Positions 1 to 51,362 of a stretch of DNA of 51,362 bases are shown piece by piece. The notes beneath the pieces were generated by a model, which saw only the letters and a program-made list of their open reading frames with translations, did no database searches and had not been told where the DNA came from. The position numbers and the translations under genes were made by a program. This DNA comes from DHVE2 group archaeon (GTDB taxonomy: Archaea > Thermoplasmatota > Thermoplasmata > Thermoplasmatales > Aciduliprofundaceae). The DNA lies in assembly GCA_015521465.1 (NCBI GenBank), contig WAOD01000053.1, positions 1-51,362 of the forward strand. Direction: 5' to 3'. Each line of letters begins with the position of its first letter. Within the stretch, counting starts at the first letter, position 1.

Positions 1-166
1 CCTTTGCCCCGTATAAAAATGAAATGTAATCCCCTACCTCTATATCTAAAAATGTCCACAACCCGTTTATGCTGTTGGTAAATCCCGCCATGCCGTATTT
101 CATGCATAGCTCCAAATTTTTTCGATTTGAAACGGAGACTAAGAAATAATCAGGCGCTTTGTTCAT
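1..166 (-). CDS. EVE-like domain protein, N-terminal part
   Basis: Open frame running off the left window edge; too short for the ORF track. The start ATG is preceded by a strong ribosome binding site (GGAGG, about 7 nt upstream). The 55 visible residues include [14 protein letters not shown] followed by [15 protein letters not shown] and [10 protein letters not shown]. This resembles the start of EVE/PUA-superfamily domains, which bind modified nucleobases and are found in restriction-linked and stand-alone archaeal proteins. Only the N-terminus is visible, so whether a nuclease or ATPase domain follows cannot be judged. The family call rests on pattern memory and is moderate. Confidence 0.5.
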
Positions 167-257
167 ATCATTTCCTCCGAATACAGAATTGGTTTGGTGG
201 TTATTAATTTTCCTCATAATCAGTTAACTTTTTTTACCCCCTCCCCCATGTTTCCCC

Positions 258-1004
258 ATGGGTGAAAAAATACCTGTGGCCATGGCCATCGCCGGGCACG
301 ACCCCAGCGGCGCCTCGGGAATTTTGCGAGACATTAAGACCTTTGAGAAACTAAACGTGTACGGGCTTGGAGTAATCACTGCGGTAACGGTGCAAAATAC
401 GCAGGAAGTGAAAAGATATCAACTAATTCCGGATTCGCTGGTGGCGGAGCAAATAGATGCCCTTATTGAAGACCAGCCCGTGAAATTTGTGAAAGTGGGC
501 ATGGTTGGGAGCGGAGAGAATGCGAGAATAATCGCGGATAAAATAAGGGAATACGGGTTAAAAGCCATCGTTGACCCGGTCATGAGCTCAAGCTCCGGCG
601 CAAAGCTTATAGATTCTCCTGAATCACTGGAACCTCTTCTAAAAGAAGCATACATCATAACTCCAAATGTGCCAGAGGCGGAAATTCTATCGGGGCGGGA
701 AATAAAGAGCAGAGAGGACATAATACGGGCCGGCAAAATTCTGGAGGATAAATACGTATGCGTGATTATCAAAGGCGGGCACCTGGGCGGCGAGGATTTC
801 CTGTTCTGCGGGGATATGCACTCCGCGAAGCAGCCGCTTTTGCCCCATGATGTCCGGGGGACCGGCTGCACATACTCCTCCGCGATAACCGCTTTCCTTA
901 CGAGGGGCTACGGAATACGAGAAGCTTTCGTCAATGCGCGGCTTTTTGTTCAGAAAGAAATCGAGAAAAGCATAGTTGTTGGAGAAAAACATCTACTCCC
1001 ATGA
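258..1004 (+). CDS. thiD: Hydroxymethylpyrimidine/phosphomethylpyrimidine kinase
   Basis: ThiD phosphorylates HMP and HMP-phosphate to HMP-PP in thiamine synthesis; cytosolic ribokinase-fold enzyme. The N-terminus carries the substrate motif AIAGHDPSGASG (the family usually has GGAG), the middle has VDPVMSSSSGAKL and ITPNVPEAEIL, and the C-terminus has the anion-hole/catalytic motif DVRGTGCTYSSAI. At 248 residues it is a single-domain enzyme with no ThiE or ThiN fusion. The ATG at 258 lies about 27 nt after an A/T-rich TATA-like stretch, so it may be leaderless. Its 3' end overlaps the convergent TatD-like gene by 12 nt. No other thiamine gene is visible. Confidence 0.93.
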   Translation: MGEKIPVAMAIAGHDPSGASGILRDIKTFEKLNVYGLGVITAVTVQNTQEVKRYQLIPDSLVAEQIDALIEDQPVKFVKVGMVGSGENARIIADKIREYGLKAIVDPVMSSSSGAKLIDSPESLEPLLKEAYIITPNVPEAEILSGREIKSREDIIRAGKILEDKYVCVIIKGGHLGGEDFLFCGDMHSAKQPLLPHDVRGTGCTYSSAITAFLTRGYGIREAFVNARLFVQKEIEKSIVVGEKHLLP

Positions 1005-1817
1005 ATATGTAGTGTATATTTTTCGCGCGTTTTCCATTATTTTGCACCACGCCTCTTCGCCATATTCTTGCCTTATGAACTGCGCTCTTTTGGGCACGGA
1101 TTCTATGGGAAGAACTGCGTTTGGTCTCGAAGGCTCGTCCATGAAATCAGTCTCTAAGAGAAATCTCGTACCCTGCTTAAGAGCCTCTCTAACATTTTTG
1201 CGAGATGCGATTATAGAGGGAAATATGCCCATATTTCTTTCGTCTACCACTGGTGGGGAGTAATGTTTGATAACCATGTCCCGTGAAATTCCTGCTTTGT
1301 CTGCTAAACTTGCCAGTTCTCTCCACGTTTTTTCAGTGGCACTTTCTGTGTGCAGGATAACAGGCACTTCAAGTGATTTTGCGATTTTCATACCTTCTAC
1401 AATAACTTCATTGCTTGCTTCCCATATCTCCCTGCTAACGGGGAAATGCGGCCTGCCAATTTCACCTATTGCATTTGCTATGCCCTCTTGTACGTACTTT
1501 TCAGCTAAATGTAATCCCTTAATCATAAAATCCCGAGCGTCTTCAACACTACTTCCTTTTTCAACCATATGAACCATGTCCACGGGATACGGACCTATGG
1601 TTACTAAAACTTCCACACCTGCCTCTTTTTTAACTTTCTCGGCCATTTTGATGGTGTCATCGTAAATTTTTTTGTAGTAACCTTCTTTCATAGGGTATTT
1701 ATTATTTGGTACATTAGTAAGGTTCAGATGAGTTCCCCCTGCTTTTTTGAATCTCATTGCCGCTAATACATTTTCACCATGCTCTTGCAGGTGCATGTGG
1801 TTGTCTAAGATAATCAT
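993..1817 (-). CDS. TatD-related metal-dependent hydrolase
   Basis: A TIM-barrel amidohydrolase-like protein of the TatD-related archaeal branch. Likely metal ligands are visible in order: DNHMHL near residue 5, the Glu of IGEIGRPH near 125, His in VILHTES near 155, His in VIKHYSPP near 185 and Asp in LLETDFMDEP near 223. The 274-residue length fits the family. Classical TatD proteins are 3'-exonucleases or DNases, but the archaeal branch is not well characterised, so the substrate is unknown. A TATA-like TTAAATAAC lies about 24 nt before the ATG, suggesting a leaderless, independently transcribed gene. Converges on thiD with a 12-nt overlap. Confidence 0.8.
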   Translation of the reverse strand: MIILDNHMHLQEHGENVLAAMRFKKAGGTHLNLTNVPNNKYPMKEGYYKKIYDDTIKMAEKVKKEAGVEVLVTIGPYPVDMVHMVEKGSSVEDARDFMIKGLHLAEKYVQEGIANAIGEIGRPHFPVSREIWEASNEVIVEGMKIAKSLEVPVILHTESATEKTWRELASLADKAGISRDMVIKHYSPPVVDERNMGIFPSIIASRKNVREALKQGTRFLLETDFMDEPSRPNAVLPIESVPKRAQFIRQEYGEEAWCKIMENARKIYTTYSWE

Positions 1818-1913
1818 AAGCTTAGATGTGCGAGAGTTATTTAAGGATGCCTGTGTTTTACACTAATAATTACTTTGTAAATAGGAACTATTTTAAAAAT
1901 GGAGAGAGTGTAA

Positions 1914-3392
1914 TTATTTTTTAAATGTTCTTCTTACTGCTAAAACGATAATTGCCATCAGTATAACTACAAAACCCAGTTCTGGCACCGTCACAGGATT
2001 TGACTGAGTACTTGTGTGTATCTCTTCGTCTCTCACTGTTGCTGTTGTTGTTTCAGCTACTGCAGATGTATCTTTTCCCGTTATGGTGGTGTCTGTGATA
2101 ACTGGATTATATCCAGAAACTGTTGCGGTGGTCTCTGTCATTTTTGCGGACGGCTCCGAATCAAAATCTATGTATCCTGTTGAGTTTGTTTTTAGTACCC
2201 ATATGTCGTTGTATCCTGCCCCAAATGAGCTGGTTTCTCCTCCAACAACAATTCCATTTGAGGATATTGTATCAAGGGAAAAGCATATGTCTTCTTGTGG
2301 CCCTCCATAAGCGCGCTGCCATTCAATAGTGCCAGTGTAGTTTATAGCTACTAACCATACATCGTAACTTCCTACTCCCCATGAGGTTGTAAATCCCATG
2401 AGTATGTATCCATCTCCTGTTGCAGTCATGTCATAACTAATTTCAGCTCCAGAGCCACCATATGTTTTTTGCCATAACACGCTTCCATCTTTGTCTATTT
2501 TCAAAACCCAGAAATCAAAATTTCCATTTGCTTTGGTATGACCCAATACTATGTATCCATCCGATGTCTCTATTATTGCTTTACCGTAATCGTATTCACT
2601 GCTACCGTATGTTTTCTGCCAGGTGATGTTCCCGGAAGAATCTATTTTCAAAAGCCAAATATCGTATCCCCCGGCACCAAATGATTGAGTGATACCCATA
2701 AGCAGGTAACCCCCATCGCTTGTTGTTATCAAATTTTCAAAGTAATCATATGAAGAGCCTCCATATACTTTCTGCCATTCAATACTTCCTGTGCTGTTAA
2801 TTTTTATTAACCACAAATCTCCATTTCCCGCTCCGTATGATAGAGTGTCTCCACCTATGATATATCCACCATCTGCAGTGGGTAATATTTTGTATCCATT
2901 CTCTCCTTTCTGTCCACCGTATCTTGTCTCCCATTCAACACTGCCATCATGTGCGAGTTTAAGTATCCATATGTCCGTGTACGCGCTTCCAAACGATGTG
3001 GTTGTTCCCGATACGATGTATCCTGTCTCTACTTCCTCTATGTAATGAGCGGATTCTTCTCCGTCCCCTTCATATATTTTATCCCACGCAACTGTCCCGT
3101 CACTGTTTAGTTTCATTATTACCATGTGCCCGTTCTCGTTGCTCATGTCGTCTGTTGAGTTCACGTATCCCGCTACAATGTAACCATCATCGCTTGTATG
3201 TGATACAATGTATGCCGAATCGTTGTTTTCAAGTCCGTAACTTCTTGCCCACCATCCGTAACTTTCTCTAGTAGTGCTTGATATGTGTTCTCCACCCGTT
3301 GGCACCGGTGGCCGATTTGCAGTTAGCAAGGCAGCTGCGTTTACTATGATGATTATTGTTACGATTCCCGCAATGAGCGTTCTCTTGTTCAT
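1914..3392 (-). CDS. Secreted beta-propeller-like repeat protein with C-terminal membrane anchor
   Basis: A 492-residue extracellular protein. Residues 1-28 form a signal peptide or N-terminal membrane segment. Residues about 45-410 contain seven repeats of about 50 residues, each with the pattern DGGYI(V)xGxTxSFGAGxxDxWLxKI followed by a turn and IEWQKxYGG. This resembles propeller-blade repeats of archaeal surface proteins. A Thr/Ser-rich stalk (410-465) follows, then PELGFVVILMAIIVLAV and a basic tail, an arrangement like archaeosortase PEF/PGF-type sorting signals. No catalytic residues are evident. A TATA box (TTTAAATA) 26 nt before the ATG indicates a leaderless transcript. The role is probably adhesive or structural at the cell envelope (inference). 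Confidence 0.75.
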   Translation of the reverse strand: MNKRTLIAGIVTIIIIVNAAALLTANRPPVPTGGEHISSTTRESYGWWARSYGLENNDSAYIVSHTSDDGYIVAGYVNSTDDMSNENGHMVIMKLNSDGTVAWDKIYEGDGEESAHYIEEVETGYIVSGTTTSFGSAYTDIWILKLAHDGSVEWETRYGGQKGENGYKILPTADGGYIIGGDTLSYGAGNGDLWLIKINSTGSIEWQKVYGGSSYDYFENLITTSDGGYLLMGITQSFGAGGYDIWLLKIDSSGNITWQKTYGSSEYDYGKAIIETSDGYIVLGHTKANGNFDFWVLKIDKDGSVLWQKTYGGSGAEISYDMTATGDGYILMGFTTSWGVGSYDVWLVAINYTGTIEWQRAYGGPQEDICFSLDTISSNGIVVGGETSSFGAGYNDIWVLKTNSTGYIDFDSEPSAKMTETTATVSGYNPVITDTTITGKDTSAVAETTTATVRDEEIHTSTQSNPVTVPELGFVVILMAIIVLAVRRTFKK

Positions 3393-3412
3393 ACGGTATA
3401 TAACTATGAATT

Positions 3413-3422
3413 CTTATTTAAA
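3413..3422 (-). promoter_or_regulatory. TATA box of the repeat-protein gene
   Basis: TTTAAATAAG on the minus strand, centred 26 nt upstream of the ATG at 3392, with a purine-rich BRE-like stretch before it. The spacing implies that transcription starts at or beside the start codon. Confidence 0.5.
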
Positions 3423-3616
3423 TTTTTTCTTGAATTTTATCAAATTTATGGTTTGAATATAATCATTATTTGTTTTTGCATGTGTATATTGTTGATTGGC
3501 CTTTAAGTATAAAATCTAAATGAACATAGTGTAACTTAAATGCTTATTTTCGGATACAATATTGATTTTTGATTAAAACCATACTTTTTCAAAATTCCCG
3601 GAAAGTTTATAATAAG

Positions 3617-3690
3617 TGCCCGAGCCGGGATTCGAACCCGGGTCAAAGGCTCCGCAGGCCTTCAGGATATCCATGCTACCCCACTCGGGC
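3617..3690 (-). tRNA. tRNA-Arg (anticodon GCG)
   Basis: Read on the minus strand, a complete cloverleaf is visible. The acceptor stem is GCCCGAG/CTCGGGC. The D arm is GGGT/ATCC with loop AGCATGGAT. The anticodon stem is AAGGC/GCCTT with loop CTGCGGA, giving anticodon GCG that reads CGC Arg codons. The variable loop has 4 nt, and the T arm is CCGGG-TTCGAAT-CCCGG. The discriminator base is A. The 3' CCA is not encoded and no intron is present. A TATA-like GTTAAATAC sits 27 nt before the 5' end. Confidence 0.95.
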
Positions 3691-3713
3691 ACGATGGGAA
3701 TAATGGAAAACGG

Positions 3714-3722
3714 GTATTTAAC
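3714..3722 (-). promoter_or_regulatory. TATA box of tRNA-Arg
   Basis: GTTAAATAC on the minus strand, centred about 27 nt before the mature 5' end of the tRNA. Confidence 0.45.
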
Positions 3723-3743
3723 TGAATCGGTGAATGTCACGAC

Positions 3744-5378
3744 TTAACGCCATATAAGACCTCTTTTGGGGTCAAGTGTAATTTCTTTTCCTTCAAGTTC
3801 CACGTTTCCTGTACCTGCAATTATCACCGTGCCACTGCTTGAGATTTTTTCCAGTACACCCGGGTCGTAAATTTTTGACTTTACAATTATGCCTTTATAT
3901 CCCTCAATTTTTCTATCTAACTCCTTTACTATGAGAATATCGCATTTTCCATGCGTGCAGGCTTTTCCGGATATTTTGTATTTTCCGTATCCTTTTCCCC
4001 TGGCAAGCAACTCACCCACTATTTGAACCCACACAAAATTTGTCGTGCCCGGAATGCCAGATGGTTCTCCCCCAGCTATTACGAGCAGGTCCCCTTTTTT
4101 CACCTTTTTTAGTTCTTCTGCCATTTTTATCGCTGAATTTATTGCATCATCTGCAAATTTGAATTTGGGTACTTCAAAGCCATCAACGCCCCAGTACATT
4201 GACATCTCTCTGAGCGTGTTTTTAGAGTATGTGGCTGCTAAAATGGGCATGGAAACTCGGTGTCTGGAAATCAACCTTGCAGTTTTTCCTGAGCGCGTGA
4301 GCACCAGTATTGCATCTGCATTTACTTCCTTTGCTAAGAGAACAGCGGCATTGCTCACGCATTCTGATATTGTGCCCTGCAGCTCTTCGAGGTGGCGATT
4401 GGTAACCATCTCTTCTGATTTTTCTGCGACTCTTGCCAGGACCCTCACGGCATTTACTGGATATTTTCCGATGGCAGTCTCTCCGGATAACATCAGGGAA
4501 TCTGCACCATCTAAAATAGCGTTTGCAATATCAGAAACTTCGGCACGGGTTGGATGGGGATTTCTGATCATGCTTTCCAGTATTTGCGTTGCTATTATGC
4601 TGGGTTTTCCATGCATCATTGCTTTTTTCACAAGTTCTTTCTGAATTGCTGGGAGATTTTCCACAGGAATTTCCGTTCCTAAATCTCCGCGGGCAACCAT
4701 TATGCCATCGCTCACTTCCAGAATTTCGTCAATATTTCTGACCCCTTCTTCGTTTTCAATCTTTGCTATTATTTTTGCCTCAGTACCTATTCTTTCCATT
4801 TCTTTTCTCAGTGCTATTATGTCCTTTGCGCTTCTCACAAAGGATGCGGCGATGAAATCTGCATCTTTTATTCTCTCCATGAATTTCACATCTCTTTTCT
4901 GTATGTACTCTATAGGAATGTGCACTCCTGGAATGTTTACGCCCATTCTTGGGGCGATTATTCCTCCGCTGATAACTTTACCTATAGCCAGAGTTCCTTT
5001 TTTCTCCTTTATTTTTATTGCAATATCCCCATCGTGAAGTAAAACGATACTTCCTTCTTTTATAACCTTGTATGCTTCTTCCCGGTTTATCTCTATGTCC
5101 CCTCCTGGTCCCAGGGTTATCAAATCTCCGTCTTTTGCGAATCTTATTTTTGCTTCACTTACACGAATCTCAGGTCCCTTGATGTCAAGCATAATCCCTA
5201 TTTCTCTAGTTTCTTCAGAGACTTTTCTTGCTCTGTTTTTCAACTCTACATGTTCTTCCACCGTGCCATGTGCCGCGTTGAGCCGGAAAACGTCAACTCC
5301 TTCCTTTATCAGCGAATCTATTTTCTCCTCGCTGCTCACCGCTGGACCGAGAGTTGCAATTATTTTAGTTCTGCGCAT
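3744..5378 (-). CDS. pyk: Pyruvate kinase with C-terminal swivelling-type domain
   Basis: Converts PEP and ADP to pyruvate and ATP, the last step of glycolysis. The barrel and B-domain motifs are present: TKIIATLGPA at the N-terminus, RLNAAHGT (usually RLNFSHG), the catalytic Lys region IAKIENEEG, metal-binding MVARGDLG, and the signature TQILESMI with PTRAEVSDIANAILDG. The alpha/beta allosteric domain follows to about residue 460. The last ~80 residues (from GKYKISGKACTHGKCD to the end) resemble the PEP-utiliser-like swivelling domain fused to Bacillus-type pyruvate kinases, making the protein longer than the usual ~470. I start at ATG 5378 rather than 5384, because a TATA box (CTTAAATCC) lies 26 nt upstream and MRRTKIIATLGP is the usual family start. 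Confidence 0.93.
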   Translation of the reverse strand: MRRTKIIATLGPAVSSEEKIDSLIKEGVDVFRLNAAHGTVEEHVELKNRARKVSEETREIGIMLDIKGPEIRVSEAKIRFAKDGDLITLGPGGDIEINREEAYKVIKEGSIVLLHDGDIAIKIKEKKGTLAIGKVISGGIIAPRMGVNIPGVHIPIEYIQKRDVKFMERIKDADFIAASFVRSAKDIIALRKEMERIGTEAKIIAKIENEEGVRNIDEILEVSDGIMVARGDLGTEIPVENLPAIQKELVKKAMMHGKPSIIATQILESMIRNPHPTRAEVSDIANAILDGADSLMLSGETAIGKYPVNAVRVLARVAEKSEEMVTNRHLEELQGTISECVSNAAVLLAKEVNADAILVLTRSGKTARLISRHRVSMPILAATYSKNTLREMSMYWGVDGFEVPKFKFADDAINSAIKMAEELKKVKKGDLLVIAGGEPSGIPGTTNFVWVQIVGELLARGKGYGKYKISGKACTHGKCDILIVKELDRKIEGYKGIIVKSKIYDPGVLEKISSSGTVIIAGTGNVELEGKEITLDPKRGLIWR

Positions 5379-5475
5379 ACTCATGTAAATGCATGGGTGG
5401 ATTTAAGAGTTGGGAATGAAATCCCTGTAATTTCGCCACATATTCCACAATTTCCCAAACATCACAAAAGCGTTA

Positions 5476-5490
5476 ATTATTTTTATATAT
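5476..5490 (+). promoter_or_regulatory. TATA box of cysS
   Basis: AATTATTTTTATATA just upstream of the cysS ATG at 5506. The short distance (about 20-26 nt from the box centre) predicts a leaderless or nearly leaderless mRNA. Confidence 0.5.
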
Positions 5491-5505
5491 CGTCCATGCC
5501 ACATT

Positions 5506-8783
<3,278 letters not shown>

Positions 8784-8835
8784 TCACCAGTTTGTAATGC
8801 GATAATGTATTAAAATGCTTTGCTGAATTTGTTTT

Positions 8836-9609
8836 TTACGGGCTGTCTGCTGGACATAATTCTTTTCTGGTATCCCTCAGGGTTGGCCTTATTGTTCTTG
8901 CCACCTGCAACTCTTCCATATCGATTTCCACGGTTTGCACACTTTCTTCAAAATAAGGTGCCTTGTATATTAATTTCCCGCGGGGAGAGTAGAGCATGGA
9001 GCCTCCCCAGAATTCCATGGTTCTCTGGAGCCCGGCCCAGTTGACGTAAGCGAAGAATGTGGTGTTTTCTATTGCTCTTGCGGGGATTATGGATTCGAAC
9101 ATAGCCCTTGAGATTACTGGACTGGCAGAAATGTTTACTATTAAATCCGCACCTTTCAGGGCTTGTAACTTGGAAACTTCTGGAAAGAATGCATCGTAGC
9201 ATATTTCCACTCCAATTTTTCCGAATTTCGTGTCCGTTACAAATACTCTATCCCCTGGTTTGAAGTACAGTTTTTCCTCAAAAGGTCCAAAATTTGGCAG
9301 GTGCAGCTTGCGTGCCACCTCTATTTTTCCATCATGTATGACCGCTGCAGAGTTGTAAAGAAACTTATCTCTTTCGGGAAATCCAAAAATTATCACCCTG
9401 TCTTTTGATTTCTCTGCAATTTCCTCTATTATGCTTGAATTTGAAGGTATAGCGCGGGAAGGCATATCGTCTCTTACCATATATCCTGATAGATAGAGTT
9501 CCGGAAAAATATAAATTTCAGAATCAAAAGATTCCACAATTTCCAAAAGGCGTTCTAAGTTGGAATCCATGTCAAAGTCGGGTTTCATCTGGGACAGGGT
9601 TATTCTCAT
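8836..9609 (-). CDS. Carbon-nitrogen hydrolase (nitrilase superfamily)
   Basis: A 257-residue nitrilase-fold amidohydrolase. The catalytic triad is visible: Glu in IFPELYLSGY (near 41), Lys in ARKLHLP (near 105) and Cys in VGVEICYDAFFPE-like GVEICYDAFFPE (near 140). Family members hydrolyse amides or nitriles such as N-carbamoyl compounds or omega-amides; the substrate cannot be read from sequence. It lies between a hotdog thioesterase gene (24 nt upstream) and gyrB, all on the minus strand, so co-transcription is likely although no functional link is obvious. Confidence 0.88.
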   Translation of the reverse strand: MRITLSQMKPDFDMDSNLERLLEIVESFDSEIYIFPELYLSGYMVRDDMPSRAIPSNSSIIEEIAEKSKDRVIIFGFPERDKFLYNSAAVIHDGKIEVARKLHLPNFGPFEEKLYFKPGDRVFVTDTKFGKIGVEICYDAFFPEVSKLQALKGADLIVNISASPVISRAMFESIIPARAIENTTFFAYVNWAGLQRTMEFWGGSMLYSPRGKLIYKAPYFEESVQTVEIDMEELQVARTIRPTLRDTRKELCPADSP

Positions 9610-9633
9610 GGTGTATCACTTGGAATAGAGTCT

Positions 9634-9993
9634 TTATTTATTCAACTTTTCTTCAAACTCCTTTTTGTTCACTATGTACCTGTAATGTTCGCCCTCGCCT
9701 ATCTTTCCCTGAGAGTCCCATGCTTCTACCCTGAACTTTAGCTTTCTACCGTTTCTCTCTTCAAGAATGGCCTTGACCGTAAACTCCTCTCCTAATTTTG
9801 TGGATTTCAGGTGTCTCATGCATATCCCCGTGCCCACCGTGGTCTCCTCAGGAGAGAGTTCCTTGGAAATGGCTTCGTGGCAGGTAATTTCCATGGACAG
9901 AATCAGAGATGGTGTGGATAGCACGTTCACATTAAGGCCTATTCCCTTTGCCACCATTTCCTCTGTAACCTTAAATTTTTTCTCGTATTCCAT
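9634..9993 (-). CDS. Hotdog-fold thioesterase, FlK-like
   Basis: A small single hotdog-domain protein of about 119 residues resembling fluoroacetyl-CoA thioesterase-like acyl-CoA thioesterases. Visible features are the helix STPSLILSMEITCHEA, the conserved TTVGTGICMRHLKSTKLGEEF and the strand RKLKFRVEAWD. Glu, Thr and His residues sit where FlK-type enzymes place catalytic groups. I start at the second ATG (MEYEKKFKV), because GGTGAG lies 6 nt before it, rather than at 10005. The physiological substrate is unknown; general clearance of short acyl-CoAs is plausible. Confidence 0.75.
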   Translation of the reverse strand: MEYEKKFKVTEEMVAKGIGLNVNVLSTPSLILSMEITCHEAISKELSPEETTVGTGICMRHLKSTKLGEEFTVKAILEERNGRKLKFRVEAWDSQGKIGEGEHYRYIVNKKEFEEKLNK

Positions 9994-10027
9994 GCAACTC
10001 ACCATTAGGGTTATTTCCGAGGTGTAC

Positions 10028-11311
10028 TTACTCTTTTCCCTTGAAATACTCTCTCATCACTTCGGCTTTGCTCCAGAGTTCGTCTATCTTTTTTGTTATG
10101 TCCTGCACTTTATCCACGTTTTCCAGGATTTTCTCCCTGATTTCCTTATCTTCTATTTCTACCTCTGCGGTGGCCGTAATCACCGCGAGGGGATTGCGAA
10201 TTTTATCTACCAATTGGGCAAAGTTTTCCATTGCTTCTACCATGTATGTGTATGCCACCTCTCTTCTCTCGTCAAGGCTTTTTGCCTCGATAAACATTGC
10301 TATGTTGTTAGCCGTGGTCTCCAAAACCGAGCGCTCATCTTCGTTCATCTCAACTTTACCCGTGTGAATCTCTATGTATCCTTTTGTTCCACCGTATATC
10401 ATTGGTAGTATTATGTATTCTTCCCCACCCGATTTTAGAACTATGCTCTTTTTCCAGTTCATCTCTTCAAATCTCACCTTGAGGTCTTTGATATATCCTT
10501 TTTTAACAGATATTTCTGTTTTTCCGTTATCGGTGTGTATGTTTATTTTTATTCCCTTAAATTCATCAATCTCCACAATTTTTTCCGCAACGCTCTCTAA
10601 CGTTTTTTTCTTGTCCTTCCCTTTCATAAGAATGGTATTTATTGTCACCGTGCTGAGAAGAATCCTGTTGTATCTCTCCATCATTTTTAACATTCTGTTC
10701 TGTGCTTCTAAGAGAACCGCCGCTTCCTTCATGGCGTAGTGCCCGTAAATTCCGGGTGCTATTTTCTTCACAATAATAAGGAAATTACCAAAAACAGTAT
10801 TCATTATGTTCATATTGCTATTCTTCACTTTAATTTTCATCAGTTCTTGGAGGGGGCAGCCGGGAGGGGGCATGGTAGAACTGTGCATTATTGGATAGCA
10901 GAGCTTTCCCACAATGTCTTCTTTTTTCATACCCACCAATTCCAGGTAGGCCTGATTAGCATCCACGATGACGTGCTCTGAAGTTATTATAAATGCGGGT
11001 ACCGGGGAGGTTAGAAATACCTGCTGCCTTATTTGCGGGTTTATCCAGTATCTGTTTTCTATGTTGTGTACGCAATATTTATTATCATCTATTATGGATA
11101 TTTTGCATTCTGCATACATGACGCCACTATTTGACCTGAATGCGGCCATTCCCTCGTAATTTCCATTTTTCTTTAATTCTTTGATTGCATTTTCATCAAC
11201 GAGTTCAAAATTTTTCCCGTATTCTTTTGTACATTCCCTAAAATCATCCAATAATCTGAAATCGTTTCCCAAGACGCAAAGTGCCCCCTTGCTGCATCCC
11301 TCTTTTTCCAT
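10028..11311 (-). CDS. PAS-GAF sensor protein with degenerate histidine-kinase dimerisation domain
   Basis: About 427 residues. A Cys-containing N-terminal region is followed by a PAS domain (about 105-200: SPVPAFIITSEHVIVDANQAYLELVGM), a GAF-like domain (about 225-340) and a final coiled HisKA-like segment. That segment reads LVDKIRNPLAVITATAEV, where a kinase would have SHEIRNPL, so Asp replaces the phospho-acceptor His. The protein ends after the helix pair, with no HATPase domain. It is therefore probably a signal-binding partner or dimerisation scaffold rather than a kinase. I prefer ATG 11311, 27 nt from a TATA box (TTAAATAG), over 11317. Divergent from hel308; first gene of a likely operon with the thioesterase, nitrilase and gyrB. 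Confidence 0.7.
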   Translation of the reverse strand: MEKEGCSKGALCVLGNDFRLLDDFRECTKEYGKNFELVDENAIKELKKNGNYEGMAAFRSNSGVMYAECKISIIDDNKYCVHNIENRYWINPQIRQQVFLTSPVPAFIITSEHVIVDANQAYLELVGMKKEDIVGKLCYPIMHSSTMPPPGCPLQELMKIKVKNSNMNIMNTVFGNFLIIVKKIAPGIYGHYAMKEAAVLLEAQNRMLKMMERYNRILLSTVTINTILMKGKDKKKTLESVAEKIVEIDEFKGIKINIHTDNGKTEISVKKGYIKDLKVRFEEMNWKKSIVLKSGGEEYIILPMIYGGTKGYIEIHTGKVEMNEDERSVLETTANNIAMFIEAKSLDERREVAYTYMVEAMENFAQLVDKIRNPLAVITATAEVEIEDKEIREKILENVDKVQDITKKIDELWSKAEVMREYFKGKE

Positions 11312-11334
11312 GCCCATGCATTACCGAAAGCATA

Positions 11335-11342
11335 CTATTTAA
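11335..11342 (-). promoter_or_regulatory. TATA box of the PAS-GAF gene
   Basis: TTAAATAG on the minus strand, centred 27 nt before ATG 11311, in the short spacer shared with hel308. Confidence 0.45.
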
Positions 11343-11369
11343 CACTTTTGGGATTCTCTCATGGGAAAC

Positions 11370-11382
11370 GTATTTATTGTAT
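11370..11382 (+). promoter_or_regulatory. Possible TATA box of hel308
   Basis: GTATTTATTGTAT centred about 25 nt before the GTG at 11400. It overlaps the first codons of the longer ORF, which argues that the longer ORF start is not used. Confidence 0.35.
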
Positions 11383-11399
11383 ATTCCATTAACAAGTCA

Positions 11400-13487
11400 G
11401 TGGACCTTGAAGATTTACCGTTGCCCGTGGAGTACATCGATGTTTTTCGCAAGGAAGGTATAAAGAGCCTGTACGAGTACCAGCGAGAGGCGCTTGACAA
11501 CATATTCAGGGGTAAAAGCATAGTGGTGTCAGTGCCCACTGCAAGCGGCAAGACTATTTTGGGGTATCTGGCAATTCTCCGCGCGAAAAAGCTTGGATTG
11601 AAGAGCGTGTACATAGTGCCCCTTCGAGCCCTCGCCATGGAAAAGTACGAGGAGTTGAAAAAGTTTGAAAAGTACGGACTCAGAGTGGCGCTTGCCATGG
11701 GTGATTACGACAGTCCTGGAGGGTACTTGGAAAGGTACGATGTTGTGGTGGCTACCAGCGAGAAAATGGACTCGATACTTCGGCACAATCCAGATTATCC
11801 GTACGAGCTTGGCGTTGTTGTGGTTGACGAGGTGCATCTTTTAGGGGAGGAATCTCGCGGTCCAACTCTGGAGATGGTTATTTCCCGAATTAGGGCGGTG
11901 AACGATGAGGTGCAATTCGTTGCGCTATCCGCAACGATAAAGAACTCCTCTGAGCTTGCAGAATGGCTCAGTGCGGAGCACATTTACAGCGAGTTCAGGC
12001 CAGTGCCTCTCAAATTGGGTGTTTTTTACGATACTCGCATCGTTTACGAAGATGGCACCGAGGAGGAGATGCGCAGAGATACCATCGTGGTGGGAAACAT
12101 AGTTAAGAGGAGAATAGAGGAAGGTGGCCAGCTTTTGATTTTTGTTAATCGTAGAAAATCCGCCGAGTCCCTTGCTACCAAGTTGCAGAGGCGTGTACTT
12201 TCATTGCTTTCTCCAGAGGAAAAAGATGCTTTGGAAGAACTGGCGAAGAAGATAGACGAGGAGGAGTACACTGTTTACTCCGAGAAGATATCCAAGATGC
12301 TCAGGCACGGCGTTGCATTTCACCACGCTGGTTTGAGCAATTCCCAGCGCAGGTTGGTGGAAGAGGGCTTTAAAAGGCGCTTGATTAAAGTCATAGTGGC
12401 CACGCCAACCCTTGCAGCAGGTATCAATCTGCCGTCTCGCACGGTGATTGTCCGTGATTTGACCCGTTACGATGGCTATGGCAGTGTTCTCATTCCCGTT
12501 ATGGAAGTTAAGCAGATGCTTGGACGAGCGGGAAGACCCAAATACGATCGTTACGGAGAGGGCATTCTATGCGCCACCAGCGAAAAGCGCGCAGAGATGT
12601 ACATGGATGTTTATATTCGGGGTGATACTGAGGAGATAGAATCCCAGCTTGCGAGTCCTCGAGCACTGCGGGTGCACATACTCTCATTGATTGCCAGCGA
12701 CTTGGTGTCCACTCGAGAGGACATTATTGATTTCTTCAGAACAACCTTTTACGGTCACAGGATTCCTGCGGACACATTGCTGGGGCAGGTGGATGCGGTG
12801 GTGGATTTTCTCAAGGATAATGGCTTTGTTGAAGAGCGAAAATTCATAAGGGCAACACCCATGGGAAAGCGCGTTTCGGATTTGTACATAGACCCGGAAA
12901 GCGCCATTCTGATGGAAAAGTGCTTCTCCATGGATTATGACGAGTACTGCGTGCTTCATACCATTTCAACAACTCCTGATATGCGCGTGGTGCGGGCGAA
13001 GAAGAGCGAGATGGAATCCCTTTACGCCAAAAGCGTTCTGCATGAGCTTGCGGTGAGCGAATTTGAAGTTCCCCAAGATAGATTTTTTGCTGCAATCAAA
13101 ACAGCCAACATATTGCAGGAATGGGCATCGGAAGCGAGTCAGGAGGAAATAATCGAGCGGTATGACATTGGCCCTGGGGACTTGCATGCGATAGTGGAAA
13201 TGGCGGAATGGTTGCTTTACTCTTTCGGGGAAATAGCGCAGGTTGTAAAGTATCCGCATGTGAGGGATATTCATAACCTGACAATGAGGGTAAAGTACGG
13301 AGTGCAGGAGGAACTGCTCCCAATTGTAACTCTTCGTGGCGTTGGCCGCGTACGTGCTCGCAGGCTCTTTGAAAGCGGGTTCAATAGCATGGAGAAGCTA
13401 CGGAACGCCACGGTGCCCCAGTTAACAAGGATTCCGGGAATTGGCGAGAGGCTTGCGAGGGAGATTTTAAAGCAGGCTCAAAAATAA
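11400..13487 (+). CDS. hel308: Hel308/Hjm DNA helicase
   Basis: Ski2-like superfamily 2 helicase that unwinds lagging strands at stalled forks in archaea. The RecA1 domain has the Q-like region YEYQREALDNI, Walker A SVPTASGKTILG, DEVH box VVDEVHLLGEE and motif III LSATIKN. RecA2 has FVNRRKSAESLA, ATPTLAAGINLPSRTVI and QMLGRAGRP (motif VI). A winged helix and ratchet domain follow, and the C-terminus holds a helix-hairpin-helix (GVGRVRARRLF, IPGIGERLAREI). The track begins at ATG 11361. I favour GTG 11400 because family members start a few residues before LxLP-type sequence and a TATA-like element lies about 25 nt upstream. About 695 residues, normal for Hel308. Confidence 0.94.
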   Translation: MDLEDLPLPVEYIDVFRKEGIKSLYEYQREALDNIFRGKSIVVSVPTASGKTILGYLAILRAKKLGLKSVYIVPLRALAMEKYEELKKFEKYGLRVALAMGDYDSPGGYLERYDVVVATSEKMDSILRHNPDYPYELGVVVVDEVHLLGEESRGPTLEMVISRIRAVNDEVQFVALSATIKNSSELAEWLSAEHIYSEFRPVPLKLGVFYDTRIVYEDGTEEEMRRDTIVVGNIVKRRIEEGGQLLIFVNRRKSAESLATKLQRRVLSLLSPEEKDALEELAKKIDEEEYTVYSEKISKMLRHGVAFHHAGLSNSQRRLVEEGFKRRLIKVIVATPTLAAGINLPSRTVIVRDLTRYDGYGSVLIPVMEVKQMLGRAGRPKYDRYGEGILCATSEKRAEMYMDVYIRGDTEEIESQLASPRALRVHILSLIASDLVSTREDIIDFFRTTFYGHRIPADTLLGQVDAVVDFLKDNGFVEERKFIRATPMGKRVSDLYIDPESAILMEKCFSMDYDEYCVLHTISTTPDMRVVRAKKSEMESLYAKSVLHELAVSEFEVPQDRFFAAIKTANILQEWASEASQEEIIERYDIGPGDLHAIVEMAEWLLYSFGEIAQVVKYPHVRDIHNLTMRVKYGVQEELLPIVTLRGVGRVRARRLFESGFNSMEKLRNATVPQLTRIPGIGERLAREILKQAQK

Positions 13488-13497
13488 AGCTATTGCC

Positions 13498-15699
13498 CTA
13501 TCTTTTTTTCCTGCGGTATATCCCTAAGATAGCAAGTAATATTAAAAAGGTGATTAACCCGGCATATATGAGTGGCATGTTGAAGTTAATATTTTCGTTA
13601 TGTAAAGTTCCCCTTGTGGTGGGTGGATTTCTTAGAGGTTTATAATCAATATTTCCCGGGGCGATGAAATAGGGAGAATCGATTATGCCATCGTGATTTG
13701 TATAATTCATATACTCCCAGTTTTCCCAGTAATTTCCCTCCTGGCTGTTGTTCCACCGGTTATGCCATGTTGTATTCCCGAAGGGCAATGACCAGAAACA
13801 AATTCCGCTGCCAGTATATCTGCCGTAGAAGGAGTTTGCGTATAAAAGATTATTTTCCGAGCGACTGATGTTCATTAAACAGCTAACGTTTTTTATGATA
13901 TTTCCAAAAAATGTGTTGTTTGATGAGAGCCATAAAACAATTCCTGTTTCAAGTGGGTTTGTTGAGTATCTGAATAGAATACTCCCTGTAATTATATTAT
14001 TGAAAAAACGCGAGTTGTTTACGGAGCCGATGAACATTCCACTTGAAGTGAAGTTGTATATGGAGTTGTTTTCAACATCTATGTTTTTTAAGTAGTATTG
14101 CCTATGGAAATAGATTGCCATTAGAAATATTCCATTATTTGGATTTTCAATTAAATTATTCATTATAACTATACTTTTGGAGTGATGATATTTAGCATTA
14201 TATTTAACATTGCCGTGTTCATCTGTTTGCATTTTTCCCATTATTATCATTGCTCCTTGAAAAACAGCTACTCCTGCTCTGTTGATAATCAGGTGATTTT
14301 TTAATACTGAAACATTAGACGAATCGTATATTTCTATTCCCGATGAGCCTCCTGCAATTACGTTATCTTCAATGACCACATTGGAGCAATTTATTAGTTC
14401 AATTCCCATCGCTTCTTGATTATCGGGTGTTATGATATAGTTATCCACAATCTTTACATATAGAGTGGTGTCTTGAAAGATCAAACCTTTATTTCCTCTG
14501 ATATATAGATTAGAAATGATTATTGGATCGCCTTTTTTTCCGGACCCCTTTAACCCTTCATACTTTGCAAATTCAATTAAATCATGATTGTTGTCTATAA
14601 AAATTGGCTTGTGATTTTTATAATTTACTGCTATCCATGGGTGAAGCAGGGGAATACCTAAAAAGCAAGCAGTTGATACATACTTTTCAAAGCCATCGTT
14701 CTCTTTAAGACTTGATGAGAGGTATGATAACATGGCCTCTCCGAAATTGGAGCCATAAGCAAGGGGTAAATAATAAGAGTTCATATCCTGCGGGTAAACG
14801 TAGCCTGTAGCGCTAAATGCACCTAACCCTTTGCCGTGCATTATGAAGTGGTTGGCAACGGCACCCCTGTAAAAGTCTGCTGCGTGGCAGCTAATATCTG
14901 TGTAAAATAAAATTTTTGGATGGATAATATCAATATCTTCCGTGGTTATATTGCCCCAGCCATTTCCCTCTCTTATCAAAAACCTGTATCCGTCTGAATG
15001 TGCGACTATATGTAATATGGTGTAATTTTCATCAAGAATATTTTTTAAAAATTTAGAAGTTGTGGTTTCTGTTTGGTAATACACAATGCTCGGATACACC
15101 TTATTGAGATTTTCACTTACGTTATTGTAAAGCAGGGAAAAGTCATCGTCCACAAACCCTGCGCCCTCAGGCAATGATTTTATTTTCCCCGTCACGTATT
15201 TTATAACTCTCTGTAAATAGTTGTTTATCTGGGTAACGTTGTTTCCGTTCTCGTCCGTGGAACGGACTATGCCCAGCCATATGCTCGGGCTCTTTATGCT
15301 TTTACCTACTGCCAGACTATCCTCCACTTGCCAGTTCCCCTGCAAATCCATATAAAAATATGGCAAAAGGATGTATTCTCTCGTGTAGTAATTGTAGTAC
15401 CTCGGGATTACTATGTTTCCTATGAATACCGCACCCACGGCGCCTTCTCGGTACTCTTCTTGCAGATAGTTTCTAAGCAGGGTGGCGTTATGTGAACTCC
15501 AAGTTTTTATAATTACTTTGTAATTTTTTATTGTGGAAATATAATGGAGTAAGTTGGTTTTTATGGATTTATAAATGGTGGAATTAACCACGAAAATTAC
15601 CATCTTTTCTTTTTGGTATGCATGCGTAGCCATGACAAAGTTTTGGGAGCTTCCCAGTATAATCAGTATGATTACAAGGGTTAATATGCTTTTAGTCAT
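13498..15699 (-). CDS. Secreted C25/caspase-fold-like protein fused to NosD-type beta-helix, membrane anchored
   Basis: A 733-residue surface protein. Residues 1-24 are a signal peptide. Residues about 30-360 resemble the gingipain-type C25 (clan CD) fold: a conserved IWLGIVRSTDENGN strand, then HIVAHSDG with a candidate catalytic His, and DISCHAADF with a candidate Cys about 30 residues on. Residues about 380-690 are a right-handed parallel beta-helix with NosD/CASH repeats (VIEDNVIAGGSSGIEIYDSSN and similar), ending in the NosD-like EGNYWENW and DGIIDSPYFI. A final transmembrane helix precedes RRKKR. Many Asn-X-Ser/Thr sites suggest glycosylation. An AAAATATAAATA box lies 29 nt upstream. 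Probably an envelope protease or a carbohydrate-binding protein; activity is inferred. Confidence 0.65.
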   Translation of the reverse strand: MTKSILTLVIILIILGSSQNFVMATHAYQKEKMVIFVVNSTIYKSIKTNLLHYISTIKNYKVIIKTWSSHNATLLRNYLQEEYREGAVGAVFIGNIVIPRYYNYYTREYILLPYFYMDLQGNWQVEDSLAVGKSIKSPSIWLGIVRSTDENGNNVTQINNYLQRVIKYVTGKIKSLPEGAGFVDDDFSLLYNNVSENLNKVYPSIVYYQTETTTSKFLKNILDENYTILHIVAHSDGYRFLIREGNGWGNITTEDIDIIHPKILFYTDISCHAADFYRGAVANHFIMHGKGLGAFSATGYVYPQDMNSYYLPLAYGSNFGEAMLSYLSSSLKENDGFEKYVSTACFLGIPLLHPWIAVNYKNHKPIFIDNNHDLIEFAKYEGLKGSGKKGDPIIISNLYIRGNKGLIFQDTTLYVKIVDNYIITPDNQEAMGIELINCSNVVIEDNVIAGGSSGIEIYDSSNVSVLKNHLIINRAGVAVFQGAMIIMGKMQTDEHGNVKYNAKYHHSKSIVIMNNLIENPNNGIFLMAIYFHRQYYLKNIDVENNSIYNFTSSGMFIGSVNNSRFFNNIITGSILFRYSTNPLETGIVLWLSSNNTFFGNIIKNVSCLMNISRSENNLLYANSFYGRYTGSGICFWSLPFGNTTWHNRWNNSQEGNYWENWEYMNYTNHDGIIDSPYFIAPGNIDYKPLRNPPTTRGTLHNENINFNMPLIYAGLITFLILLAILGIYRRKKR

Positions 15700-15756
15700 C
15701 CCATGTGGAATATTTTACTCGCTATTTATATTTTCGGAAGTTTGAAGAATGATTGT

Positions 15757-16629
15757 TTAATCGTATTTTGCAGTGAGCATATGGCTTCCATCGCATGTTT
15801 TTGCGGAGTTCAGCGGGAGCCCCTCGCGACAAACGGAAAATGGAATATCGTATTCATCTGCCAGGCTTCGTACTCTTTTCAGCAATTTGTATCTCAGCTC
15901 TCTTGGCGCGTAGCGTATCCCGCGAACCATCTCATTTTTCTCGTAGTAAATCTTGCTGAGATACTCGGCCTTCTCTTTAAACACCCCTGCAACGCGTTTG
16001 AAATTATCGCCCTTCGCTTTGTACGTGGATGATATTATCTGGTCAACTCCTATGGATGATAGAACTTTTACCAGATTTCGCAAATCTGTCTGCAAGTCGT
16101 TTATTCCGGGGATTATTGGGTCAATTCTCACTGCAACCTTAATTTCCTTTTCTTTCAGTTTCTCTATGGCTTTAATTCTCATTTCTGGTGGGGGTGCCAT
16201 GGGCTCAAGTTTTCTCGCTAAATTTTCATCAAGGGTTGTTATTGTTATCGAGACCACCGATGGCATACTTGATAGTATGTCAGCATCCCTCGTAACCAAA
16301 TCTGATTTTGTGAGAATCAAAACTGGAAATCCGTGCCTTTTCAGCAATTCCAAAGTTCCCCGCGTTATTCTTTTTTCCTTTTCAATTTTTGGATACGGGT
16401 CGGAAGAATTGCTCATTGAAACGGGTAATTTGGGTGCTTTTTTAAGGTCCCTTTCAATTTTTCTTAAAAAATCCTTTTTCTCGCGTACCTTCCAGGGATC
16501 CGGAATGTATGATGTTATGTAACAGTAAATACAGCGATGCTCGCATCCTGTGTACGGGTCTATGCTGTATTTTTGCGGGCACGTGCATAGTGGAAAGTTC
16601 CATGGATCGAAGAGGTGCAGGTAATACAC
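15757..16629 (-). CDS. Radical SAM protein, spore-photolyase-like (COG1533 type)
   Basis: A 290-residue radical SAM enzyme. The 4Fe-4S cluster motif CEHRCIYCY (CxxxCxxC) is near residue 32, after YSIDPYTG. The SAM-binding region and VSMSNSSDPYPK, ILTKSDLVTRD and SITITTLDE mark the branch related to spore photoproduct lyase. Bacterial and archaeal relatives are widespread, but their substrates are mostly unknown; repair of DNA photoproducts should not be assumed. The start is GTG 16629, the only start before the Cys cluster that fits. ATTTAAATAAAT centred 23 nt upstream suggests a leaderless mRNA. Confidence 0.85.
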   Translation of the reverse strand: MYYLHLFDPWNFPLCTCPQKYSIDPYTGCEHRCIYCYITSYIPDPWKVREKKDFLRKIERDLKKAPKLPVSMSNSSDPYPKIEKEKRITRGTLELLKRHGFPVLILTKSDLVTRDADILSSMPSVVSITITTLDENLARKLEPMAPPPEMRIKAIEKLKEKEIKVAVRIDPIIPGINDLQTDLRNLVKVLSSIGVDQIISSTYKAKGDNFKRVAGVFKEKAEYLSKIYYEKNEMVRGIRYAPRELRYKLLKRVRSLADEYDIPFSVCREGLPLNSAKTCDGSHMLTAKYD

Positions 16630-16646
16630 ATCCGGTCAAACGCTTG

Positions 16647-16658
16647 ATTTATTTAAAT
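16647..16658 (-). promoter_or_regulatory. TATA box of the radical SAM gene
   Basis: ATTTAAATAAAT on the minus strand, centred about 23 nt before the GTG start at 16629. Confidence 0.45.
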
Positions 16659-16746
16659 GTGCTCCAAATTCTTATGCATTATGGTTTGTTATCATTGTTG
16701 ATAAACATTCTAGATTAAGTTATTTTGCCGAATCTTCTTGAAAAGG

Positions 16747-16757
16747 TATATATATAA
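16747..16757 (+). promoter_or_regulatory. TATA box of the response regulator-cheF operon
   Basis: TATATATATAA centred about 25 nt upstream of ATG 16777. This placement decides the start of the response regulator and predicts a leaderless transcript. Confidence 0.6.
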
Positions 16758-16776
16758 CGAGTTCATATCTTCTAAT

Positions 16777-17367
16777 ATGGGTTTTGCCGAGCCTTCTTTG
16801 AAGCTTCTCACCGTTGATGACGAGGAGGAAATAACCAAGTTAGTGCGTCTGTACTTTTCAAAAAGGGGTTACGATGTGCTCGAAGCTCATAATGGTGAAG
16901 AAGCAATAAAGATCATTGAAGAAAATCCTGATTTAGACGTAATTCTCCTTGATGTTATGCTTCCTGATACGAATGGTATTGAGATTCTGGAGCAGGTGCG
17001 TCCTTACTTACAGAACACCGTGATTATAATGGTTACGGGGGTTAATGACCTGGAAACAGTGGTTAATGCCATGAAGTTGGGGGCAGATGATTACGCCGTA
17101 AAGCCCTTCAGGTTTGGGGATTTAGAAGCAAAGATTGAGAGCGCTTTGAATAAGAAGAGCTTGAGAGAGATTAAAGAGGGCATGACCGCTAAAGAAGCAA
17201 TGGAGAAGTTAAAGCAGTTTAAGGATGGCAACGTGGTCATTACTTTTACCTTTGACGATATTGAAGAGCTCAACAAATTTACCGAGATGGCAAAAAACAC
17301 CGGTAAAGTTGATATATTGGATGTCAGGGTAGGAGACGAGTACGAGGTGAGCCTTAAGTTGAAATGA
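16777..17367 (+). CDS. Response regulator with receiver domain and novel C-terminal domain
   Basis: A two-component receiver protein of 196 residues. The receiver (about 8-125) has the acidic pair VDDEEE, the phospho-acceptor Asp in VILLDVMLPD, the switch Thr in MVTGVND and the Lys of AVKPF, so it looks phosphorylatable. About 70 residues follow (from LREIKEGMTAKEAMEKL to the end). They alternate helix and strand and are not a recognisable DNA-binding output domain. The ORF track starts at TTG 16738, but ATG 16777 fits the TATA box. A CheF gene follows after 16 nt, so this is probably a CheY-like component or adaptor in archaellum switching (inference). Confidence 0.85.
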   Translation: MGFAEPSLKLLTVDDEEEITKLVRLYFSKRGYDVLEAHNGEEAIKIIEENPDLDVILLDVMLPDTNGIEILEQVRPYLQNTVIIMVTGVNDLETVVNAMKLGADDYAVKPFRFGDLEAKIESALNKKSLREIKEGMTAKEAMEKLKQFKDGNVVITFTFDDIEELNKFTEMAKNTGKVDILDVRVGDEYEVSLKLK

Positions 17368-17383
17368 GCATGCGGGGATTTTA

Positions 17384-18229
17384 ATGATTGGGGACTTTGT
17401 TGGGGCGGTGGATTTCATACATCCCTACGGGCGGGGGTTTATGATTTACACAGATAAAGAGTGGGAGCATGGTAAGGTAAAGTTAGAGAGTGATTTTATA
17501 ACTATTTTTAACGGAAGTTACGTGAAGATACCCTTTGATTTCATAATTAGCATTGATAAGAGCATTACCCTGCCGGCAATCAGGGAGGGTCGGGCCCTGC
17601 TGTTGATAGAGTACATGGATGTTAAGAGAAGGGAGAACGTGTATCTTTTGCTATCTTCTGCTGAATCTTTTATGAGAAAGCTGCGTCTTGGAATCTTGGA
17701 GAGGATAACCTCTAAAACGAGAATAATGTTCAATTTTGAAGGTAAATGGTATTCCGGGCGAATGGTGGTTGGTGACAGCTGCGTGTCATTTATATCTAGC
17801 ATTACTTTGAGGATAGAAATCCCATGGATTGTTGGGGTAAGTCGCAAAAAGATGGAGTACGGGTTTAAAAAGATAGGTGTGATTTACATTGAGTACGATG
17901 ATGGTCATCTTAAACGTAACGTTATGGTTTTTGTCAATCCTGTCAAGCGAATGTTTTTCTGGAAACTCATGAATCAGCTTGTTGAGGATTATATTAACAC
18001 CAGCATAATGTCAAATATTAAGAATGTGGAGAAGATGATTCTACATCTTATTTCAAAGGGGTGGAGCTACGGGGATATAATGGCAAAGTTGGAGCTTACC
18101 AAGGATGAGATGGAGCGAATTGTTAATAATCTTGAAAAATACGGGGTAATAAGGAAAATAGTGGTTTTGAAATTAACGGATAGGGGAAAAAAGGTGCTTG
18201 ACGAGATTACAGTTTTAGATTTGCAATGA
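17384..18229 (+). CDS. cheF: Chemotaxis protein CheF-like
   Basis: 281 residues with the architecture of archaeal CheF, the adaptor that links CheY to the archaellum motor. Two similar beta-rich, PH-like halves are visible: about 1-105 with GKVKLESDFITIFNG and VKIPFDFIISID, and about 106-205 with EGKWYSGRMVVGDSCVSF and LRIEIPWIVGVSR. A helix and a C-terminal winged-helix segment (about 210-280: MILHLISKGWSYGDIMAKLEL, LTDRGKKVLDEI) follow. It is directly downstream of a response regulator, which supports a CheY-CheF unit. Its last 23 nt overlap the convergent HAD gene. The family call is from remembered architecture, not alignment. Confidence 0.7.
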   Translation: MIGDFVGAVDFIHPYGRGFMIYTDKEWEHGKVKLESDFITIFNGSYVKIPFDFIISIDKSITLPAIREGRALLLIEYMDVKRRENVYLLLSSAESFMRKLRLGILERITSKTRIMFNFEGKWYSGRMVVGDSCVSFISSITLRIEIPWIVGVSRKKMEYGFKKIGVIYIEYDDGHLKRNVMVFVNPVKRMFFWKLMNQLVEDYINTSIMSNIKNVEKMILHLISKGWSYGDIMAKLELTKDEMERIVNNLEKYGVIRKIVVLKLTDRGKKVLDEITVLDLQ

Positions 18230-18881
18230 TTCCTGCAGCTTCAACCAGGTTCTTAGCGTGAAAATCCCCATGCTGTGTGGAATCACCTATTTTTATTGCA
18301 ATCATACCAACCTTTTTTGCGCCTACCATGTCTCTTTCTTCTGAGTCCCCTATGTATACTCTATTATTGCTCTTTGAGTTGCGCAGCGCCATTTGGAAAA
18401 TTCTTGGATTGGGCTTTCCGACCATGGCATCTTCGGCAGTGGTTATTGAATCAAAAAAATCAATTATGCCAAGAGATCTCAGGAGTTTTTTGGTGTACGG
18501 TCTGTCCCCGTCCGTGATTATCCCCATGTGCTCTGCGATTTCTCTAAGTGCCTCGAGTCCTTCCATTGCCCGCGGGGCAAGTTTCACGTAAATCCCGTGT
18601 AGCTCCACGTATTTTTGATGAATCCACTTAATCTCCTTTTCTTCCAGTTTCCTGTTGAGAATGTGCGCTATGGCATCGCTTACTAAGTTTCTTATTGGAT
18701 GATATTCTTCTGCTCTTCTATCCATGAACGGTTTTCTGTAATCGTTGATTCTTTTTACAAGCTCTCTTGCGTCCATTTTGATGTCAAACTTCCCCTTTAT
18801 TTCTTCACCAAGTTTTAAAAGAGCGTGCTCCTCGCTCTTCATGTCAGTTATTGTTCCGGTCATATCCAAAAACACGTCCAT
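18207..18881 (-). CDS. HAD-superfamily hydrolase
   Basis: A 224-residue HAD phosphatase-like protein with a helical cap. Motif I is FLDMTGTITD, motif II is GIITDGD, motif III is the Lys of MVGKPNPRIF and motif IV is YIGDSEERDMVGAKKVG. In motif I the second Asp (the general acid/base of most HAD phosphatases) is replaced by Thr, giving DxTGT as in P-type ATPases. Catalysis may therefore differ or be slow. The gene is convergent with cheF (23-nt overlap) and divergent from ttuA. No specific substrate can be assigned. Confidence 0.85.
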   Translation of the reverse strand: MDVFLDMTGTITDMKSEEHALLKLGEEIKGKFDIKMDARELVKRINDYRKPFMDRRAEEYHPIRNLVSDAIAHILNRKLEEKEIKWIHQKYVELHGIYVKLAPRAMEGLEALREIAEHMGIITDGDRPYTKKLLRSLGIIDFFDSITTAEDAMVGKPNPRIFQMALRNSKSNNRVYIGDSEERDMVGAKKVGMIAIKIGDSTQHGDFHAKNLVEAAGIIANLKL

Positions 18882-18899
18882 GGTTGGGGAATAGAAGAC

Positions 18900-18911
18900 G
18901 CAAATAAAAAG
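18900..18911 (+). promoter_or_regulatory. TATA-like element of ttuA
   Basis: GCAAATAAAAAG centred about 28 nt before ATG 18934. It supports this internal ATG over the upstream one at 18913. Confidence 0.4.
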
Positions 18912-18933
18912 TATGCATTGTCATGCCTGTCCC

Positions 18934-19854
18934 ATGAGAAGGTGCAAGTTCTGCGGAGATGAAGCATACGTGGTGATGCGCTCGCCAAAAATGGCGCTGT
19001 GCAGGGTTCATTACAGGGAATTTGTTGAGAGAAAAATAGAGAGAGTTATTCACCGCTACAAGATGCTCAAAGAGGGGGACAGGCTCCTGGTTGCTGTAAG
19101 TGGGGGCAAAGATGCGCTTGCCACCGCACTCGCACTTAAAAATCTTGGATATGAGTTTGAGTGTCTTCACATAAATCTGGGAATTGGTGAGCATTCTCAG
19201 CTGAGCGAAAATATTTCCCGGGAGCAGTGTGAAAAACTGGGAATCAAGCTTCATATTTTAAATCTAAGGGAACTTGTCGGCGCTGGAATAGGCGAGGTTA
19301 GAACGAGGAGGGCACCGTGCTCTTACTGCGGAATGACCAAAAGATACCTGATGAACAAGTTTGCCGTGGATAATGGCTTTAATGTTATTGCTACGGGCCA
19401 TAATCTGGACGATGAAACGGCGTTTTTGATGGGTAACTTGCTCCACTGGAATTTGAATTATTTGTCCCGGCAGGGACCAATGCTTTCTGAATCCGATAAG
19501 ATGGCGAGGAGAATTAAGCCCCTGTACGAGTTGACAAACGAGGATATTGAAAATTATGTTAGATTATTTGATGTTCCGTATGTCCATGAGAGATGCCCGT
19601 ATTCCGCGGGTGCTAAGAGCATATTGTACGGTAAGGTCCTTAAAGAAGTTGAAGATAAGTCTCCTGGGACTAAGCTTAATTTTGTTAAGGGTTTTCTTAA
19701 AAATCGCGAGCTTTTTCCATCAGAGGATATAGTGCTCAAAGAATGCCGGGTTTGTGGCATGCCCTCTCTGGGTGAGGTGTGCTCTTTTTGCCGGTTCTGG
19801 AATCTAAACAAACCATTAAATTTGAAGGTGAATATCGTGCACGACGATTCATAA
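18934..19854 (+). CDS. ttuA: tRNA 2-thiolation enzyme of the TtuA/Ncs6 family
   Basis: PP-loop ATPase that thiolates uridine in tRNA (U54 for TtuA, U34 for Ncs6). The N-terminal zinc finger MRRCKFCG with CRVHY is followed by the PP-loop VSGGKDALATAL, the catalytic or cluster-binding CSYCGMTKRY, ATGHNLDDETA and CPYSAG. The C-terminal zinc finger is CRVCGMPSLGEVCSFC. All conserved cysteines are present, consistent with a 4Fe-4S-dependent enzyme. The start at the second ATG puts the zinc finger at the exact N-terminus, as in relatives, and fits the TATA spacing. Which uridine is modified cannot be decided here. Confidence 0.9.
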   Translation: MRRCKFCGDEAYVVMRSPKMALCRVHYREFVERKIERVIHRYKMLKEGDRLLVAVSGGKDALATALALKNLGYEFECLHINLGIGEHSQLSENISREQCEKLGIKLHILNLRELVGAGIGEVRTRRAPCSYCGMTKRYLMNKFAVDNGFNVIATGHNLDDETAFLMGNLLHWNLNYLSRQGPMLSESDKMARRIKPLYELTNEDIENYVRLFDVPYVHERCPYSAGAKSILYGKVLKEVEDKSPGTKLNFVKGFLKNRELFPSEDIVLKECRVCGMPSLGEVCSFCRFWNLNKPLNLKVNIVHDDS

Positions 19855-19909
19855 CCGTGGGGGTAAGTTTTATAATGAATGTGAAGTATGCATCACTGGG
19901 TTGAAGTTT

Positions 19910-20382
19910 ATGGGCGAGGAGAGCCAAGTTTTCGGCACCAAAGTAGAGCAGTACCGCACGATGTTAAAAATTGGAGTGGTTATTTTCACCTCAGGATTAT
20001 TTTTTATAATAACCTCTTATTTCCTATTTTCAGGCCTTGTTGGCTTGATTTTTAATATGGGAGGTTACTTGTCTTTTTTCGTAGGTTTGATTCTGGCTGG
20101 TAACGGTTATATAGGTGTGAGAGACGAACTTAAAAAGATGGGGCAAAGGAGAAAGTACACCCTTTTGGTAAAATATCAATATTCTTTGGTGGTTTTTCCG
20201 CTACCATTGCCGCTTTCCCTGCTATTGCTGTGCCTCTTGGAAGTTTTGCCATTATTTTAGGGTATGTTGGATTAAAGCGAGGCGACAATACTTGTGCAAC
20301 TGCTGGTTTAATTGCGGGAATAATAGGTGTTGTAGGCGGAGCATTAATAGAGTTCCTGTTTCTTATCACGGGAGTAAACTGA
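19910..20382 (+). pseudogene. DUF4190-like membrane protein, frameshifted in an A5 run
   Basis: The first frame encodes about 75 residues with two membrane helices (MLKIGVVIFTSGLFFIITSY and MGGYLSFFVGLILAGNGY), then GVRDELKK. After the AAAAA run at 20132-20136 this frame turns into unlikely sequence and stops at 20260. The +1-base frame continues as DGAKEKVHPFGKISIFFGG, and two more membrane segments follow (AVPLGSFAIILGYVGLKRGD, AGLIAGIIGVVGG) up to TGA 20380-20382. One extra A would restore a single ~157-residue protein with the paired-helix GLKRG pattern of DUF4190-like proteins. It may be a sequencing error, a real mutation or programmed slippage. Start taken at ATG 19910; the track uses TTG 19901. 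Confidence 0.7.
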
Positions 20383-20410
20383 TTATTGAAGTGCTTAAAT
20401 CTACCGTTAA

Positions 20411-20420
20411 TTTATTATAC
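20411..20420 (+). promoter_or_regulatory. TATA box of the 127-aa gene
   Basis: TTTATTATAC centred 26 nt before ATG 20441. A GAGGAG lies only 2 nt before the ATG, too close for an SD, so a leaderless mRNA is likely. Confidence 0.45.
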
Positions 20421-20440
20421 CTTGTGGGAGATGAGGAGTT

Positions 20441-20824
20441 ATGAAGTACTGGAACGGGCACATCATCATGGACGGGATGTCATGGGGAGATCTTGATGGC
20501 GTGTGGGACGAAATGCTGCGCATGTTTTTTCAGGTTACAAGGCAGTTCAGGGACAATCCCGAGATGATAGACATATTGATTCACGAGAATATGGTGGATA
20601 TTAAGCATAACCGCAAACCAGAAGGTTTTAACAGGGATGGTAAGATGAGAATTGTGGTTCCCATAAGCGAGACTCCTGAATTTTTCGTGTATCGCGGTGT
20701 TTATAACGATGATGTGAGGATTGTAACCGAAAAAATAAGTGAGTTTTTGGCCAAGAAGGGAATAAAGCACAGTGTTGAGTGGAATGATATGCTTCTGTTT
20801 AGAATTAAAAAGAGGCGCAGGTAA
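20441..20824 (+). CDS. Unrecognised 127-residue protein paired with a CBS protein
   Basis: I do not recognise the family. The protein is soluble, with an N-terminal aromatic/acidic segment (MSWGDLDGVWDEMLRMFF), a central basic loop (KHNRKPEGF), a strand MRIVVPISETPEFFVYRG and a helix before a basic RIKKRRR end. It has no Cys motif and no membrane helix. The stop overlaps the ATG of the next CBS-domain gene (TAATG), so the two are translationally coupled and probably work together, for example as a ligand-controlled pair (inference). Confidence 0.7.
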   Translation: MKYWNGHIIMDGMSWGDLDGVWDEMLRMFFQVTRQFRDNPEMIDILIHENMVDIKHNRKPEGFNRDGKMRIVVPISETPEFFVYRGVYNDDVRIVTEKISEFLAKKGIKHSVEWNDMLLFRIKKRRR

Positions 20825-21300
20825 TGAAAGTTAAAGATGTAATGGAAAGAAAAGTGCTCGCAATCAAGCCACATACTACTTTGAAAGAGGCAGCCAAGGT
20901 GCTGGTTGAGAATAACATAAATGGTGTTCCCGTGGTTGACGATGAAAATCGCATTGTGGGATTGCTAACCATGGGGGACATAATTCACCACATTCGCAGT
21001 AGAATGGAAGCTCTGGGCATCGTTCTTGCACCCGGTCCTTTTGACGTGGTTGACCTTTATTTTTTAGAACCCAATTTTCTGGAGAACAAGGATGCAATAA
21101 AGGAAGTTGCAAATGACCCTGTAAGCGAGGTTATGAAAAAGCGTTTTCACCATGTACACGAGGACGATGAGCTGGAAGATGCAATATCGCTTTTAAGCAA
21201 AAAGGACATTTCTGTTTTGCCGGTGGTAGACTCAAAAATGCATGTTCTTGGTATTGTAACCCGTGGCGATATTCTTCGGGTAATAGCGGGTGAAAAATAA
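20824..21300 (+). CDS. CBS-domain pair protein
   Basis: 158 residues made almost entirely of two CBS motifs that together form one Bateman module binding adenosyl ligands such as AMP, ATP or SAM. CBS1 spans about 1-60 (VKDVMERKVLAIKPHTTLKEAA, NGVPVVDDENRIVGLLTMGDI) and CBS2 about 98-158 (PVSEVMKKRFHHV, ISVLPVVDSKMHVLGIVTRGDIL). A 35-residue linker containing LEPNFLENKDAI separates them. No effector domain is attached. It is translationally coupled to the upstream unknown gene and probably regulates it or another enzyme. Confidence 0.9.
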   Translation: MKVKDVMERKVLAIKPHTTLKEAAKVLVENNINGVPVVDDENRIVGLLTMGDIIHHIRSRMEALGIVLAPGPFDVVDLYFLEPNFLENKDAIKEVANDPVSEVMKKRFHHVHEDDELEDAISLLSKKDISVLPVVDSKMHVLGIVTRGDILRVIAGEK

Positions 21301-21328
21301 CGGATAAAGAAAATAGCAAAAAATAAAA

Positions 21329-22174
21329 TCATATAAAATTCCCTATTATGTAAGCCATAACAAGTCCGGCGGTTATATATATTATGAATGGTATTTTTGG
21401 CTGGACCCATACTCTATCTCTGCCTATTTTTTTGAGTTTTTCCAGGTCTTCTTTTTCGTGAGGTTTTGGATGCACGTACAAAACGTGCTCCCCGTTATCT
21501 ACTCTCTCCATTAGCCATACGTGCTCTTTATCCACTCTCTCAATGGGTATTCTGTATCCTATGAACATCTCTGGAAATCCCACATCTACCCTTGAAAGAT
21601 TTCGCAAGAGCAGGAATAACAGGTAAAAAGCAGCGGCAATTGCAGAGTAAAGGAGAACCAGAAGAACGAATGGGAATGTTATCTCTACAATGTTCAGGTA
21701 TGCAGGGGTGAACAGGGGCAAACCCAAAAACGAGGGGTATAGTGGTTGAAGAATAGCCACGGTCATTAAGGCTCTAACATCCGCGCGTCCCCGAATTACA
21801 CCTCCAACGTGCAGAAGTTTTATGAACAGCAGCATAACGAACATAACTATGAATGGGTACACATCCTGAGTTTGGAAAAGGGGATATATAAACAATGCTC
21901 CGGCGATTCCATATAGCACGTACCTTACCCATTTATGGTCCCATTCAAAAAACCACTCATAAAAAATTATTATGGATGGAGCAAATGCTATCATGGATGA
22001 TAAGTTGGGGAATTGAAGTATATTATAGGCTATTGCAAAAAATCCCAGTATGAACCATACTTCTGCGTTTATCAGCCTCTCTTTGTAGTCGGAGTATGAG
22101 GCGTATAGGAAAAATGGCAGGGCAGTGACTAACCTAAGGAGGTCTATTGTTTCATTAGGTAGCAGAGACATCAT
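21329..22174 (-). CDS. Archaeal prepilin/pre-archaellin peptidase (A24 family)
   Basis: A 281-residue polytopic membrane aspartyl protease. The first catalytic Asp lies in YASYSDYKERLI after the first helix, and the second is in the GxAD motif VIRGRADVRALM near residue 130. About six to seven hydrophobic helices are visible, including a C-terminal one (IPFIIYITAGLVMAYII). Between residues about 190 and 255 is a cytoplasmic loop with GYRIPIERVDKEHVW. Such enzymes remove class III signal peptides from archaellins and pilins. This is consistent with the CheF-like gene 3 kb away, but no pilin gene is in the window. FlaK/ArlK versus general PibD/EppA cannot be decided. Confidence 0.8.
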   Translation of the reverse strand: MMSLLPNETIDLLRLVTALPFFLYASYSDYKERLINAEVWFILGFFAIAYNILQFPNLSSMIAFAPSIIIFYEWFFEWDHKWVRYVLYGIAGALFIYPLFQTQDVYPFIVMFVMLLFIKLLHVGGVIRGRADVRALMTVAILQPLYPSFLGLPLFTPAYLNIVEITFPFVLLVLLYSAIAAAFYLLFLLLRNLSRVDVGFPEMFIGYRIPIERVDKEHVWLMERVDNGEHVLYVHPKPHEKEDLEKLKKIGRDRVWVQPKIPFIIYITAGLVMAYIIGNFI

Positions 22175-22202
22175 ATCATAATCATGGCAGAGAATAAAAA
22201 CT

Positions 22203-22721
22203 TTACCTTTCCAAAATCACAAAGTTTTTGTATCTCCTAACCAGTTTGAACCCATGTCTCAGATAATACTTGTAAGCTTTAATATCCTCAAAAGTTACCA
22301 CGGTAAGCTTCCTTTTCATACTTTCCGCTGTTTTTGAGCTAATGTCGAGTGCGTGTTTTCCAATGCCTTGTCCCCTTGCTTTTTCACTTACCATAAAAAA
22401 TTCAAGGTAAATTCTATCCCTCATGTCTTCGGGAATCCACCATGTATCCTTCCCTTGGAACATGTACACCAATGCGAAGGTGGCTATTATTTTCCCAGAA
22501 TAATCCCTCATGATGTACATTTCATCAAATTCAGTTTCAAGACGATATCTGAGAAATTGCCCGTAGGCTTTGGCAAATTCCTTGAAATCTTTGGTGGAAG
22601 GCTTTTTTTCTAACCATTCAAGTCTAGGATATTTTCCAGAAGTGCTTTGGTATATTACAAATACAAAATTGAGAATTTCCTTGTATTGCTGAACTGGATT
22701 GCGTATCTTTTTAAATTCCAT
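22203..22721 (-). CDS. GNAT-family N-acetyltransferase
   Basis: A 172-residue GNAT. The C-terminal half carries the acetyl-CoA-binding motif ARGQGIGKHALDISSK after the strand IYLEFFMVS, then KLTVVTFEDIKAYKYYLRHGFKLVRRY, the typical closing strand-helix-GF. The N-terminal half has the acceptor-side helix and DYSGKIIATFALVYMF. The acceptor substrate is unknown. It follows the prepilin peptidase gene in reverse order on the same strand (28 nt apart) and is divergent from ftsZ. Confidence 0.85.
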   Translation of the reverse strand: MEFKKIRNPVQQYKEILNFVFVIYQSTSGKYPRLEWLEKKPSTKDFKEFAKAYGQFLRYRLETEFDEMYIMRDYSGKIIATFALVYMFQGKDTWWIPEDMRDRIYLEFFMVSEKARGQGIGKHALDISSKTAESMKRKLTVVTFEDIKAYKYYLRHGFKLVRRYKNFVILER

Positions 22722-22838
22722 AGTTGCTAATTCTCTTTGGGGTATATTATCTCTTTGGGTTTCTCTCGTGATGTTTATGCAACGCTGTACAGAGCAAGCT
22801 TCGCAGGTGGTAATTTTTCAGGAAATGTTTAAGTAGTA

Positions 22839-22861
22839 TGACATCATAGTGATGTTTGTCA
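22839..22861. promoter_or_regulatory. Imperfect palindrome at the ftsZ promoter
   Basis: TGACATCA-tag-TGATGtttGTCA forms an inverted repeat with a small asymmetric bulge. It lies just downstream of a TATA-like TGTTTAAGTA and spans the predicted transcription start of ftsZ. The position suits a repressor operator. Confidence 0.3.
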
Positions 22862-22872
22862 GACAAATATGT

Positions 22873-22878
22873 GAGGTG
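22873..22878 (+). promoter_or_regulatory. Ribosome binding site of ftsZ
   Basis: GAGGTG seven nt before ATG 22886. It decides the start against the upstream TTG at 22856 used by the ORF track. Confidence 0.6.
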
Positions 22879-22885
22879 TTGTCAG

Positions 22886-23926
22886 ATGGGATGGGATAGT
22901 ATAATAAAAGAGGCCCTATCGGAAGGGCCAAAATATTCCAGTGATTTCAGGGTTAAAATAATTGGAGTTGGTGGAGGTGGAACCAACAGTATATACAGGC
23001 TTTCTAAGATGGGGATCAATGTGGACATGATTGCGATAAACACAGACGAGAGGCATATAATGTCTCTTGACCTGCCTAAGAAGGTAATTATTGGAAAGAA
23101 CATTACAAAGGGCAGTGGCCTTGGTGGCAACATGGGTTTGGGTGAGACCGTTGCAAGGCAAGCTTCCAAAGCCCTGTACAAGTTTGTGGACGGTGCGGAT
23201 CTCATATTTGTTCTTTCCGCTCTTGGTGGCGGCACCGGTGGCGGTGTTGGGCCCGTGGTGGCGGAACTTGCAAGGAAGTCAAAGGCTCTCGTGGTGTCCA
23301 TAGTTACCATGCCTTTCAAGGCAGAAGGTAAAAACAGGTGGAACAATGCTAAGATTGCCCTTGAGAAGTTTAGAGAAGTGTCCAATACTGTAGTGGTTCT
23401 TGATAACAACAGGCTATTGGAGTTCGCACCCAACATATCATTTTCCAAGGCGTTCATGGCTATGGATGTGTTGGTCGGTGATTTGATAAAAAATGTCGTG
23501 GAAACTGTTAATGAGCCATCTTTCATGAACATTGATTTCTCTGACCTGAGGACTGTGATGCACAAGGGTGGAACATCCACCGTTCTCTATGGTGAAGGAG
23601 AGTATTATTCCCCAGAGGATGCAGTGGTGGACGCTCTGAACAATCCTCTGATGGATATTGACTATCGTGGAGCCACAGGAGCTCTAATCCACATAACAGG
23701 TGGTCCAAATATGACTCTCAGGATGGTTTATAAGATTAGTGAGGGTATAACTGCCAACATAAGGGACGACGCGGAAGTAAAAATCGGTGCAAGAATAGAC
23801 GAGCGTTACAGGAACAAGATAAAAATCACGACGATTCTAACGGGCGTTCACACTCCTTATGTGCCGGAGAGAAGCTACCTGATGCAGGGTTCCAGTATGG
23901 GTTCCCTTCTACCTATGATTATGTGA
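22886..23926 (+). CDS. ftsZ: Cell division GTPase FtsZ
   Basis: Tubulin-fold GTPase that forms the division ring. The nucleotide motifs are VKIIGVGGGGTNSI near residue 25, the tubulin signature ALGGGTGGGVGP near 112 (last Ser replaced by Gly), and the T7-loop catalytic region MNIDFSDLRTVM near 215. The C-terminal domain ends near 330 with a short tail MQGSSMGSLLPMIM and lacks a long disordered linker. The 346-residue length is typical of archaeal FtsZ. The start is set by GAGGTG. Only one ftsZ is in the window; FtsZ1 or FtsZ2 type is not assigned. It stands alone, upstream of the ribosomal operon leader. Confidence 0.95.
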   Translation: MGWDSIIKEALSEGPKYSSDFRVKIIGVGGGGTNSIYRLSKMGINVDMIAINTDERHIMSLDLPKKVIIGKNITKGSGLGGNMGLGETVARQASKALYKFVDGADLIFVLSALGGGTGGGVGPVVAELARKSKALVVSIVTMPFKAEGKNRWNNAKIALEKFREVSNTVVVLDNNRLLEFAPNISFSKAFMAMDVLVGDLIKNVVETVNEPSFMNIDFSDLRTVMHKGGTSTVLYGEGEYYSPEDAVVDALNNPLMDIDYRGATGALIHITGGPNMTLRMVYKISEGITANIRDDAEVKIGARIDERYRNKIKITTILTGVHTPYVPERSYLMQGSSMGSLLPMIM

Positions 23927-24017
23927 TTTTTCACTTTTTTCACATCTATTTTTCCAGAAAAATTTATGATTTTTCGTTTTTTCTAATATTTCTTTAGGTT
24001 TTACACAATCCGAATTC

Positions 24018-24026
24018 TTTATATAG
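24018..24026 (+). promoter_or_regulatory. TATA box of the ribosomal super-operon
   Basis: TTTATATAG centred at about 24022. A start about 26 nt on (near 24048) would place the RNA 5' end directly before the closing stem of the structured leader. Confidence 0.55.
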
Positions 24027-24047
24027 TGAATTCCATTACACTCCAAA

Positions 24048-24196
24048 AGATTAGCCAGACGCTCTGGGCAAACCCCTTGTATGGAATCCCAAAGCAGTAA
24101 CCCGCTGGGATCAGGGGTGCCCGCGTTCGGAGCCAAACGGTGATTTTGGTTCCGTGAGGAAGCGTCACGGCTAATAAGCGACGAGGTGAATCGAAA
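24048..24196 (+). ncRNA. Structured 5' leader of the rpl3 operon, candidate cis-regulatory RNA
   Basis: About 149 nt of untranslated RNA between the predicted start and the L3 ATG, G+C-rich against A/T-rich flanks. Pairings read by eye: closing stem TTAGCC (24051-56)/GGCTAA (24169-74). A long compound hairpin pairs ACGC/GCGT, GGGC/GCCC, ACCCCT/AGGGGT and ATCCCA/TGGGAT (24059-24126). A 10-bp hairpin pairs CGGAGCCAAA (24128-137) with TTTGGTTCCG (24145-154). A competing hairpin CCGTGA (24152-157)/TCACGG (24165-170) would break both the closing stem and the base of the 10-bp hairpin. GAGGTGA at 24183-24189 is the L3 ribosome binding site. The layout suggests a two-state regulator such as autogenous r-protein control; no known riboswitch class was recognised. 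Confidence 0.55.
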
Positions 24197-25204
24197 ATGG
24201 GAAGTGCACATCATCCGAGACGTGGCTCTATGGCGTATTATCCACGTAAAAGAGCAAAAAGTATTGTACCGAGGATACGAACGTGGCCCGAGATAGAGGA
24301 CGGTCCACGCATTCAGGGATTTGCAGGTTACAAGGCGGGAATGACGCATGTTCTGACTGTTGATTGGCGCAAGAAGAGCACCACTGCCGGGCAGGAAATA
24401 AGAACTCCCGTAACGGTTATAGAAGTTCCGCCCATGAAAGTGGCAGGTGTGCGTTTTTACATTAGGGATATGTATGGTCTTAAAAGTGCTGGAGAGGTGT
24501 GGGCTGAAAACCTGGATGAAGAGCTCAAAAGGCGTTTGCCCATGCCAAAGAAATCCCGTGGTAAAGCGCCTGCGGATTTTGATGAGGTTCGCGTAATTGC
24601 CTACACACAACCCAAGCTCGTCAGCGGTGTTCCCAAGAAAGTTCCCGACATAATGGAAATCAGAGTTGGTGGAGGCACTCTGGAAGAAAGGAAGAATTAC
24701 GCTATGGATCTTCTTGGCAAGGAAATAAAGTTTTCAGATTTCAGGGCGGATGGTAAATTTGTGGATGTCCTTGCAATCACGAAGGGCAAGGGTTTTCAGG
24801 GGCATATTAAAAGGTTTGGAGTAAAGCTTTTGAATCACAAAAATAGTAAACACAGGCGCATGATAGGGACATTGGGGCCATGGCATCCTGACTGGGTTAG
24901 GTATACTGTACCACAGGCCGGTCAAACGGGTTATCATCAGAGAACGGAGTACAACAAAAGGGTAATCAAATTTGTTGATTTTGTGGATGAAAATGGAGAG
25001 AAAAAGTTGGCTATGGATGTAAATCCTGAAGGCGGCTTTTTGCATTATGGTGAAATTAGAAATCCTTATGTTCTCGTGCATGGTTCTGTCCCCGGTCCAG
25101 CAAAGCGTCTTGTTAAGTTCCGAGATCCTGTAAGGCAGGTTTTGGATGACGTTGATGGTGTAGAAGTTGTTCACATTTCCAGAGAATCCAAGCAGGGGGT
25201 GTGA
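24197..25204 (+). CDS. rpl3: Ribosomal protein uL3
   Basis: First gene of the ribosomal super-operon; binds 23S rRNA early in 50S assembly. 335 residues in the archaeal long form, starting GSAHHPRRGSMAYYPRKRA, with GFAGYKAGMTHV, the KGKGFQGHIKRFGV central loop and GHQ-like QAGQTGYHQRTEYNKR. GAGGTGA 7 nt before the ATG fixes the start. It is preceded by the structured leader described separately and followed 3 nt later by rpl4. Confidence 0.97.
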   Translation: MGSAHHPRRGSMAYYPRKRAKSIVPRIRTWPEIEDGPRIQGFAGYKAGMTHVLTVDWRKKSTTAGQEIRTPVTVIEVPPMKVAGVRFYIRDMYGLKSAGEVWAENLDEELKRRLPMPKKSRGKAPADFDEVRVIAYTQPKLVSGVPKKVPDIMEIRVGGGTLEERKNYAMDLLGKEIKFSDFRADGKFVDVLAITKGKGFQGHIKRFGVKLLNHKNSKHRRMIGTLGPWHPDWVRYTVPQAGQTGYHQRTEYNKRVIKFVDFVDENGEKKLAMDVNPEGGFLHYGEIRNPYVLVHGSVPGPAKRLVKFRDPVRQVLDDVDGVEVVHISRESKQGV

Positions 25205-25207
25205 TAA

Positions 25208-25969
25208 ATGAAAGTTAATGTGTACACACTGGAAGGCGGTGTCAAGGGACAGGTGGACCTTCCCAAGTTCTTTGAGTATCCTTACCGGCCAGACTTAATA
25301 AAGAGAGCTGTAAGGGTATTTCAGCTAAATAGAGTCCAACCCCATGGCGTTAAGTATCGTGCGGGGATGAAAGTTGCGGAGTCTTGGGGGCCCGGGCGTG
25401 GGGCATCCAAGATGGTTCCCAGGATAGGGGAGTCTTCCCGCGGTGGAAATATTCCAAATACTCGTGGTGGTAGGGCTGGACATCCTCCTACAACTAAAAA
25501 GGTTTGGAAGAGGGATATAAACAAGAAGGAGCGGCGCCTTGCAAAGTATTCTGCTTTGAGTGCCACAGCAAATAAGGCAATGGTTGTTGCTCGCGGTCAC
25601 AAGTTTAACGTTGAGCTTACTTTGCCTGTTGTCGTGGAGGATAGGTTTGAGGAAATAAGCAAGGTCAAAGATGCAATAGAAGTCCTGAAAAAACTTGGTG
25701 TTTACGATGATATTGTCCGTGCCAGTGTAAAACGTGTGCGCGCAGGTCACGGGAAGATGAGAGGTAGGAGATATAAGAAGAAAAAGAGCCTGTTGATTGT
25801 TGTCAACAATAAAGACAATGTGCTTAAGGGCTTCAAAAATCTTCCGGGTGTTGATGTCGTGAGGGCATCGGAACTGAACGCTGAAATTCTTGCGCCTGGG
25901 ACGCATGCGGGGAGATTAGCAATATTTACTGAAGGTGCTATCGAACAGGTTAGGGGGTGGAAAGAATGA
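25208..25969 (+). CDS. rpl4: Ribosomal protein uL4
   Basis: 253 residues, archaeal/eukaryotic type (L4/L1e). The long internal loop that reaches the exit tunnel is visible as GPGRGASKMVPRIGESSRGG with GRAGHPPTTKKVW. The C-terminal part has RGRRYKKKKSLLIVV-like sequence and LNAEILAPGTHAGRLAIFTEGAI. Its stop overlaps the L23 ATG by 4 nt. L4 is a known autogenous regulator in bacteria, which makes it one candidate ligand for the leader, but that is only inference here. Confidence 0.96.
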   Translation: MKVNVYTLEGGVKGQVDLPKFFEYPYRPDLIKRAVRVFQLNRVQPHGVKYRAGMKVAESWGPGRGASKMVPRIGESSRGGNIPNTRGGRAGHPPTTKKVWKRDINKKERRLAKYSALSATANKAMVVARGHKFNVELTLPVVVEDRFEEISKVKDAIEVLKKLGVYDDIVRASVKRVRAGHGKMRGRRYKKKKSLLIVVNNKDNVLKGFKNLPGVDVVRASELNAEILAPGTHAGRLAIFTEGAIEQVRGWKE

Positions 25970-26229
25970 CCTTTCATCCAACGGAAGTTATATTGAAGCC
26001 GTACGTTACTGAAAAAACATTGCTTATGATAGAAAAGGAGAACAAGCTCACGTTCATAGTTGCAAAGAATGCAACTAAGACACAGGTTCGCCATGCTGTG
26101 GAGAACCTTTTTGATGTGGAGGTCGAGAAGATCAATATAAATATTACCAAGTATGGTAAGAAGGCAATTGTGAAGTTGAAGAAAGACTACAGTGCCGAGG
26201 AACTCGGTATGAGGTTGGGCATATTCTGA
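25966..26229 (+). CDS. rpl23: Ribosomal protein uL23
   Basis: 87 residues at the tunnel exit, part of the docking site for SRP and the translocon. TEVILKPYVTEKTLLMIEKE and VENLFDVEVEKININITKYGKKA are family hallmarks. The track starts at GTG 25957; I use ATG 25966, which has GGGGGTGG just upstream and gives the usual short N-terminus. ATGA overlap with rpl4. Confidence 0.95.
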   Translation: MTFHPTEVILKPYVTEKTLLMIEKENKLTFIVAKNATKTQVRHAVENLFDVEVEKININITKYGKKAIVKLKKDYSAEELGMRLGIF

Positions 26230-26243
26230 TGAGGTGAGATGAT

Positions 26244-26948
26244 ATGGGTAAGAGGATAATTCCACAGCGTAGAGGTCGTGGAACCCTGAGGTATCGTGCT
26301 CCAAGTCACAGGTATGCGGGGAAGCCCCGGATACCTAAAGTGGATGGTAACAAAGGGTACGTGAAACGGCTGATTCATGATCCTGGCCACACAACTCCCC
26401 TGGCGGAGGTTGTGCTGGACAATGGCGAGAAATTTTTGATGCTGGCGCATCTTGGCATGTATGAAGGTCAGGAGATAGAGATAGGTCAGAATGCGCGGGT
26501 GGTACAGGGTAATATATTGCCTCTGGGTGAGATTCCAGATGGTGTTCCTGTTTACAATATTGAGAAGAACTACGGGGATGGGGGTAAGTTTGTCAGAAGC
26601 GGTGGCTCCTATGCGCAGGTAGTTACACATGGTGAGAAGGTTACTGTGCAAATGCCGTCTGGTGAGTTCAAATCTTTCGATCCTCGATGCAGGGCAGTCA
26701 TTGGGATAATTGCTGGTGGTGGTCGCAAGGAGAAGCCCATGCTCAAGGCGGGGAAGGTCTATCATGCATGGGGCTCAAAGGCCCGCAAGCATGTTCAAGT
26801 TCGCGGAGTTGCGATGAATGCGGTCAATCATCCTCATGGGGGTGGTAACCACCAGCATGTGGGTCGTCCAAGCACAGTGTCCAGGCATGCTCCGCCAGGT
26901 AGGAAAGTTGGAAGATTGTCTCCCAAGAAGAAAAAGAAGAAGAGGTGA
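26244..26948 (+). CDS. rpl2: Ribosomal protein uL2
   Basis: 234 residues, archaeal type with the start GKRIIPQRRGRGTLRYRAP. The peptidyl-transferase-proximal loop carries the conserved His in VRGVAMNAVNHPHGGGNH, and the C-terminus is lysine-rich. Preceded by GAGGTGA; 14 nt after rpl23. Confidence 0.97.
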   Translation: MGKRIIPQRRGRGTLRYRAPSHRYAGKPRIPKVDGNKGYVKRLIHDPGHTTPLAEVVLDNGEKFLMLAHLGMYEGQEIEIGQNARVVQGNILPLGEIPDGVPVYNIEKNYGDGGKFVRSGGSYAQVVTHGEKVTVQMPSGEFKSFDPRCRAVIGIIAGGGRKEKPMLKAGKVYHAWGSKARKHVQVRGVAMNAVNHPHGGGNHQHVGRPSTVSRHAPPGRKVGRLSPKKKKKKR

Positions 26949-26953
26949 ATTAG

Positions 26954-27415
26954 ATGGCTAAGAAGCTAATTACTAATGCAAAGGCTGCAAGGAGGAAGAA
27001 GAGGAAGAGGCGTACTGTAGCTATGGGGAGGATGAAGGAGTTCTCTTACAGGGGTTATTCTTTGGAAGAACTTCAAAAAATGACTTTCGATGAATTTGCT
27101 GAGATAATCCCTGCTCGTGGCCGCAGGACTCTCAAGCGCGGCTGGGATGAAGAGCGTATGAAAGTGGTCAGAAAAATAATGAAGTCCAGTGGGGATAAGG
27201 CAGTTCGCACGCACAGGCGCGATCTGATAATTCTGCCTCAGTTTGTGGGTAAAAAAGTTGCTGTTTACAATGGCAAAGAATTCGTTGAAGTGGATATTAA
27301 GCCAGAGATGATCGGTCATTATCTTGGTGAGTTTGCTCTTACCCGCAGGGAAGTCAAGCATAGCGGTCCTGGTGTGGGTGCAACCCGCAGCAGCAAGTTC
27401 GTGCCGCTGAAGTGA
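26954..27415 (+). CDS. rps19: Ribosomal protein uS19
   Basis: 153 residues in the archaeal/eukaryotic S15-like form with a basic, lysine-rich N-terminal extension. Conserved core: THRRDLIILPQFVGKKVAVYNGKEF, then IGHYLGEFALTR and the GVGATRSSKF tail that contacts the decoding head. Five nt after rpl2. Confidence 0.96.
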   Translation: MAKKLITNAKAARRKKRKRRTVAMGRMKEFSYRGYSLEELQKMTFDEFAEIIPARGRRTLKRGWDEERMKVVRKIMKSSGDKAVRTHRRDLIILPQFVGKKVAVYNGKEFVEVDIKPEMIGHYLGEFALTRREVKHSGPGVGATRSSKFVPLK

Positions 27416-27425
27416 GGTGATAAAT

Positions 27426-27881
27426 ATGCCTTACAGTATAAAAGTGGATGGAGAAAAATATGTAAAGGCCTTCGGGAGAAATTTACCACTCTCCTTGAAG
27501 GATTCCGTCAATATTTGCCGTACTTTGAAGGGTATGCGCTTAGAGGATGCTAAAGATTATCTGGAAGATGTTATCAAGAAGAAGAGGGCCGTGCCTTACT
27601 TCCGGTACCTTGATTCTATTTCACACAGGAAGGGTATGGGTCCTGGAAGATATCCGGTAAAAGAAGCTAAATATATTCTCAAGGTTCTGGAAAATGCCGA
27701 GGCTAATGCTGAGGACAAGGAACTTGATATGGATAACTTATTTATCATGCATATTGCGGCGCATAAGGGAGAAGTATACAAAAGATACACTCCTCGAGCA
27801 ATGGGTCGTTCAACAGAGATAAGGCGAGATAGGGTTCATATAGAGGTCATATTGGAAGAACGTGAGGAAAAGGAGGAATGA
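27426..27881 (+). CDS. rpl22: Ribosomal protein uL22
   Basis: 151 residues. Core motifs are RNLPLSLKDSVNICRTLKGM, the tunnel-wall beta hairpin region PGRYPVKEAKYILKVLENAEANA and GRSTEIRRDRVHIEVILEE. The start is ATG 27426, 5 nt after GAGGTGA, instead of GTG 27417. Confidence 0.95.
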   Translation: MPYSIKVDGEKYVKAFGRNLPLSLKDSVNICRTLKGMRLEDAKDYLEDVIKKKRAVPYFRYLDSISHRKGMGPGRYPVKEAKYILKVLENAEANAEDKELDMDNLFIMHIAAHKGEVYKRYTPRAMGRSTEIRRDRVHIEVILEEREEKEE

Positions 27882-27883
27882 TC

Positions 27884-28600
27884 ATGGATGAGAGGATATT
27901 TATAAAAGAAAATGTTAGACGAATGCTCATCCGAGAATTCGTTATGGAAGAGGTCAGATCTGCTGGATTTGGAGGAATTGAAATTCAGCGTACTCCTCTT
28001 GGTACAAGGATTGTTCTTGAAGTGGAGCGTCCCGGTCTTGTGATTGGGAGAAAAGGTGCTAAGATTAAGGAACTCACTGATGTTCTTCAGGAGAAATTTG
28101 GGGTTGAAAATCCCATGATTGAGGTTAGGGAGAGTGAGAACCCGTATCTTAATGCCCAAATCATGGCCGAAAAATTGGCTTTTGCGCTGGAAAGGGGCTG
28201 GCATTTCAGGAGGGCAGGTCATTCTACTTTGAGGCGCATAATGGATGCTGGAGCCAAAGGCGCTCAAATTATTATTTCTGGAAAGCTTACTGGTGACCGT
28301 TCCAGAACGGAGAAATTTACCAAGGGCACTGTTAAATACAATGGCCATCCTGTCGAACTTGTAAGGAAGGGTCGTGCGGTGGCTAAAACCAAGCCCGGTA
28401 TAATTGGTGTTACCGTAAAAATAATGCCCCCTGATGCAAAGTTGCCTGATGAGATAAATGTCATTCCTGAAGGTGCCTTGAAAGGAGATGAGGATAATAA
28501 TACTGTTGAAGGGTCTGTTGAAAATAATGAAGAAAAAGTAGAGGTGAGCGACAATGTCGAAGGAGCTAAAAGCGAAGCAGATACGGGAAATGAGTCATGA
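27884..28600 (+). CDS. rps3: Ribosomal protein uS3 with acidic tail
   Basis: 238 residues. The N-terminal KH domain has RPGLVIGRKGAKIKELTDVL, and the S3 C-domain has GWHFRRAGHSTLRRIMDAGAKGAQIIISGKL. The last ~45 residues (after LPDEINVIPEG) form an acidic, Asn/Glu-rich tail of unknown role. I choose ATG 27884, 7 nt after AGGAGG, over ATG 27878, which would be only 1 nt from it. The 3' end overlaps rpl29 by 47 nt, so part of the tail is encoded inside L29. Confidence 0.95.
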   Translation: MDERIFIKENVRRMLIREFVMEEVRSAGFGGIEIQRTPLGTRIVLEVERPGLVIGRKGAKIKELTDVLQEKFGVENPMIEVRESENPYLNAQIMAEKLAFALERGWHFRRAGHSTLRRIMDAGAKGAQIIISGKLTGDRSRTEKFTKGTVKYNGHPVELVRKGRAVAKTKPGIIGVTVKIMPPDAKLPDEINVIPEGALKGDEDNNTVEGSVENNEEKVEVSDNVEGAKSEADTGNES

Positions 28601-28760
28601 AGAGCGTATGGAGAAGCTTGGAGCGCTTCGAGAAGAACTTATGCACGAGATGGGAATCAGTGCCATGGGCGGTGCGCCCACTAGTCCGGGAAAGATAAGG
28701 AGTCTTAAAAGGCAGATTGCTAGGATTCTAACGGTGATGGGAGAGGAAGGTGCTGATTAA
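28554..28760 (+). CDS. rpl29: Ribosomal protein uL29
   Basis: 68 residues; two long helices with ELKAKQIREMSHEERMEKLG and KIRSLKRQIARILTVMGEE. It begins 47 nt inside rps3 after GAGGTGAGCG, an unusually long overlap for this operon. Its stop overlaps the next ATG by 1 nt (TAATG). The eIF1-like gene often found after rpl29 in archaea is absent. Confidence 0.94.
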   Translation: MSKELKAKQIREMSHEERMEKLGALREELMHEMGISAMGGAPTSPGKIRSLKRQIARILTVMGEEGAD

Positions 28761-29044
28761 TGAGGAATTATGGTAACATGGAACTCCATGAGCTTATCGG
28801 CTTGGACGTTTGTGTGGTGAAGTCTACTAATCCACTTCAGGTAGGTATGTGTGGAAAAGTTATTGATGAGTCTAAAAATATGCTGATCATTATGAGTTCC
28901 ATGGGGCCTAAAAAGATTCAGAAAAAAGGAGCAAAGTTCGAGTTTGAGATTGAGGGTAAAACTAAATTAGTTGATGGTGGTATGATCAATTACAGGCCGC
29001 ATGAAAGAACAAAGAAGCTAATATGGAGGCGAAGGAAATGGTAA
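28760..29044 (+). CDS. rnp1: RNase P protein component 1 (Rpp29/Pop4)
   Basis: 94 residues, an Sm-like beta barrel that binds RNase P RNA and helps tRNA 5' processing. Visible motifs are ELIGLDVCVVKSTNPLQVGMCG, VIDESKNMLIIM and the closing strand FEFEIEGKTKLVDGGMINYRPHER. The position between rpl29 and rps17 is the classic euryarchaeal one. Confidence 0.93.
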   Translation: MRNYGNMELHELIGLDVCVVKSTNPLQVGMCGKVIDESKNMLIIMSSMGPKKIQKKGAKFEFEIEGKTKLVDGGMINYRPHERTKKLIWRRRKW

Positions 29045-29358
29045 GAGATATTGGTGTTGATGCCAAGTTTCCTGAAAAGGAATGCGATGATCCTAACTGC
29101 CCGTGGCATGGCTCCCTTAAGGTTAGGGGGCAGGTTATTGAGGGCGTTGTGATTTCAGATAAAATGGACAAGACTGTCGTGGTGGAGAGAGAGTACCTGC
29201 GCTATGATAAAAAGTATGAGAGGTACGAAAAGAGAAGGAGCAGGTATCATGTTCACAATCCGCCATGCATAGATGCGAAGGTTGGTGACCGTGTGAGGTT
29301 TATGGAATGCAGACCGATAGCCAAGAGTGTAAGCTTTGTTATAATTGAAAAGAGGTGA
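29038..29358 (+). CDS. rps17: Ribosomal protein uS17
   Basis: 106 residues, archaeal form with the Cys/His knuckle [12 protein letters not shown] near residue 18, then [19 protein letters not shown] and [24 protein letters not shown] 29038 is 8 nt after GGAGG and gives the standard MVRDIG start; the track uses 29023. Overlaps rnp1 by 7 nt. Confidence 0.95.
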
Positions 29359-29363
29359 GAAAG

Positions 29364-29762
29364 GTGAAGGGAATTGCGGGCAGTCAGGTTCGTGGTCTTC
29401 CAACAGGTGCCCAGTTGGTTTGCGCTGACAATACTGGTGCTAAGGTAGTGGAGATAATTCAGGTTCTGAATTTCCATACAACTCACAGACAGTATCCAGT
29501 TGCAGGAGTGGGGGATATGGTAATTGTCAGTGTTAAGAAAGGTTCTCCGGACATGAGAAAGAAGGTTTTTCCTGCGGTAATTGTCAGACAGAAGATGCCT
29601 TTTAAAAGGGCAGATGGTACTGTGGTTCAGTTTGAGGACAACGCATGCGTTATTACCACTGATAAAGGCGAGACGAAGGGTAGCGAAATCAAGGGTCCGG
29701 TTGCTCGTGAGGCCACCGAGCGTTGGCCGAGAATAGCAGCTATTTCCAGTATAATCGTGTGA
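29364..29762 (+). CDS. rpl14: Ribosomal protein uL14
   Basis: 132 residues, archaeal L23e-like. The start is ADNTGAK-containing [21 protein letters not shown], followed by [21 protein letters not shown] and [15 protein letters not shown] start at 29364 lies 5 nt after GAGGTGA and matches the usual N-terminus; the in-track GTG 29355 is inside the ribosome binding site. Confidence 0.95.
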
Positions 29763-29772
29763 GGTGATATAT

Positions 29773-30306
29773 ATGGTTTCACATCAGCCAAAAAAGCAAA
29801 GGAAAATGATATACGACGCACCGAAGCATCGCAGACAGAAGATGATGAAGTCGCATCTTAGCGTAAGTCTTTATGAGAAATACGGAATGAGGAATCTTGT
29901 TGTTCGTAAAGGAGATGTTGTCAGGGTTATGCGAGGTAAGTTCAGGGGTCATGAGGGCAAGGTCGTGGAAGTAAATCTCAAAAATATGAAGATTGCCATC
30001 GAAGGTGTGACTATACGAAGGACGGATAACAAGAGTGTCCAGTACTGGATGGATCCTTCCAACGTTGAGATTGTGAAGCTTGATTTGAGTGACCCCAAAC
30101 GCAAGGAGAAGATATATCGCATTGCGGAGGAAAGAAGGGGTATGATTGAGGAAGAAGAAGAATCCGAGGAAATGGAAGAAGTTGAAGAAGAAACTGAAAC
30201 GAATACTAATGTGAGTGGTGATAATGAAAATTCAGAGGTTGAGCCAGAGGTTCAGGATAATGAAGCTTCTGAGGAAGTGAATGAAGAGGTGAGTGAGAAT
30301 GAGTAA
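29773..30306 (+). CDS. rpl24: Ribosomal protein uL24 with long acidic tail
   Basis: 177 residues. The KOW domain is clear: VRKGDVVRVMRGKFRGHEGKV, then IAIEGVTIRRTDNKSVQYW. From about residue 120 the protein continues for roughly 57 residues almost only with Glu, Asp, Asn, Ser and Val. This tail has no basic residues for rRNA binding. The start ATG 29773 follows GAGGTGAT. It overlaps rps4e by 8 nt. Confidence 0.94.
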   Translation: MVSHQPKKQRKMIYDAPKHRRQKMMKSHLSVSLYEKYGMRNLVVRKGDVVRVMRGKFRGHEGKVVEVNLKNMKIAIEGVTIRRTDNKSVQYWMDPSNVEIVKLDLSDPKRKEKIYRIAEERRGMIEEEEESEEMEEVEEETETNTNVSGDNENSEVEPEVQDNEASEEVNEEVSENE

Positions 30307-31003
30307 GCACATGAAAAGGCTTGTTGTGCCTCGTATATGGAAGATACCCAGGAAAGAGTTTCCGTTTGCACCAAAGCCAAGTCCCGGTCCACATCCCGCG
30401 GACAGGTCATTGCCGCTGCTGATAATTCTAAGGGATGTGCTTCACTTTGCAGATAACAGGAGAGAGGCTATAAAAATATTGAATCGGAGGGTAGTTAGGG
30501 TAGATGGTAAAGTTAGAACGGACGCCAATTTCCCTGTGGGATTGATGGATGTTGTTACTATAGGTGATTCAAATTACAGAGTAGTGTATGATGTAAGGGG
30601 TAACCTGCGTTTGGTGGAAATACCGGATGATCATGCCCAGTGGAAATTGGTACGTATTGAAGACAAGACTGCAGTTAAGGGTGGAAAAATCGCTCTTAAT
30701 CTGCATGATGGGAGGAACATACTGTTGAACGAGAACCAGTACTCTACAGGTGATGTTTTGAAGATAAAAGTACCCACTCAGGAGATAATTGATAGTTATC
30801 CTCTTAAAGTAGGGAGCCTGGCGCTTATAATAGGGGGTGCTCATCGTGGGCAGATTGCGCATGTCAAGGAATACAAGGTTACAAAGAGTGCGTCTGACAA
30901 CATAGTTACATTTGAAGAGGGTTTTGAGACTCCAAAAAGAAATGTTTTCGTGGTTGGAGTGGGGAAGCCTGAAGTTACCATTCCTGAGGTGAGTGCCATA
31001 TGA
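30299..31003 (+). CDS. rps4e: Ribosomal protein eS4
   Basis: 234 residues. The N-terminal S4-type RNA-binding part has HMKRLVVPRIWKIPRKE and REAIKILNRRVVRVDGKVR. The middle domain has AQWKLVRIEDKTAVKGGKIALNLHDGRN, and a C-terminal KOW-like part has ALIIGGAHRGQIAHV. ATG 30299 is 6 nt after GAGGTGA. Found only in archaea and eukaryotes. Confidence 0.95.
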   Translation: MSKHMKRLVVPRIWKIPRKEFPFAPKPSPGPHPADRSLPLLIILRDVLHFADNRREAIKILNRRVVRVDGKVRTDANFPVGLMDVVTIGDSNYRVVYDVRGNLRLVEIPDDHAQWKLVRIEDKTAVKGGKIALNLHDGRNILLNENQYSTGDVLKIKVPTQEIIDSYPLKVGSLALIIGGAHRGQIAHVKEYKVTKSASDNIVTFEEGFETPKRNVFVVGVGKPEVTIPEVSAI

Positions 31004-31536
31004 ACGAGAAGAAGGTGAGTAATCCTATGCGCCGTATTGTCATTGACAAGGTGGTTATAAACATTGGCGTTGGAGAAGGTGGTGAGAAGCTCAGGAAAGC
31101 TGAAAAGGTAATTGACATTCTCACCGGTGGAGTAAAGCCAATGCACATGAAGGCCAAAAAGACAATAAGGGATTTCAATATTAGAAAGGGGCTTCCCATA
31201 GGCCTTAAAGTTACTCTGAGAGGTAAAAAAGCCGAGGATTTTCTCAATAGGGCACTGTGGGTTCGCGATTACAAAGTACCTAATTACTCCTTTGATGCGC
31301 AGGGTAACCTTAATTTTGGTATTTCTGATTACACTGAGTTTGAAGGTGTGAAGTACGATCCAGATATTGGTATATTTGGAATGGATATAAGCGTAGTGTT
31401 CAGGAGGCCGGGATATAGGGTTGCCAGGAGAAGGATAAAGAGGGCGAAGGTGCCCATGAGACACAGGGTGACCAGGGAAGAATCAATGCAGTTCATGAGG
31501 GATAACTTTAACCTCAACATACTGGAGGTGGAATAA
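31000..31536 (+). CDS. rpl5: Ribosomal protein uL5
   Basis: 178 residues, binds 5S rRNA in the central protuberance. Motifs: [43 protein letters not shown] and [26 protein letters not shown] overlap with rps4e; its stop overlaps the S14 ATG by 1 nt. Confidence 0.96.
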
Positions 31537-31697
31537 TGGTGCGCGTGGTACTTAGACCAAAGAAGAAGTTTGGAAGAAGCGAAGGATGCGTTCGCTGTGG
31601 TAGAAAGAGAGGTGTGATCAGACGATATGGGCTTCGACTCTGCAGGCAGTGCTTTAGGGAAGTTGCCTATGAGTTGGGGTTCAGGAAATATTCGTGA
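31536..31697 (+). CDS. rps14: Ribosomal protein uS14, zinc-binding type
   Basis: 53 residues, too short for the ORF track. The translation begins [17 protein letters not shown] and contains two CxxC pairs (CVRCGRKRG and CRQCFRE) forming the zinc site, ending [18 protein letters not shown] lies 6 nt before the ATG. It sits at the expected place between rpl5 and rps8. Confidence 0.95.
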
Positions 31698-31708
31698 GGT
31701 GATGAAAT

Positions 31709-32098
31709 ATGCAGAATGATCCTCTGAGTGATGCTCTTTCAAAAATAAACAACGCCGCTATGGCGGGAAGGAGGGAAATAAACATAAGACCTGCTTCAAA
31801 GTTGATTGGCCGTATACTAAAAATCATGGAAGAGCACGGATACGTTGAAGAGTTTGAGTATGTGGAAGATGGCCGTGGCGGTATGTTTAAGGTCAGGATA
31901 GCACCTACAATAAATAAGTGCGGTGCCATAAAGCCAAGATTTGCAGTCAAGAGGGACCAGATGGAAAAGTACGAGTCTCGCTATCTTCCCGCACAGGACT
32001 TTGGCATATTGATACTGACTACAAATAGAGGTGTGATGACTCATAGCGAGGCAAAGAAAATGGGTATGGGCGGAAAGCTCCTTGCCTATGTGTATTGA
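31709..32098 (+). CDS. rps8: Ribosomal protein uS8
   Basis: 129 residues. [22 protein letters not shown] opens the protein, [24 protein letters not shown] follows, and it ends GGKLLAYVY, as in archaeal S8 (S15a type). S8 is an early 16S rRNA binder and an autogenous repressor in E. coli. Preceded by GAGGTGAT. Confidence 0.96.
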
Positions 32099-32109
32099 GG
32101 TGATATAAG

Positions 32110-32646
32110 ATGCCAGTTGCACCAGAGGTTAAGTATACAATAAAAATCCCGGAAGACGTGAACGTGAGCTACGATGATTACGTTCTTACAGTCAAAGGAC
32201 CCAAGGGAGAGGTGAAGAGGGAGTTCATGCATGATCGCGTGTCTATGAGGATAGAAGATGGCTATGTGGTTGTGTACTGTGCTCTACCTAAAAAGAAGGA
32301 TTATGCAGTGGCAGGTACATGGAACTCCCACGTGAAAAATATGTTCAAAGGTGTTACTGAAGGCTTTGAGTATCACCTCAAGATTCTCTTTGCACACTTT
32401 CCTATGAAGGTTAGTGTTAAAGGAGATAAGGTTGTTATAGAGAACTTCCTTGGGGAAAGGTCTCCCAGGTATGCAAAGATATTCGGAGATGTTAAAGTTG
32501 AAGTCAAAGGAGATATGGTAATTGTGAAGAGCGTTAATAAAGAGCATGCGGGGCAAACTGCTGCGAATATTGAAAGAGCCACTCGCATAAAGGATAGGGA
32601 TCCCCGTGTGTTCCAGGATGGTATTTACATCATTAAAAAGGGGTGA
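32110..32646 (+). CDS. rpl6: Ribosomal protein uL6
   Basis: 178 residues with two related domains. The first has YDDYVLTVKGPKGEVKREF and the second KGDKVVIENFLGERSPRYAKI with VKSVNKEHAGQTAANIERATR. Archaeal/eukaryotic L9-like form, lying between rps8 and rpl32e. Confidence 0.95.
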   Translation: MPVAPEVKYTIKIPEDVNVSYDDYVLTVKGPKGEVKREFMHDRVSMRIEDGYVVVYCALPKKKDYAVAGTWNSHVKNMFKGVTEGFEYHLKILFAHFPMKVSVKGDKVVIENFLGERSPRYAKIFGDVKVEVKGDMVIVKSVNKEHAGQTAANIERATRIKDRDPRVFQDGIYIIKKG

Positions 32647-32651
32647 ATTAA

Positions 32652-33074
32652 ATGGTAAAGGCAAAACCCAAGCTTACAGATGAGGAAAAGCGACTCCTCA
32701 GGATCAGAAATGAGCTAAATCGCAAGCGCCCTAAGTTTAGGCGTCAGGAATGGTTCCGTTACAAGAGACTCGGAGACTCGTGGCGCAGGCCGAGAGGAAA
32801 GCATTCTAAAATGAGAGAACATAAGGGATATCGCCCCCCTGTTGTGGATTCAGGGTACCGTGGTCCAAAAAAAGTTCGTGGGTTGCATCCATCTGGCTTT
32901 AAAGAGGTTCTTGTGCATAATCCTGCAGAGCTTGATAAGATCAACCCTGAACGTGAAGCAGTAAGAATTGCCAGTAGGGTGGGTATGAAGAAAAGGCTTG
33001 AAATCGAAAAGAAAGCTGATGAGCTTGGCATACGGGTGCTAAATCCTCATCTATCCCGTGGAGGTGAGGAGTAA
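32652..33074 (+). CDS. rpl32e: Ribosomal protein eL32
   Basis: 140 residues. The conserved core [21 protein letters not shown] and [19 protein letters not shown] is present, with the helix [20 protein letters not shown]. Archaea/eukaryote-specific. Its stop overlaps the next start by 1 nt. Confidence 0.95.
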
Positions 33075-33526
33075 TGGACGTTAAATTCCAGAGAAGACTT
33101 GCAGCTGAGATACTCAAGTGCGGGGTGGAGCGCGTATGGATAGACCCCAATGCATTGGACGAGATTAAGGAGGCCGTAACACGGGAAGATGTTCGCATGC
33201 TAATTAAACGTGGCCTTATAAAGAAAAAACAGGTTAAAGGTACTTCCCGTGTTAGGGCTAATTATCTGCGCAACCAGAAGGAGAAAGGAAGGCGCAGGGG
33301 TCCAGGTTCAAGAAAGGGCAAAAAGTACGCTCGCTATCCTCGCAAAGTTCGCTGGATGAAAAACATTCGGTCCATAAGGAGAACTCTTAGAGATTTGAGG
33401 GATTCAGGGAAGATAGATAGGCATACTTATCGTAGGTTCTATATGCTCGCTAAAGGTGGGACGTTTAAGAATAAAAACCATCTACTCATGCACATGAAAT
33501 CAGAGGGTTACATTAAGGAGGAATGA
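33074..33526 (+). CDS. rpl19e: Ribosomal protein eL19
   Basis: 150 residues. QRRLAAEILKCGVERVWIDPN at the N-terminus and the very basic GRRRGPGSRKGKKYARYP-like loop identify L19e. A C-terminal helix runs RRFYMLAKGGTFKNKNHL. Its stop overlaps the upstream ATG of rpl18. Confidence 0.95.
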   Translation: MDVKFQRRLAAEILKCGVERVWIDPNALDEIKEAVTREDVRMLIKRGLIKKKQVKGTSRVRANYLRNQKEKGRRRGPGSRKGKKYARYPRKVRWMKNIRSIRRTLRDLRDSGKIDRHTYRRFYMLAKGGTFKNKNHLLMHMKSEGYIKEE

Positions 33527-33528
33527 AT

Positions 33529-34026
33529 ATGGCAGAAAATGCAATATATAGGGTCAAGATGAGAAGGCGCAGAGAAGGTAAGACTGATTACAGGAAGCGC
33601 CTTGAATTGTTGAAGTCCGGTAAGCCAAGGGTTATCGTGAGGAAGACAAACAAAAGGATAATAATTCAAATTGCAGAGTATCACGAGGATGGAGATCGTA
33701 TCCTCCTCACTGTTACCTCTGATATGCTGAAAGATTATGGATGGAATCGTTCTTTCAAGAGTATTCCTGCTGCGTATCTCACAGGGTATCTTGCGGGTAA
33801 GAAAGCTGTAGAATGGAAAATAGGTAGTGGTGTTCTTGATATAGGAAGGCACCCTGCGATTTCAGGTACGCGTTTATTTGCGGCTCTCAAGGGTATGGTC
33901 GATGCTGGTTTAAAAATCCCCCACAGTGAGGAGGTTTATCCGGATGAAGATAGGCTGCATGGGAAGCATATTGGCGATGATGTGGAAAAGTTGTTTAACG
34001 AAGTTAAAGCTAAACTGGAGGTATGA
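33529..34026 (+). CDS. rpl18: Ribosomal protein uL18
   Basis: 165 residues, 5S rRNA binder, archaeal L5-like form: [22 protein letters not shown], then [16 protein letters not shown] and [21 protein letters not shown] start at ATG 33529, 7 nt after AAGGAGG; the track ATG 33523 would be only 1 nt from it. Confidence 0.95.
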
Positions 34027-34028
34027 TT

Positions 34029-34685
34029 ATGGTGGATTGGGAACCTAAAACAAGGTTGGGCAAGCTGGTGGCTGAAGGAAAGATCACATCTATGTCCCAG
34101 GCGCTTGAGAGCAAGCTGCCCTTGCGGGAGCCAGAAATAGTTGACGCTCTTATAGATAATCTCGAAGATGAGGTAATAGATGTACGTATGGTTCAGCGCA
34201 TGACCGATAGCGGGAGAAGAGTGAAGTTCTCGGTTATGGTGGCAGTTGGTAACGGAGATGGTTTTGTAGGTATTGGGACTGCCAAGGCCAAGGAAGTGGG
34301 TATGGCAATCCGCAAGGCGATTAGCAATGCAAAGCTCAATATAATTGAAATAAAGAGGGGCTGCGGTTCTTGGGAGTGCGGCTGTGGAATGCCTCACTCT
34401 GTACCTTTTAAGGTAACCGGCAGCTGTGGTTCTGTGCGTGTTACTTTAAAACCAGCCCCCAAGGGAGTGGGTCTTGCTGTAGGAGATGTGGCCAAGACTA
34501 TACTGAGGCTTGCTGGTATAAAGGATGTCTGGGGCTTTACTCAGGGGCATACAAAGACCACTGTTAATTACGCAATGGCCACTTTTGACGCCCTTCGCCA
34601 GACCACGGTTATGAGGATAAATTCCAGAATGGTGATGCCTATTTATAAAGGAGGTGTAGAGGATGTTAGCGGTAGTCAGAGTTAG
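34029..34685 (+). CDS. rps5: Ribosomal protein uS5
   Basis: 218 residues. The dsRBD-like part has [21 protein letters not shown]. The archaeal Cys-rich insert [18 protein letters not shown] and the core [21 protein letters not shown] follow. ATG 34029 is preferred because 34023 would directly abut the GGAGGT site. Overlaps rpl30 by 23 nt. Confidence 0.95.
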
Positions 34686-35142
34686 AGGCAGAACAGGTAT
34701 TAGAAAGGATATAGAAGATACCCTAAAAATGCTCAATCTCACTAGGATAAACCACTGTGTTCTTATTCCAGATACCCCTGCTTACAGGGGAATGCTTCAG
34801 AAAGTTAAAGATTACGTAACATGGGGTGAAATAAACGAAGAGGTAGCAATCAAGCTCATCTCAAAACGTGGACGCCTTTACGGTGACAAGCCCATAACTG
34901 ATGACTATGTGAAGGACACGATGGGATATCTGGGTATTGATGATTTTGTCAAGGCTCTTATCGGGGGAAAGGCTATGTACAAGGATATTCCAAACGTGAA
35001 ACCTGTGTTCAGGTTGCACCCGCCCCTAAAAGGATGGGGGACCACTAAAAGACATTACTCCGAAGGTGGCTCCCTAGGCTACAGGGGAGATGCTATAAAT
35101 TCGCTAATCCTCAGAATGCTGGGTCCGGGAGGTGACGAATAA
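34663..35142 (+). CDS. rpl30: Ribosomal protein uL30
   Basis: 159 residues in the long archaeal/eukaryotic (L7-like) form. Start [20 protein letters not shown] with [22 protein letters not shown] and the C-terminal [10 protein letters not shown]. The ATG lies 23 nt inside rps5 with GGAGGT upstream, giving translational coupling. Confidence 0.95.
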
Positions 35143-35567
35143 TGGCAAAGAGAAGATCCAGGAAAATGAGAGGTTCTAATACACATGGTCACGGCATAAA
35201 GGGTCGCAGAGGTAAGGGTAGAAAGGGTGGAAAAGGTCTTCCTGGGATAGGTAAGCATCACTGGAGCTATGCTTTGAAGCATCCAGAGTATCTCTGGGGA
35301 AACCATGGTTTCACGTCGCACCACCCTAAAGAGGAAATTAAAGCCATCAATGTGGGCCAGTTAGATGAGAAAATAGAAGAACTCGTTAAGAATAAGATGG
35401 CTTTGTTTGGTGGGGATAAGTACGAGGTGGATCTTAGCATACTGGGTATAAACAAGTTGCTGGGAAGTGGAACTACCAAGAGGAAGATGATAGTTAAAGT
35501 TAAATATGCCAGTGAGATGGCAGTAGAGAAAATCCAGGAGGCAGGTGGTGAAGTAATCAATGCCTGA
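35142..35567 (+). CDS. rpl15: Ribosomal protein uL15
   Basis: 141 residues. The Gly/Lys/Arg-rich N-terminus (GSNTHGHGIKGRRGKGRKGG) threads into 23S rRNA, and the C-terminal globular part has KMIVKVKYASEMAVEKIQEAGGEV. Overlaps secY by 8 nt, as expected for the spc-type order L30-L15-secY. Confidence 0.95.
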   Translation: MAKRRSRKMRGSNTHGHGIKGRRGKGRKGGKGLPGIGKHHWSYALKHPEYLWGNHGFTSHHPKEEIKAINVGQLDEKIEELVKNKMALFGGDKYEVDLSILGINKLLGSGTTKRKMIVKVKYASEMAVEKIQEAGGEVINA

Positions 35568-37362
35568 AGAGGAGATTCCCAGGAAAAAGGGAGTGGCGCT
35601 CCCTATAGCGATCTCTTGGTTCATCTTCGCTTACCTGTATTTTTCCATTGTTGAGTGGAAACTCCTTGGATTTATGGATTTCTTTAACAAAATATTGATA
35701 GATAGATGGCTAGATTTTCTCATATTTTCTCTGTGGAGCATACCTCTTTTCTATCTCACTTATCTGATGGCCTCTTATGCCGGTGATAAAAGCAAGCTTT
35801 ACGGGTTGAGGCCAGTTATCGATTACCTGCCCATAATCAAAAAGCCAAAGGGACACGTTCAATTCAAGGAAAAAATGATATGGACAATATCTGTACTGCT
35901 CCTTTACTTTGGATTGACTAATATATATATTTACGGGGTTGACCAGCAGAAAGTTGTGGATCTGTTTGCATCTTTCAGGGCGATAATGGCAGGTGCTTCT
36001 GGATCTCTTATGCACCTTGGTATTGGCCCAATAGTTACCGCGAGTATAATTATGCAGTTATTTGTTGGTGCTAAAATATTCAATATAGACCTTACAAAGG
36101 AAGAGGATAAAGCAATATACCAGGGTACTCAAAAACTGCTTGTTGTAATAATGATATTTGTGGAGGCGGTTCCTCAGGTGTTTGGGTACCTTCAGCCGTC
36201 CAATGCTTTTGTTAGTGGCTTAAACGCCTATGCTCCTGGTTACGGGGATTTCTTGGCAAAGTTGATAATTGTGCTGCAGTTGTTCTTTGGCTCATATTTA
36301 GTGTTCCTTATGGATGAACTCGTATCTAAGTGGGGTATTGGCTCTGGTATATCTCTCTTCATTGCGGCGGGAGTTTCTCAGGCGATATTCACTGGAACAG
36401 TGAACTGGATTCCTTCAAACGAAACTATGCCTGTGAGCCTGTCCAATCCTCCGAGCGGGTGCATTCCAAAAGCTGTGTATATGCTTCAGAACATGAGTGC
36501 TGCTCAGTTATTTGGAGGTGGTATTGAGCGTATTCTGTTTGCGCCTCCAAATCCTATAATCGCTTTGCTGGGTACGACATTGATATTCTTCCTTGTGGCT
36601 TATGCACAAAGTACTAAGATAGAAATTCCGCTTGCCCACGAACGTGCGAGAGGTGCAAGGGGCAGATATCCAATCAAGTTGATGTACTCTTCAAACATAC
36701 CAGTTATATTGACTTCTGCTCTTCTGGCGAACGTTGCCATGTGGTCAATGCTCTTCTGGTCAAATCCCACGCTTAGCAAAGTGCCACTATTGGGACACAA
36801 CCCGTGGATTGGGCAGTATCCCACTCCAGAACAGGCACAGCAGTGGGGTATTCAACCTACCACGCCTATTGGTGGATTGGCGTATTATCTTAACAGAGTT
36901 CGTGGGCTGGCATACTGGCTCTTGCCGTTGATGAATCCACAGATGTATTACCAGGTATTCACTTATCAAACTTACTGGCAGCTGGTGGCTCACGTTATCG
37001 TCTTTGTTAGCTTCATGATAGGTATGAGTATCCTCTTTGCAAAGTTCTGGATTGAAACTGCCAATATGAATGCCAAAGCCATTGCAAAGCAGATTCAATC
37101 AAGTGGTATGCAAATTCCTGGTTTTAGAAGGAGCCCTGCAGTACTTGAGAGGATACTTAACAAGTATATACCTGCAGTGACTATTCTCAGTGGTTTTCTC
37201 ATAGGTGCCCTTGCCGCTTTTGCAGATTTAATAGGTACAGTGGGTAATACATCTGGTACGGGTGTGCTGCTTACAGTGGGTATATTCATACAGTTCTACG
37301 AGGCTATGGGAAGAGAGCAGCTTATGGAGATGCATCCTGTGATAAGACAGTTCTTTGAGTGA
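35560..37362 (+). CDS. secY: Preprotein translocase subunit SecY with extra N-terminal helices
   Basis: Pore subunit of the Sec translocon in the cytoplasmic membrane. The canonical protein is recognisable from IKKPKGHVQFKEKMIWT (about residue 90) through MHLGIGPIVTASIIMQL (plug and TM2 region), WGIGSGISLFIAAGV and the cytoplasmic loop RARGARGRYPIKLMYSSNIPVIL to the C-terminal GTGVLLTVGIFIQFYE. It is 600 residues, while many archaeal SecY are near 440-480. About 90 extra residues at the N-terminus carry two more hydrophobic helices (VALPIAISWFIFAYLYF and FLIFSLWSIPLFYLTYLM); the middle loops are also long. It overlaps rpl15 by 8 nt. Confidence 0.95.
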   Translation: MPEEEIPRKKGVALPIAISWFIFAYLYFSIVEWKLLGFMDFFNKILIDRWLDFLIFSLWSIPLFYLTYLMASYAGDKSKLYGLRPVIDYLPIIKKPKGHVQFKEKMIWTISVLLLYFGLTNIYIYGVDQQKVVDLFASFRAIMAGASGSLMHLGIGPIVTASIIMQLFVGAKIFNIDLTKEEDKAIYQGTQKLLVVIMIFVEAVPQVFGYLQPSNAFVSGLNAYAPGYGDFLAKLIIVLQLFFGSYLVFLMDELVSKWGIGSGISLFIAAGVSQAIFTGTVNWIPSNETMPVSLSNPPSGCIPKAVYMLQNMSAAQLFGGGIERILFAPPNPIIALLGTTLIFFLVAYAQSTKIEIPLAHERARGARGRYPIKLMYSSNIPVILTSALLANVAMWSMLFWSNPTLSKVPLLGHNPWIGQYPTPEQAQQWGIQPTTPIGGLAYYLNRVRGLAYWLLPLMNPQMYYQVFTYQTYWQLVAHVIVFVSFMIGMSILFAKFWIETANMNAKAIAKQIQSSGMQIPGFRRSPAVLERILNKYIPAVTILSGFLIGALAAFADLIGTVGNTSGTGVLLTVGIFIQFYEAMGREQLMEMHPVIRQFFE

Positions 37363-37367
37363 TGTCT

Positions 37368-37913
37368 ATGAGGGTCGTGGTTGCAGGTGTTCCAGGAGCG
37401 GGAAAAACGAGCATAATGGAGGCCGTGGCGAAGGAAATAAGGTACACTATTGTGAACTACGGCTCTGTTATGTTCGAAATCGCCCGGTTACGTGAGCTCG
37501 TGGAGCATCGGGATGATATGCGTAAGCTACCCGTGAGCGTGCAAAAAGAGCTTCAGAAAGAGGCAGCCAGTAAAATAGGAAGGATGAAGGATGTAATAGT
37601 GGATACGCATCTTACGATAAAAACTCCAAGTGGCTACTTACCTGGGTTGCCTATCTGGGTTTTAAATGAGATAAATCCAGATTTGATAGTGGTGGTGGAG
37701 GCAAAACCTCATGAAATTCTGAGGCGAAGGAGAACGGACACCTCACGGCACCGCGATTTCGAGACTCAAGAGGATATTAAGGAGCACATGGATGCCAACA
37801 GGTATGCTGCATTTGCATGTTCTGTTTTAACTGGTGCGCCAGTTATGATTCTTACCAATCGGGACGGGATGTTAGAAGAATCCGTAGAAAGATTTATGGA
37901 GGCATTTAAATGA
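37368..37913 (+). CDS. adkA: Adenylate kinase, archaeal type
   Basis: Interconverts ATP, AMP and ADP. 181 residues with P-loop VAGVPGAGKTSIME, then NYGSVMFEIAR, VDTHLTIKTPSGYLPGLP and the lid region RRRRTDTSRHRDF, all typical of the trimeric archaeal AdkA. The track starts at GTG 37359. ATG 37362 and ATG 37368 are both possible; 37368 gives the usual MRVVVAGVPGAG start. It follows secY directly, as in most archaea. Confidence 0.94.
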   Translation: MRVVVAGVPGAGKTSIMEAVAKEIRYTIVNYGSVMFEIARLRELVEHRDDMRKLPVSVQKELQKEAASKIGRMKDVIVDTHLTIKTPSGYLPGLPIWVLNEINPDLIVVVEAKPHEILRRRRTDTSRHRDFETQEDIKEHMDANRYAAFACSVLTGAPVMILTNRDGMLEESVERFMEAFK

Positions 37914-38599
37914 CAGATGCAGAAATTCCAATTCCCCAACAGAAGCAGCAATCTTCGATGACTACCATGTATTTTCTGGTTTTTTTTCTTATGATGATAG
38001 TTCTTTTTATTCCGGGTATCCGGACATCTCTCGGTGTGGCGGCAGGGTATCTTTTCAATCCTCTGTTTTCCTTTGATGGTAAGTATCCCCTTTACACCAT
38101 TCTTGCAACAGGTGTTGTACTCACCTTGATTAACGTCTGGGCTCGGCATCATTATACAGACTGGATAAAAATGGCAAAGAGCCAGGCAAAAATGAATGCT
38201 TTCAATAAGGTATACCGTGAAGCCCTGAGGAAACAGGATTTGGCAAAGATAGAGAAACTCAAGAAAAAACATATGGAGTACATGAATGAGAGCATGGAAA
38301 CCCAGTCTCAAATGATGAAGGCCACTATGATTACCCTGCTCATAGTGATTGCGATATTCACGTGGTTATGGACTTTCATGCAATATATCGCCGTGTACAC
38401 ATATATGGCTGTTCCCTGGTCATTTACTGTTGATATGAATCACTCTTTCATATTTCCCTGGTGGCTTTGGCTGTATTCAGGAGTGACCATGCCCCTTGCC
38501 TGGGTTGTACAGTACGTATTTAAGTACTTTGAATTCTCTAAAAAGTTGAAGGAGATGCAGGGAGCAGAGGTGAGCTTGGAAAATGAGAATAACGATTAG
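37910..38599 (+). CDS. DUF106 membrane protein (EMC3/TMCO1/Oxa1-like insertase)
   Basis: 229 residues. Three to four transmembrane segments: about 18-38 (MYFLVFFLMMIVLFIPGI), 62-80, 135-155 and 180-205. A charged coiled-coil (about 90-130: KVYREALRKQDLAKIEKLKK) lies between the second and third. This is the layout of archaeal Ylp1/DUF106, relatives of YidC/Oxa1 and EMC3 that insert membrane proteins. The location beside secY and the ribosomal genes supports that role. ATGA overlap with adkA and 17-nt overlap with cmk. Confidence 0.9.
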   Translation: MTDAEIPIPQQKQQSSMTTMYFLVFFLMMIVLFIPGIRTSLGVAAGYLFNPLFSFDGKYPLYTILATGVVLTLINVWARHHYTDWIKMAKSQAKMNAFNKVYREALRKQDLAKIEKLKKKHMEYMNESMETQSQMMKATMITLLIVIAIFTWLWTFMQYIAVYTYMAVPWSFTVDMNHSFIFPWWLWLYSGVTMPLAWVVQYVFKYFEFSKKLKEMQGAEVSLENENND

Positions 38600-39107
38600 T
38601 GGCCCACCTGGCAGCGGCAAGACCACTGTGGCAAAACTCCTATCTAAGAAGCTCGATTATCCTCTTGTTTCTGCGGGGGAGGTGTTCCGCAAGAAGGCTA
38701 AAGATATGAGTATGGATATAATAGAGTTCAGCCGCTATGCAGAGAATAATCCTGATGTGGATTATTCTATAGACGAGGAGATAGTGAACATTGCTGCAAA
38801 TATGGATGATGTTGTCATTGATTCTCGTCTCGGTGGCTGGATGCTTTACCGAAAAGGCATACCTGCTTTTAAGATATACATAACAGCATCTCCGGAAACA
38901 CGCGCTAAAAGAATACAGAAAAGGGATGGTGGGGATTTTGATAAGGTATTAAAGGATATGCTGATTAGAGAGAACAGCGAGAAGAAGAGGTACGGGGAGC
39001 TTTATGGCATAAATTTCGATGACCTTAGCATTTACGATGCGGTTATTGATTCTTCAACCCGGAGTCCAGAAGAGATAATCTCTTTGATAATGGATGTGAT
39101 GCAATGA
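38583..39107 (+). CDS. cmk: Cytidylate kinase
   Basis: Phosphorylates CMP/dCMP. 174 residues, short archaeal form: P-loop ISGPPGSGKTTVAKLL, SAGEVFRKKAKDMSMDIIEFS, VIDSRLGGWML and TRAKRIQKRDGGDF. It overlaps DUF106 by 17 nt and cbf5 by 4 nt. The eL34 and eL14 genes that flank cmk in many euryarchaea are absent here. Confidence 0.94.
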   Translation: MRITISGPPGSGKTTVAKLLSKKLDYPLVSAGEVFRKKAKDMSMDIIEFSRYAENNPDVDYSIDEEIVNIAANMDDVVIDSRLGGWMLYRKGIPAFKIYITASPETRAKRIQKRDGGDFDKVLKDMLIRENSEKKRYGELYGINFDDLSIYDAVIDSSTRSPEEIISLIMDVMQ

Positions 39108-39943
39108 GCATCGACTCGCTTCTCAATTTCGGGGTGGTTATCGTAGACAAGCCCCGGGGACCTACGAGCCATCAGGTCAGTGCTTGGGTTCGCAAAATTC
39201 TCAATGTTAATCGCACAGGACATGCGGGAACCCTTGACCCAAAGGTTACAGGTGTGCTTCCTGTTGCGTTAAATCGGGCCACGAAAATCATCAACTATCT
39301 TCACTATCAGCCAAAAGAGTACATAGCTGTGATGCGCCTTCATTCTGATATAGGCGAGAAAAAATTGAGGGATATATTCAAGGATTTTGAAGGCCCGATA
39401 TATCAGATACCTCCCGTGAGAAGCGCGGTTGCGCGCAGGTTGAGAAAGAGAATGGTCTACGAGCTTGAGTTCATGGAGATGCGGGAGACGCTCGTGCTTT
39501 TCCGCGCAAAGGTGGAGTCTGGAACATATATCAGGGCTCTTTGCAGGGACATGGGCGATGCGCTGTGCATAGGAGCCCACATGGAAGATTTAAGGCGCAT
39601 TTCAACCGCGCATTTTACAGAGGAGCAGGCGGTTTCCCTAACCGACCTTTTAGACGCGTATGTTTTCTGGAAAGAAGATGGCGATTCTTCGCTGTTAGAA
39701 AAGTATATACTTCCTGGCGATTCCATAGTTTCATTTCTTCCGCGCATAGTGGTTTATAACTCCGCTCTTAGAAACCTAGCGAATGGCTCTCCCCTTTACA
39801 AGCCAGGAGTGGCAAGCATGCCAGAGCTAAATTCAGGAGACCTGTGCACTGTTTACACGGAAGATGGCAAATTTATTTCTGTCTCCCGCGCGGTGCTTGA
39901 TGGGGATGTAATAGCAGTACCAGAAAGGGTTATTGTTGAGTAA
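39104..39943 (+). CDS. cbf5: tRNA/rRNA pseudouridine synthase Cbf5
   Basis: TruB-family catalytic subunit of archaeal H/ACA RNPs. The catalytic Asp is in GHAGTLDPKVTGVLPVAL near residue 47. IPPVRSAVARRLRKRMVYELE and VESGTYIRALCRDMG follow, with a C-terminal PUA domain (about 205-279: RIVVYNSALRNLANGSPLYKPGV). At 279 residues it is shorter than many archaeal Cbf5 proteins (about 330), with a trimmed N-terminus. It ends the super-operon. Confidence 0.93.
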   Translation: MSIDSLLNFGVVIVDKPRGPTSHQVSAWVRKILNVNRTGHAGTLDPKVTGVLPVALNRATKIINYLHYQPKEYIAVMRLHSDIGEKKLRDIFKDFEGPIYQIPPVRSAVARRLRKRMVYELEFMEMRETLVLFRAKVESGTYIRALCRDMGDALCIGAHMEDLRRISTAHFTEEQAVSLTDLLDAYVFWKEDGDSSLLEKYILPGDSIVSFLPRIVVYNSALRNLANGSPLYKPGVASMPELNSGDLCTVYTEDGKFISVSRAVLDGDVIAVPERVIVE

Positions 39944-39974
39944 ATCTTTATCTTGGCGTTTTCCATGAACCCTT

Positions 39975-41183
39975 ATGAACGAGATACTTGACAGGATTGA
40001 AGGTATGCGGGATGAAATAGTAAAATTCACGGTGGATATGATTTCCATACCTGCCGTGAACCCTGCTTTTGGAGGTCAGGGAGAAGAAGCCCGTGCGGCT
40101 TTTCTGGAGAAAAAGCTCAAGGAACTCTGCGACGAGGTAAAGAGATACGATGCCATGGATGAGAACGGTTTGAAGCGTCCAAATCTGGTGGGTATAATTT
40201 TTGGAGAAGACAGGTCACATACCTTATGGATTTTATCTCACATGGATACCGTTCCGGAAGGTGATATTTCTCTGTGGACACACCATCCTTACGGGCCCGT
40301 TGTTGATGGTGATAAAATATACGGGAGAGGCACGCTGGACGATGGGCAGGGCATAGTTTCATCTTACTTTGCAGCAAAGGCCATACTGGAAAGCGGAAAG
40401 AGGCCTCATTACAATTTAGGACTTGTTTTCGTGGCTGACGAAGAGGCGGGAAGCAGGTACGGTGTGCATTTTCTTATGGACAAGAATCTGTTCATGCCCG
40501 GAGATTTGGTGGTGGTTCCGGATTCCGGAAACTCCGATGGCTCTTTCGTGGAAATTGCAGAGAAGGGCTCTGTTTGGTTGAAGATAACAACGCATGGTAA
40601 GCAGAGTCACGCTAGCATGCCGCACATGGGATTGAATGCGCATCGCATTGGTATGAAGTTTGCCCTTAAAGTTGATGATTATCTCCACGAGAATTACGGG
40701 AAGAAAAATCACCTGTTTGAGCCTCCAGAATCCACTTTTGAAATAACGAAGAAGGAGAAGAATGTAGATAACGTGAACACGATTCCCGGAACCGATGTGT
40801 TCTATTTTGATTTTCGCATTCTTCCTGATTACAGAGTTGATGATGTGGTCAACGAAGTTAGGAGCCTTGCAAAAGATATGAGCGAAGAGACCGGTGCTAA
40901 GATTGAGGTGGAGATTGTGCAGCTGGCGGAACCTTCGGCCACGCCAGAGGATAGCAAGATTGTAAACATGCTCATCACTGCCTTGAAAGAGGTAAGAGGT
41001 ATTGAGCCAGTCATAGGTGGTATAGGTGGAGGAACAGTTGCAGCGGCATTTAGAAAATTGGACATTCCTGCGGTGGTGTGGATGACTGCTGACGATGTGG
41101 AGCACCAGCCGGATGAGTACTGCAGGATTTCCAATTTGATAAACGATGCAAAGGTATTTGCGTATATCGCGATGATGCACTAA
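39975..41183 (+). CDS. M20-family metallopeptidase/deacylase
   Basis: 402 residues of the ArgE/DapE/carboxypeptidase-like family with two metal ions. Ligands and catalytic residues seen: SHMDTVPEGD (His/Asp), GRGTLDDGQGIVSS (bridging Asp), FVADEEAGSRYG (general base Glu and ligand) and the dimerisation-domain His in KQSHASMPHMGLNAHR. The C-terminal ligand region is DVEHQPDEY. DapE, acetyl-amino-acid deacylase or dipeptidase roles are all possible; no lysine or arginine biosynthesis genes adjoin. An aminotransferase gene follows after 14 nt, so amino-acid catabolism is a reasonable guess. Confidence 0.9.
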   Translation: MNEILDRIEGMRDEIVKFTVDMISIPAVNPAFGGQGEEARAAFLEKKLKELCDEVKRYDAMDENGLKRPNLVGIIFGEDRSHTLWILSHMDTVPEGDISLWTHHPYGPVVDGDKIYGRGTLDDGQGIVSSYFAAKAILESGKRPHYNLGLVFVADEEAGSRYGVHFLMDKNLFMPGDLVVVPDSGNSDGSFVEIAEKGSVWLKITTHGKQSHASMPHMGLNAHRIGMKFALKVDDYLHENYGKKNHLFEPPESTFEITKKEKNVDNVNTIPGTDVFYFDFRILPDYRVDDVVNEVRSLAKDMSEETGAKIEVEIVQLAEPSATPEDSKIVNMLITALKEVRGIEPVIGGIGGGTVAAAFRKLDIPAVVWMTADDVEHQPDEYCRISNLINDAKVFAYIAMMH

Positions 41184-41197
41184 ATCGAGGTTGTAGT

Positions 41198-42796
41198 ATG
41201 AATATAAGCGAGATTGAGTTTGAGAAGCTTAGCCCGTTTGAATTAAAGGATCTGCTAATAAAGATTGCAAGCAGAAAATCAGAGCGGATGATGCTAAATG
41301 CTGGCCGGGGAAACCCAAATTTTCTTGCTCTCGTTCCGAGGTATGCTTTCTCTAAGCTTGGCGAGTTTGCCCTTAGCGAAGCTGAGCGGCATTTTGGATA
41401 CATGGACGGTCTGATTGGCGGTCACAGTGATATTGATGGCATTGAATCGAGATTTGAGATATTTGTTAGAAATCACATGGACGAGAAGGGAATACGATTT
41501 CTTAGCTCTGCGGTGAGCTATGTTAAGGATTATCTTGGATTTTCAGGGAGCGAGTTCTTGCACGAGATGGTGCAGGGATATCTCGGTTGCAATTATCCAG
41601 AGCCCGTGAGAATGCTAAGATTAGGTGAGAAAATAGTTGAGAGGTACCTTCTAAAAGAAATGGGTGCTGGGCACGATTTAGTAGGAGTAACTGATCTTTT
41701 CGCAGTGGAGGGCGGTACCGCGGCCATGACATATTTATTTGAATCCCTGAAGTCCAATTTCCTGCTAAACGAGGGTGATAAAATAGCCCTTGCAGTGCCC
41801 ATATTCTCCCCGTATCTTGAAATTCCAAAGTTGGATACTTATCGCTTTGAAATAGTGGAAATTTTTGCCGATGAGGAGCGTGGATTTCAAATACCCGAAA
41901 GTGAGTTGGAGAAACTTCTTGACCCTGCTATAAAAGCATTTTTCATGGTAAATCCAGGCAATCCCACTTCTGTGAAAGCGAACTCTCGCGCACTAAGCAA
42001 ATTGAAAGAAATTGTGGATAAAAAGCGTAGGGATTTAATCATCATTACAGACGATGTGTACGGTACTTTTGCAGATAATTTCAAATCTGTTTATGCCGTG
42101 CTTCCACACAATACCATTTTGGTTTACTCCTTCTCCAAGTACTTCGGTGCTACGGGTTGGCGTCTTGGTGTTATTGGGATGCACGAGCACAATGTTGTGG
42201 ATCGCCTTATAAGAAAATTGCCAGATGATATACAGCAGGAATTGAATGAGCGATACTCTTCCGTTACTCCAGAGCCAAGAAGGCTGAAGTTCATAGATCG
42301 CATTGTGGCTGATAGCCGTACTGTGGCTTTGAGACACACGGCAGGTTTGTCCACGCCTCAGCAGGTTCAGATGGTTCTCTTTGCTCTCTACGCACTTATG
42401 GACGAGGAGGAAAAATACAAGAGAGCTGCAAAGCGTGTTATTAGAAGGAGATACAAAGCACTTTATCGCGGCCTTGGTGTGGAACAGCCAATTGATGAAA
42501 ATAACGCGTACTACTACACGCTCATAGACGCTGAGAAACTTGGTGAGCATCTTTATGGCAGTGATTTTGCACGGTGGTTTGTTGAGAAAATACCGCCTGG
42601 AGAGTTTATAGTACATTTGGCGGAGTACGCACACGTGGTTCTTCTCCCTGGGAAAGGATTTGATGCGAAGCATCCCTCTGCTCGCGTGTCTCTTGCAAAC
42701 CTGCGCGAGGTGGATTACCTTAAAATTGGACAAACAATAAGAAAATTAATAGAAAGATATCACAAAGAGTACATGAAAGAAAAAGCTCAGAAGTAG
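41198..42796 (+). CDS. asdA: AsdA-type aspartate aminotransferase/4-decarboxylase
   Basis: Fold-type I PLP enzyme of 532 residues, much longer than ordinary aspartate aminotransferases (about 400) and matching the bifunctional aspartate transaminase/aspartate 4-decarboxylase group. Motifs: LNAGRGNPNFLA near residue 30, FAVEGGTAAMTYLFES, FFMVNPGNPTSVK, IIITDDVYGTF and the PLP-Lys in VYSFSKYFGATGWRLGV. An Arg for the alpha-carboxylate is in SARVSLANLREVD. It would form alanine and CO2 from aspartate, or transaminate it; which dominates is not visible. GAGGTT upstream of the ATG and 14-nt spacing suggest co-transcription with the M20 peptidase. Confidence 0.88.
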   Translation: MNISEIEFEKLSPFELKDLLIKIASRKSERMMLNAGRGNPNFLALVPRYAFSKLGEFALSEAERHFGYMDGLIGGHSDIDGIESRFEIFVRNHMDEKGIRFLSSAVSYVKDYLGFSGSEFLHEMVQGYLGCNYPEPVRMLRLGEKIVERYLLKEMGAGHDLVGVTDLFAVEGGTAAMTYLFESLKSNFLLNEGDKIALAVPIFSPYLEIPKLDTYRFEIVEIFADEERGFQIPESELEKLLDPAIKAFFMVNPGNPTSVKANSRALSKLKEIVDKKRRDLIIITDDVYGTFADNFKSVYAVLPHNTILVYSFSKYFGATGWRLGVIGMHEHNVVDRLIRKLPDDIQQELNERYSSVTPEPRRLKFIDRIVADSRTVALRHTAGLSTPQQVQMVLFALYALMDEEEKYKRAAKRVIRRRYKALYRGLGVEQPIDENNAYYYTLIDAEKLGEHLYGSDFARWFVEKIPPGEFIVHLAEYAHVVLLPGKGFDAKHPSARVSLANLREVDYLKIGQTIRKLIERYHKEYMKEKAQK

Positions 42797-43740
42797 AGCT
42801 CGGAACTTATCCGCGGGAGCATTGCCATAAGCACCGCCTGTGCGTTGAACTCGTCTCGATTTATTAGGCCTTTGCTTAAAAACCCTATTGCGCCCATCTT
42901 TTTCTTTATTTCTTTGATTCCAGATATTTTTTCCATTGCCATACCAACTTCCATACCGTCTCTGACCATATCCATTATTTCCGGCGGGTAAGTGAAGCCA
43001 CCGGAGTGACCAAGCGTCATTCTTCCGTACTTATCTATGATTGCGCAGTACGCGCGGTCCAAGTAATCGCCGATTAGCTCCTCGTAAAATAGCCCTGCTT
43101 CTATGCCCACTGCGTAATCTACGGCATTTATTTTTTTTGCCCTGTTAATTGCTCCCTGTACTGTTTCGTTGCCGAACGGTTGTGGTGGCACTCCGGAATC
43201 CACCGCTACCGGTATGTATTCTATTTCAAACTTGAAGATGCGGGAAAAAACCATTTGAACTGCCCTTATCTTTGATGGATTCTCCGAGCCGATGCCTACC
43301 TTCATCGGTTTTAATCTATTTCCCTCTTCGTCTATCTCTCCGACCCTAATCCTTCTCGAAGATATTGGCATGAGGTCCTCTGCCACTATCATGGGTATGA
43401 GCACAACTTGCATCTTCTTCATTCCATTTTTTACTCGCTCTGCGTTAATCTTCTCTGCATTTTTCTTCGTTTCAGGTGATACGATGATTGCGTCAAAATC
43501 CTCTTCTATCGTTGGCCCATAAATGTCATTGATTTTCACAATCCTGTACTTTTTTCCAAATTTTCGGGAGTATTCATCTACCCTTTTAGCCCTTTCTTCG
43601 TAGTCTTTGCTAACTCCTTTTTTAAATCCATCTGCAGTTATGCCAATGGTTACCTCTGAACCTATTTCAAACGCTTTGTCTATTAGGACACGATGCGCTT
43701 TATGTAAGAATTCGAATGTGCCTCCAATCACGACTTTCAT
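42787..43740 (-). CDS. Fusion of archaeal phosphopantetheine adenylyltransferase and inosine/xanthosine triphosphatase
   Basis: 317 residues with two enzymes. Residues 1-150 are the archaeal PPAT (CoA synthesis, 4'-phosphopantetheine to dephospho-CoA): GGTFEFLHKAHRVLIDKAF, IGITADGFKKG and the C-terminal ISSRRIRVGEID. Residues about 155-317 are a DUF84/YjjX-like house-cleaning NTPase: VGIGSENPSKIRAVQMVF, GNETVQGAINRAKK, YAVGIEAGLFYEE and MGAIGFLSKGLINR. The track begins 34 codons upstream; ATG 43740 has GGTGGA before it and overlaps the upstream stop by 4 nt. The 3' end overlaps asdA by 10 nt, convergent. Confidence 0.9.
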   Translation of the reverse strand: MKVVIGGTFEFLHKAHRVLIDKAFEIGSEVTIGITADGFKKGVSKDYEERAKRVDEYSRKFGKKYRIVKINDIYGPTIEEDFDAIIVSPETKKNAEKINAERVKNGMKKMQVVLIPMIVAEDLMPISSRRIRVGEIDEEGNRLKPMKVGIGSENPSKIRAVQMVFSRIFKFEIEYIPVAVDSGVPPQPFGNETVQGAINRAKKINAVDYAVGIEAGLFYEELIGDYLDRAYCAIIDKYGRMTLGHSGGFTYPPEIMDMVRDGMEVGMAMEKISGIKEIKKKMGAIGFLSKGLINRDEFNAQAVLMAMLPRISSELYF

Positions 43741-44003
43741 AGTCCACCGCCCATGCCAACAAATAGCAGGACTATTAGAATTGCCATAAAAGCCATCCAC
43801 ACGTAGAGATTGATTTTCTTCTTTTTGAGCATGGCGTTCCACTGCTCCTCACATTTTTTGGAGCAAAATGTCTTATCGGGGGGAATGGCTATCCCGCAGT
43901 TAAGGCAGTGCTTGTGCGGTGTAATGCTCTTTTTTTCTTCTTTTAGATTCTCAACTTCCCTCTTCAATAGCATGAGCTCTTCCATGATCTTCTTTTCATC
44001 CAT
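43737..44003 (-). CDS. Zn-ribbon, tail-anchored membrane protein (DUF2116-like)
   Basis: 88 residues: an N-terminal coiled coil (ELMLLKREVENLKEEKK), a zinc ribbon with four Cys (HCLNCGIAIPPDKTFCSKKCEEQW) and a C-terminal membrane helix (YVWMAFMAILIVLLFVGMG). This is the layout of DUF2116-type proteins seen across archaea. The zinc ribbon would face the cytosol. Function unknown. It overlaps the PPAT-ITPase gene by 4 nt. Confidence 0.8.
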   Translation of the reverse strand: MDEKKIMEELMLLKREVENLKEEKKSITPHKHCLNCGIAIPPDKTFCSKKCEEQWNAMLKKKKINLYVWMAFMAILIVLLFVGMGGGL

Positions 44004-44039
44004 ATTGGTACATTTATCCCTGCGATTTATAGTTTGCCT

Positions 44040-44417
44040 TCACAGTTTTTCGTAGTATGGTGATTCAATAACCTTCCTGTTTATATCATCATCGCTCAGA
44101 TCGCATATCTCGTCCAGTATCTTGTTGATTTTGCTCTTTATTTCCCCGGGCAAATCAATTTCCATGTTCTCGTCTTTCAACTTCATGTATTTTCCGTTTT
44201 CCCCTTCTACTTTTTCCACGTTAAGTGAGTTAATCACCTCAGGTATTTTTGTACTGTAGAACCCATACTGCATTTTTTGGTAGTCAAACTCCGTTAGCTT
44301 TTTTCCTTTTTCTTTAAGGAATTCCATGTCAAGAAGCGCAGCTATTCTCGATACGTAATAAGGATGCAGCCCTCCGCACTCTTTAAGCATATATGCTACA
44401 ATCTCTTTTTCGTACAT
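44040..44417 (-). CDS. Panacea/SocA-like (DUF4065-like) small protein
   Basis: 125 residues. The pattern (helix with IVAYMLKECGGLHPYYV, then LTEFDYQKMQYGFYSTKIPEVI, a variable loop, and LPGEIKSKINKILDEICDLSDDDINRKVIESPYY) resembles Panacea (SocA/DUF4065) domains. These serve as antitoxins or proteolytic adaptors in bacteria and phages. The match is by eye and uncertain. ATG 44417 overlaps the upstream stop by 4 nt, so it is translated with the MinD/ferredoxin proteins rather than as a free toxin-antitoxin unit; no toxin gene adjoins. Confidence 0.5.
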   Translation of the reverse strand: MYEKEIVAYMLKECGGLHPYYVSRIAALLDMEFLKEKGKKLTEFDYQKMQYGFYSTKIPEVINSLNVEKVEGENGKYMKLKDENMEIDLPGEIKSKINKILDEICDLSDDDINRKVIESPYYEKL

Positions 44418-45286
44418 CACAACCACCCCTTAACCACATCCGCGATTTCTTTTATTGCCTTACTTGCCTTTGAATCGGGATCGAATTCCACCAGTGGCAT
44501 CATGGAGTTGAGTGCCTTAGGTACCGATGAATCGTATGGTACGCGACCAATAATCTCAATATTGTTTTCCTTTGCGAATTCTTCCAATCCGCGATACCCT
44601 TCGTTGAGTCCGTACTTGTTTATAATCATCTTAGTTTCAATGCCAAAATGCTTCGCTAACCCGTGCATTCTCTTCATATCGCTAAGGCTCGAAGGCGTAG
44701 GTTCGCCCACCAAAAGCACTAAATTTGCACCACTTACAGAAGAAATTACCTGGCACCCTATGCCCGCTGCAGCATCTACTATGATATGGTCAATTTCCCC
44801 CTTATCTCTCCACTCCCTTGCAATCTTTTTCTCCTCGGTAACTAATTTTCCGCTGTTGGGCTTCCCCACATCGAGCTCCGCACTGACTAGTGGGCCGTAC
44901 TTGGTTTTTCCGGTTCTCAACCACCCTGAAATCGCATCGCTTATGGTTATTGCATCCACGGGGCACACCGCTTTGCACGCGCCGCATCCTTCACATAGAT
45001 ATTGCTTTATTCTTCTTCTACCATCTATGTAAATGGCCTCGTAAACACACACATTGTCGCAAAGACCGCAGTTTATGCAAGAGTCATTGATCTCGGCGGT
45101 TTTAGCATCTGCAAATTCCTCTTCCCGTTCCCACTCGCGAACATTGAATATAATGTGGAGATTGGGTGCTTCGGCATCCGCGTCCACAGCTCCGAGCTTA
45201 AAATCTTTGCTAAGTAGTGAAATGAGTGAGCCTGTAATTGTGCTTTTTCCCACTCCTCCTTTGCCGCTTGCAATTACTATCTCCAT
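44417..45286 (-). CDS. MinD-superfamily ATPase with inserted ferredoxin domain (second copy)
   Basis: 289 residues. Deviant Walker A (IASGKGGVGKSTITGSL), switch Asp in GAVDADAEAPNL and VDAAAGIGCQVI belong to the MinD/Mrp fold. Residues about 65-115 are a two-[4Fe-4S] ferredoxin insert with CINCGLCDNVC and CEGCGACKAVCPVDAI. Such proteins (COG1149 type) occur in methanogens and sulfate reducers next to NifX-like proteins and are thought to load or transfer Fe-S or metal cofactors. GGAGGTGAT precedes the ATG. Directly follows its paralogue in one operon. Confidence 0.88.
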   Translation of the reverse strand: MEIVIASGKGGVGKSTITGSLISLLSKDFKLGAVDADAEAPNLHIIFNVREWEREEEFADAKTAEINDSCINCGLCDNVCVYEAIYIDGRRRIKQYLCEGCGACKAVCPVDAITISDAISGWLRTGKTKYGPLVSAELDVGKPNSGKLVTEEKKIAREWRDKGEIDHIIVDAAAGIGCQVISSVSGANLVLLVGEPTPSSLSDMKRMHGLAKHFGIETKMIINKYGLNEGYRGLEEFAKENNIEIIGRVPYDSSVPKALNSMMPLVEFDPDSKASKAIKEIADVVKGWL

Positions 45287-46150
45287 TCACATCACCTCCT
45301 CGATTCTTCTCACAATATCGTTGAAAATCTTCGCAGCCTCCCCGTCAGGGTATTTTTCAACCACGGGCACTCCAGATACGTAGCTATCCAGAATCTCGTT
45401 GTTCATTGGTATCTCGGCAATTATTTCTGCGTCGTATTTATCCACGATTTCTTTATGTTTTTCGGTGCTTCCCAAATCGCTGCGGTTTATCACAATCCAC
45501 GCTTTGAGATTTAATTTTTTCAGCAATTTGAGAATCATCTCCAGATCATGTTCTCCCAGAGGTGTGGGCTCGGAGACAGCAATTACGATTTTTGAGTCTT
45601 CTATGGCTGCCGCCACATGATTGCCGGTGCCGGGCATTGTGTCAAAAAGGTGAATATCCGCGGGGATACTCAGAGCTCTTTTCCTCGCTGCCAGAACTAT
45701 TGGGTACGATCTCTCCTCTCCCTCTCCCAGCAATCCTGTTACGAGCTCTAAATTATCGTGCGCCTTCACGTGATATGTGTTACCGACGAATCGATAATCA
45801 TCTAAAATTGCACCCTTTTCAGGGCAAACCAGCTGGCAGGTGCGACACCCTGAGCAAAGTGTGGGCATTAGGAACGGATACCCTTCTTTGAATTTCACCA
45901 GTGCGTGTTCGCTGCAATTCTCTACGCATAGTCCGCAGGCGGTGCATTTTTTATAATCAAATTTTGGTTTGAAAAGATTCACATCTTCCTCTTCACTCAG
46001 ATTTGTGGAGAGAAGAATGTGGTCATCCGGGCATTCTACGTCCGCGTCAACGAGCACCACATGGTACTTCTTGGAAAGTGCCCAAGCTAAATTGGTAGCC
46101 ACCGTACTTTTCCCGGTGCCTCCTTTACCGCCGGTGACCGTTATCTTCAT
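45287..46150 (-). CDS. MinD-superfamily ATPase with inserted ferredoxin domain (first copy)
   Basis: 287 residues, same layout as the next gene but only loosely similar in sequence. Walker A is TGGKGGTGKSTVATNLA, the switch region VDADVECPDDHI, and the ferredoxin insert has CTACGLCVENCSEH and CSGCRTCQLVCPEKGAI. DTMPGTGNHVAAAI and VSEPTPLGEHDLEMI follow. The pair probably forms a heterodimer because MinD-type ATPases act as dimers (inference). ATG 46150 follows GGTGAT; the track uses TTG 46162. It starts just 7 nt before the stop of the NifX-like gene. Confidence 0.88.
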   Translation of the reverse strand: MKITVTGGKGGTGKSTVATNLAWALSKKYHVVLVDADVECPDDHILLSTNLSEEEDVNLFKPKFDYKKCTACGLCVENCSEHALVKFKEGYPFLMPTLCSGCRTCQLVCPEKGAILDDYRFVGNTYHVKAHDNLELVTGLLGEGEERSYPIVLAARKRALSIPADIHLFDTMPGTGNHVAAAIEDSKIVIAVSEPTPLGEHDLEMILKLLKKLNLKAWIVINRSDLGSTEKHKEIVDKYDAEIIAEIPMNNEILDSYVSGVPVVEKYPDGEAAKIFNDIVRRIEEVM

Positions 46151-46155
46151 AGCGA

Positions 46156-46614
46156 TCACCAACCGCCGCGTCCCATTCCTCTGCCTCTACCCATACCTCG
46201 GCCCATGCCGCGACCTCCTCCCATTCCTCTGCCGCCGCCCATGCCACGGCCGGCACCCATACCTCCCTGGGGGTTAATTTCTGGAAGCTCTCCGCGGATT
46301 AGTTTCTGCACCGCGTCCCCAATTTTCATGCCAGGAGCGGCGTACATTCTCACGCCGGCCATGCGGAATACCTCTCCAGAATTTGGGCCTACAGAGCTCG
46401 AAATTACCGCGTTGCACCCCTCGTTTATAACGGTTTGCGCCGCCTGAATTCCCGCACCTCCAGACGCTTGAGCTCCTGGATTTGCAATCACGTAAACGTT
46501 TTTTATCTCTGTGCTTCCCACTTCCACAACAGTAAAAGCCGAGCACCTTCCGAACACGGAGCTTACCATATCCTCAAGTCCTCCACTTGTCTCCGATGCA
46601 ATGCATATCTTCAT
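46156..46614 (-). CDS. NifX/NifB-type Fe-Mo cofactor-binding protein with Gly/Arg/Met-rich tail
   Basis: 152 residues. The first ~105 form the dinitrogenase-iron-molybdenum cofactor fold (MTH1175-like): MKICIASETSGGLEDMVSSVFGRCSAFTVVEV, NPGAQASGGAGIQAAQTVI and the end DAVQKLIRGEL. The final ~40 residues are a low-complexity repeat of GRGMGG and GRGMGR units ending GGW. No nitrogenase genes are present, so a general iron-sulfur or metal-carrying role with the MinD/ferredoxin pair is more likely. ATG 46614 has GGTGATTAGC before it. It is the first gene of the operon. Confidence 0.85.
   Translation of the reverse strand: MKICIASETSGGLEDMVSSVFGRCSAFTVVEVGSTEIKNVYVIANPGAQASGGAGIQAAQTVINEGCNAVISSSVGPNSGEVFRMAGVRMYAAPGMKIGDAVQKLIRGELPEINPQGGMGAGRGMGGGRGMGGGRGMGRGMGRGRGMGRGGW
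46168..46256 (-). repeat. Low-complexity tandem repeat encoding (G/R)GRGM units
   Basis: Imperfect short repeats of the type GGCATGGGCGGCGGCAGAGG coding for Gly-Arg-Gly-Met runs at the 3' end of the NifX-like gene. Locally very G+C-rich compared with its neighbours. Confidence 0.7.
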
Positions 46615-46676
46615 GCTAATCACCGCAGTTCGCATATCTGTTCAAGATAAAAAGGTTTTTGGACGATTTTGTCCAA

Positions 46677-47189
46677 TCACTCATCATCGCTCTGTGCCAG
46701 AGCCTTCAATCTTGATATGCCATCTATTTCTTTTATGGTTTCAACTACTTTTTCAGGTACCAGATGTTCCCAGTTCTCCCCTAACATTATGCGTCTGCGC
46801 ACCTCCTTGCCCGAGTATTTGGAGCGGTCGTAAAAAGGCGGAGTTTCTACCTTATATCCTCTCTCGTAGAATAGGCGCTTTGTGAGCGGGTTGTTGGCGA
46901 AAACCACGTCGAATGGAGGTGCTATTGACTCCACGTGGGATACCCATATTGAGTTACGGTGCAGGTCTTCAATGGGTACTAAATAGTAGTTATGTATCCC
47001 TGCATCTTCCAGGCTCCTGGAAATCATGAGGTGGCGCTCTCCTGCGGTAAAAGGGTCGTTAATTGTGTGCGAGTACTGAGCGCTGCCTATTCCTATTATT
47101 AGCGCCCGGTATTTTGAAACTATGTACTTTACCACTTCCATGTGCCCGTTGTGAAATGGCTGGAACCTACCTATAAGCAATGCTCTCAT
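46677..47189 (-). CDS. nadM: Nicotinamide-nucleotide adenylyltransferase, archaeal
   Basis: Makes NAD from NMN and ATP. 170 residues with the HxGH motif in LIGRFQPFHNGHMEVVKYI, GSAQYSHTINDPFTAGERHLMI, and the ISSTxxR-equivalent SKYSGKEVRRRIMLGENW. Typical archaeal NadM length. A TATA box (TTTATTTTAA) is centred about 25 nt before the ATG, so it is leaderless and transcribed divergently from the cas operon. Confidence 0.95.
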   Translation of the reverse strand: MRALLIGRFQPFHNGHMEVVKYIVSKYRALIIGIGSAQYSHTINDPFTAGERHLMISRSLEDAGIHNYYLVPIEDLHRNSIWVSHVESIAPPFDVVFANNPLTKRLFYERGYKVETPPFYDRSKYSGKEVRRRIMLGENWEHLVPEKVVETIKEIDGISRLKALAQSDDE

Positions 47190-47208
47190 AACTCTGTGTA
47201 TGCGGTGC

Positions 47209-47218
47209 TTAAAATAAA
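47209..47218 (-). promoter_or_regulatory. TATA box of nadM
   Basis: TTTATTTTAA on the minus strand, centred about 25 nt before ATG 47189. Confidence 0.5.
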
Positions 47219-47265
47219 TGTTTCTCTAAATGAATTAGAGCTTGTTTTCGAATGTTCGGAGTGAG

Positions 47266-47275
47266 ATTTATATAA
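47266..47275 (+). promoter_or_regulatory. TATA box of the cas operon
   Basis: ATTTATATAA centred about 26 nt before ATG 47297 of cas6. It supports that start over TTG 47294 and predicts a leaderless mRNA. Confidence 0.55.
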
Positions 47276-47296
47276 TATCTATGTCTCCTTTTCTTG

Positions 47297-48013
47297 ATGA
47301 GGGTGCTGTTGAGATTTGAATCTGCGAGACATGTTTCGTTCAGCAAGATAAACAAGCACACAATACAGGGGATGTTGTACTCATTTCTTAAAGGCACACG
47401 GTACGAAGAATTGCACAGAAAGAGAGGATTCAAGTTTTTCTCATTTTCCGACATTTTTCCTGCGAATGATTTTTACCCGGGCAAGAAGAAAACGCTGATA
47501 GTGTCCTCGCCTAACTATGGCCTAATAAACACGTGGTATCATCAATTTAAGAGAAGTAGATATTTGTATCTGTCGGATGAGGCTTTCAAAATACACGAGG
47601 TGAAAAAATTCAGTTTGCCTCTGAAAAATGTTTTCGAGACTGGCAGTCCGGTTGTTCTTTACAAAGATAATACGCAGGGTACATACCTCTCTTTCAAGAG
47701 AAACGATGATTTGCGCTTTTTTCTCACTCGCCTGAAAGAAAATGCGGTCAAGAAATACAACGCTTTCTACGATGATGAATTTGAGATAGAAGAGCCGCTC
47801 TTCGATGTGATGCAATTCCGAAAAGAAGTTGTGGTAAATCTAAAAAAGGAAGAGGATGAATTTGCCATAATAGGCTCAATGTGGAAATCAATGAAAAAAT
47901 TATATGTTGATAAAGATAACAGAAAGTTTTATAAGTTTCTAATGGATACTGGTTTGGGGGAGAAGAACTCGCTGGGGTTTGGGTTTGTGAATCCCAAGAA
48001 GGAGGGAAAGTGA
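47297..48013 (+). CDS. cas6: CRISPR-associated endoribonuclease Cas6
   Basis: Cuts the pre-crRNA repeat. 238 residues with a RAMP fold: N-terminal RVLLRFESARHVSFSKINKHTIQGMLYSFL, middle strands KTLIVSSPNYGLI, and the diagnostic C-terminal glycine-rich loop GLGEKNSLGFGFV. The His residues in the first 25 positions are candidate catalytic residues. First gene of a type I-B-like operon; cas8b follows with a 3-nt overlap. Confidence 0.92.
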   Translation: MRVLLRFESARHVSFSKINKHTIQGMLYSFLKGTRYEELHRKRGFKFFSFSDIFPANDFYPGKKKTLIVSSPNYGLINTWYHQFKRSRYLYLSDEAFKIHEVKKFSLPLKNVFETGSPVVLYKDNTQGTYLSFKRNDDLRFFLTRLKENAVKKYNAFYDDEFEIEEPLFDVMQFRKEVVVNLKKEEDEFAIIGSMWKSMKKLYVDKDNRKFYKFLMDTGLGEKNSLGFGFVNPKKEGK

Positions 48014-49845
48014 TGCTTAGGGAGATATATGAAATAGGAAAAACAATCGTTGAAGAGGGAAAAATTAAACCTGAGGAGCAGTTTGTAGACAAAGCCAAAT
48101 TGAATAAGAAAACTAAATTTGTTCTATATATAGTGTTTAAGGTTGAAAATGATGAGTTTAAATATGAAACAATAGATGTGGAAGAATATGAAGAGAGAAA
48201 AGGAGTAAGTGCATTGTACAAAAGAGGTAGTTCGCGAGGAACAGATATTACTCCTTCTTCAATAATTACAAAAGATGTTGTCAAAACATTTGAAAACAAA
48301 ATATTGTTGTGGTTTAAAAATAATAAGGAGGAAGATGAACTCTTCAAGAATATATATATGGCAATACTTGACGATAAAGAGAAAATAGAAGATGAGCTTT
48401 CGAAAAAATACGAGAGTATTGAAAAAGCTAACCGTCAGAATGTTCTGCTAACTCTTAAAATAATAGATGGTGATAAAAAATATATGAGTGATTATGAGAT
48501 TTTTAGGAAAAAACTTCTGGAAAACTCAAAGCAGAAGTATTATTATCTTTCAAGTATGGGTGAATCCAAGGGCGAGGGTACATGCTATCTCTGTGGAAAA
48601 CAAAAGGAAGTGTACGGCTTTGTTCTCCCCGCGTTTGGTTTTTCATTCTCAACGGCGGATAAGCCAGGATTTGTTCCGGGATTTAATCAAGAATGGATGT
48701 GGAAGGAGATACCCATATGCGAAGATTGCGCAGTCACTCTGGAAGTGGGTAAGAAGTATTTAGATGAGAATTTATCTTACGGGTTTTATGGTAACAAATA
48801 CTATGTGATTCCTCAAGTAGTTCTCCCAGAAAAATCAAAGGAAGTTTTATCTGAGATAATGGATACTATTGAAAGGTATAAGGGTAAAGGATATCAGCAG
48901 GGACTCGTTGCAGATGAAGACGATATGGTTGATATTGCAATGGATATGGGTAATATTTTAAAGCTCACATTTATTTTTTATCAATCTAAGCAGAGCAGAA
49001 TGTTGGTGTTAAATTATATTGAGAATGTGCTTCCTTCGCACATGCGACAAATTTATGAGGCAGAGAAAAATGTAAAATCAGTTTATGATGAAGATTTTGT
49101 AAAATCATTGTTTGGTGAAAATGCAGAAGGCGATTTTGTGGCTTATCGCAAGAACAAGATGAAAAATGAGAAGAGTGGAATGAACAACTGGTACATTGCA
49201 TTTGGGAGGAGATTCTTCTCTGGAAATAAAGAGTTTCTAAACTATGTGGGTAATGTACTCTCTGGAAAGCCAATTGATAGGAGGTACTTAATTGCAAGAT
49301 TTTTAGATGCGTTCCGGAAAGAATTCAAAAATGGAAATGATTTTGCATTTAAAATGAGGGCAGTAGAAGCAATGATGATTTACGATTTCTTAAGAGAGAT
49401 GAATTTGATAAGAGGTGAGTTTATGACAGAAGAAAGTGAAGAAAAGATGAAAATAAGCACAGAAAAAATAGAGGAATTTTTTGAGGAGAGAAAGAGCACA
49501 TTCGCAAGCGACGAAGCAAAGGCCGCGTTTTTAGTGGGCGCTTTGGTGAACTATGTACTGCAAATTCAGCGTAAAGAACGGGGTTTAGGATATGGTGACG
49601 AACCGTTTCGAGCAAAGCTCTATGGATTGAATATAGACGAGAAAAAATTAAGGAAAATATTCACCGAAGCCGTGGAAAAACTTAGTGAATACAAGAGAGG
49701 AAGTAAAATAGAGAGTGTAGCAGCAGATTATCTCAGCAGAGCGGGCAATGGCTGGAAGATGAACAGAGATGACATAAGTTATTACTTCTCTCTGGGCTTA
49801 GTTTTAGGAGCAAATCTTTTCTGGGAAAAAGAAGAAAATAATTAA
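48013..49845 (+). CDS. cas8b: Type I-B CRISPR large subunit Cas8b (Csh1/TM1802-like)
   Basis: Large subunit of the Cascade complex, expected to recognise the PAM. 610 residues. A zinc-finger-like CYLCGKQKEVYG near residue 195 pairs with IPICEDCAVTLEVGKKYL near 235. The TM1802-type helical C-terminus follows (YLIARFLDAFRKEF, AAFLVGALVNYVLQIQRKERG, YYFSLGLVLGANLF). GGAGGG is 6 nt before ATG 48013. The sequence has few strong motifs, as usual for Cas8; context strongly supports the call. Confidence 0.88.
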   Translation: MLREIYEIGKTIVEEGKIKPEEQFVDKAKLNKKTKFVLYIVFKVENDEFKYETIDVEEYEERKGVSALYKRGSSRGTDITPSSIITKDVVKTFENKILLWFKNNKEEDELFKNIYMAILDDKEKIEDELSKKYESIEKANRQNVLLTLKIIDGDKKYMSDYEIFRKKLLENSKQKYYYLSSMGESKGEGTCYLCGKQKEVYGFVLPAFGFSFSTADKPGFVPGFNQEWMWKEIPICEDCAVTLEVGKKYLDENLSYGFYGNKYYVIPQVVLPEKSKEVLSEIMDTIERYKGKGYQQGLVADEDDMVDIAMDMGNILKLTFIFYQSKQSRMLVLNYIENVLPSHMRQIYEAEKNVKSVYDEDFVKSLFGENAEGDFVAYRKNKMKNEKSGMNNWYIAFGRRFFSGNKEFLNYVGNVLSGKPIDRRYLIARFLDAFRKEFKNGNDFAFKMRAVEAMMIYDFLREMNLIRGEFMTEESEEKMKISTEKIEEFFEERKSTFASDEAKAAFLVGALVNYVLQIQRKERGLGYGDEPFRAKLYGLNIDEKKLRKIFTEAVEKLSEYKRGSKIESVAADYLSRAGNGWKMNRDDISYYFSLGLVLGANLFWEKEENN

Positions 49846-49857
49846 GGAGGTGAAAAA

Positions 49858-50832
49858 ATGGTAGTGAATAAAAGATCTGAGATAGTGTTTCTCTATGATA
49901 TAAAGGATGCAAACCCGAACGGCGATCCTCTGGAAGAGAACAAGCCGAGGATAGACGAAGATACCGAGACAAACATAGTGACAGATGTGAGATTGAAGAG
50001 GACTATAAGAGATTATTTGCACGATTACAAAGGATACAATGGAAAGAATGGTAAGGATATATTTGTTAGGGAAATAAAAGATGAAGAAGGAAAAATCCAA
50101 GATGCAAAAGCAAGAGCCAAGGATTTTGAAAACGATCCTGAGAGAATATTAAGCGAATGTATTGATGTGCGCCTCTTCGGAGGAACGATACCAATAACTA
50201 TTCTTAAGAAAAATAAGAAGGGAGAAGACAAGGAGGCAGGAAGTTCAATAACCCTAACCGGTCCGGTACAGTTCCGTTTTGGGCGCTCACTTCATAGGGT
50301 TGAGATGAAACACATAAAAGGAACCGGTGCGTTTGCATCTGGGGAAGGGAAAGAGAAAAAAACATTTAGAGAGGAGTATATTCTCCCGTATTCTCTAATA
50401 GCCTTTTATGGTATTGTTAATGAGAACAGTGCAAAGTACACAAATTTGACCGATGAAGATGTAGATGAGATGTTGGAGGCCATGTGGAATGGAACAAAGA
50501 ATCTGGTTACGAGAACAAAGGTTGGCCAAATGCCTAGGTTTTTGCTCAGGGTAATTTACAAGGAGGACAACTATCACATAGGTGATTTAGATAAGAAGAT
50601 ATATCTTCTCAAGTCTAAGGACGATAAGGAACTGAGACATATAAGCGATTTTAAGATAGATTTGACTGCACTCCACGAAGCGCTTATGCGAGAGAAGGAT
50701 AAAATTGAAAAGGTTGAGATTGAGGCAAATGAAGATGCAGTATTCCAAATAGGCAGTGAAGATTATAAAGGAAGAGAAGTAATAAATGGCTTTAAAGATG
50801 TCAATGGTGTTCTAAAGGAATTGGACAGGTGA
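49858..50832 (+). CDS. cas7: Type I-B Cascade backbone Cas7 (Csh2-like)
   Basis: Forms the helical crRNA-binding backbone. 324 residues of the Csh2/Cst2 RAMP group: SEIVFLYDIKDANPNGDPLEENKPRID at the N-terminus, TDVRLKRTIRDYL, CIDVRLFGGTIPI and SSITLTGPVQFRFGRSLHRVE. GGAGGTGA 6 nt before the ATG gives strong translation, as expected for the most abundant subunit. Confidence 0.94.
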   Translation: MVVNKRSEIVFLYDIKDANPNGDPLEENKPRIDEDTETNIVTDVRLKRTIRDYLHDYKGYNGKNGKDIFVREIKDEEGKIQDAKARAKDFENDPERILSECIDVRLFGGTIPITILKKNKKGEDKEAGSSITLTGPVQFRFGRSLHRVEMKHIKGTGAFASGEGKEKKTFREEYILPYSLIAFYGIVNENSAKYTNLTDEDVDEMLEAMWNGTKNLVTRTKVGQMPRFLLRVIYKEDNYHIGDLDKKIYLLKSKDDKELRHISDFKIDLTALHEALMREKDKIEKVEIEANEDAVFQIGSEDYKGREVINGFKDVNGVLKELDR

Positions 50833-50838
50833 TGGGCA

Positions 50839-51362
50839 ATGAATGCCCCAGCAGAGATGAAAATGGCGGTATTTAACATATGGAGTGACTACGGGCACTT
50901 TAGGAGAGGATACACCACAACCTCTCCATTAACCTATCCTTTCCCATCAAGAACAGCCATAGCGGGAATGGTTGCAGCGGTTTTGGGCATGGAGAGGGAT
51001 TCATATTATGATATTTTAGGAGAAAACAACAGTTTATTTGCTCTTCAGATACTCAATCCTATAAAAAAGGTTACAATGAATCAAAATTTAGTAGATACTA
51101 AAACAGGTTATTTTCTTTGGGATAATAATGGACAGAGAACGCAGATTCCTTTTGAATATTTGAAAAATCCAAAATACAGAATATTTGTTTGGATTAAGGA
51201 TAGTGGACTTTTTGAGAAACTTTGTGAATTTGTAAAAAATAGAAAAAATGTATTTACGCTGTACATGGGTATATCCGAGCACATAGCGCAATTTGCACCA
51301 TATAAAGGAGGGTGCGTGAATTTTGTTAGAAAAGAAACAAATGAGAATGTTAAAATAAATAC
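50839..51362 (+). CDS. cas5: Type I-B Cas5, partial at window end
   Basis: 174 codons visible, no stop before the window end, so it is missing from the ORF track. The Cas5 N-terminal signature is clear: FNIWSDYGHFRRGYTTTSP, then LTYPFPSRTAIAGMVAAVLG. Cas5 caps the 5' handle end of the crRNA in Cascade. GGTGAT about 5 nt upstream supports ATG 50839; ATG 50857 is an alternative start. cas3, cas4, cas1 and cas2 would be expected downstream. Confidence 0.9.
   Translation, partial: MNAPAEMKMAVFNIWSDYGHFRRGYTTTSPLTYPFPSRTAIAGMVAAVLGMERDSYYDILGENNSLFALQILNPIKKVTMNQNLVDTKTGYFLWDNNGQRTQIPFEYLKNPKYRIFVWIKDSGLFEKLCEFVKNRKNVFTLYMGISEHIAQFAPYKGGCVNFVRKETNENVKIN

Follow-up and report, generated by a model that had tools for sequence, protein, structure and literature searches.

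What does a response regulator (RR) with an extra C-terminal domain do beside the gene of a CheF-like adaptor, where no chemotaxis genes are in sight? This question is raised by two neighboring genes in the window, by which we mean the whole stretch of archaeal DNA analyzed here (51,362 nt), from a deep-sea-vent archaeon. Elsewhere, CheF passes the signal to reverse to the archaeal swimming motor. Because the named relatives of the gene pair are DHVE2 group, Aciduliprofundum, and unclassified Thermoplasmata/Euryarchaeota records only, we assigned the window to the DHVE2/Aciduliprofundum family; its genome assembly comprises 1.5 Mb in 108 contigs.

Comparing the locus with its homologues, we found that the RR gene lies directly upstream of the CheF-family gene in all 14 loci where both genes are readable, in the same order and with the same tail on the RR, the spacing ranging from a 4-nt overlap to a 17-nt gap, so the pairing is not due to chance. 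The CheF-like protein is present in 15 of the order's 117 genomes, all within the DHVE2/Aciduliprofundum family; the fifteenth locus is a contig-end fragment and was left out of the readable pairs. Conserved pairing in other genomes had been named as a check in the initial annotation, which was made from the sequence alone and had proposed a shared transcript across 16 nt. This proposal agrees with our results, since 16 nt separate the stop codon of the RR from the start of the CheF-family open reading frame in the window, and the single promoter, the short gap, and the conserved adjacency together support co-transcription. The beginning of the unit had to be moved: 16747, where it had been placed, has no start codon, and a TATA box begins there. 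A BRE/TATA element comparable to that of the window lies about 30 nt ahead of the RR ATG in 13 of 14 homologous loci, which sets the RR start at 16777 (Table 1). Judged by the sequence, the RR-CheF transcript is probably leaderless.

Table 1. Features of the RR-CheF locus, in window coordinates.
Feature	Position	Strand	Basis
BRE-like AAAAGG and TATA box (TATATATATAA)	16741..16757	+	About 25-30 nt upstream of RR start; sequence and homologous loci
Response regulator REC-AcidOD1, 196 aa	16777..17367	+	Sequence, Pfam, homologue alignment
Receiver domain	16807..17136	+	D14, D15, D59, K109 invariant
C-terminal AcidOD1 domain	17149..17364	+	Alpha-beta-alpha-beta-beta fold predicted, pLDDT 77; weak TusA/SirA/Alba likeness; PMC5847659
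CheF-family adaptor, 281 aa	17384..18229	+	Profile-profile, fold, and Pfam comparison
First PH-like domain, CheF-family protein	17396..17716	+	AlphaFold secondary structure; Foldseek to CheF and tandem-PH proteins
Second PH-like domain, CheF-family protein	17720..17932	+	AlphaFold secondary structure; Foldseek
C-terminal helical/winged-helix-like domain, equivalent of the CheY-P-binding domain of CheF	17939..18226	+	Profile matches 7ovp residues 253-332 and CheF C-terminal domain 7od9

The receiver is intact, as initially described: residues 11-120 of the RR match Pfam Response_reg (E 6.8e-28), and the phosphorylation residues listed in Table 1 are invariant among the 14 RR homologues, with T or S at position 87. 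In keeping all these residues, and in the position of its gene next to cheF, the DHVE2 RR resembles CheY of archaeal chemotaxis, but it differs from CheY in several other respects. It is not a stand-alone receiver, carrying instead a conserved tail of 72 residues (125-196; about 70 extra residues had been noted before), its closest PDB matches are NtrC-type receivers, and it occurs without the CheA that would phosphorylate a CheY, as judged by the CheW-domain search described below. Moreover, in a tree with small CheY sampling (three sequences), a branch with 100/100 support parts the DHVE2 RRs, the other REC-AcidOD1 proteins, and other kinase-linked RRs from the CheY and CheB of che loci, and the corresponding split in a larger tree has 90/85 support. 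Forcing the DHVE2 RRs together with CheY comes at a cost of 14.3 log units (p-AU 0.0375). With three CheYs in the tree, these results are suggestive of a receiver separate from CheY.

The second protein is a CheF-family protein along its whole length, in line with the initial suggestion of a CheF-like partner. In an hhalign comparison, the DHVE2 family matches four CheFs from che loci with a probability of 95.9 and an E of 5.8e-9 over 246 columns, covering the first PH domain through the end of the C-terminal domain. An AlphaFold model (pLDDT 79) shows a pair of PH-like domains followed by a helical C-terminal domain, and its top Foldseek match in the PDB is the CheF crystal structure 7ovp (E 9.6e-12), with tandem-PH proteins next; its last 26 residues have a pLDDT below 50, and the equivalent of the CheY-contacting alpha-8 is not confidently modeled. 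At the sequence level, the family profile also extends to the C-terminal part of CheF in 7ovp and 7od9. The CheF Pfam profile, failure to match which had been named as grounds for rejecting the CheF reading, gives a divided answer: the window's protein alone scores 13.8 bits, below the cutoff of 25, whereas the orthologue in genome G014 passes with 28.6 bits in a genome search and 10 of the 14 family members match PF04283 at E up to 1 (best 4.1e-6). Decisive for the assignment are the profile-profile and fold comparisons. A PDB search with the single sequence found winged helix-turn-helix (wHTH) proteins only, and CheF was matched once a profile was used. The C-terminal domain of CheF itself resembles wHTH domains by sequence, which accounts for such matches here. 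Searching the other orders of the phylum with the CheF-family alignment gave mostly isolated wHTH matches rather than new CheFs.

The DHVE2 protein shares with CheF (DUF439, PF04283) of euryarchaeal che loci the two N-terminal PH-like domains, the C-terminal domain that binds CheY in known CheF, the frequent position of the gene next to a receiver-domain gene, and an organism that has ArlCDE (PMC9126983, PMC2666748). In contrast to these CheFs, it is shorter (281 aa), diverged, and weak against the Pfam model, its organism lacks cheA and cheW, and its partner is no canonical CheY. The four CheFs used for comparison come from other Thermoplasmatota genomes with bona fide CheF, and their genes sit in che loci with homologues of CheA, CheB, CheC, CheD, CheR, and CheY, as read from the translations, one of these loci additionally having archaellum genes, CheW, and MCP. 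A compact arl-che cluster in a single locus was seen in another Thermoplasmatota family (L118, G167 contig C14), holding homologues of archaellins, ArlCDE-like proteins, ArlH, CheC, CheA, CheY, CheF, CheW, MCP, ArlI, and ArlJ.

The lack of chemotaxis genes goes further than the missing cheA, cheB, and cheR noted initially around the pair. No CheW-domain protein was found across the order's 117 genomes, including that of the window, with control genomes positive, and this excludes CheW and CheA at the sensitivity of the search. A tie between CheF and che loci has been described (PMC2666748), but the presence of a che locus or of che genes in the genome is usual and not strictly defining, since Methanocaldococcus jannaschii, the only earlier exception reported in that study, has CheF without che genes. 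Unlike M. jannaschii, where no response-regulator match was found, DHVE2 has an adjacent and apparently co-transcribed RR. Acid mine drainage Thermoplasmata with archaella have been reported to be motile yet without chemotaxis genes (PMC3750248).

The ArlCDE switch proteins are present in the genome of the window, which encodes a fused ArlC-ArlDE (a FlaC_arch and Arch_fla_DE protein), archaellins, and ArlH, ArlI, and ArlJ, the last three assigned via matches to KaiC, T2SSE, and T2SSF within a single operon. Archaellins and ArlDE are found in 17 of the 18 family genomes. Archaellum genes accompany the CheF-like gene in all 15 genomes that have it, and none of the non-archaellated families of the order has a CheF-like gene; this co-occurrence fits a link to the archaellum, all positive genomes belonging to one clade and not being countable as independent events. 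Archaellated relatives in family f6 of the order have neither the RR nor the CheF-like gene, showing that an archaellum does not need the module, and the pair lies outside the archaellum locus in the loci read, so that its link to the motor is one of homology and co-occurrence only.

The genome of the window encodes two RRs in total, and three of its six HATPase matches are histidine-kinase-type genes. Two complete family genomes have two large HisKA-type kinases each, of 1042 to 1572 aa, and those scanned, as well as the large one in the window's genome, have a multi-PAS/GAF architecture and no transmembrane helices by hydropathy. No intact kinase adjoins the pair in the window's genome. We weighed a PAS/GAF/HisKA-like protein at 10028-11317 (-) as a possible partner kinase but rejected it, as it has no HATPase match and its H-box histidine appears by eye to be D. 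This protein looks like either a histidine kinase that has degenerated or a remnant of docking/phosphatase-like type. The only other RR of the genome, in L111:3434-6562 (G000 contig C1), comes after three RecA/KaiC-like ATPase genes and lies close to an archaellin-like gene; it is a second candidate for a signaling link to a surface filament.

The tail of the RR is AcidOD1, matched to the census of Galperin and co-workers by length, position, and lineage rather than by comparison of sequences. That 2018 census lists REC-AcidOD1, with a domain of 70 aa, for two proteins from Aciduliprofundum only, and CheF goes unmentioned in its main text (PMC5847659). The window's RR has the same architecture, a receiver followed by a domain of about 70 aa, in the Aciduliprofundum lineage, from which the example protein of the census also comes. 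Residues 125-196 match no Pfam family above its cutoff, and a PDB sequence search with the tail gave nothing usable. DNA-binding output domains of the OmpR, NtrC, and NarL types were sought in the tail and none matched; thus, the tail matches no known DNA-binding domain. A match to a common one had been named as grounds for rejecting the initial interpretation. Foldseek with the tail model returned only weak matches of the TusA/SirA/IF3-C/Alba-like kind (E 0.026 or worse), and the predicted fold may loosely be classed as TusA/SirA/Alba-like. A profile built from the 14 tails has strong matches within the family only and weaker ones in six further genomes from the phylum (best E 3.4e-7), the weaker matches including five plain receivers with an AcidOD1 tail and one truncated receiver; the weak match L134 is no receiver. 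AcidOD1 tails outside DHVE2 have a common core, F-x-F...N-x-F...V-x-I-x-D. In contrast to the census, the domain is now seen in RRs of further Thermoplasmatota, and those of the Aciduliprofundum group are tied to CheF. AcidOD1 is thus more widespread than the census indicates and could be made a Pfam family. The REC-AcidOD1 regulators of other Thermoplasmatota, outside Aciduliprofundum, are at loci L136-L139 and L141.

We consider it fairly probable that the RR-CheF pair is a rewired archaellum output module, in which a kinase-type RR has replaced CheY. As there is no CheA, the receiver would presumably be phosphorylated by the cell's soluble multi-PAS/GAF HisKA kinases, the natural candidates for phosphodonors of the RR. 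The phospho-receiver would then bind the C-terminal domain of the CheF-family protein, a domain which in CheF binds CheY-P using alpha-5 and alpha-6 from one subunit together with alpha-8 from its partner (PMC9126983). The two PH-like domains, which in CheF are thought to sit on ArlCDE (PMC9126983), would sit on the ArlCDE switch ring, and the CheF-bound phospho-receiver would shift the motor. The signal may thus pass from a soluble PAS/GAF histidine kinase to REC-AcidOD1, on to CheF, and finally to the ArlCDE motor; here we infer the acting kinase, the binding of the phospho-receiver to CheF, and the action of CheF on the motor. The chances are about even that this amounts to a CheA-free archaellum switch, with soluble PAS/GAF kinases setting motor direction via REC-AcidOD1 in the place of CheY and with no chemoreceptor array.

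The tail is not the striking part of the locus; that is the conservation of CheF in the absence of CheA, next to an RR distinct from CheY. This combination suggests that some archaellated, che-less archaea do steer, and do so via ordinary two-component kinases. It provides a small, testable case of a motor input swapped between signaling systems and attaches a likely function to the AcidOD1 regulators, which previously had none. We found no description of an RR-AcidOD1/CheF module in the literature searched, most subscription papers lying outside that search, and our search for literature on DHVE2 motility found no paper.

The initial annotation had favored another role for the tail, that of a dedicated module for docking to CheF or to the motor. 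Such a role could draw on the retention of the tail alongside CheF in 14 of 14 DHVE2 loci and on the DHVE2 tails mostly having LTAE at the start and GEEYEV near the end, motifs absent from other AcidOD1 tails. However, histidine kinase genes are adjacent or in the same cluster at most REC-AcidOD1 loci outside DHVE2, and the genomes concerned are absent from the CheF matches (apparently in the same draw of 390 genomes). The presence of AcidOD1 on kinase-adjacent RRs in genomes without CheF matches points to a domain of general use in kinase-type RRs, for output or interaction. Furthermore, in the solved complex of CheY with CheF, the receiver touches CheF through the face that flanks the phosphorylation site, and no appended domain makes the contact (PMC9126983). 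Thus, we regard a docking module as unlikely and the tail as most likely a general interaction or dimerization domain of REC-AcidOD1 regulators that is not specific to CheF; a specialization of the DHVE2 tails for CheF is possible but not needed.

Two further readings concern the target of the pair. The RR might signal to a PH-PH-wHTH protein that binds DNA via its winged helix, making the pair a transcription regulator. The C-terminal domain does match wHTH families, PF24409 in 14 of 14 members, and MarR/Lrp-type structures match it slightly better by sequence than CheF does, but such matches also arise with the C-terminal domain of CheF, which is a CheY-P-binding domain (PMC9126983), and the match along the whole length is CheF. 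The helix at the DNA-recognition position, moreover, has a net charge of -1 to -4 in 14 of 14 homologues, which argues against DNA binding by this domain, and it is likewise acidic in three of the four che-locus CheFs. We therefore hold this reading to be improbable, about as much so as the docking module. Slightly less likely still is a CheF that was kept but repurposed for another type IV pilus-like machine or some other cellular target; in its favor, the pair is not beside archaellum genes in the loci read, and the family has a second archaellin/ArlDE set as well as a half-CheF paralogue beside queD/queC. Against such repurposing stand the ArlDE proteins of the switch to which CheF docks, nearly universal in the family, and the confinement of the CheF-like gene to archaellated genomes, both described above. 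The rewired archaellum output module remains our preferred reading of the pair.

The half-CheF paralogue has about 190-200 aa, with one PH-like domain and a C-terminal wHTH-like domain, and is found across the family. In the loci read it adjoins queD-like (and queC-like) genes, its coordinates being L097:3792-4361 (- strand; G000 contig C94), L101:4683-5258, L102:18043-18609, L106:7111-7710, and L030:1111-1722. At the end of the window itself, 47294-50832 (+) holds CRISPR genes, namely, cas6, a TM1802-type gene, and cas7, as identified by Pfam matches.

Follow-up and report, generated by a model that had tools for sequence, protein, structure and literature searches.

A conserved RNA leader upstream of the rpl3 operon in Thermoplasmatota and its probable role in ribosomal-protein regulation

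The rpl3 locus of the DHVE2 contig

The leader of the rpl3 ribosomal-protein operon was analyzed in a DHVE2 group archaeon of the Thermoplasmatota. The window, that is, the whole stretch of DNA analyzed, was 51,362 nucleotides of contig WAOD01000053.1 (GenBank assembly GCA_015521465.1). The operon order L3-L4-L23-L2-S19-L22-S3 was identical in 20 of 20 families sampled (in one, rps3 lay beyond the sequence compared). An FtsZ/tubulin-like reading frame with a GGGTGGG motif (22856-23926, + strand) lay directly upstream of the operon promoter. The promoter, the leader and its parts are given in Table 1.

Table 1. Features of the rpl3 leader region in the DHVE2 contig
Feature	Position	Strand	Basis or remark
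Possible BRE CCGAATTC	24010-24017	+	adjoins TATA box on 5′ side
TATA box TTTATATA	24018-24025	+	sequence reading
Untranslated leader of rpl3 operon	24048-24196	+	TATA box to rpl3
Structured leader element, three-way junction	24048-24175	+	model R2 match, covariation
P1a 5′ strand AUUAGCC (7 bp, partner 24169-24175)	24050-24056	+	fold, covariation
Unpaired A, P1 internal loop	24057	+	invariant in 58/58 leaders
P1b 5′ strand GACGCU (6 bp, partner 24161-24166)	24058-24063	+	fold, covariation
P2 compound arm	24066-24122	+	sequence, fold, covariation
P2 base GGGC/GCCC	24066-24069/24119-24122	+	
P2 AAA/U internal loop, between base and upper helix		+	
P2 upper helix	24073-24076/24114-24117	+	
P3 hairpin, 10 bp with one G-U (24128-24137/24145-24154)	24128-24154	+	fold, covariation
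P1b 3′ strand AGCGUC	24161-24166	+	fold, covariation
Unpaired AC, P1 internal loop	24167-24168	+	invariant in 58/58 leaders
P1a 3′ strand GGCUAAU	24169-24175	+	fold, covariation
Shine-Dalgarno GAGGUGA of rpl3	24183-24189	+	sequence; conserved in family f1
rpl3 (uL3), first operon gene	24197-25204	+	
rpl4 (uL4), second operon gene	25208-25969	+	candidate ligand

The leader folded with an energy of -57.3 kcal/mol (z -2.84), and 2 of 200 shuffled sequences were equally good. The fold was a three-way junction of P1, which carries an A/AC internal loop within CC/GG, P2, and a variable hairpin P3. The closing stem of P1 ran on past a one-base loop into the 6-bp helix P1b. The apical extension of P2 was long in the DHVE2 leader and some congeners, and P3 varied in sequence and length among relatives. 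The closing stem (here 7 bp), the compound arm and the 10-bp hairpin with one G-U pair reported in a preliminary description of this DNA were all present in the fold. The Shine-Dalgarno (SD) sequence, which began 7 nt downstream of the closing stem, was mostly unpaired in the predicted ensemble.

The preliminary description had also proposed a switch, based on a mutually exclusive hairpin, CCGTGA/TCACGG. Both arms exist in the DHVE2 sequence (24152-24157/24165-24170) and in one close relative. Forcing this hairpin gave -49.3 kcal/mol instead of -57.3 kcal/mol, a cost of 8 kcal/mol, and its pair probabilities were no higher than 0.02. A 6-bp partner for the arm was present in 9 of 58 leaders (rough chance estimate, about 10%). 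The hairpin was energetically unfavorable and not conserved, and the probability that the leader is this switch is close to nil. The pairing of TCAC with the SD, claimed in the same description, was not general: the SD was GGAGGA in family f4 and GUGUAACGG in family f6, and the leaders of both families were without a matching sequence.

Distribution and covariation in Thermoplasmatota

The upstream regions of relatives were gathered by rpl3 protein searches, and two covariance models, R1 and R2, were built from 6 and 32 sequences, respectively. R1 matched 44 of 117 genomes of the order, with one match each. R2 matched 232 of 390 Thermoplasmatota genomes, again with one match each except for one genome with two, and scored the DHVE2 element at 73 bits (2.2e-14). 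Among the listed R2 matches, the element was on the same contig and strand as rpl3 and 7-93 nt upstream of it in 92 of 93 comparable genomes; the single exception was a match at a contig edge. R2 matched none of the 197 genomes of the control phylum, Halobacteriota.

With looser filters, the element was found in 9 of 40 previously negative genomes (one further match, with an E value of 0.95, was not counted). The number 232 is a lower bound because more diverged leaders were visible by eye in several R2-negative families. The phylum-wide spread probably includes Aciduliprofundum-, Thermoplasma-, Methanomassiliicoccales- and marine-group-like genomes (inferred names). In the genomes examined of families f7, f24, f47 and f54 (L110, L116, L267 and L270-L273), no leader was visible, and the UTR between the TATA box and rpl3 was short. 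These natural losses can be used as controls.

The Rfam scan gave no credible family for the leader and none at E values up to 10 in the window. For the leaders of 20 relatives, no match was obtained at E values up to 5. A search of Rfam had been named as a check in the preliminary description, and no unrelated known RNA was matched. No earlier report for Thermoplasmatota was found in the open-access papers searched, a set without subscription papers and supplements. From these comparisons, the leader looks like a previously undescribed element conserved over most of the Thermoplasmatota.

Covariation was calculated in two alignments that were fitted to the model and are biased towards it. In 58 diverse leaders from across the phylum, 90% of cells paired; double changes numbered 442 (shuffled, 133; slid, no more than 104), and the covariation score was 0.614 (shuffled, 0.174; slid, no more than 0.107). 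In 27 distinct leaders, 91% of cells paired, and double changes numbered 143 (shuffled, 45; slid, no more than 38). An independent check came from 19 leaders aligned by sequence alone with MAFFT; it recovered P1a, P1b, the loop between them and P2, with double changes in 10 of 16 pairs. P3 was too variable for such an alignment. The compensatory substitutions that the preliminary description had named as a check were thus abundant. The substitution patterns indicate that the secondary structure of the leader is far beyond chance.

The unpaired A on the 5′ side and AC on the 3′ side were present in every one of the 58 leaders, and the enclosing CC/GG in 57-58 of them; part of the A/AC invariance is due to selection, because the model itself was used to choose these leaders. 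The diverged leaders found by eye mostly kept the same unpaired loop bases. The pair beside the loop was G-C or U-A among the aligned leaders, and A-U was seen by eye in other lineages. The pattern of the DHVE2 family was TTAGCCAGACGCC-(GGGC..GCCC)-hairpin-GGCGTCACGGCTAA-SD, and other families retained CCA(G/U)AC and GU(C/A)ACGG with compensating changes. P2 was GGG-CAA-UGC..GCA-A-CCC in many lineages.

The leader of family f3 (L103-L105) was diverged: it lacked the two pairs next to the A/AC loop (CCACACG..CGCAACGG), which enlarged the internal loop, and it retained the arms as well as CC and ACGG on either side.

Promoter, spacing and proposed function

Of 57 leaders, 44 were preceded at the expected position by a TATA-like box with at most one mismatch; shuffles gave 4. 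Where the box was present, the median gap between it and the leader was 27.5 nt. Transcription is therefore predicted to start near the 5′ edge of the leader. The start near 24048, and not near the ATG, that was suggested in the preliminary description agreed with the position of the TATA box, and its view of an untranslated, structured leader of the rpl3 operon was supported by the fold and the covariation.

A promoter of its own at the 5′ edge would also suit an independent small RNA, or a precursor of one, that is transcribed from the rpl3 promoter and released from the mRNA by cleavage. The element was always directly upstream of rpl3, no known stand-alone RNA was matched, and the start codon was just 7-20 nt away in families f1 and f6, all of which makes such an RNA very unlikely.

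The leader stood 7-14 nt from the start codon in family f6, 13-20 nt in family f1 and, in the majority of the remaining families, about 46-80 nt. Lineages may therefore differ in the output step, and direct blocking of the SD cannot be the sole output because the spacing spans 7-93 nt. The interval between leader and gene held, just before rpl3, two hairpins that exclude each other, GAGAG..CUCUC and CUCUC..GAGAGG, in families f9, f10, f11 and f19 (L063, L068, L069, L071, L073, L077, L078, L081 and L083). The 3′ arm of the second hairpin contained or abutted the SD. This bistable pair may be a candidate expression platform.

The element is probably an r-leader, bound by a ribosomal protein of its operon and repressing translation. 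This reading is based on the invariant unpaired core, the single copy per genome and the constant linkage to the ribosomal-protein operon. In the proposed mechanism, the 5′-UTR of the rpl3-operon mRNA would fold into the three-way junction, in which P1 and P2 would each offer one conserved, presumed contact site (the A/AC internal loop and the CAA/A loop, respectively). The operon ribosomal protein would bind the leader when it exceeds free 23S rRNA. Bound beside the rpl3 SD, it would block 30S loading, and the synthesis of the whole operon would fall. The invariant unpaired bases would fit a ligand site, as expected for such a leader. Three further points count against this reading: the SD was mostly open in the predicted fold, some lineages were without a leader, and no imitation of a 23S site was seen.

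A constitutive 5′-UTR structure, which would protect, process or stabilize the operon mRNA or aid its translation without sensing, would agree with the very stable fold, the open SD in the predicted ensemble and the variable distance to the start codon. However, the invariant loop bases deep inside the molecule exceed the needs of stability, and several lineages have no leader; this explanation is given a small chance. A metabolite or ion riboswitch tuning ribosomal-protein output to the nutrient state was also considered, as aptamers, too, typically combine a compact junction with unpaired bases that do not vary. The single copy in each genome, its exclusive placement upstream of rpl3 and the lack of any Rfam riboswitch match make such a sensor unlikely. 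The preliminary description had left the choice between a ribosomal-protein and a metabolite sensor for the whole operon. The part that stands is a probable regulator sensing a ribosomal protein.

L4 is tentatively favored as the ligand of the r-leader because of the precedent of the bacterial S10 leader and the predicted Archaeoglobi leader. L3, considered because its gene is adjacent to the leader, is a possible but less probable ligand, and the same applies to another protein. Gene order was uninformative and cannot name the ligand because it was constant in all 20 families sampled. Imitation of an rRNA site, which is frequent and not obligatory in r-leaders, was rejected for 23S by model and motif scans. 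R1 gave a best E value of 0.16 on 23S, with a fragmentary match, and CCA(G/U)AC..GUNACGG was absent from 23S. The number of 9-mers common to the leader and 23S was about that of chance. These scans covered 23S; 16S was not found in the DHVE2 assembly.

A single-copy, phylum-wide leader makes archaeal ribosomal-protein feedback directly testable: its invariant bases can be mutated, and its natural losses can serve as controls.

Comparison with known leaders

The S10 leader of Escherichia coli belongs to the equivalent ribosomal-protein operon, its ligand is L4, and its mechanism includes transcription attenuation. The Thermoplasmatota leader likewise heads the equivalent operon, and L4 is a candidate ligand for it. 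In contrast, its sequence was unrelated, with no Rfam match in the Thermoplasmatota leaders, and nothing of the kind of the E. coli attenuation was seen.

Few archaeal cis-regulatory RNAs have been confirmed, or even predicted (PMC7247131). The archaeal S15 and eL15 r-leaders lie before ribosomal-protein genes and are supported by covariation (PMC7247131), as is the leader described here. They belong to other genes and lineages, and the Thermoplasmatota leaders were without any Rfam match.

The L4-Archaeoglobi leader (Rfam RF03135; Eckert and Weinberg 2020) was predicted before rplC-rplD and rated borderline (PMC7247131). It precedes the same rpl3-rpl4-rpl23-rpl2 operon, and the DHVE2 leader stands upstream of rplC-rplD-rplW-rplB, the arrangement of the RF03135 definition. 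The new leader permits a comparison with RF03135 before the same operon in another phylum. Compared by eye, the two look similar: P1 is broken by a small internal loop and followed by a three-way junction with a long hairpin P3. P2 of RF03135, likewise similar, opens with GGGYCAAU (GGGUCAAU) and has an asymmetric loop. The P1 loops differ: A/AC inside 5′CC/3′GG in Thermoplasmatota, and, in our reading, an AA or GA bulge beside 5′GG/3′CC in RF03135. The RF03135 model matched none of 194 Thermoplasmatota genomes over the gathering threshold and had no match in the window at E values up to 10. By score, the Thermoplasmatota leader fails as a member of RF03135 in both directions (R2, 0/197 Halobacteriota).

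Of 197 Halobacteriota genomes, RF03135 matched 117 at E values up to 0.01, and 104 of these exceeded the cut-off, so that its range extends beyond Archaeoglobi (loci L202-L231, e.g. L202:1501-1600). The match in the haloarchaea examined was about 510 nt upstream of rpl3 and within an upstream coding frame, unlike the Thermoplasmatota leader. In two haloarchaeal loci that were translated, the match overlapped a long frame upstream of rpl3, ..GRVRVNCGMQHPISL.., which is perhaps an RNA methyltransferase. Either this stretch has a dual function, or the conservation of a coding sequence has been taken for that of an RNA.

A further element, absent from the Rfam listing, was found upstream of rpl3 in Methanosarcinaceae, with P2 GGGCCAAUUC..GAAUGCCCG and a hairpin P3. 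It was 214-346 nt before rpl3 in L138, L144, L149-L152, L155 and L157-L159, and 142-149 nt before it in L163 and L165. Methanoperedens-like loci had the variant GGGCCAAUGCG.. of this element. In L155 it was outside any long reading frame, and it had no Rfam match in the loci scanned. It resembled the Thermoplasmatota leader in P2, in hairpin P3 and in its place upstream of rpl3, but had another closing stem, no CCA..ACGG core and 214-346 nt to the start codon. R2 matched it weakly, with 27 bits at best. Five weak R2 matches were obtained in 39 Halobacteriota rpl3 loci, and four of the five, in closely related loci, were at this element.

The Thermoplasmatota leader, RF03135 and the Methanosarcinaceae element could share one rpl3-operon leader ancestor that predates the split of the phyla, a descent held at somewhat below even confidence. 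If true, this would be a deeply conserved autoregulatory RNA in which the P2 contact site was kept and P1 diverged.
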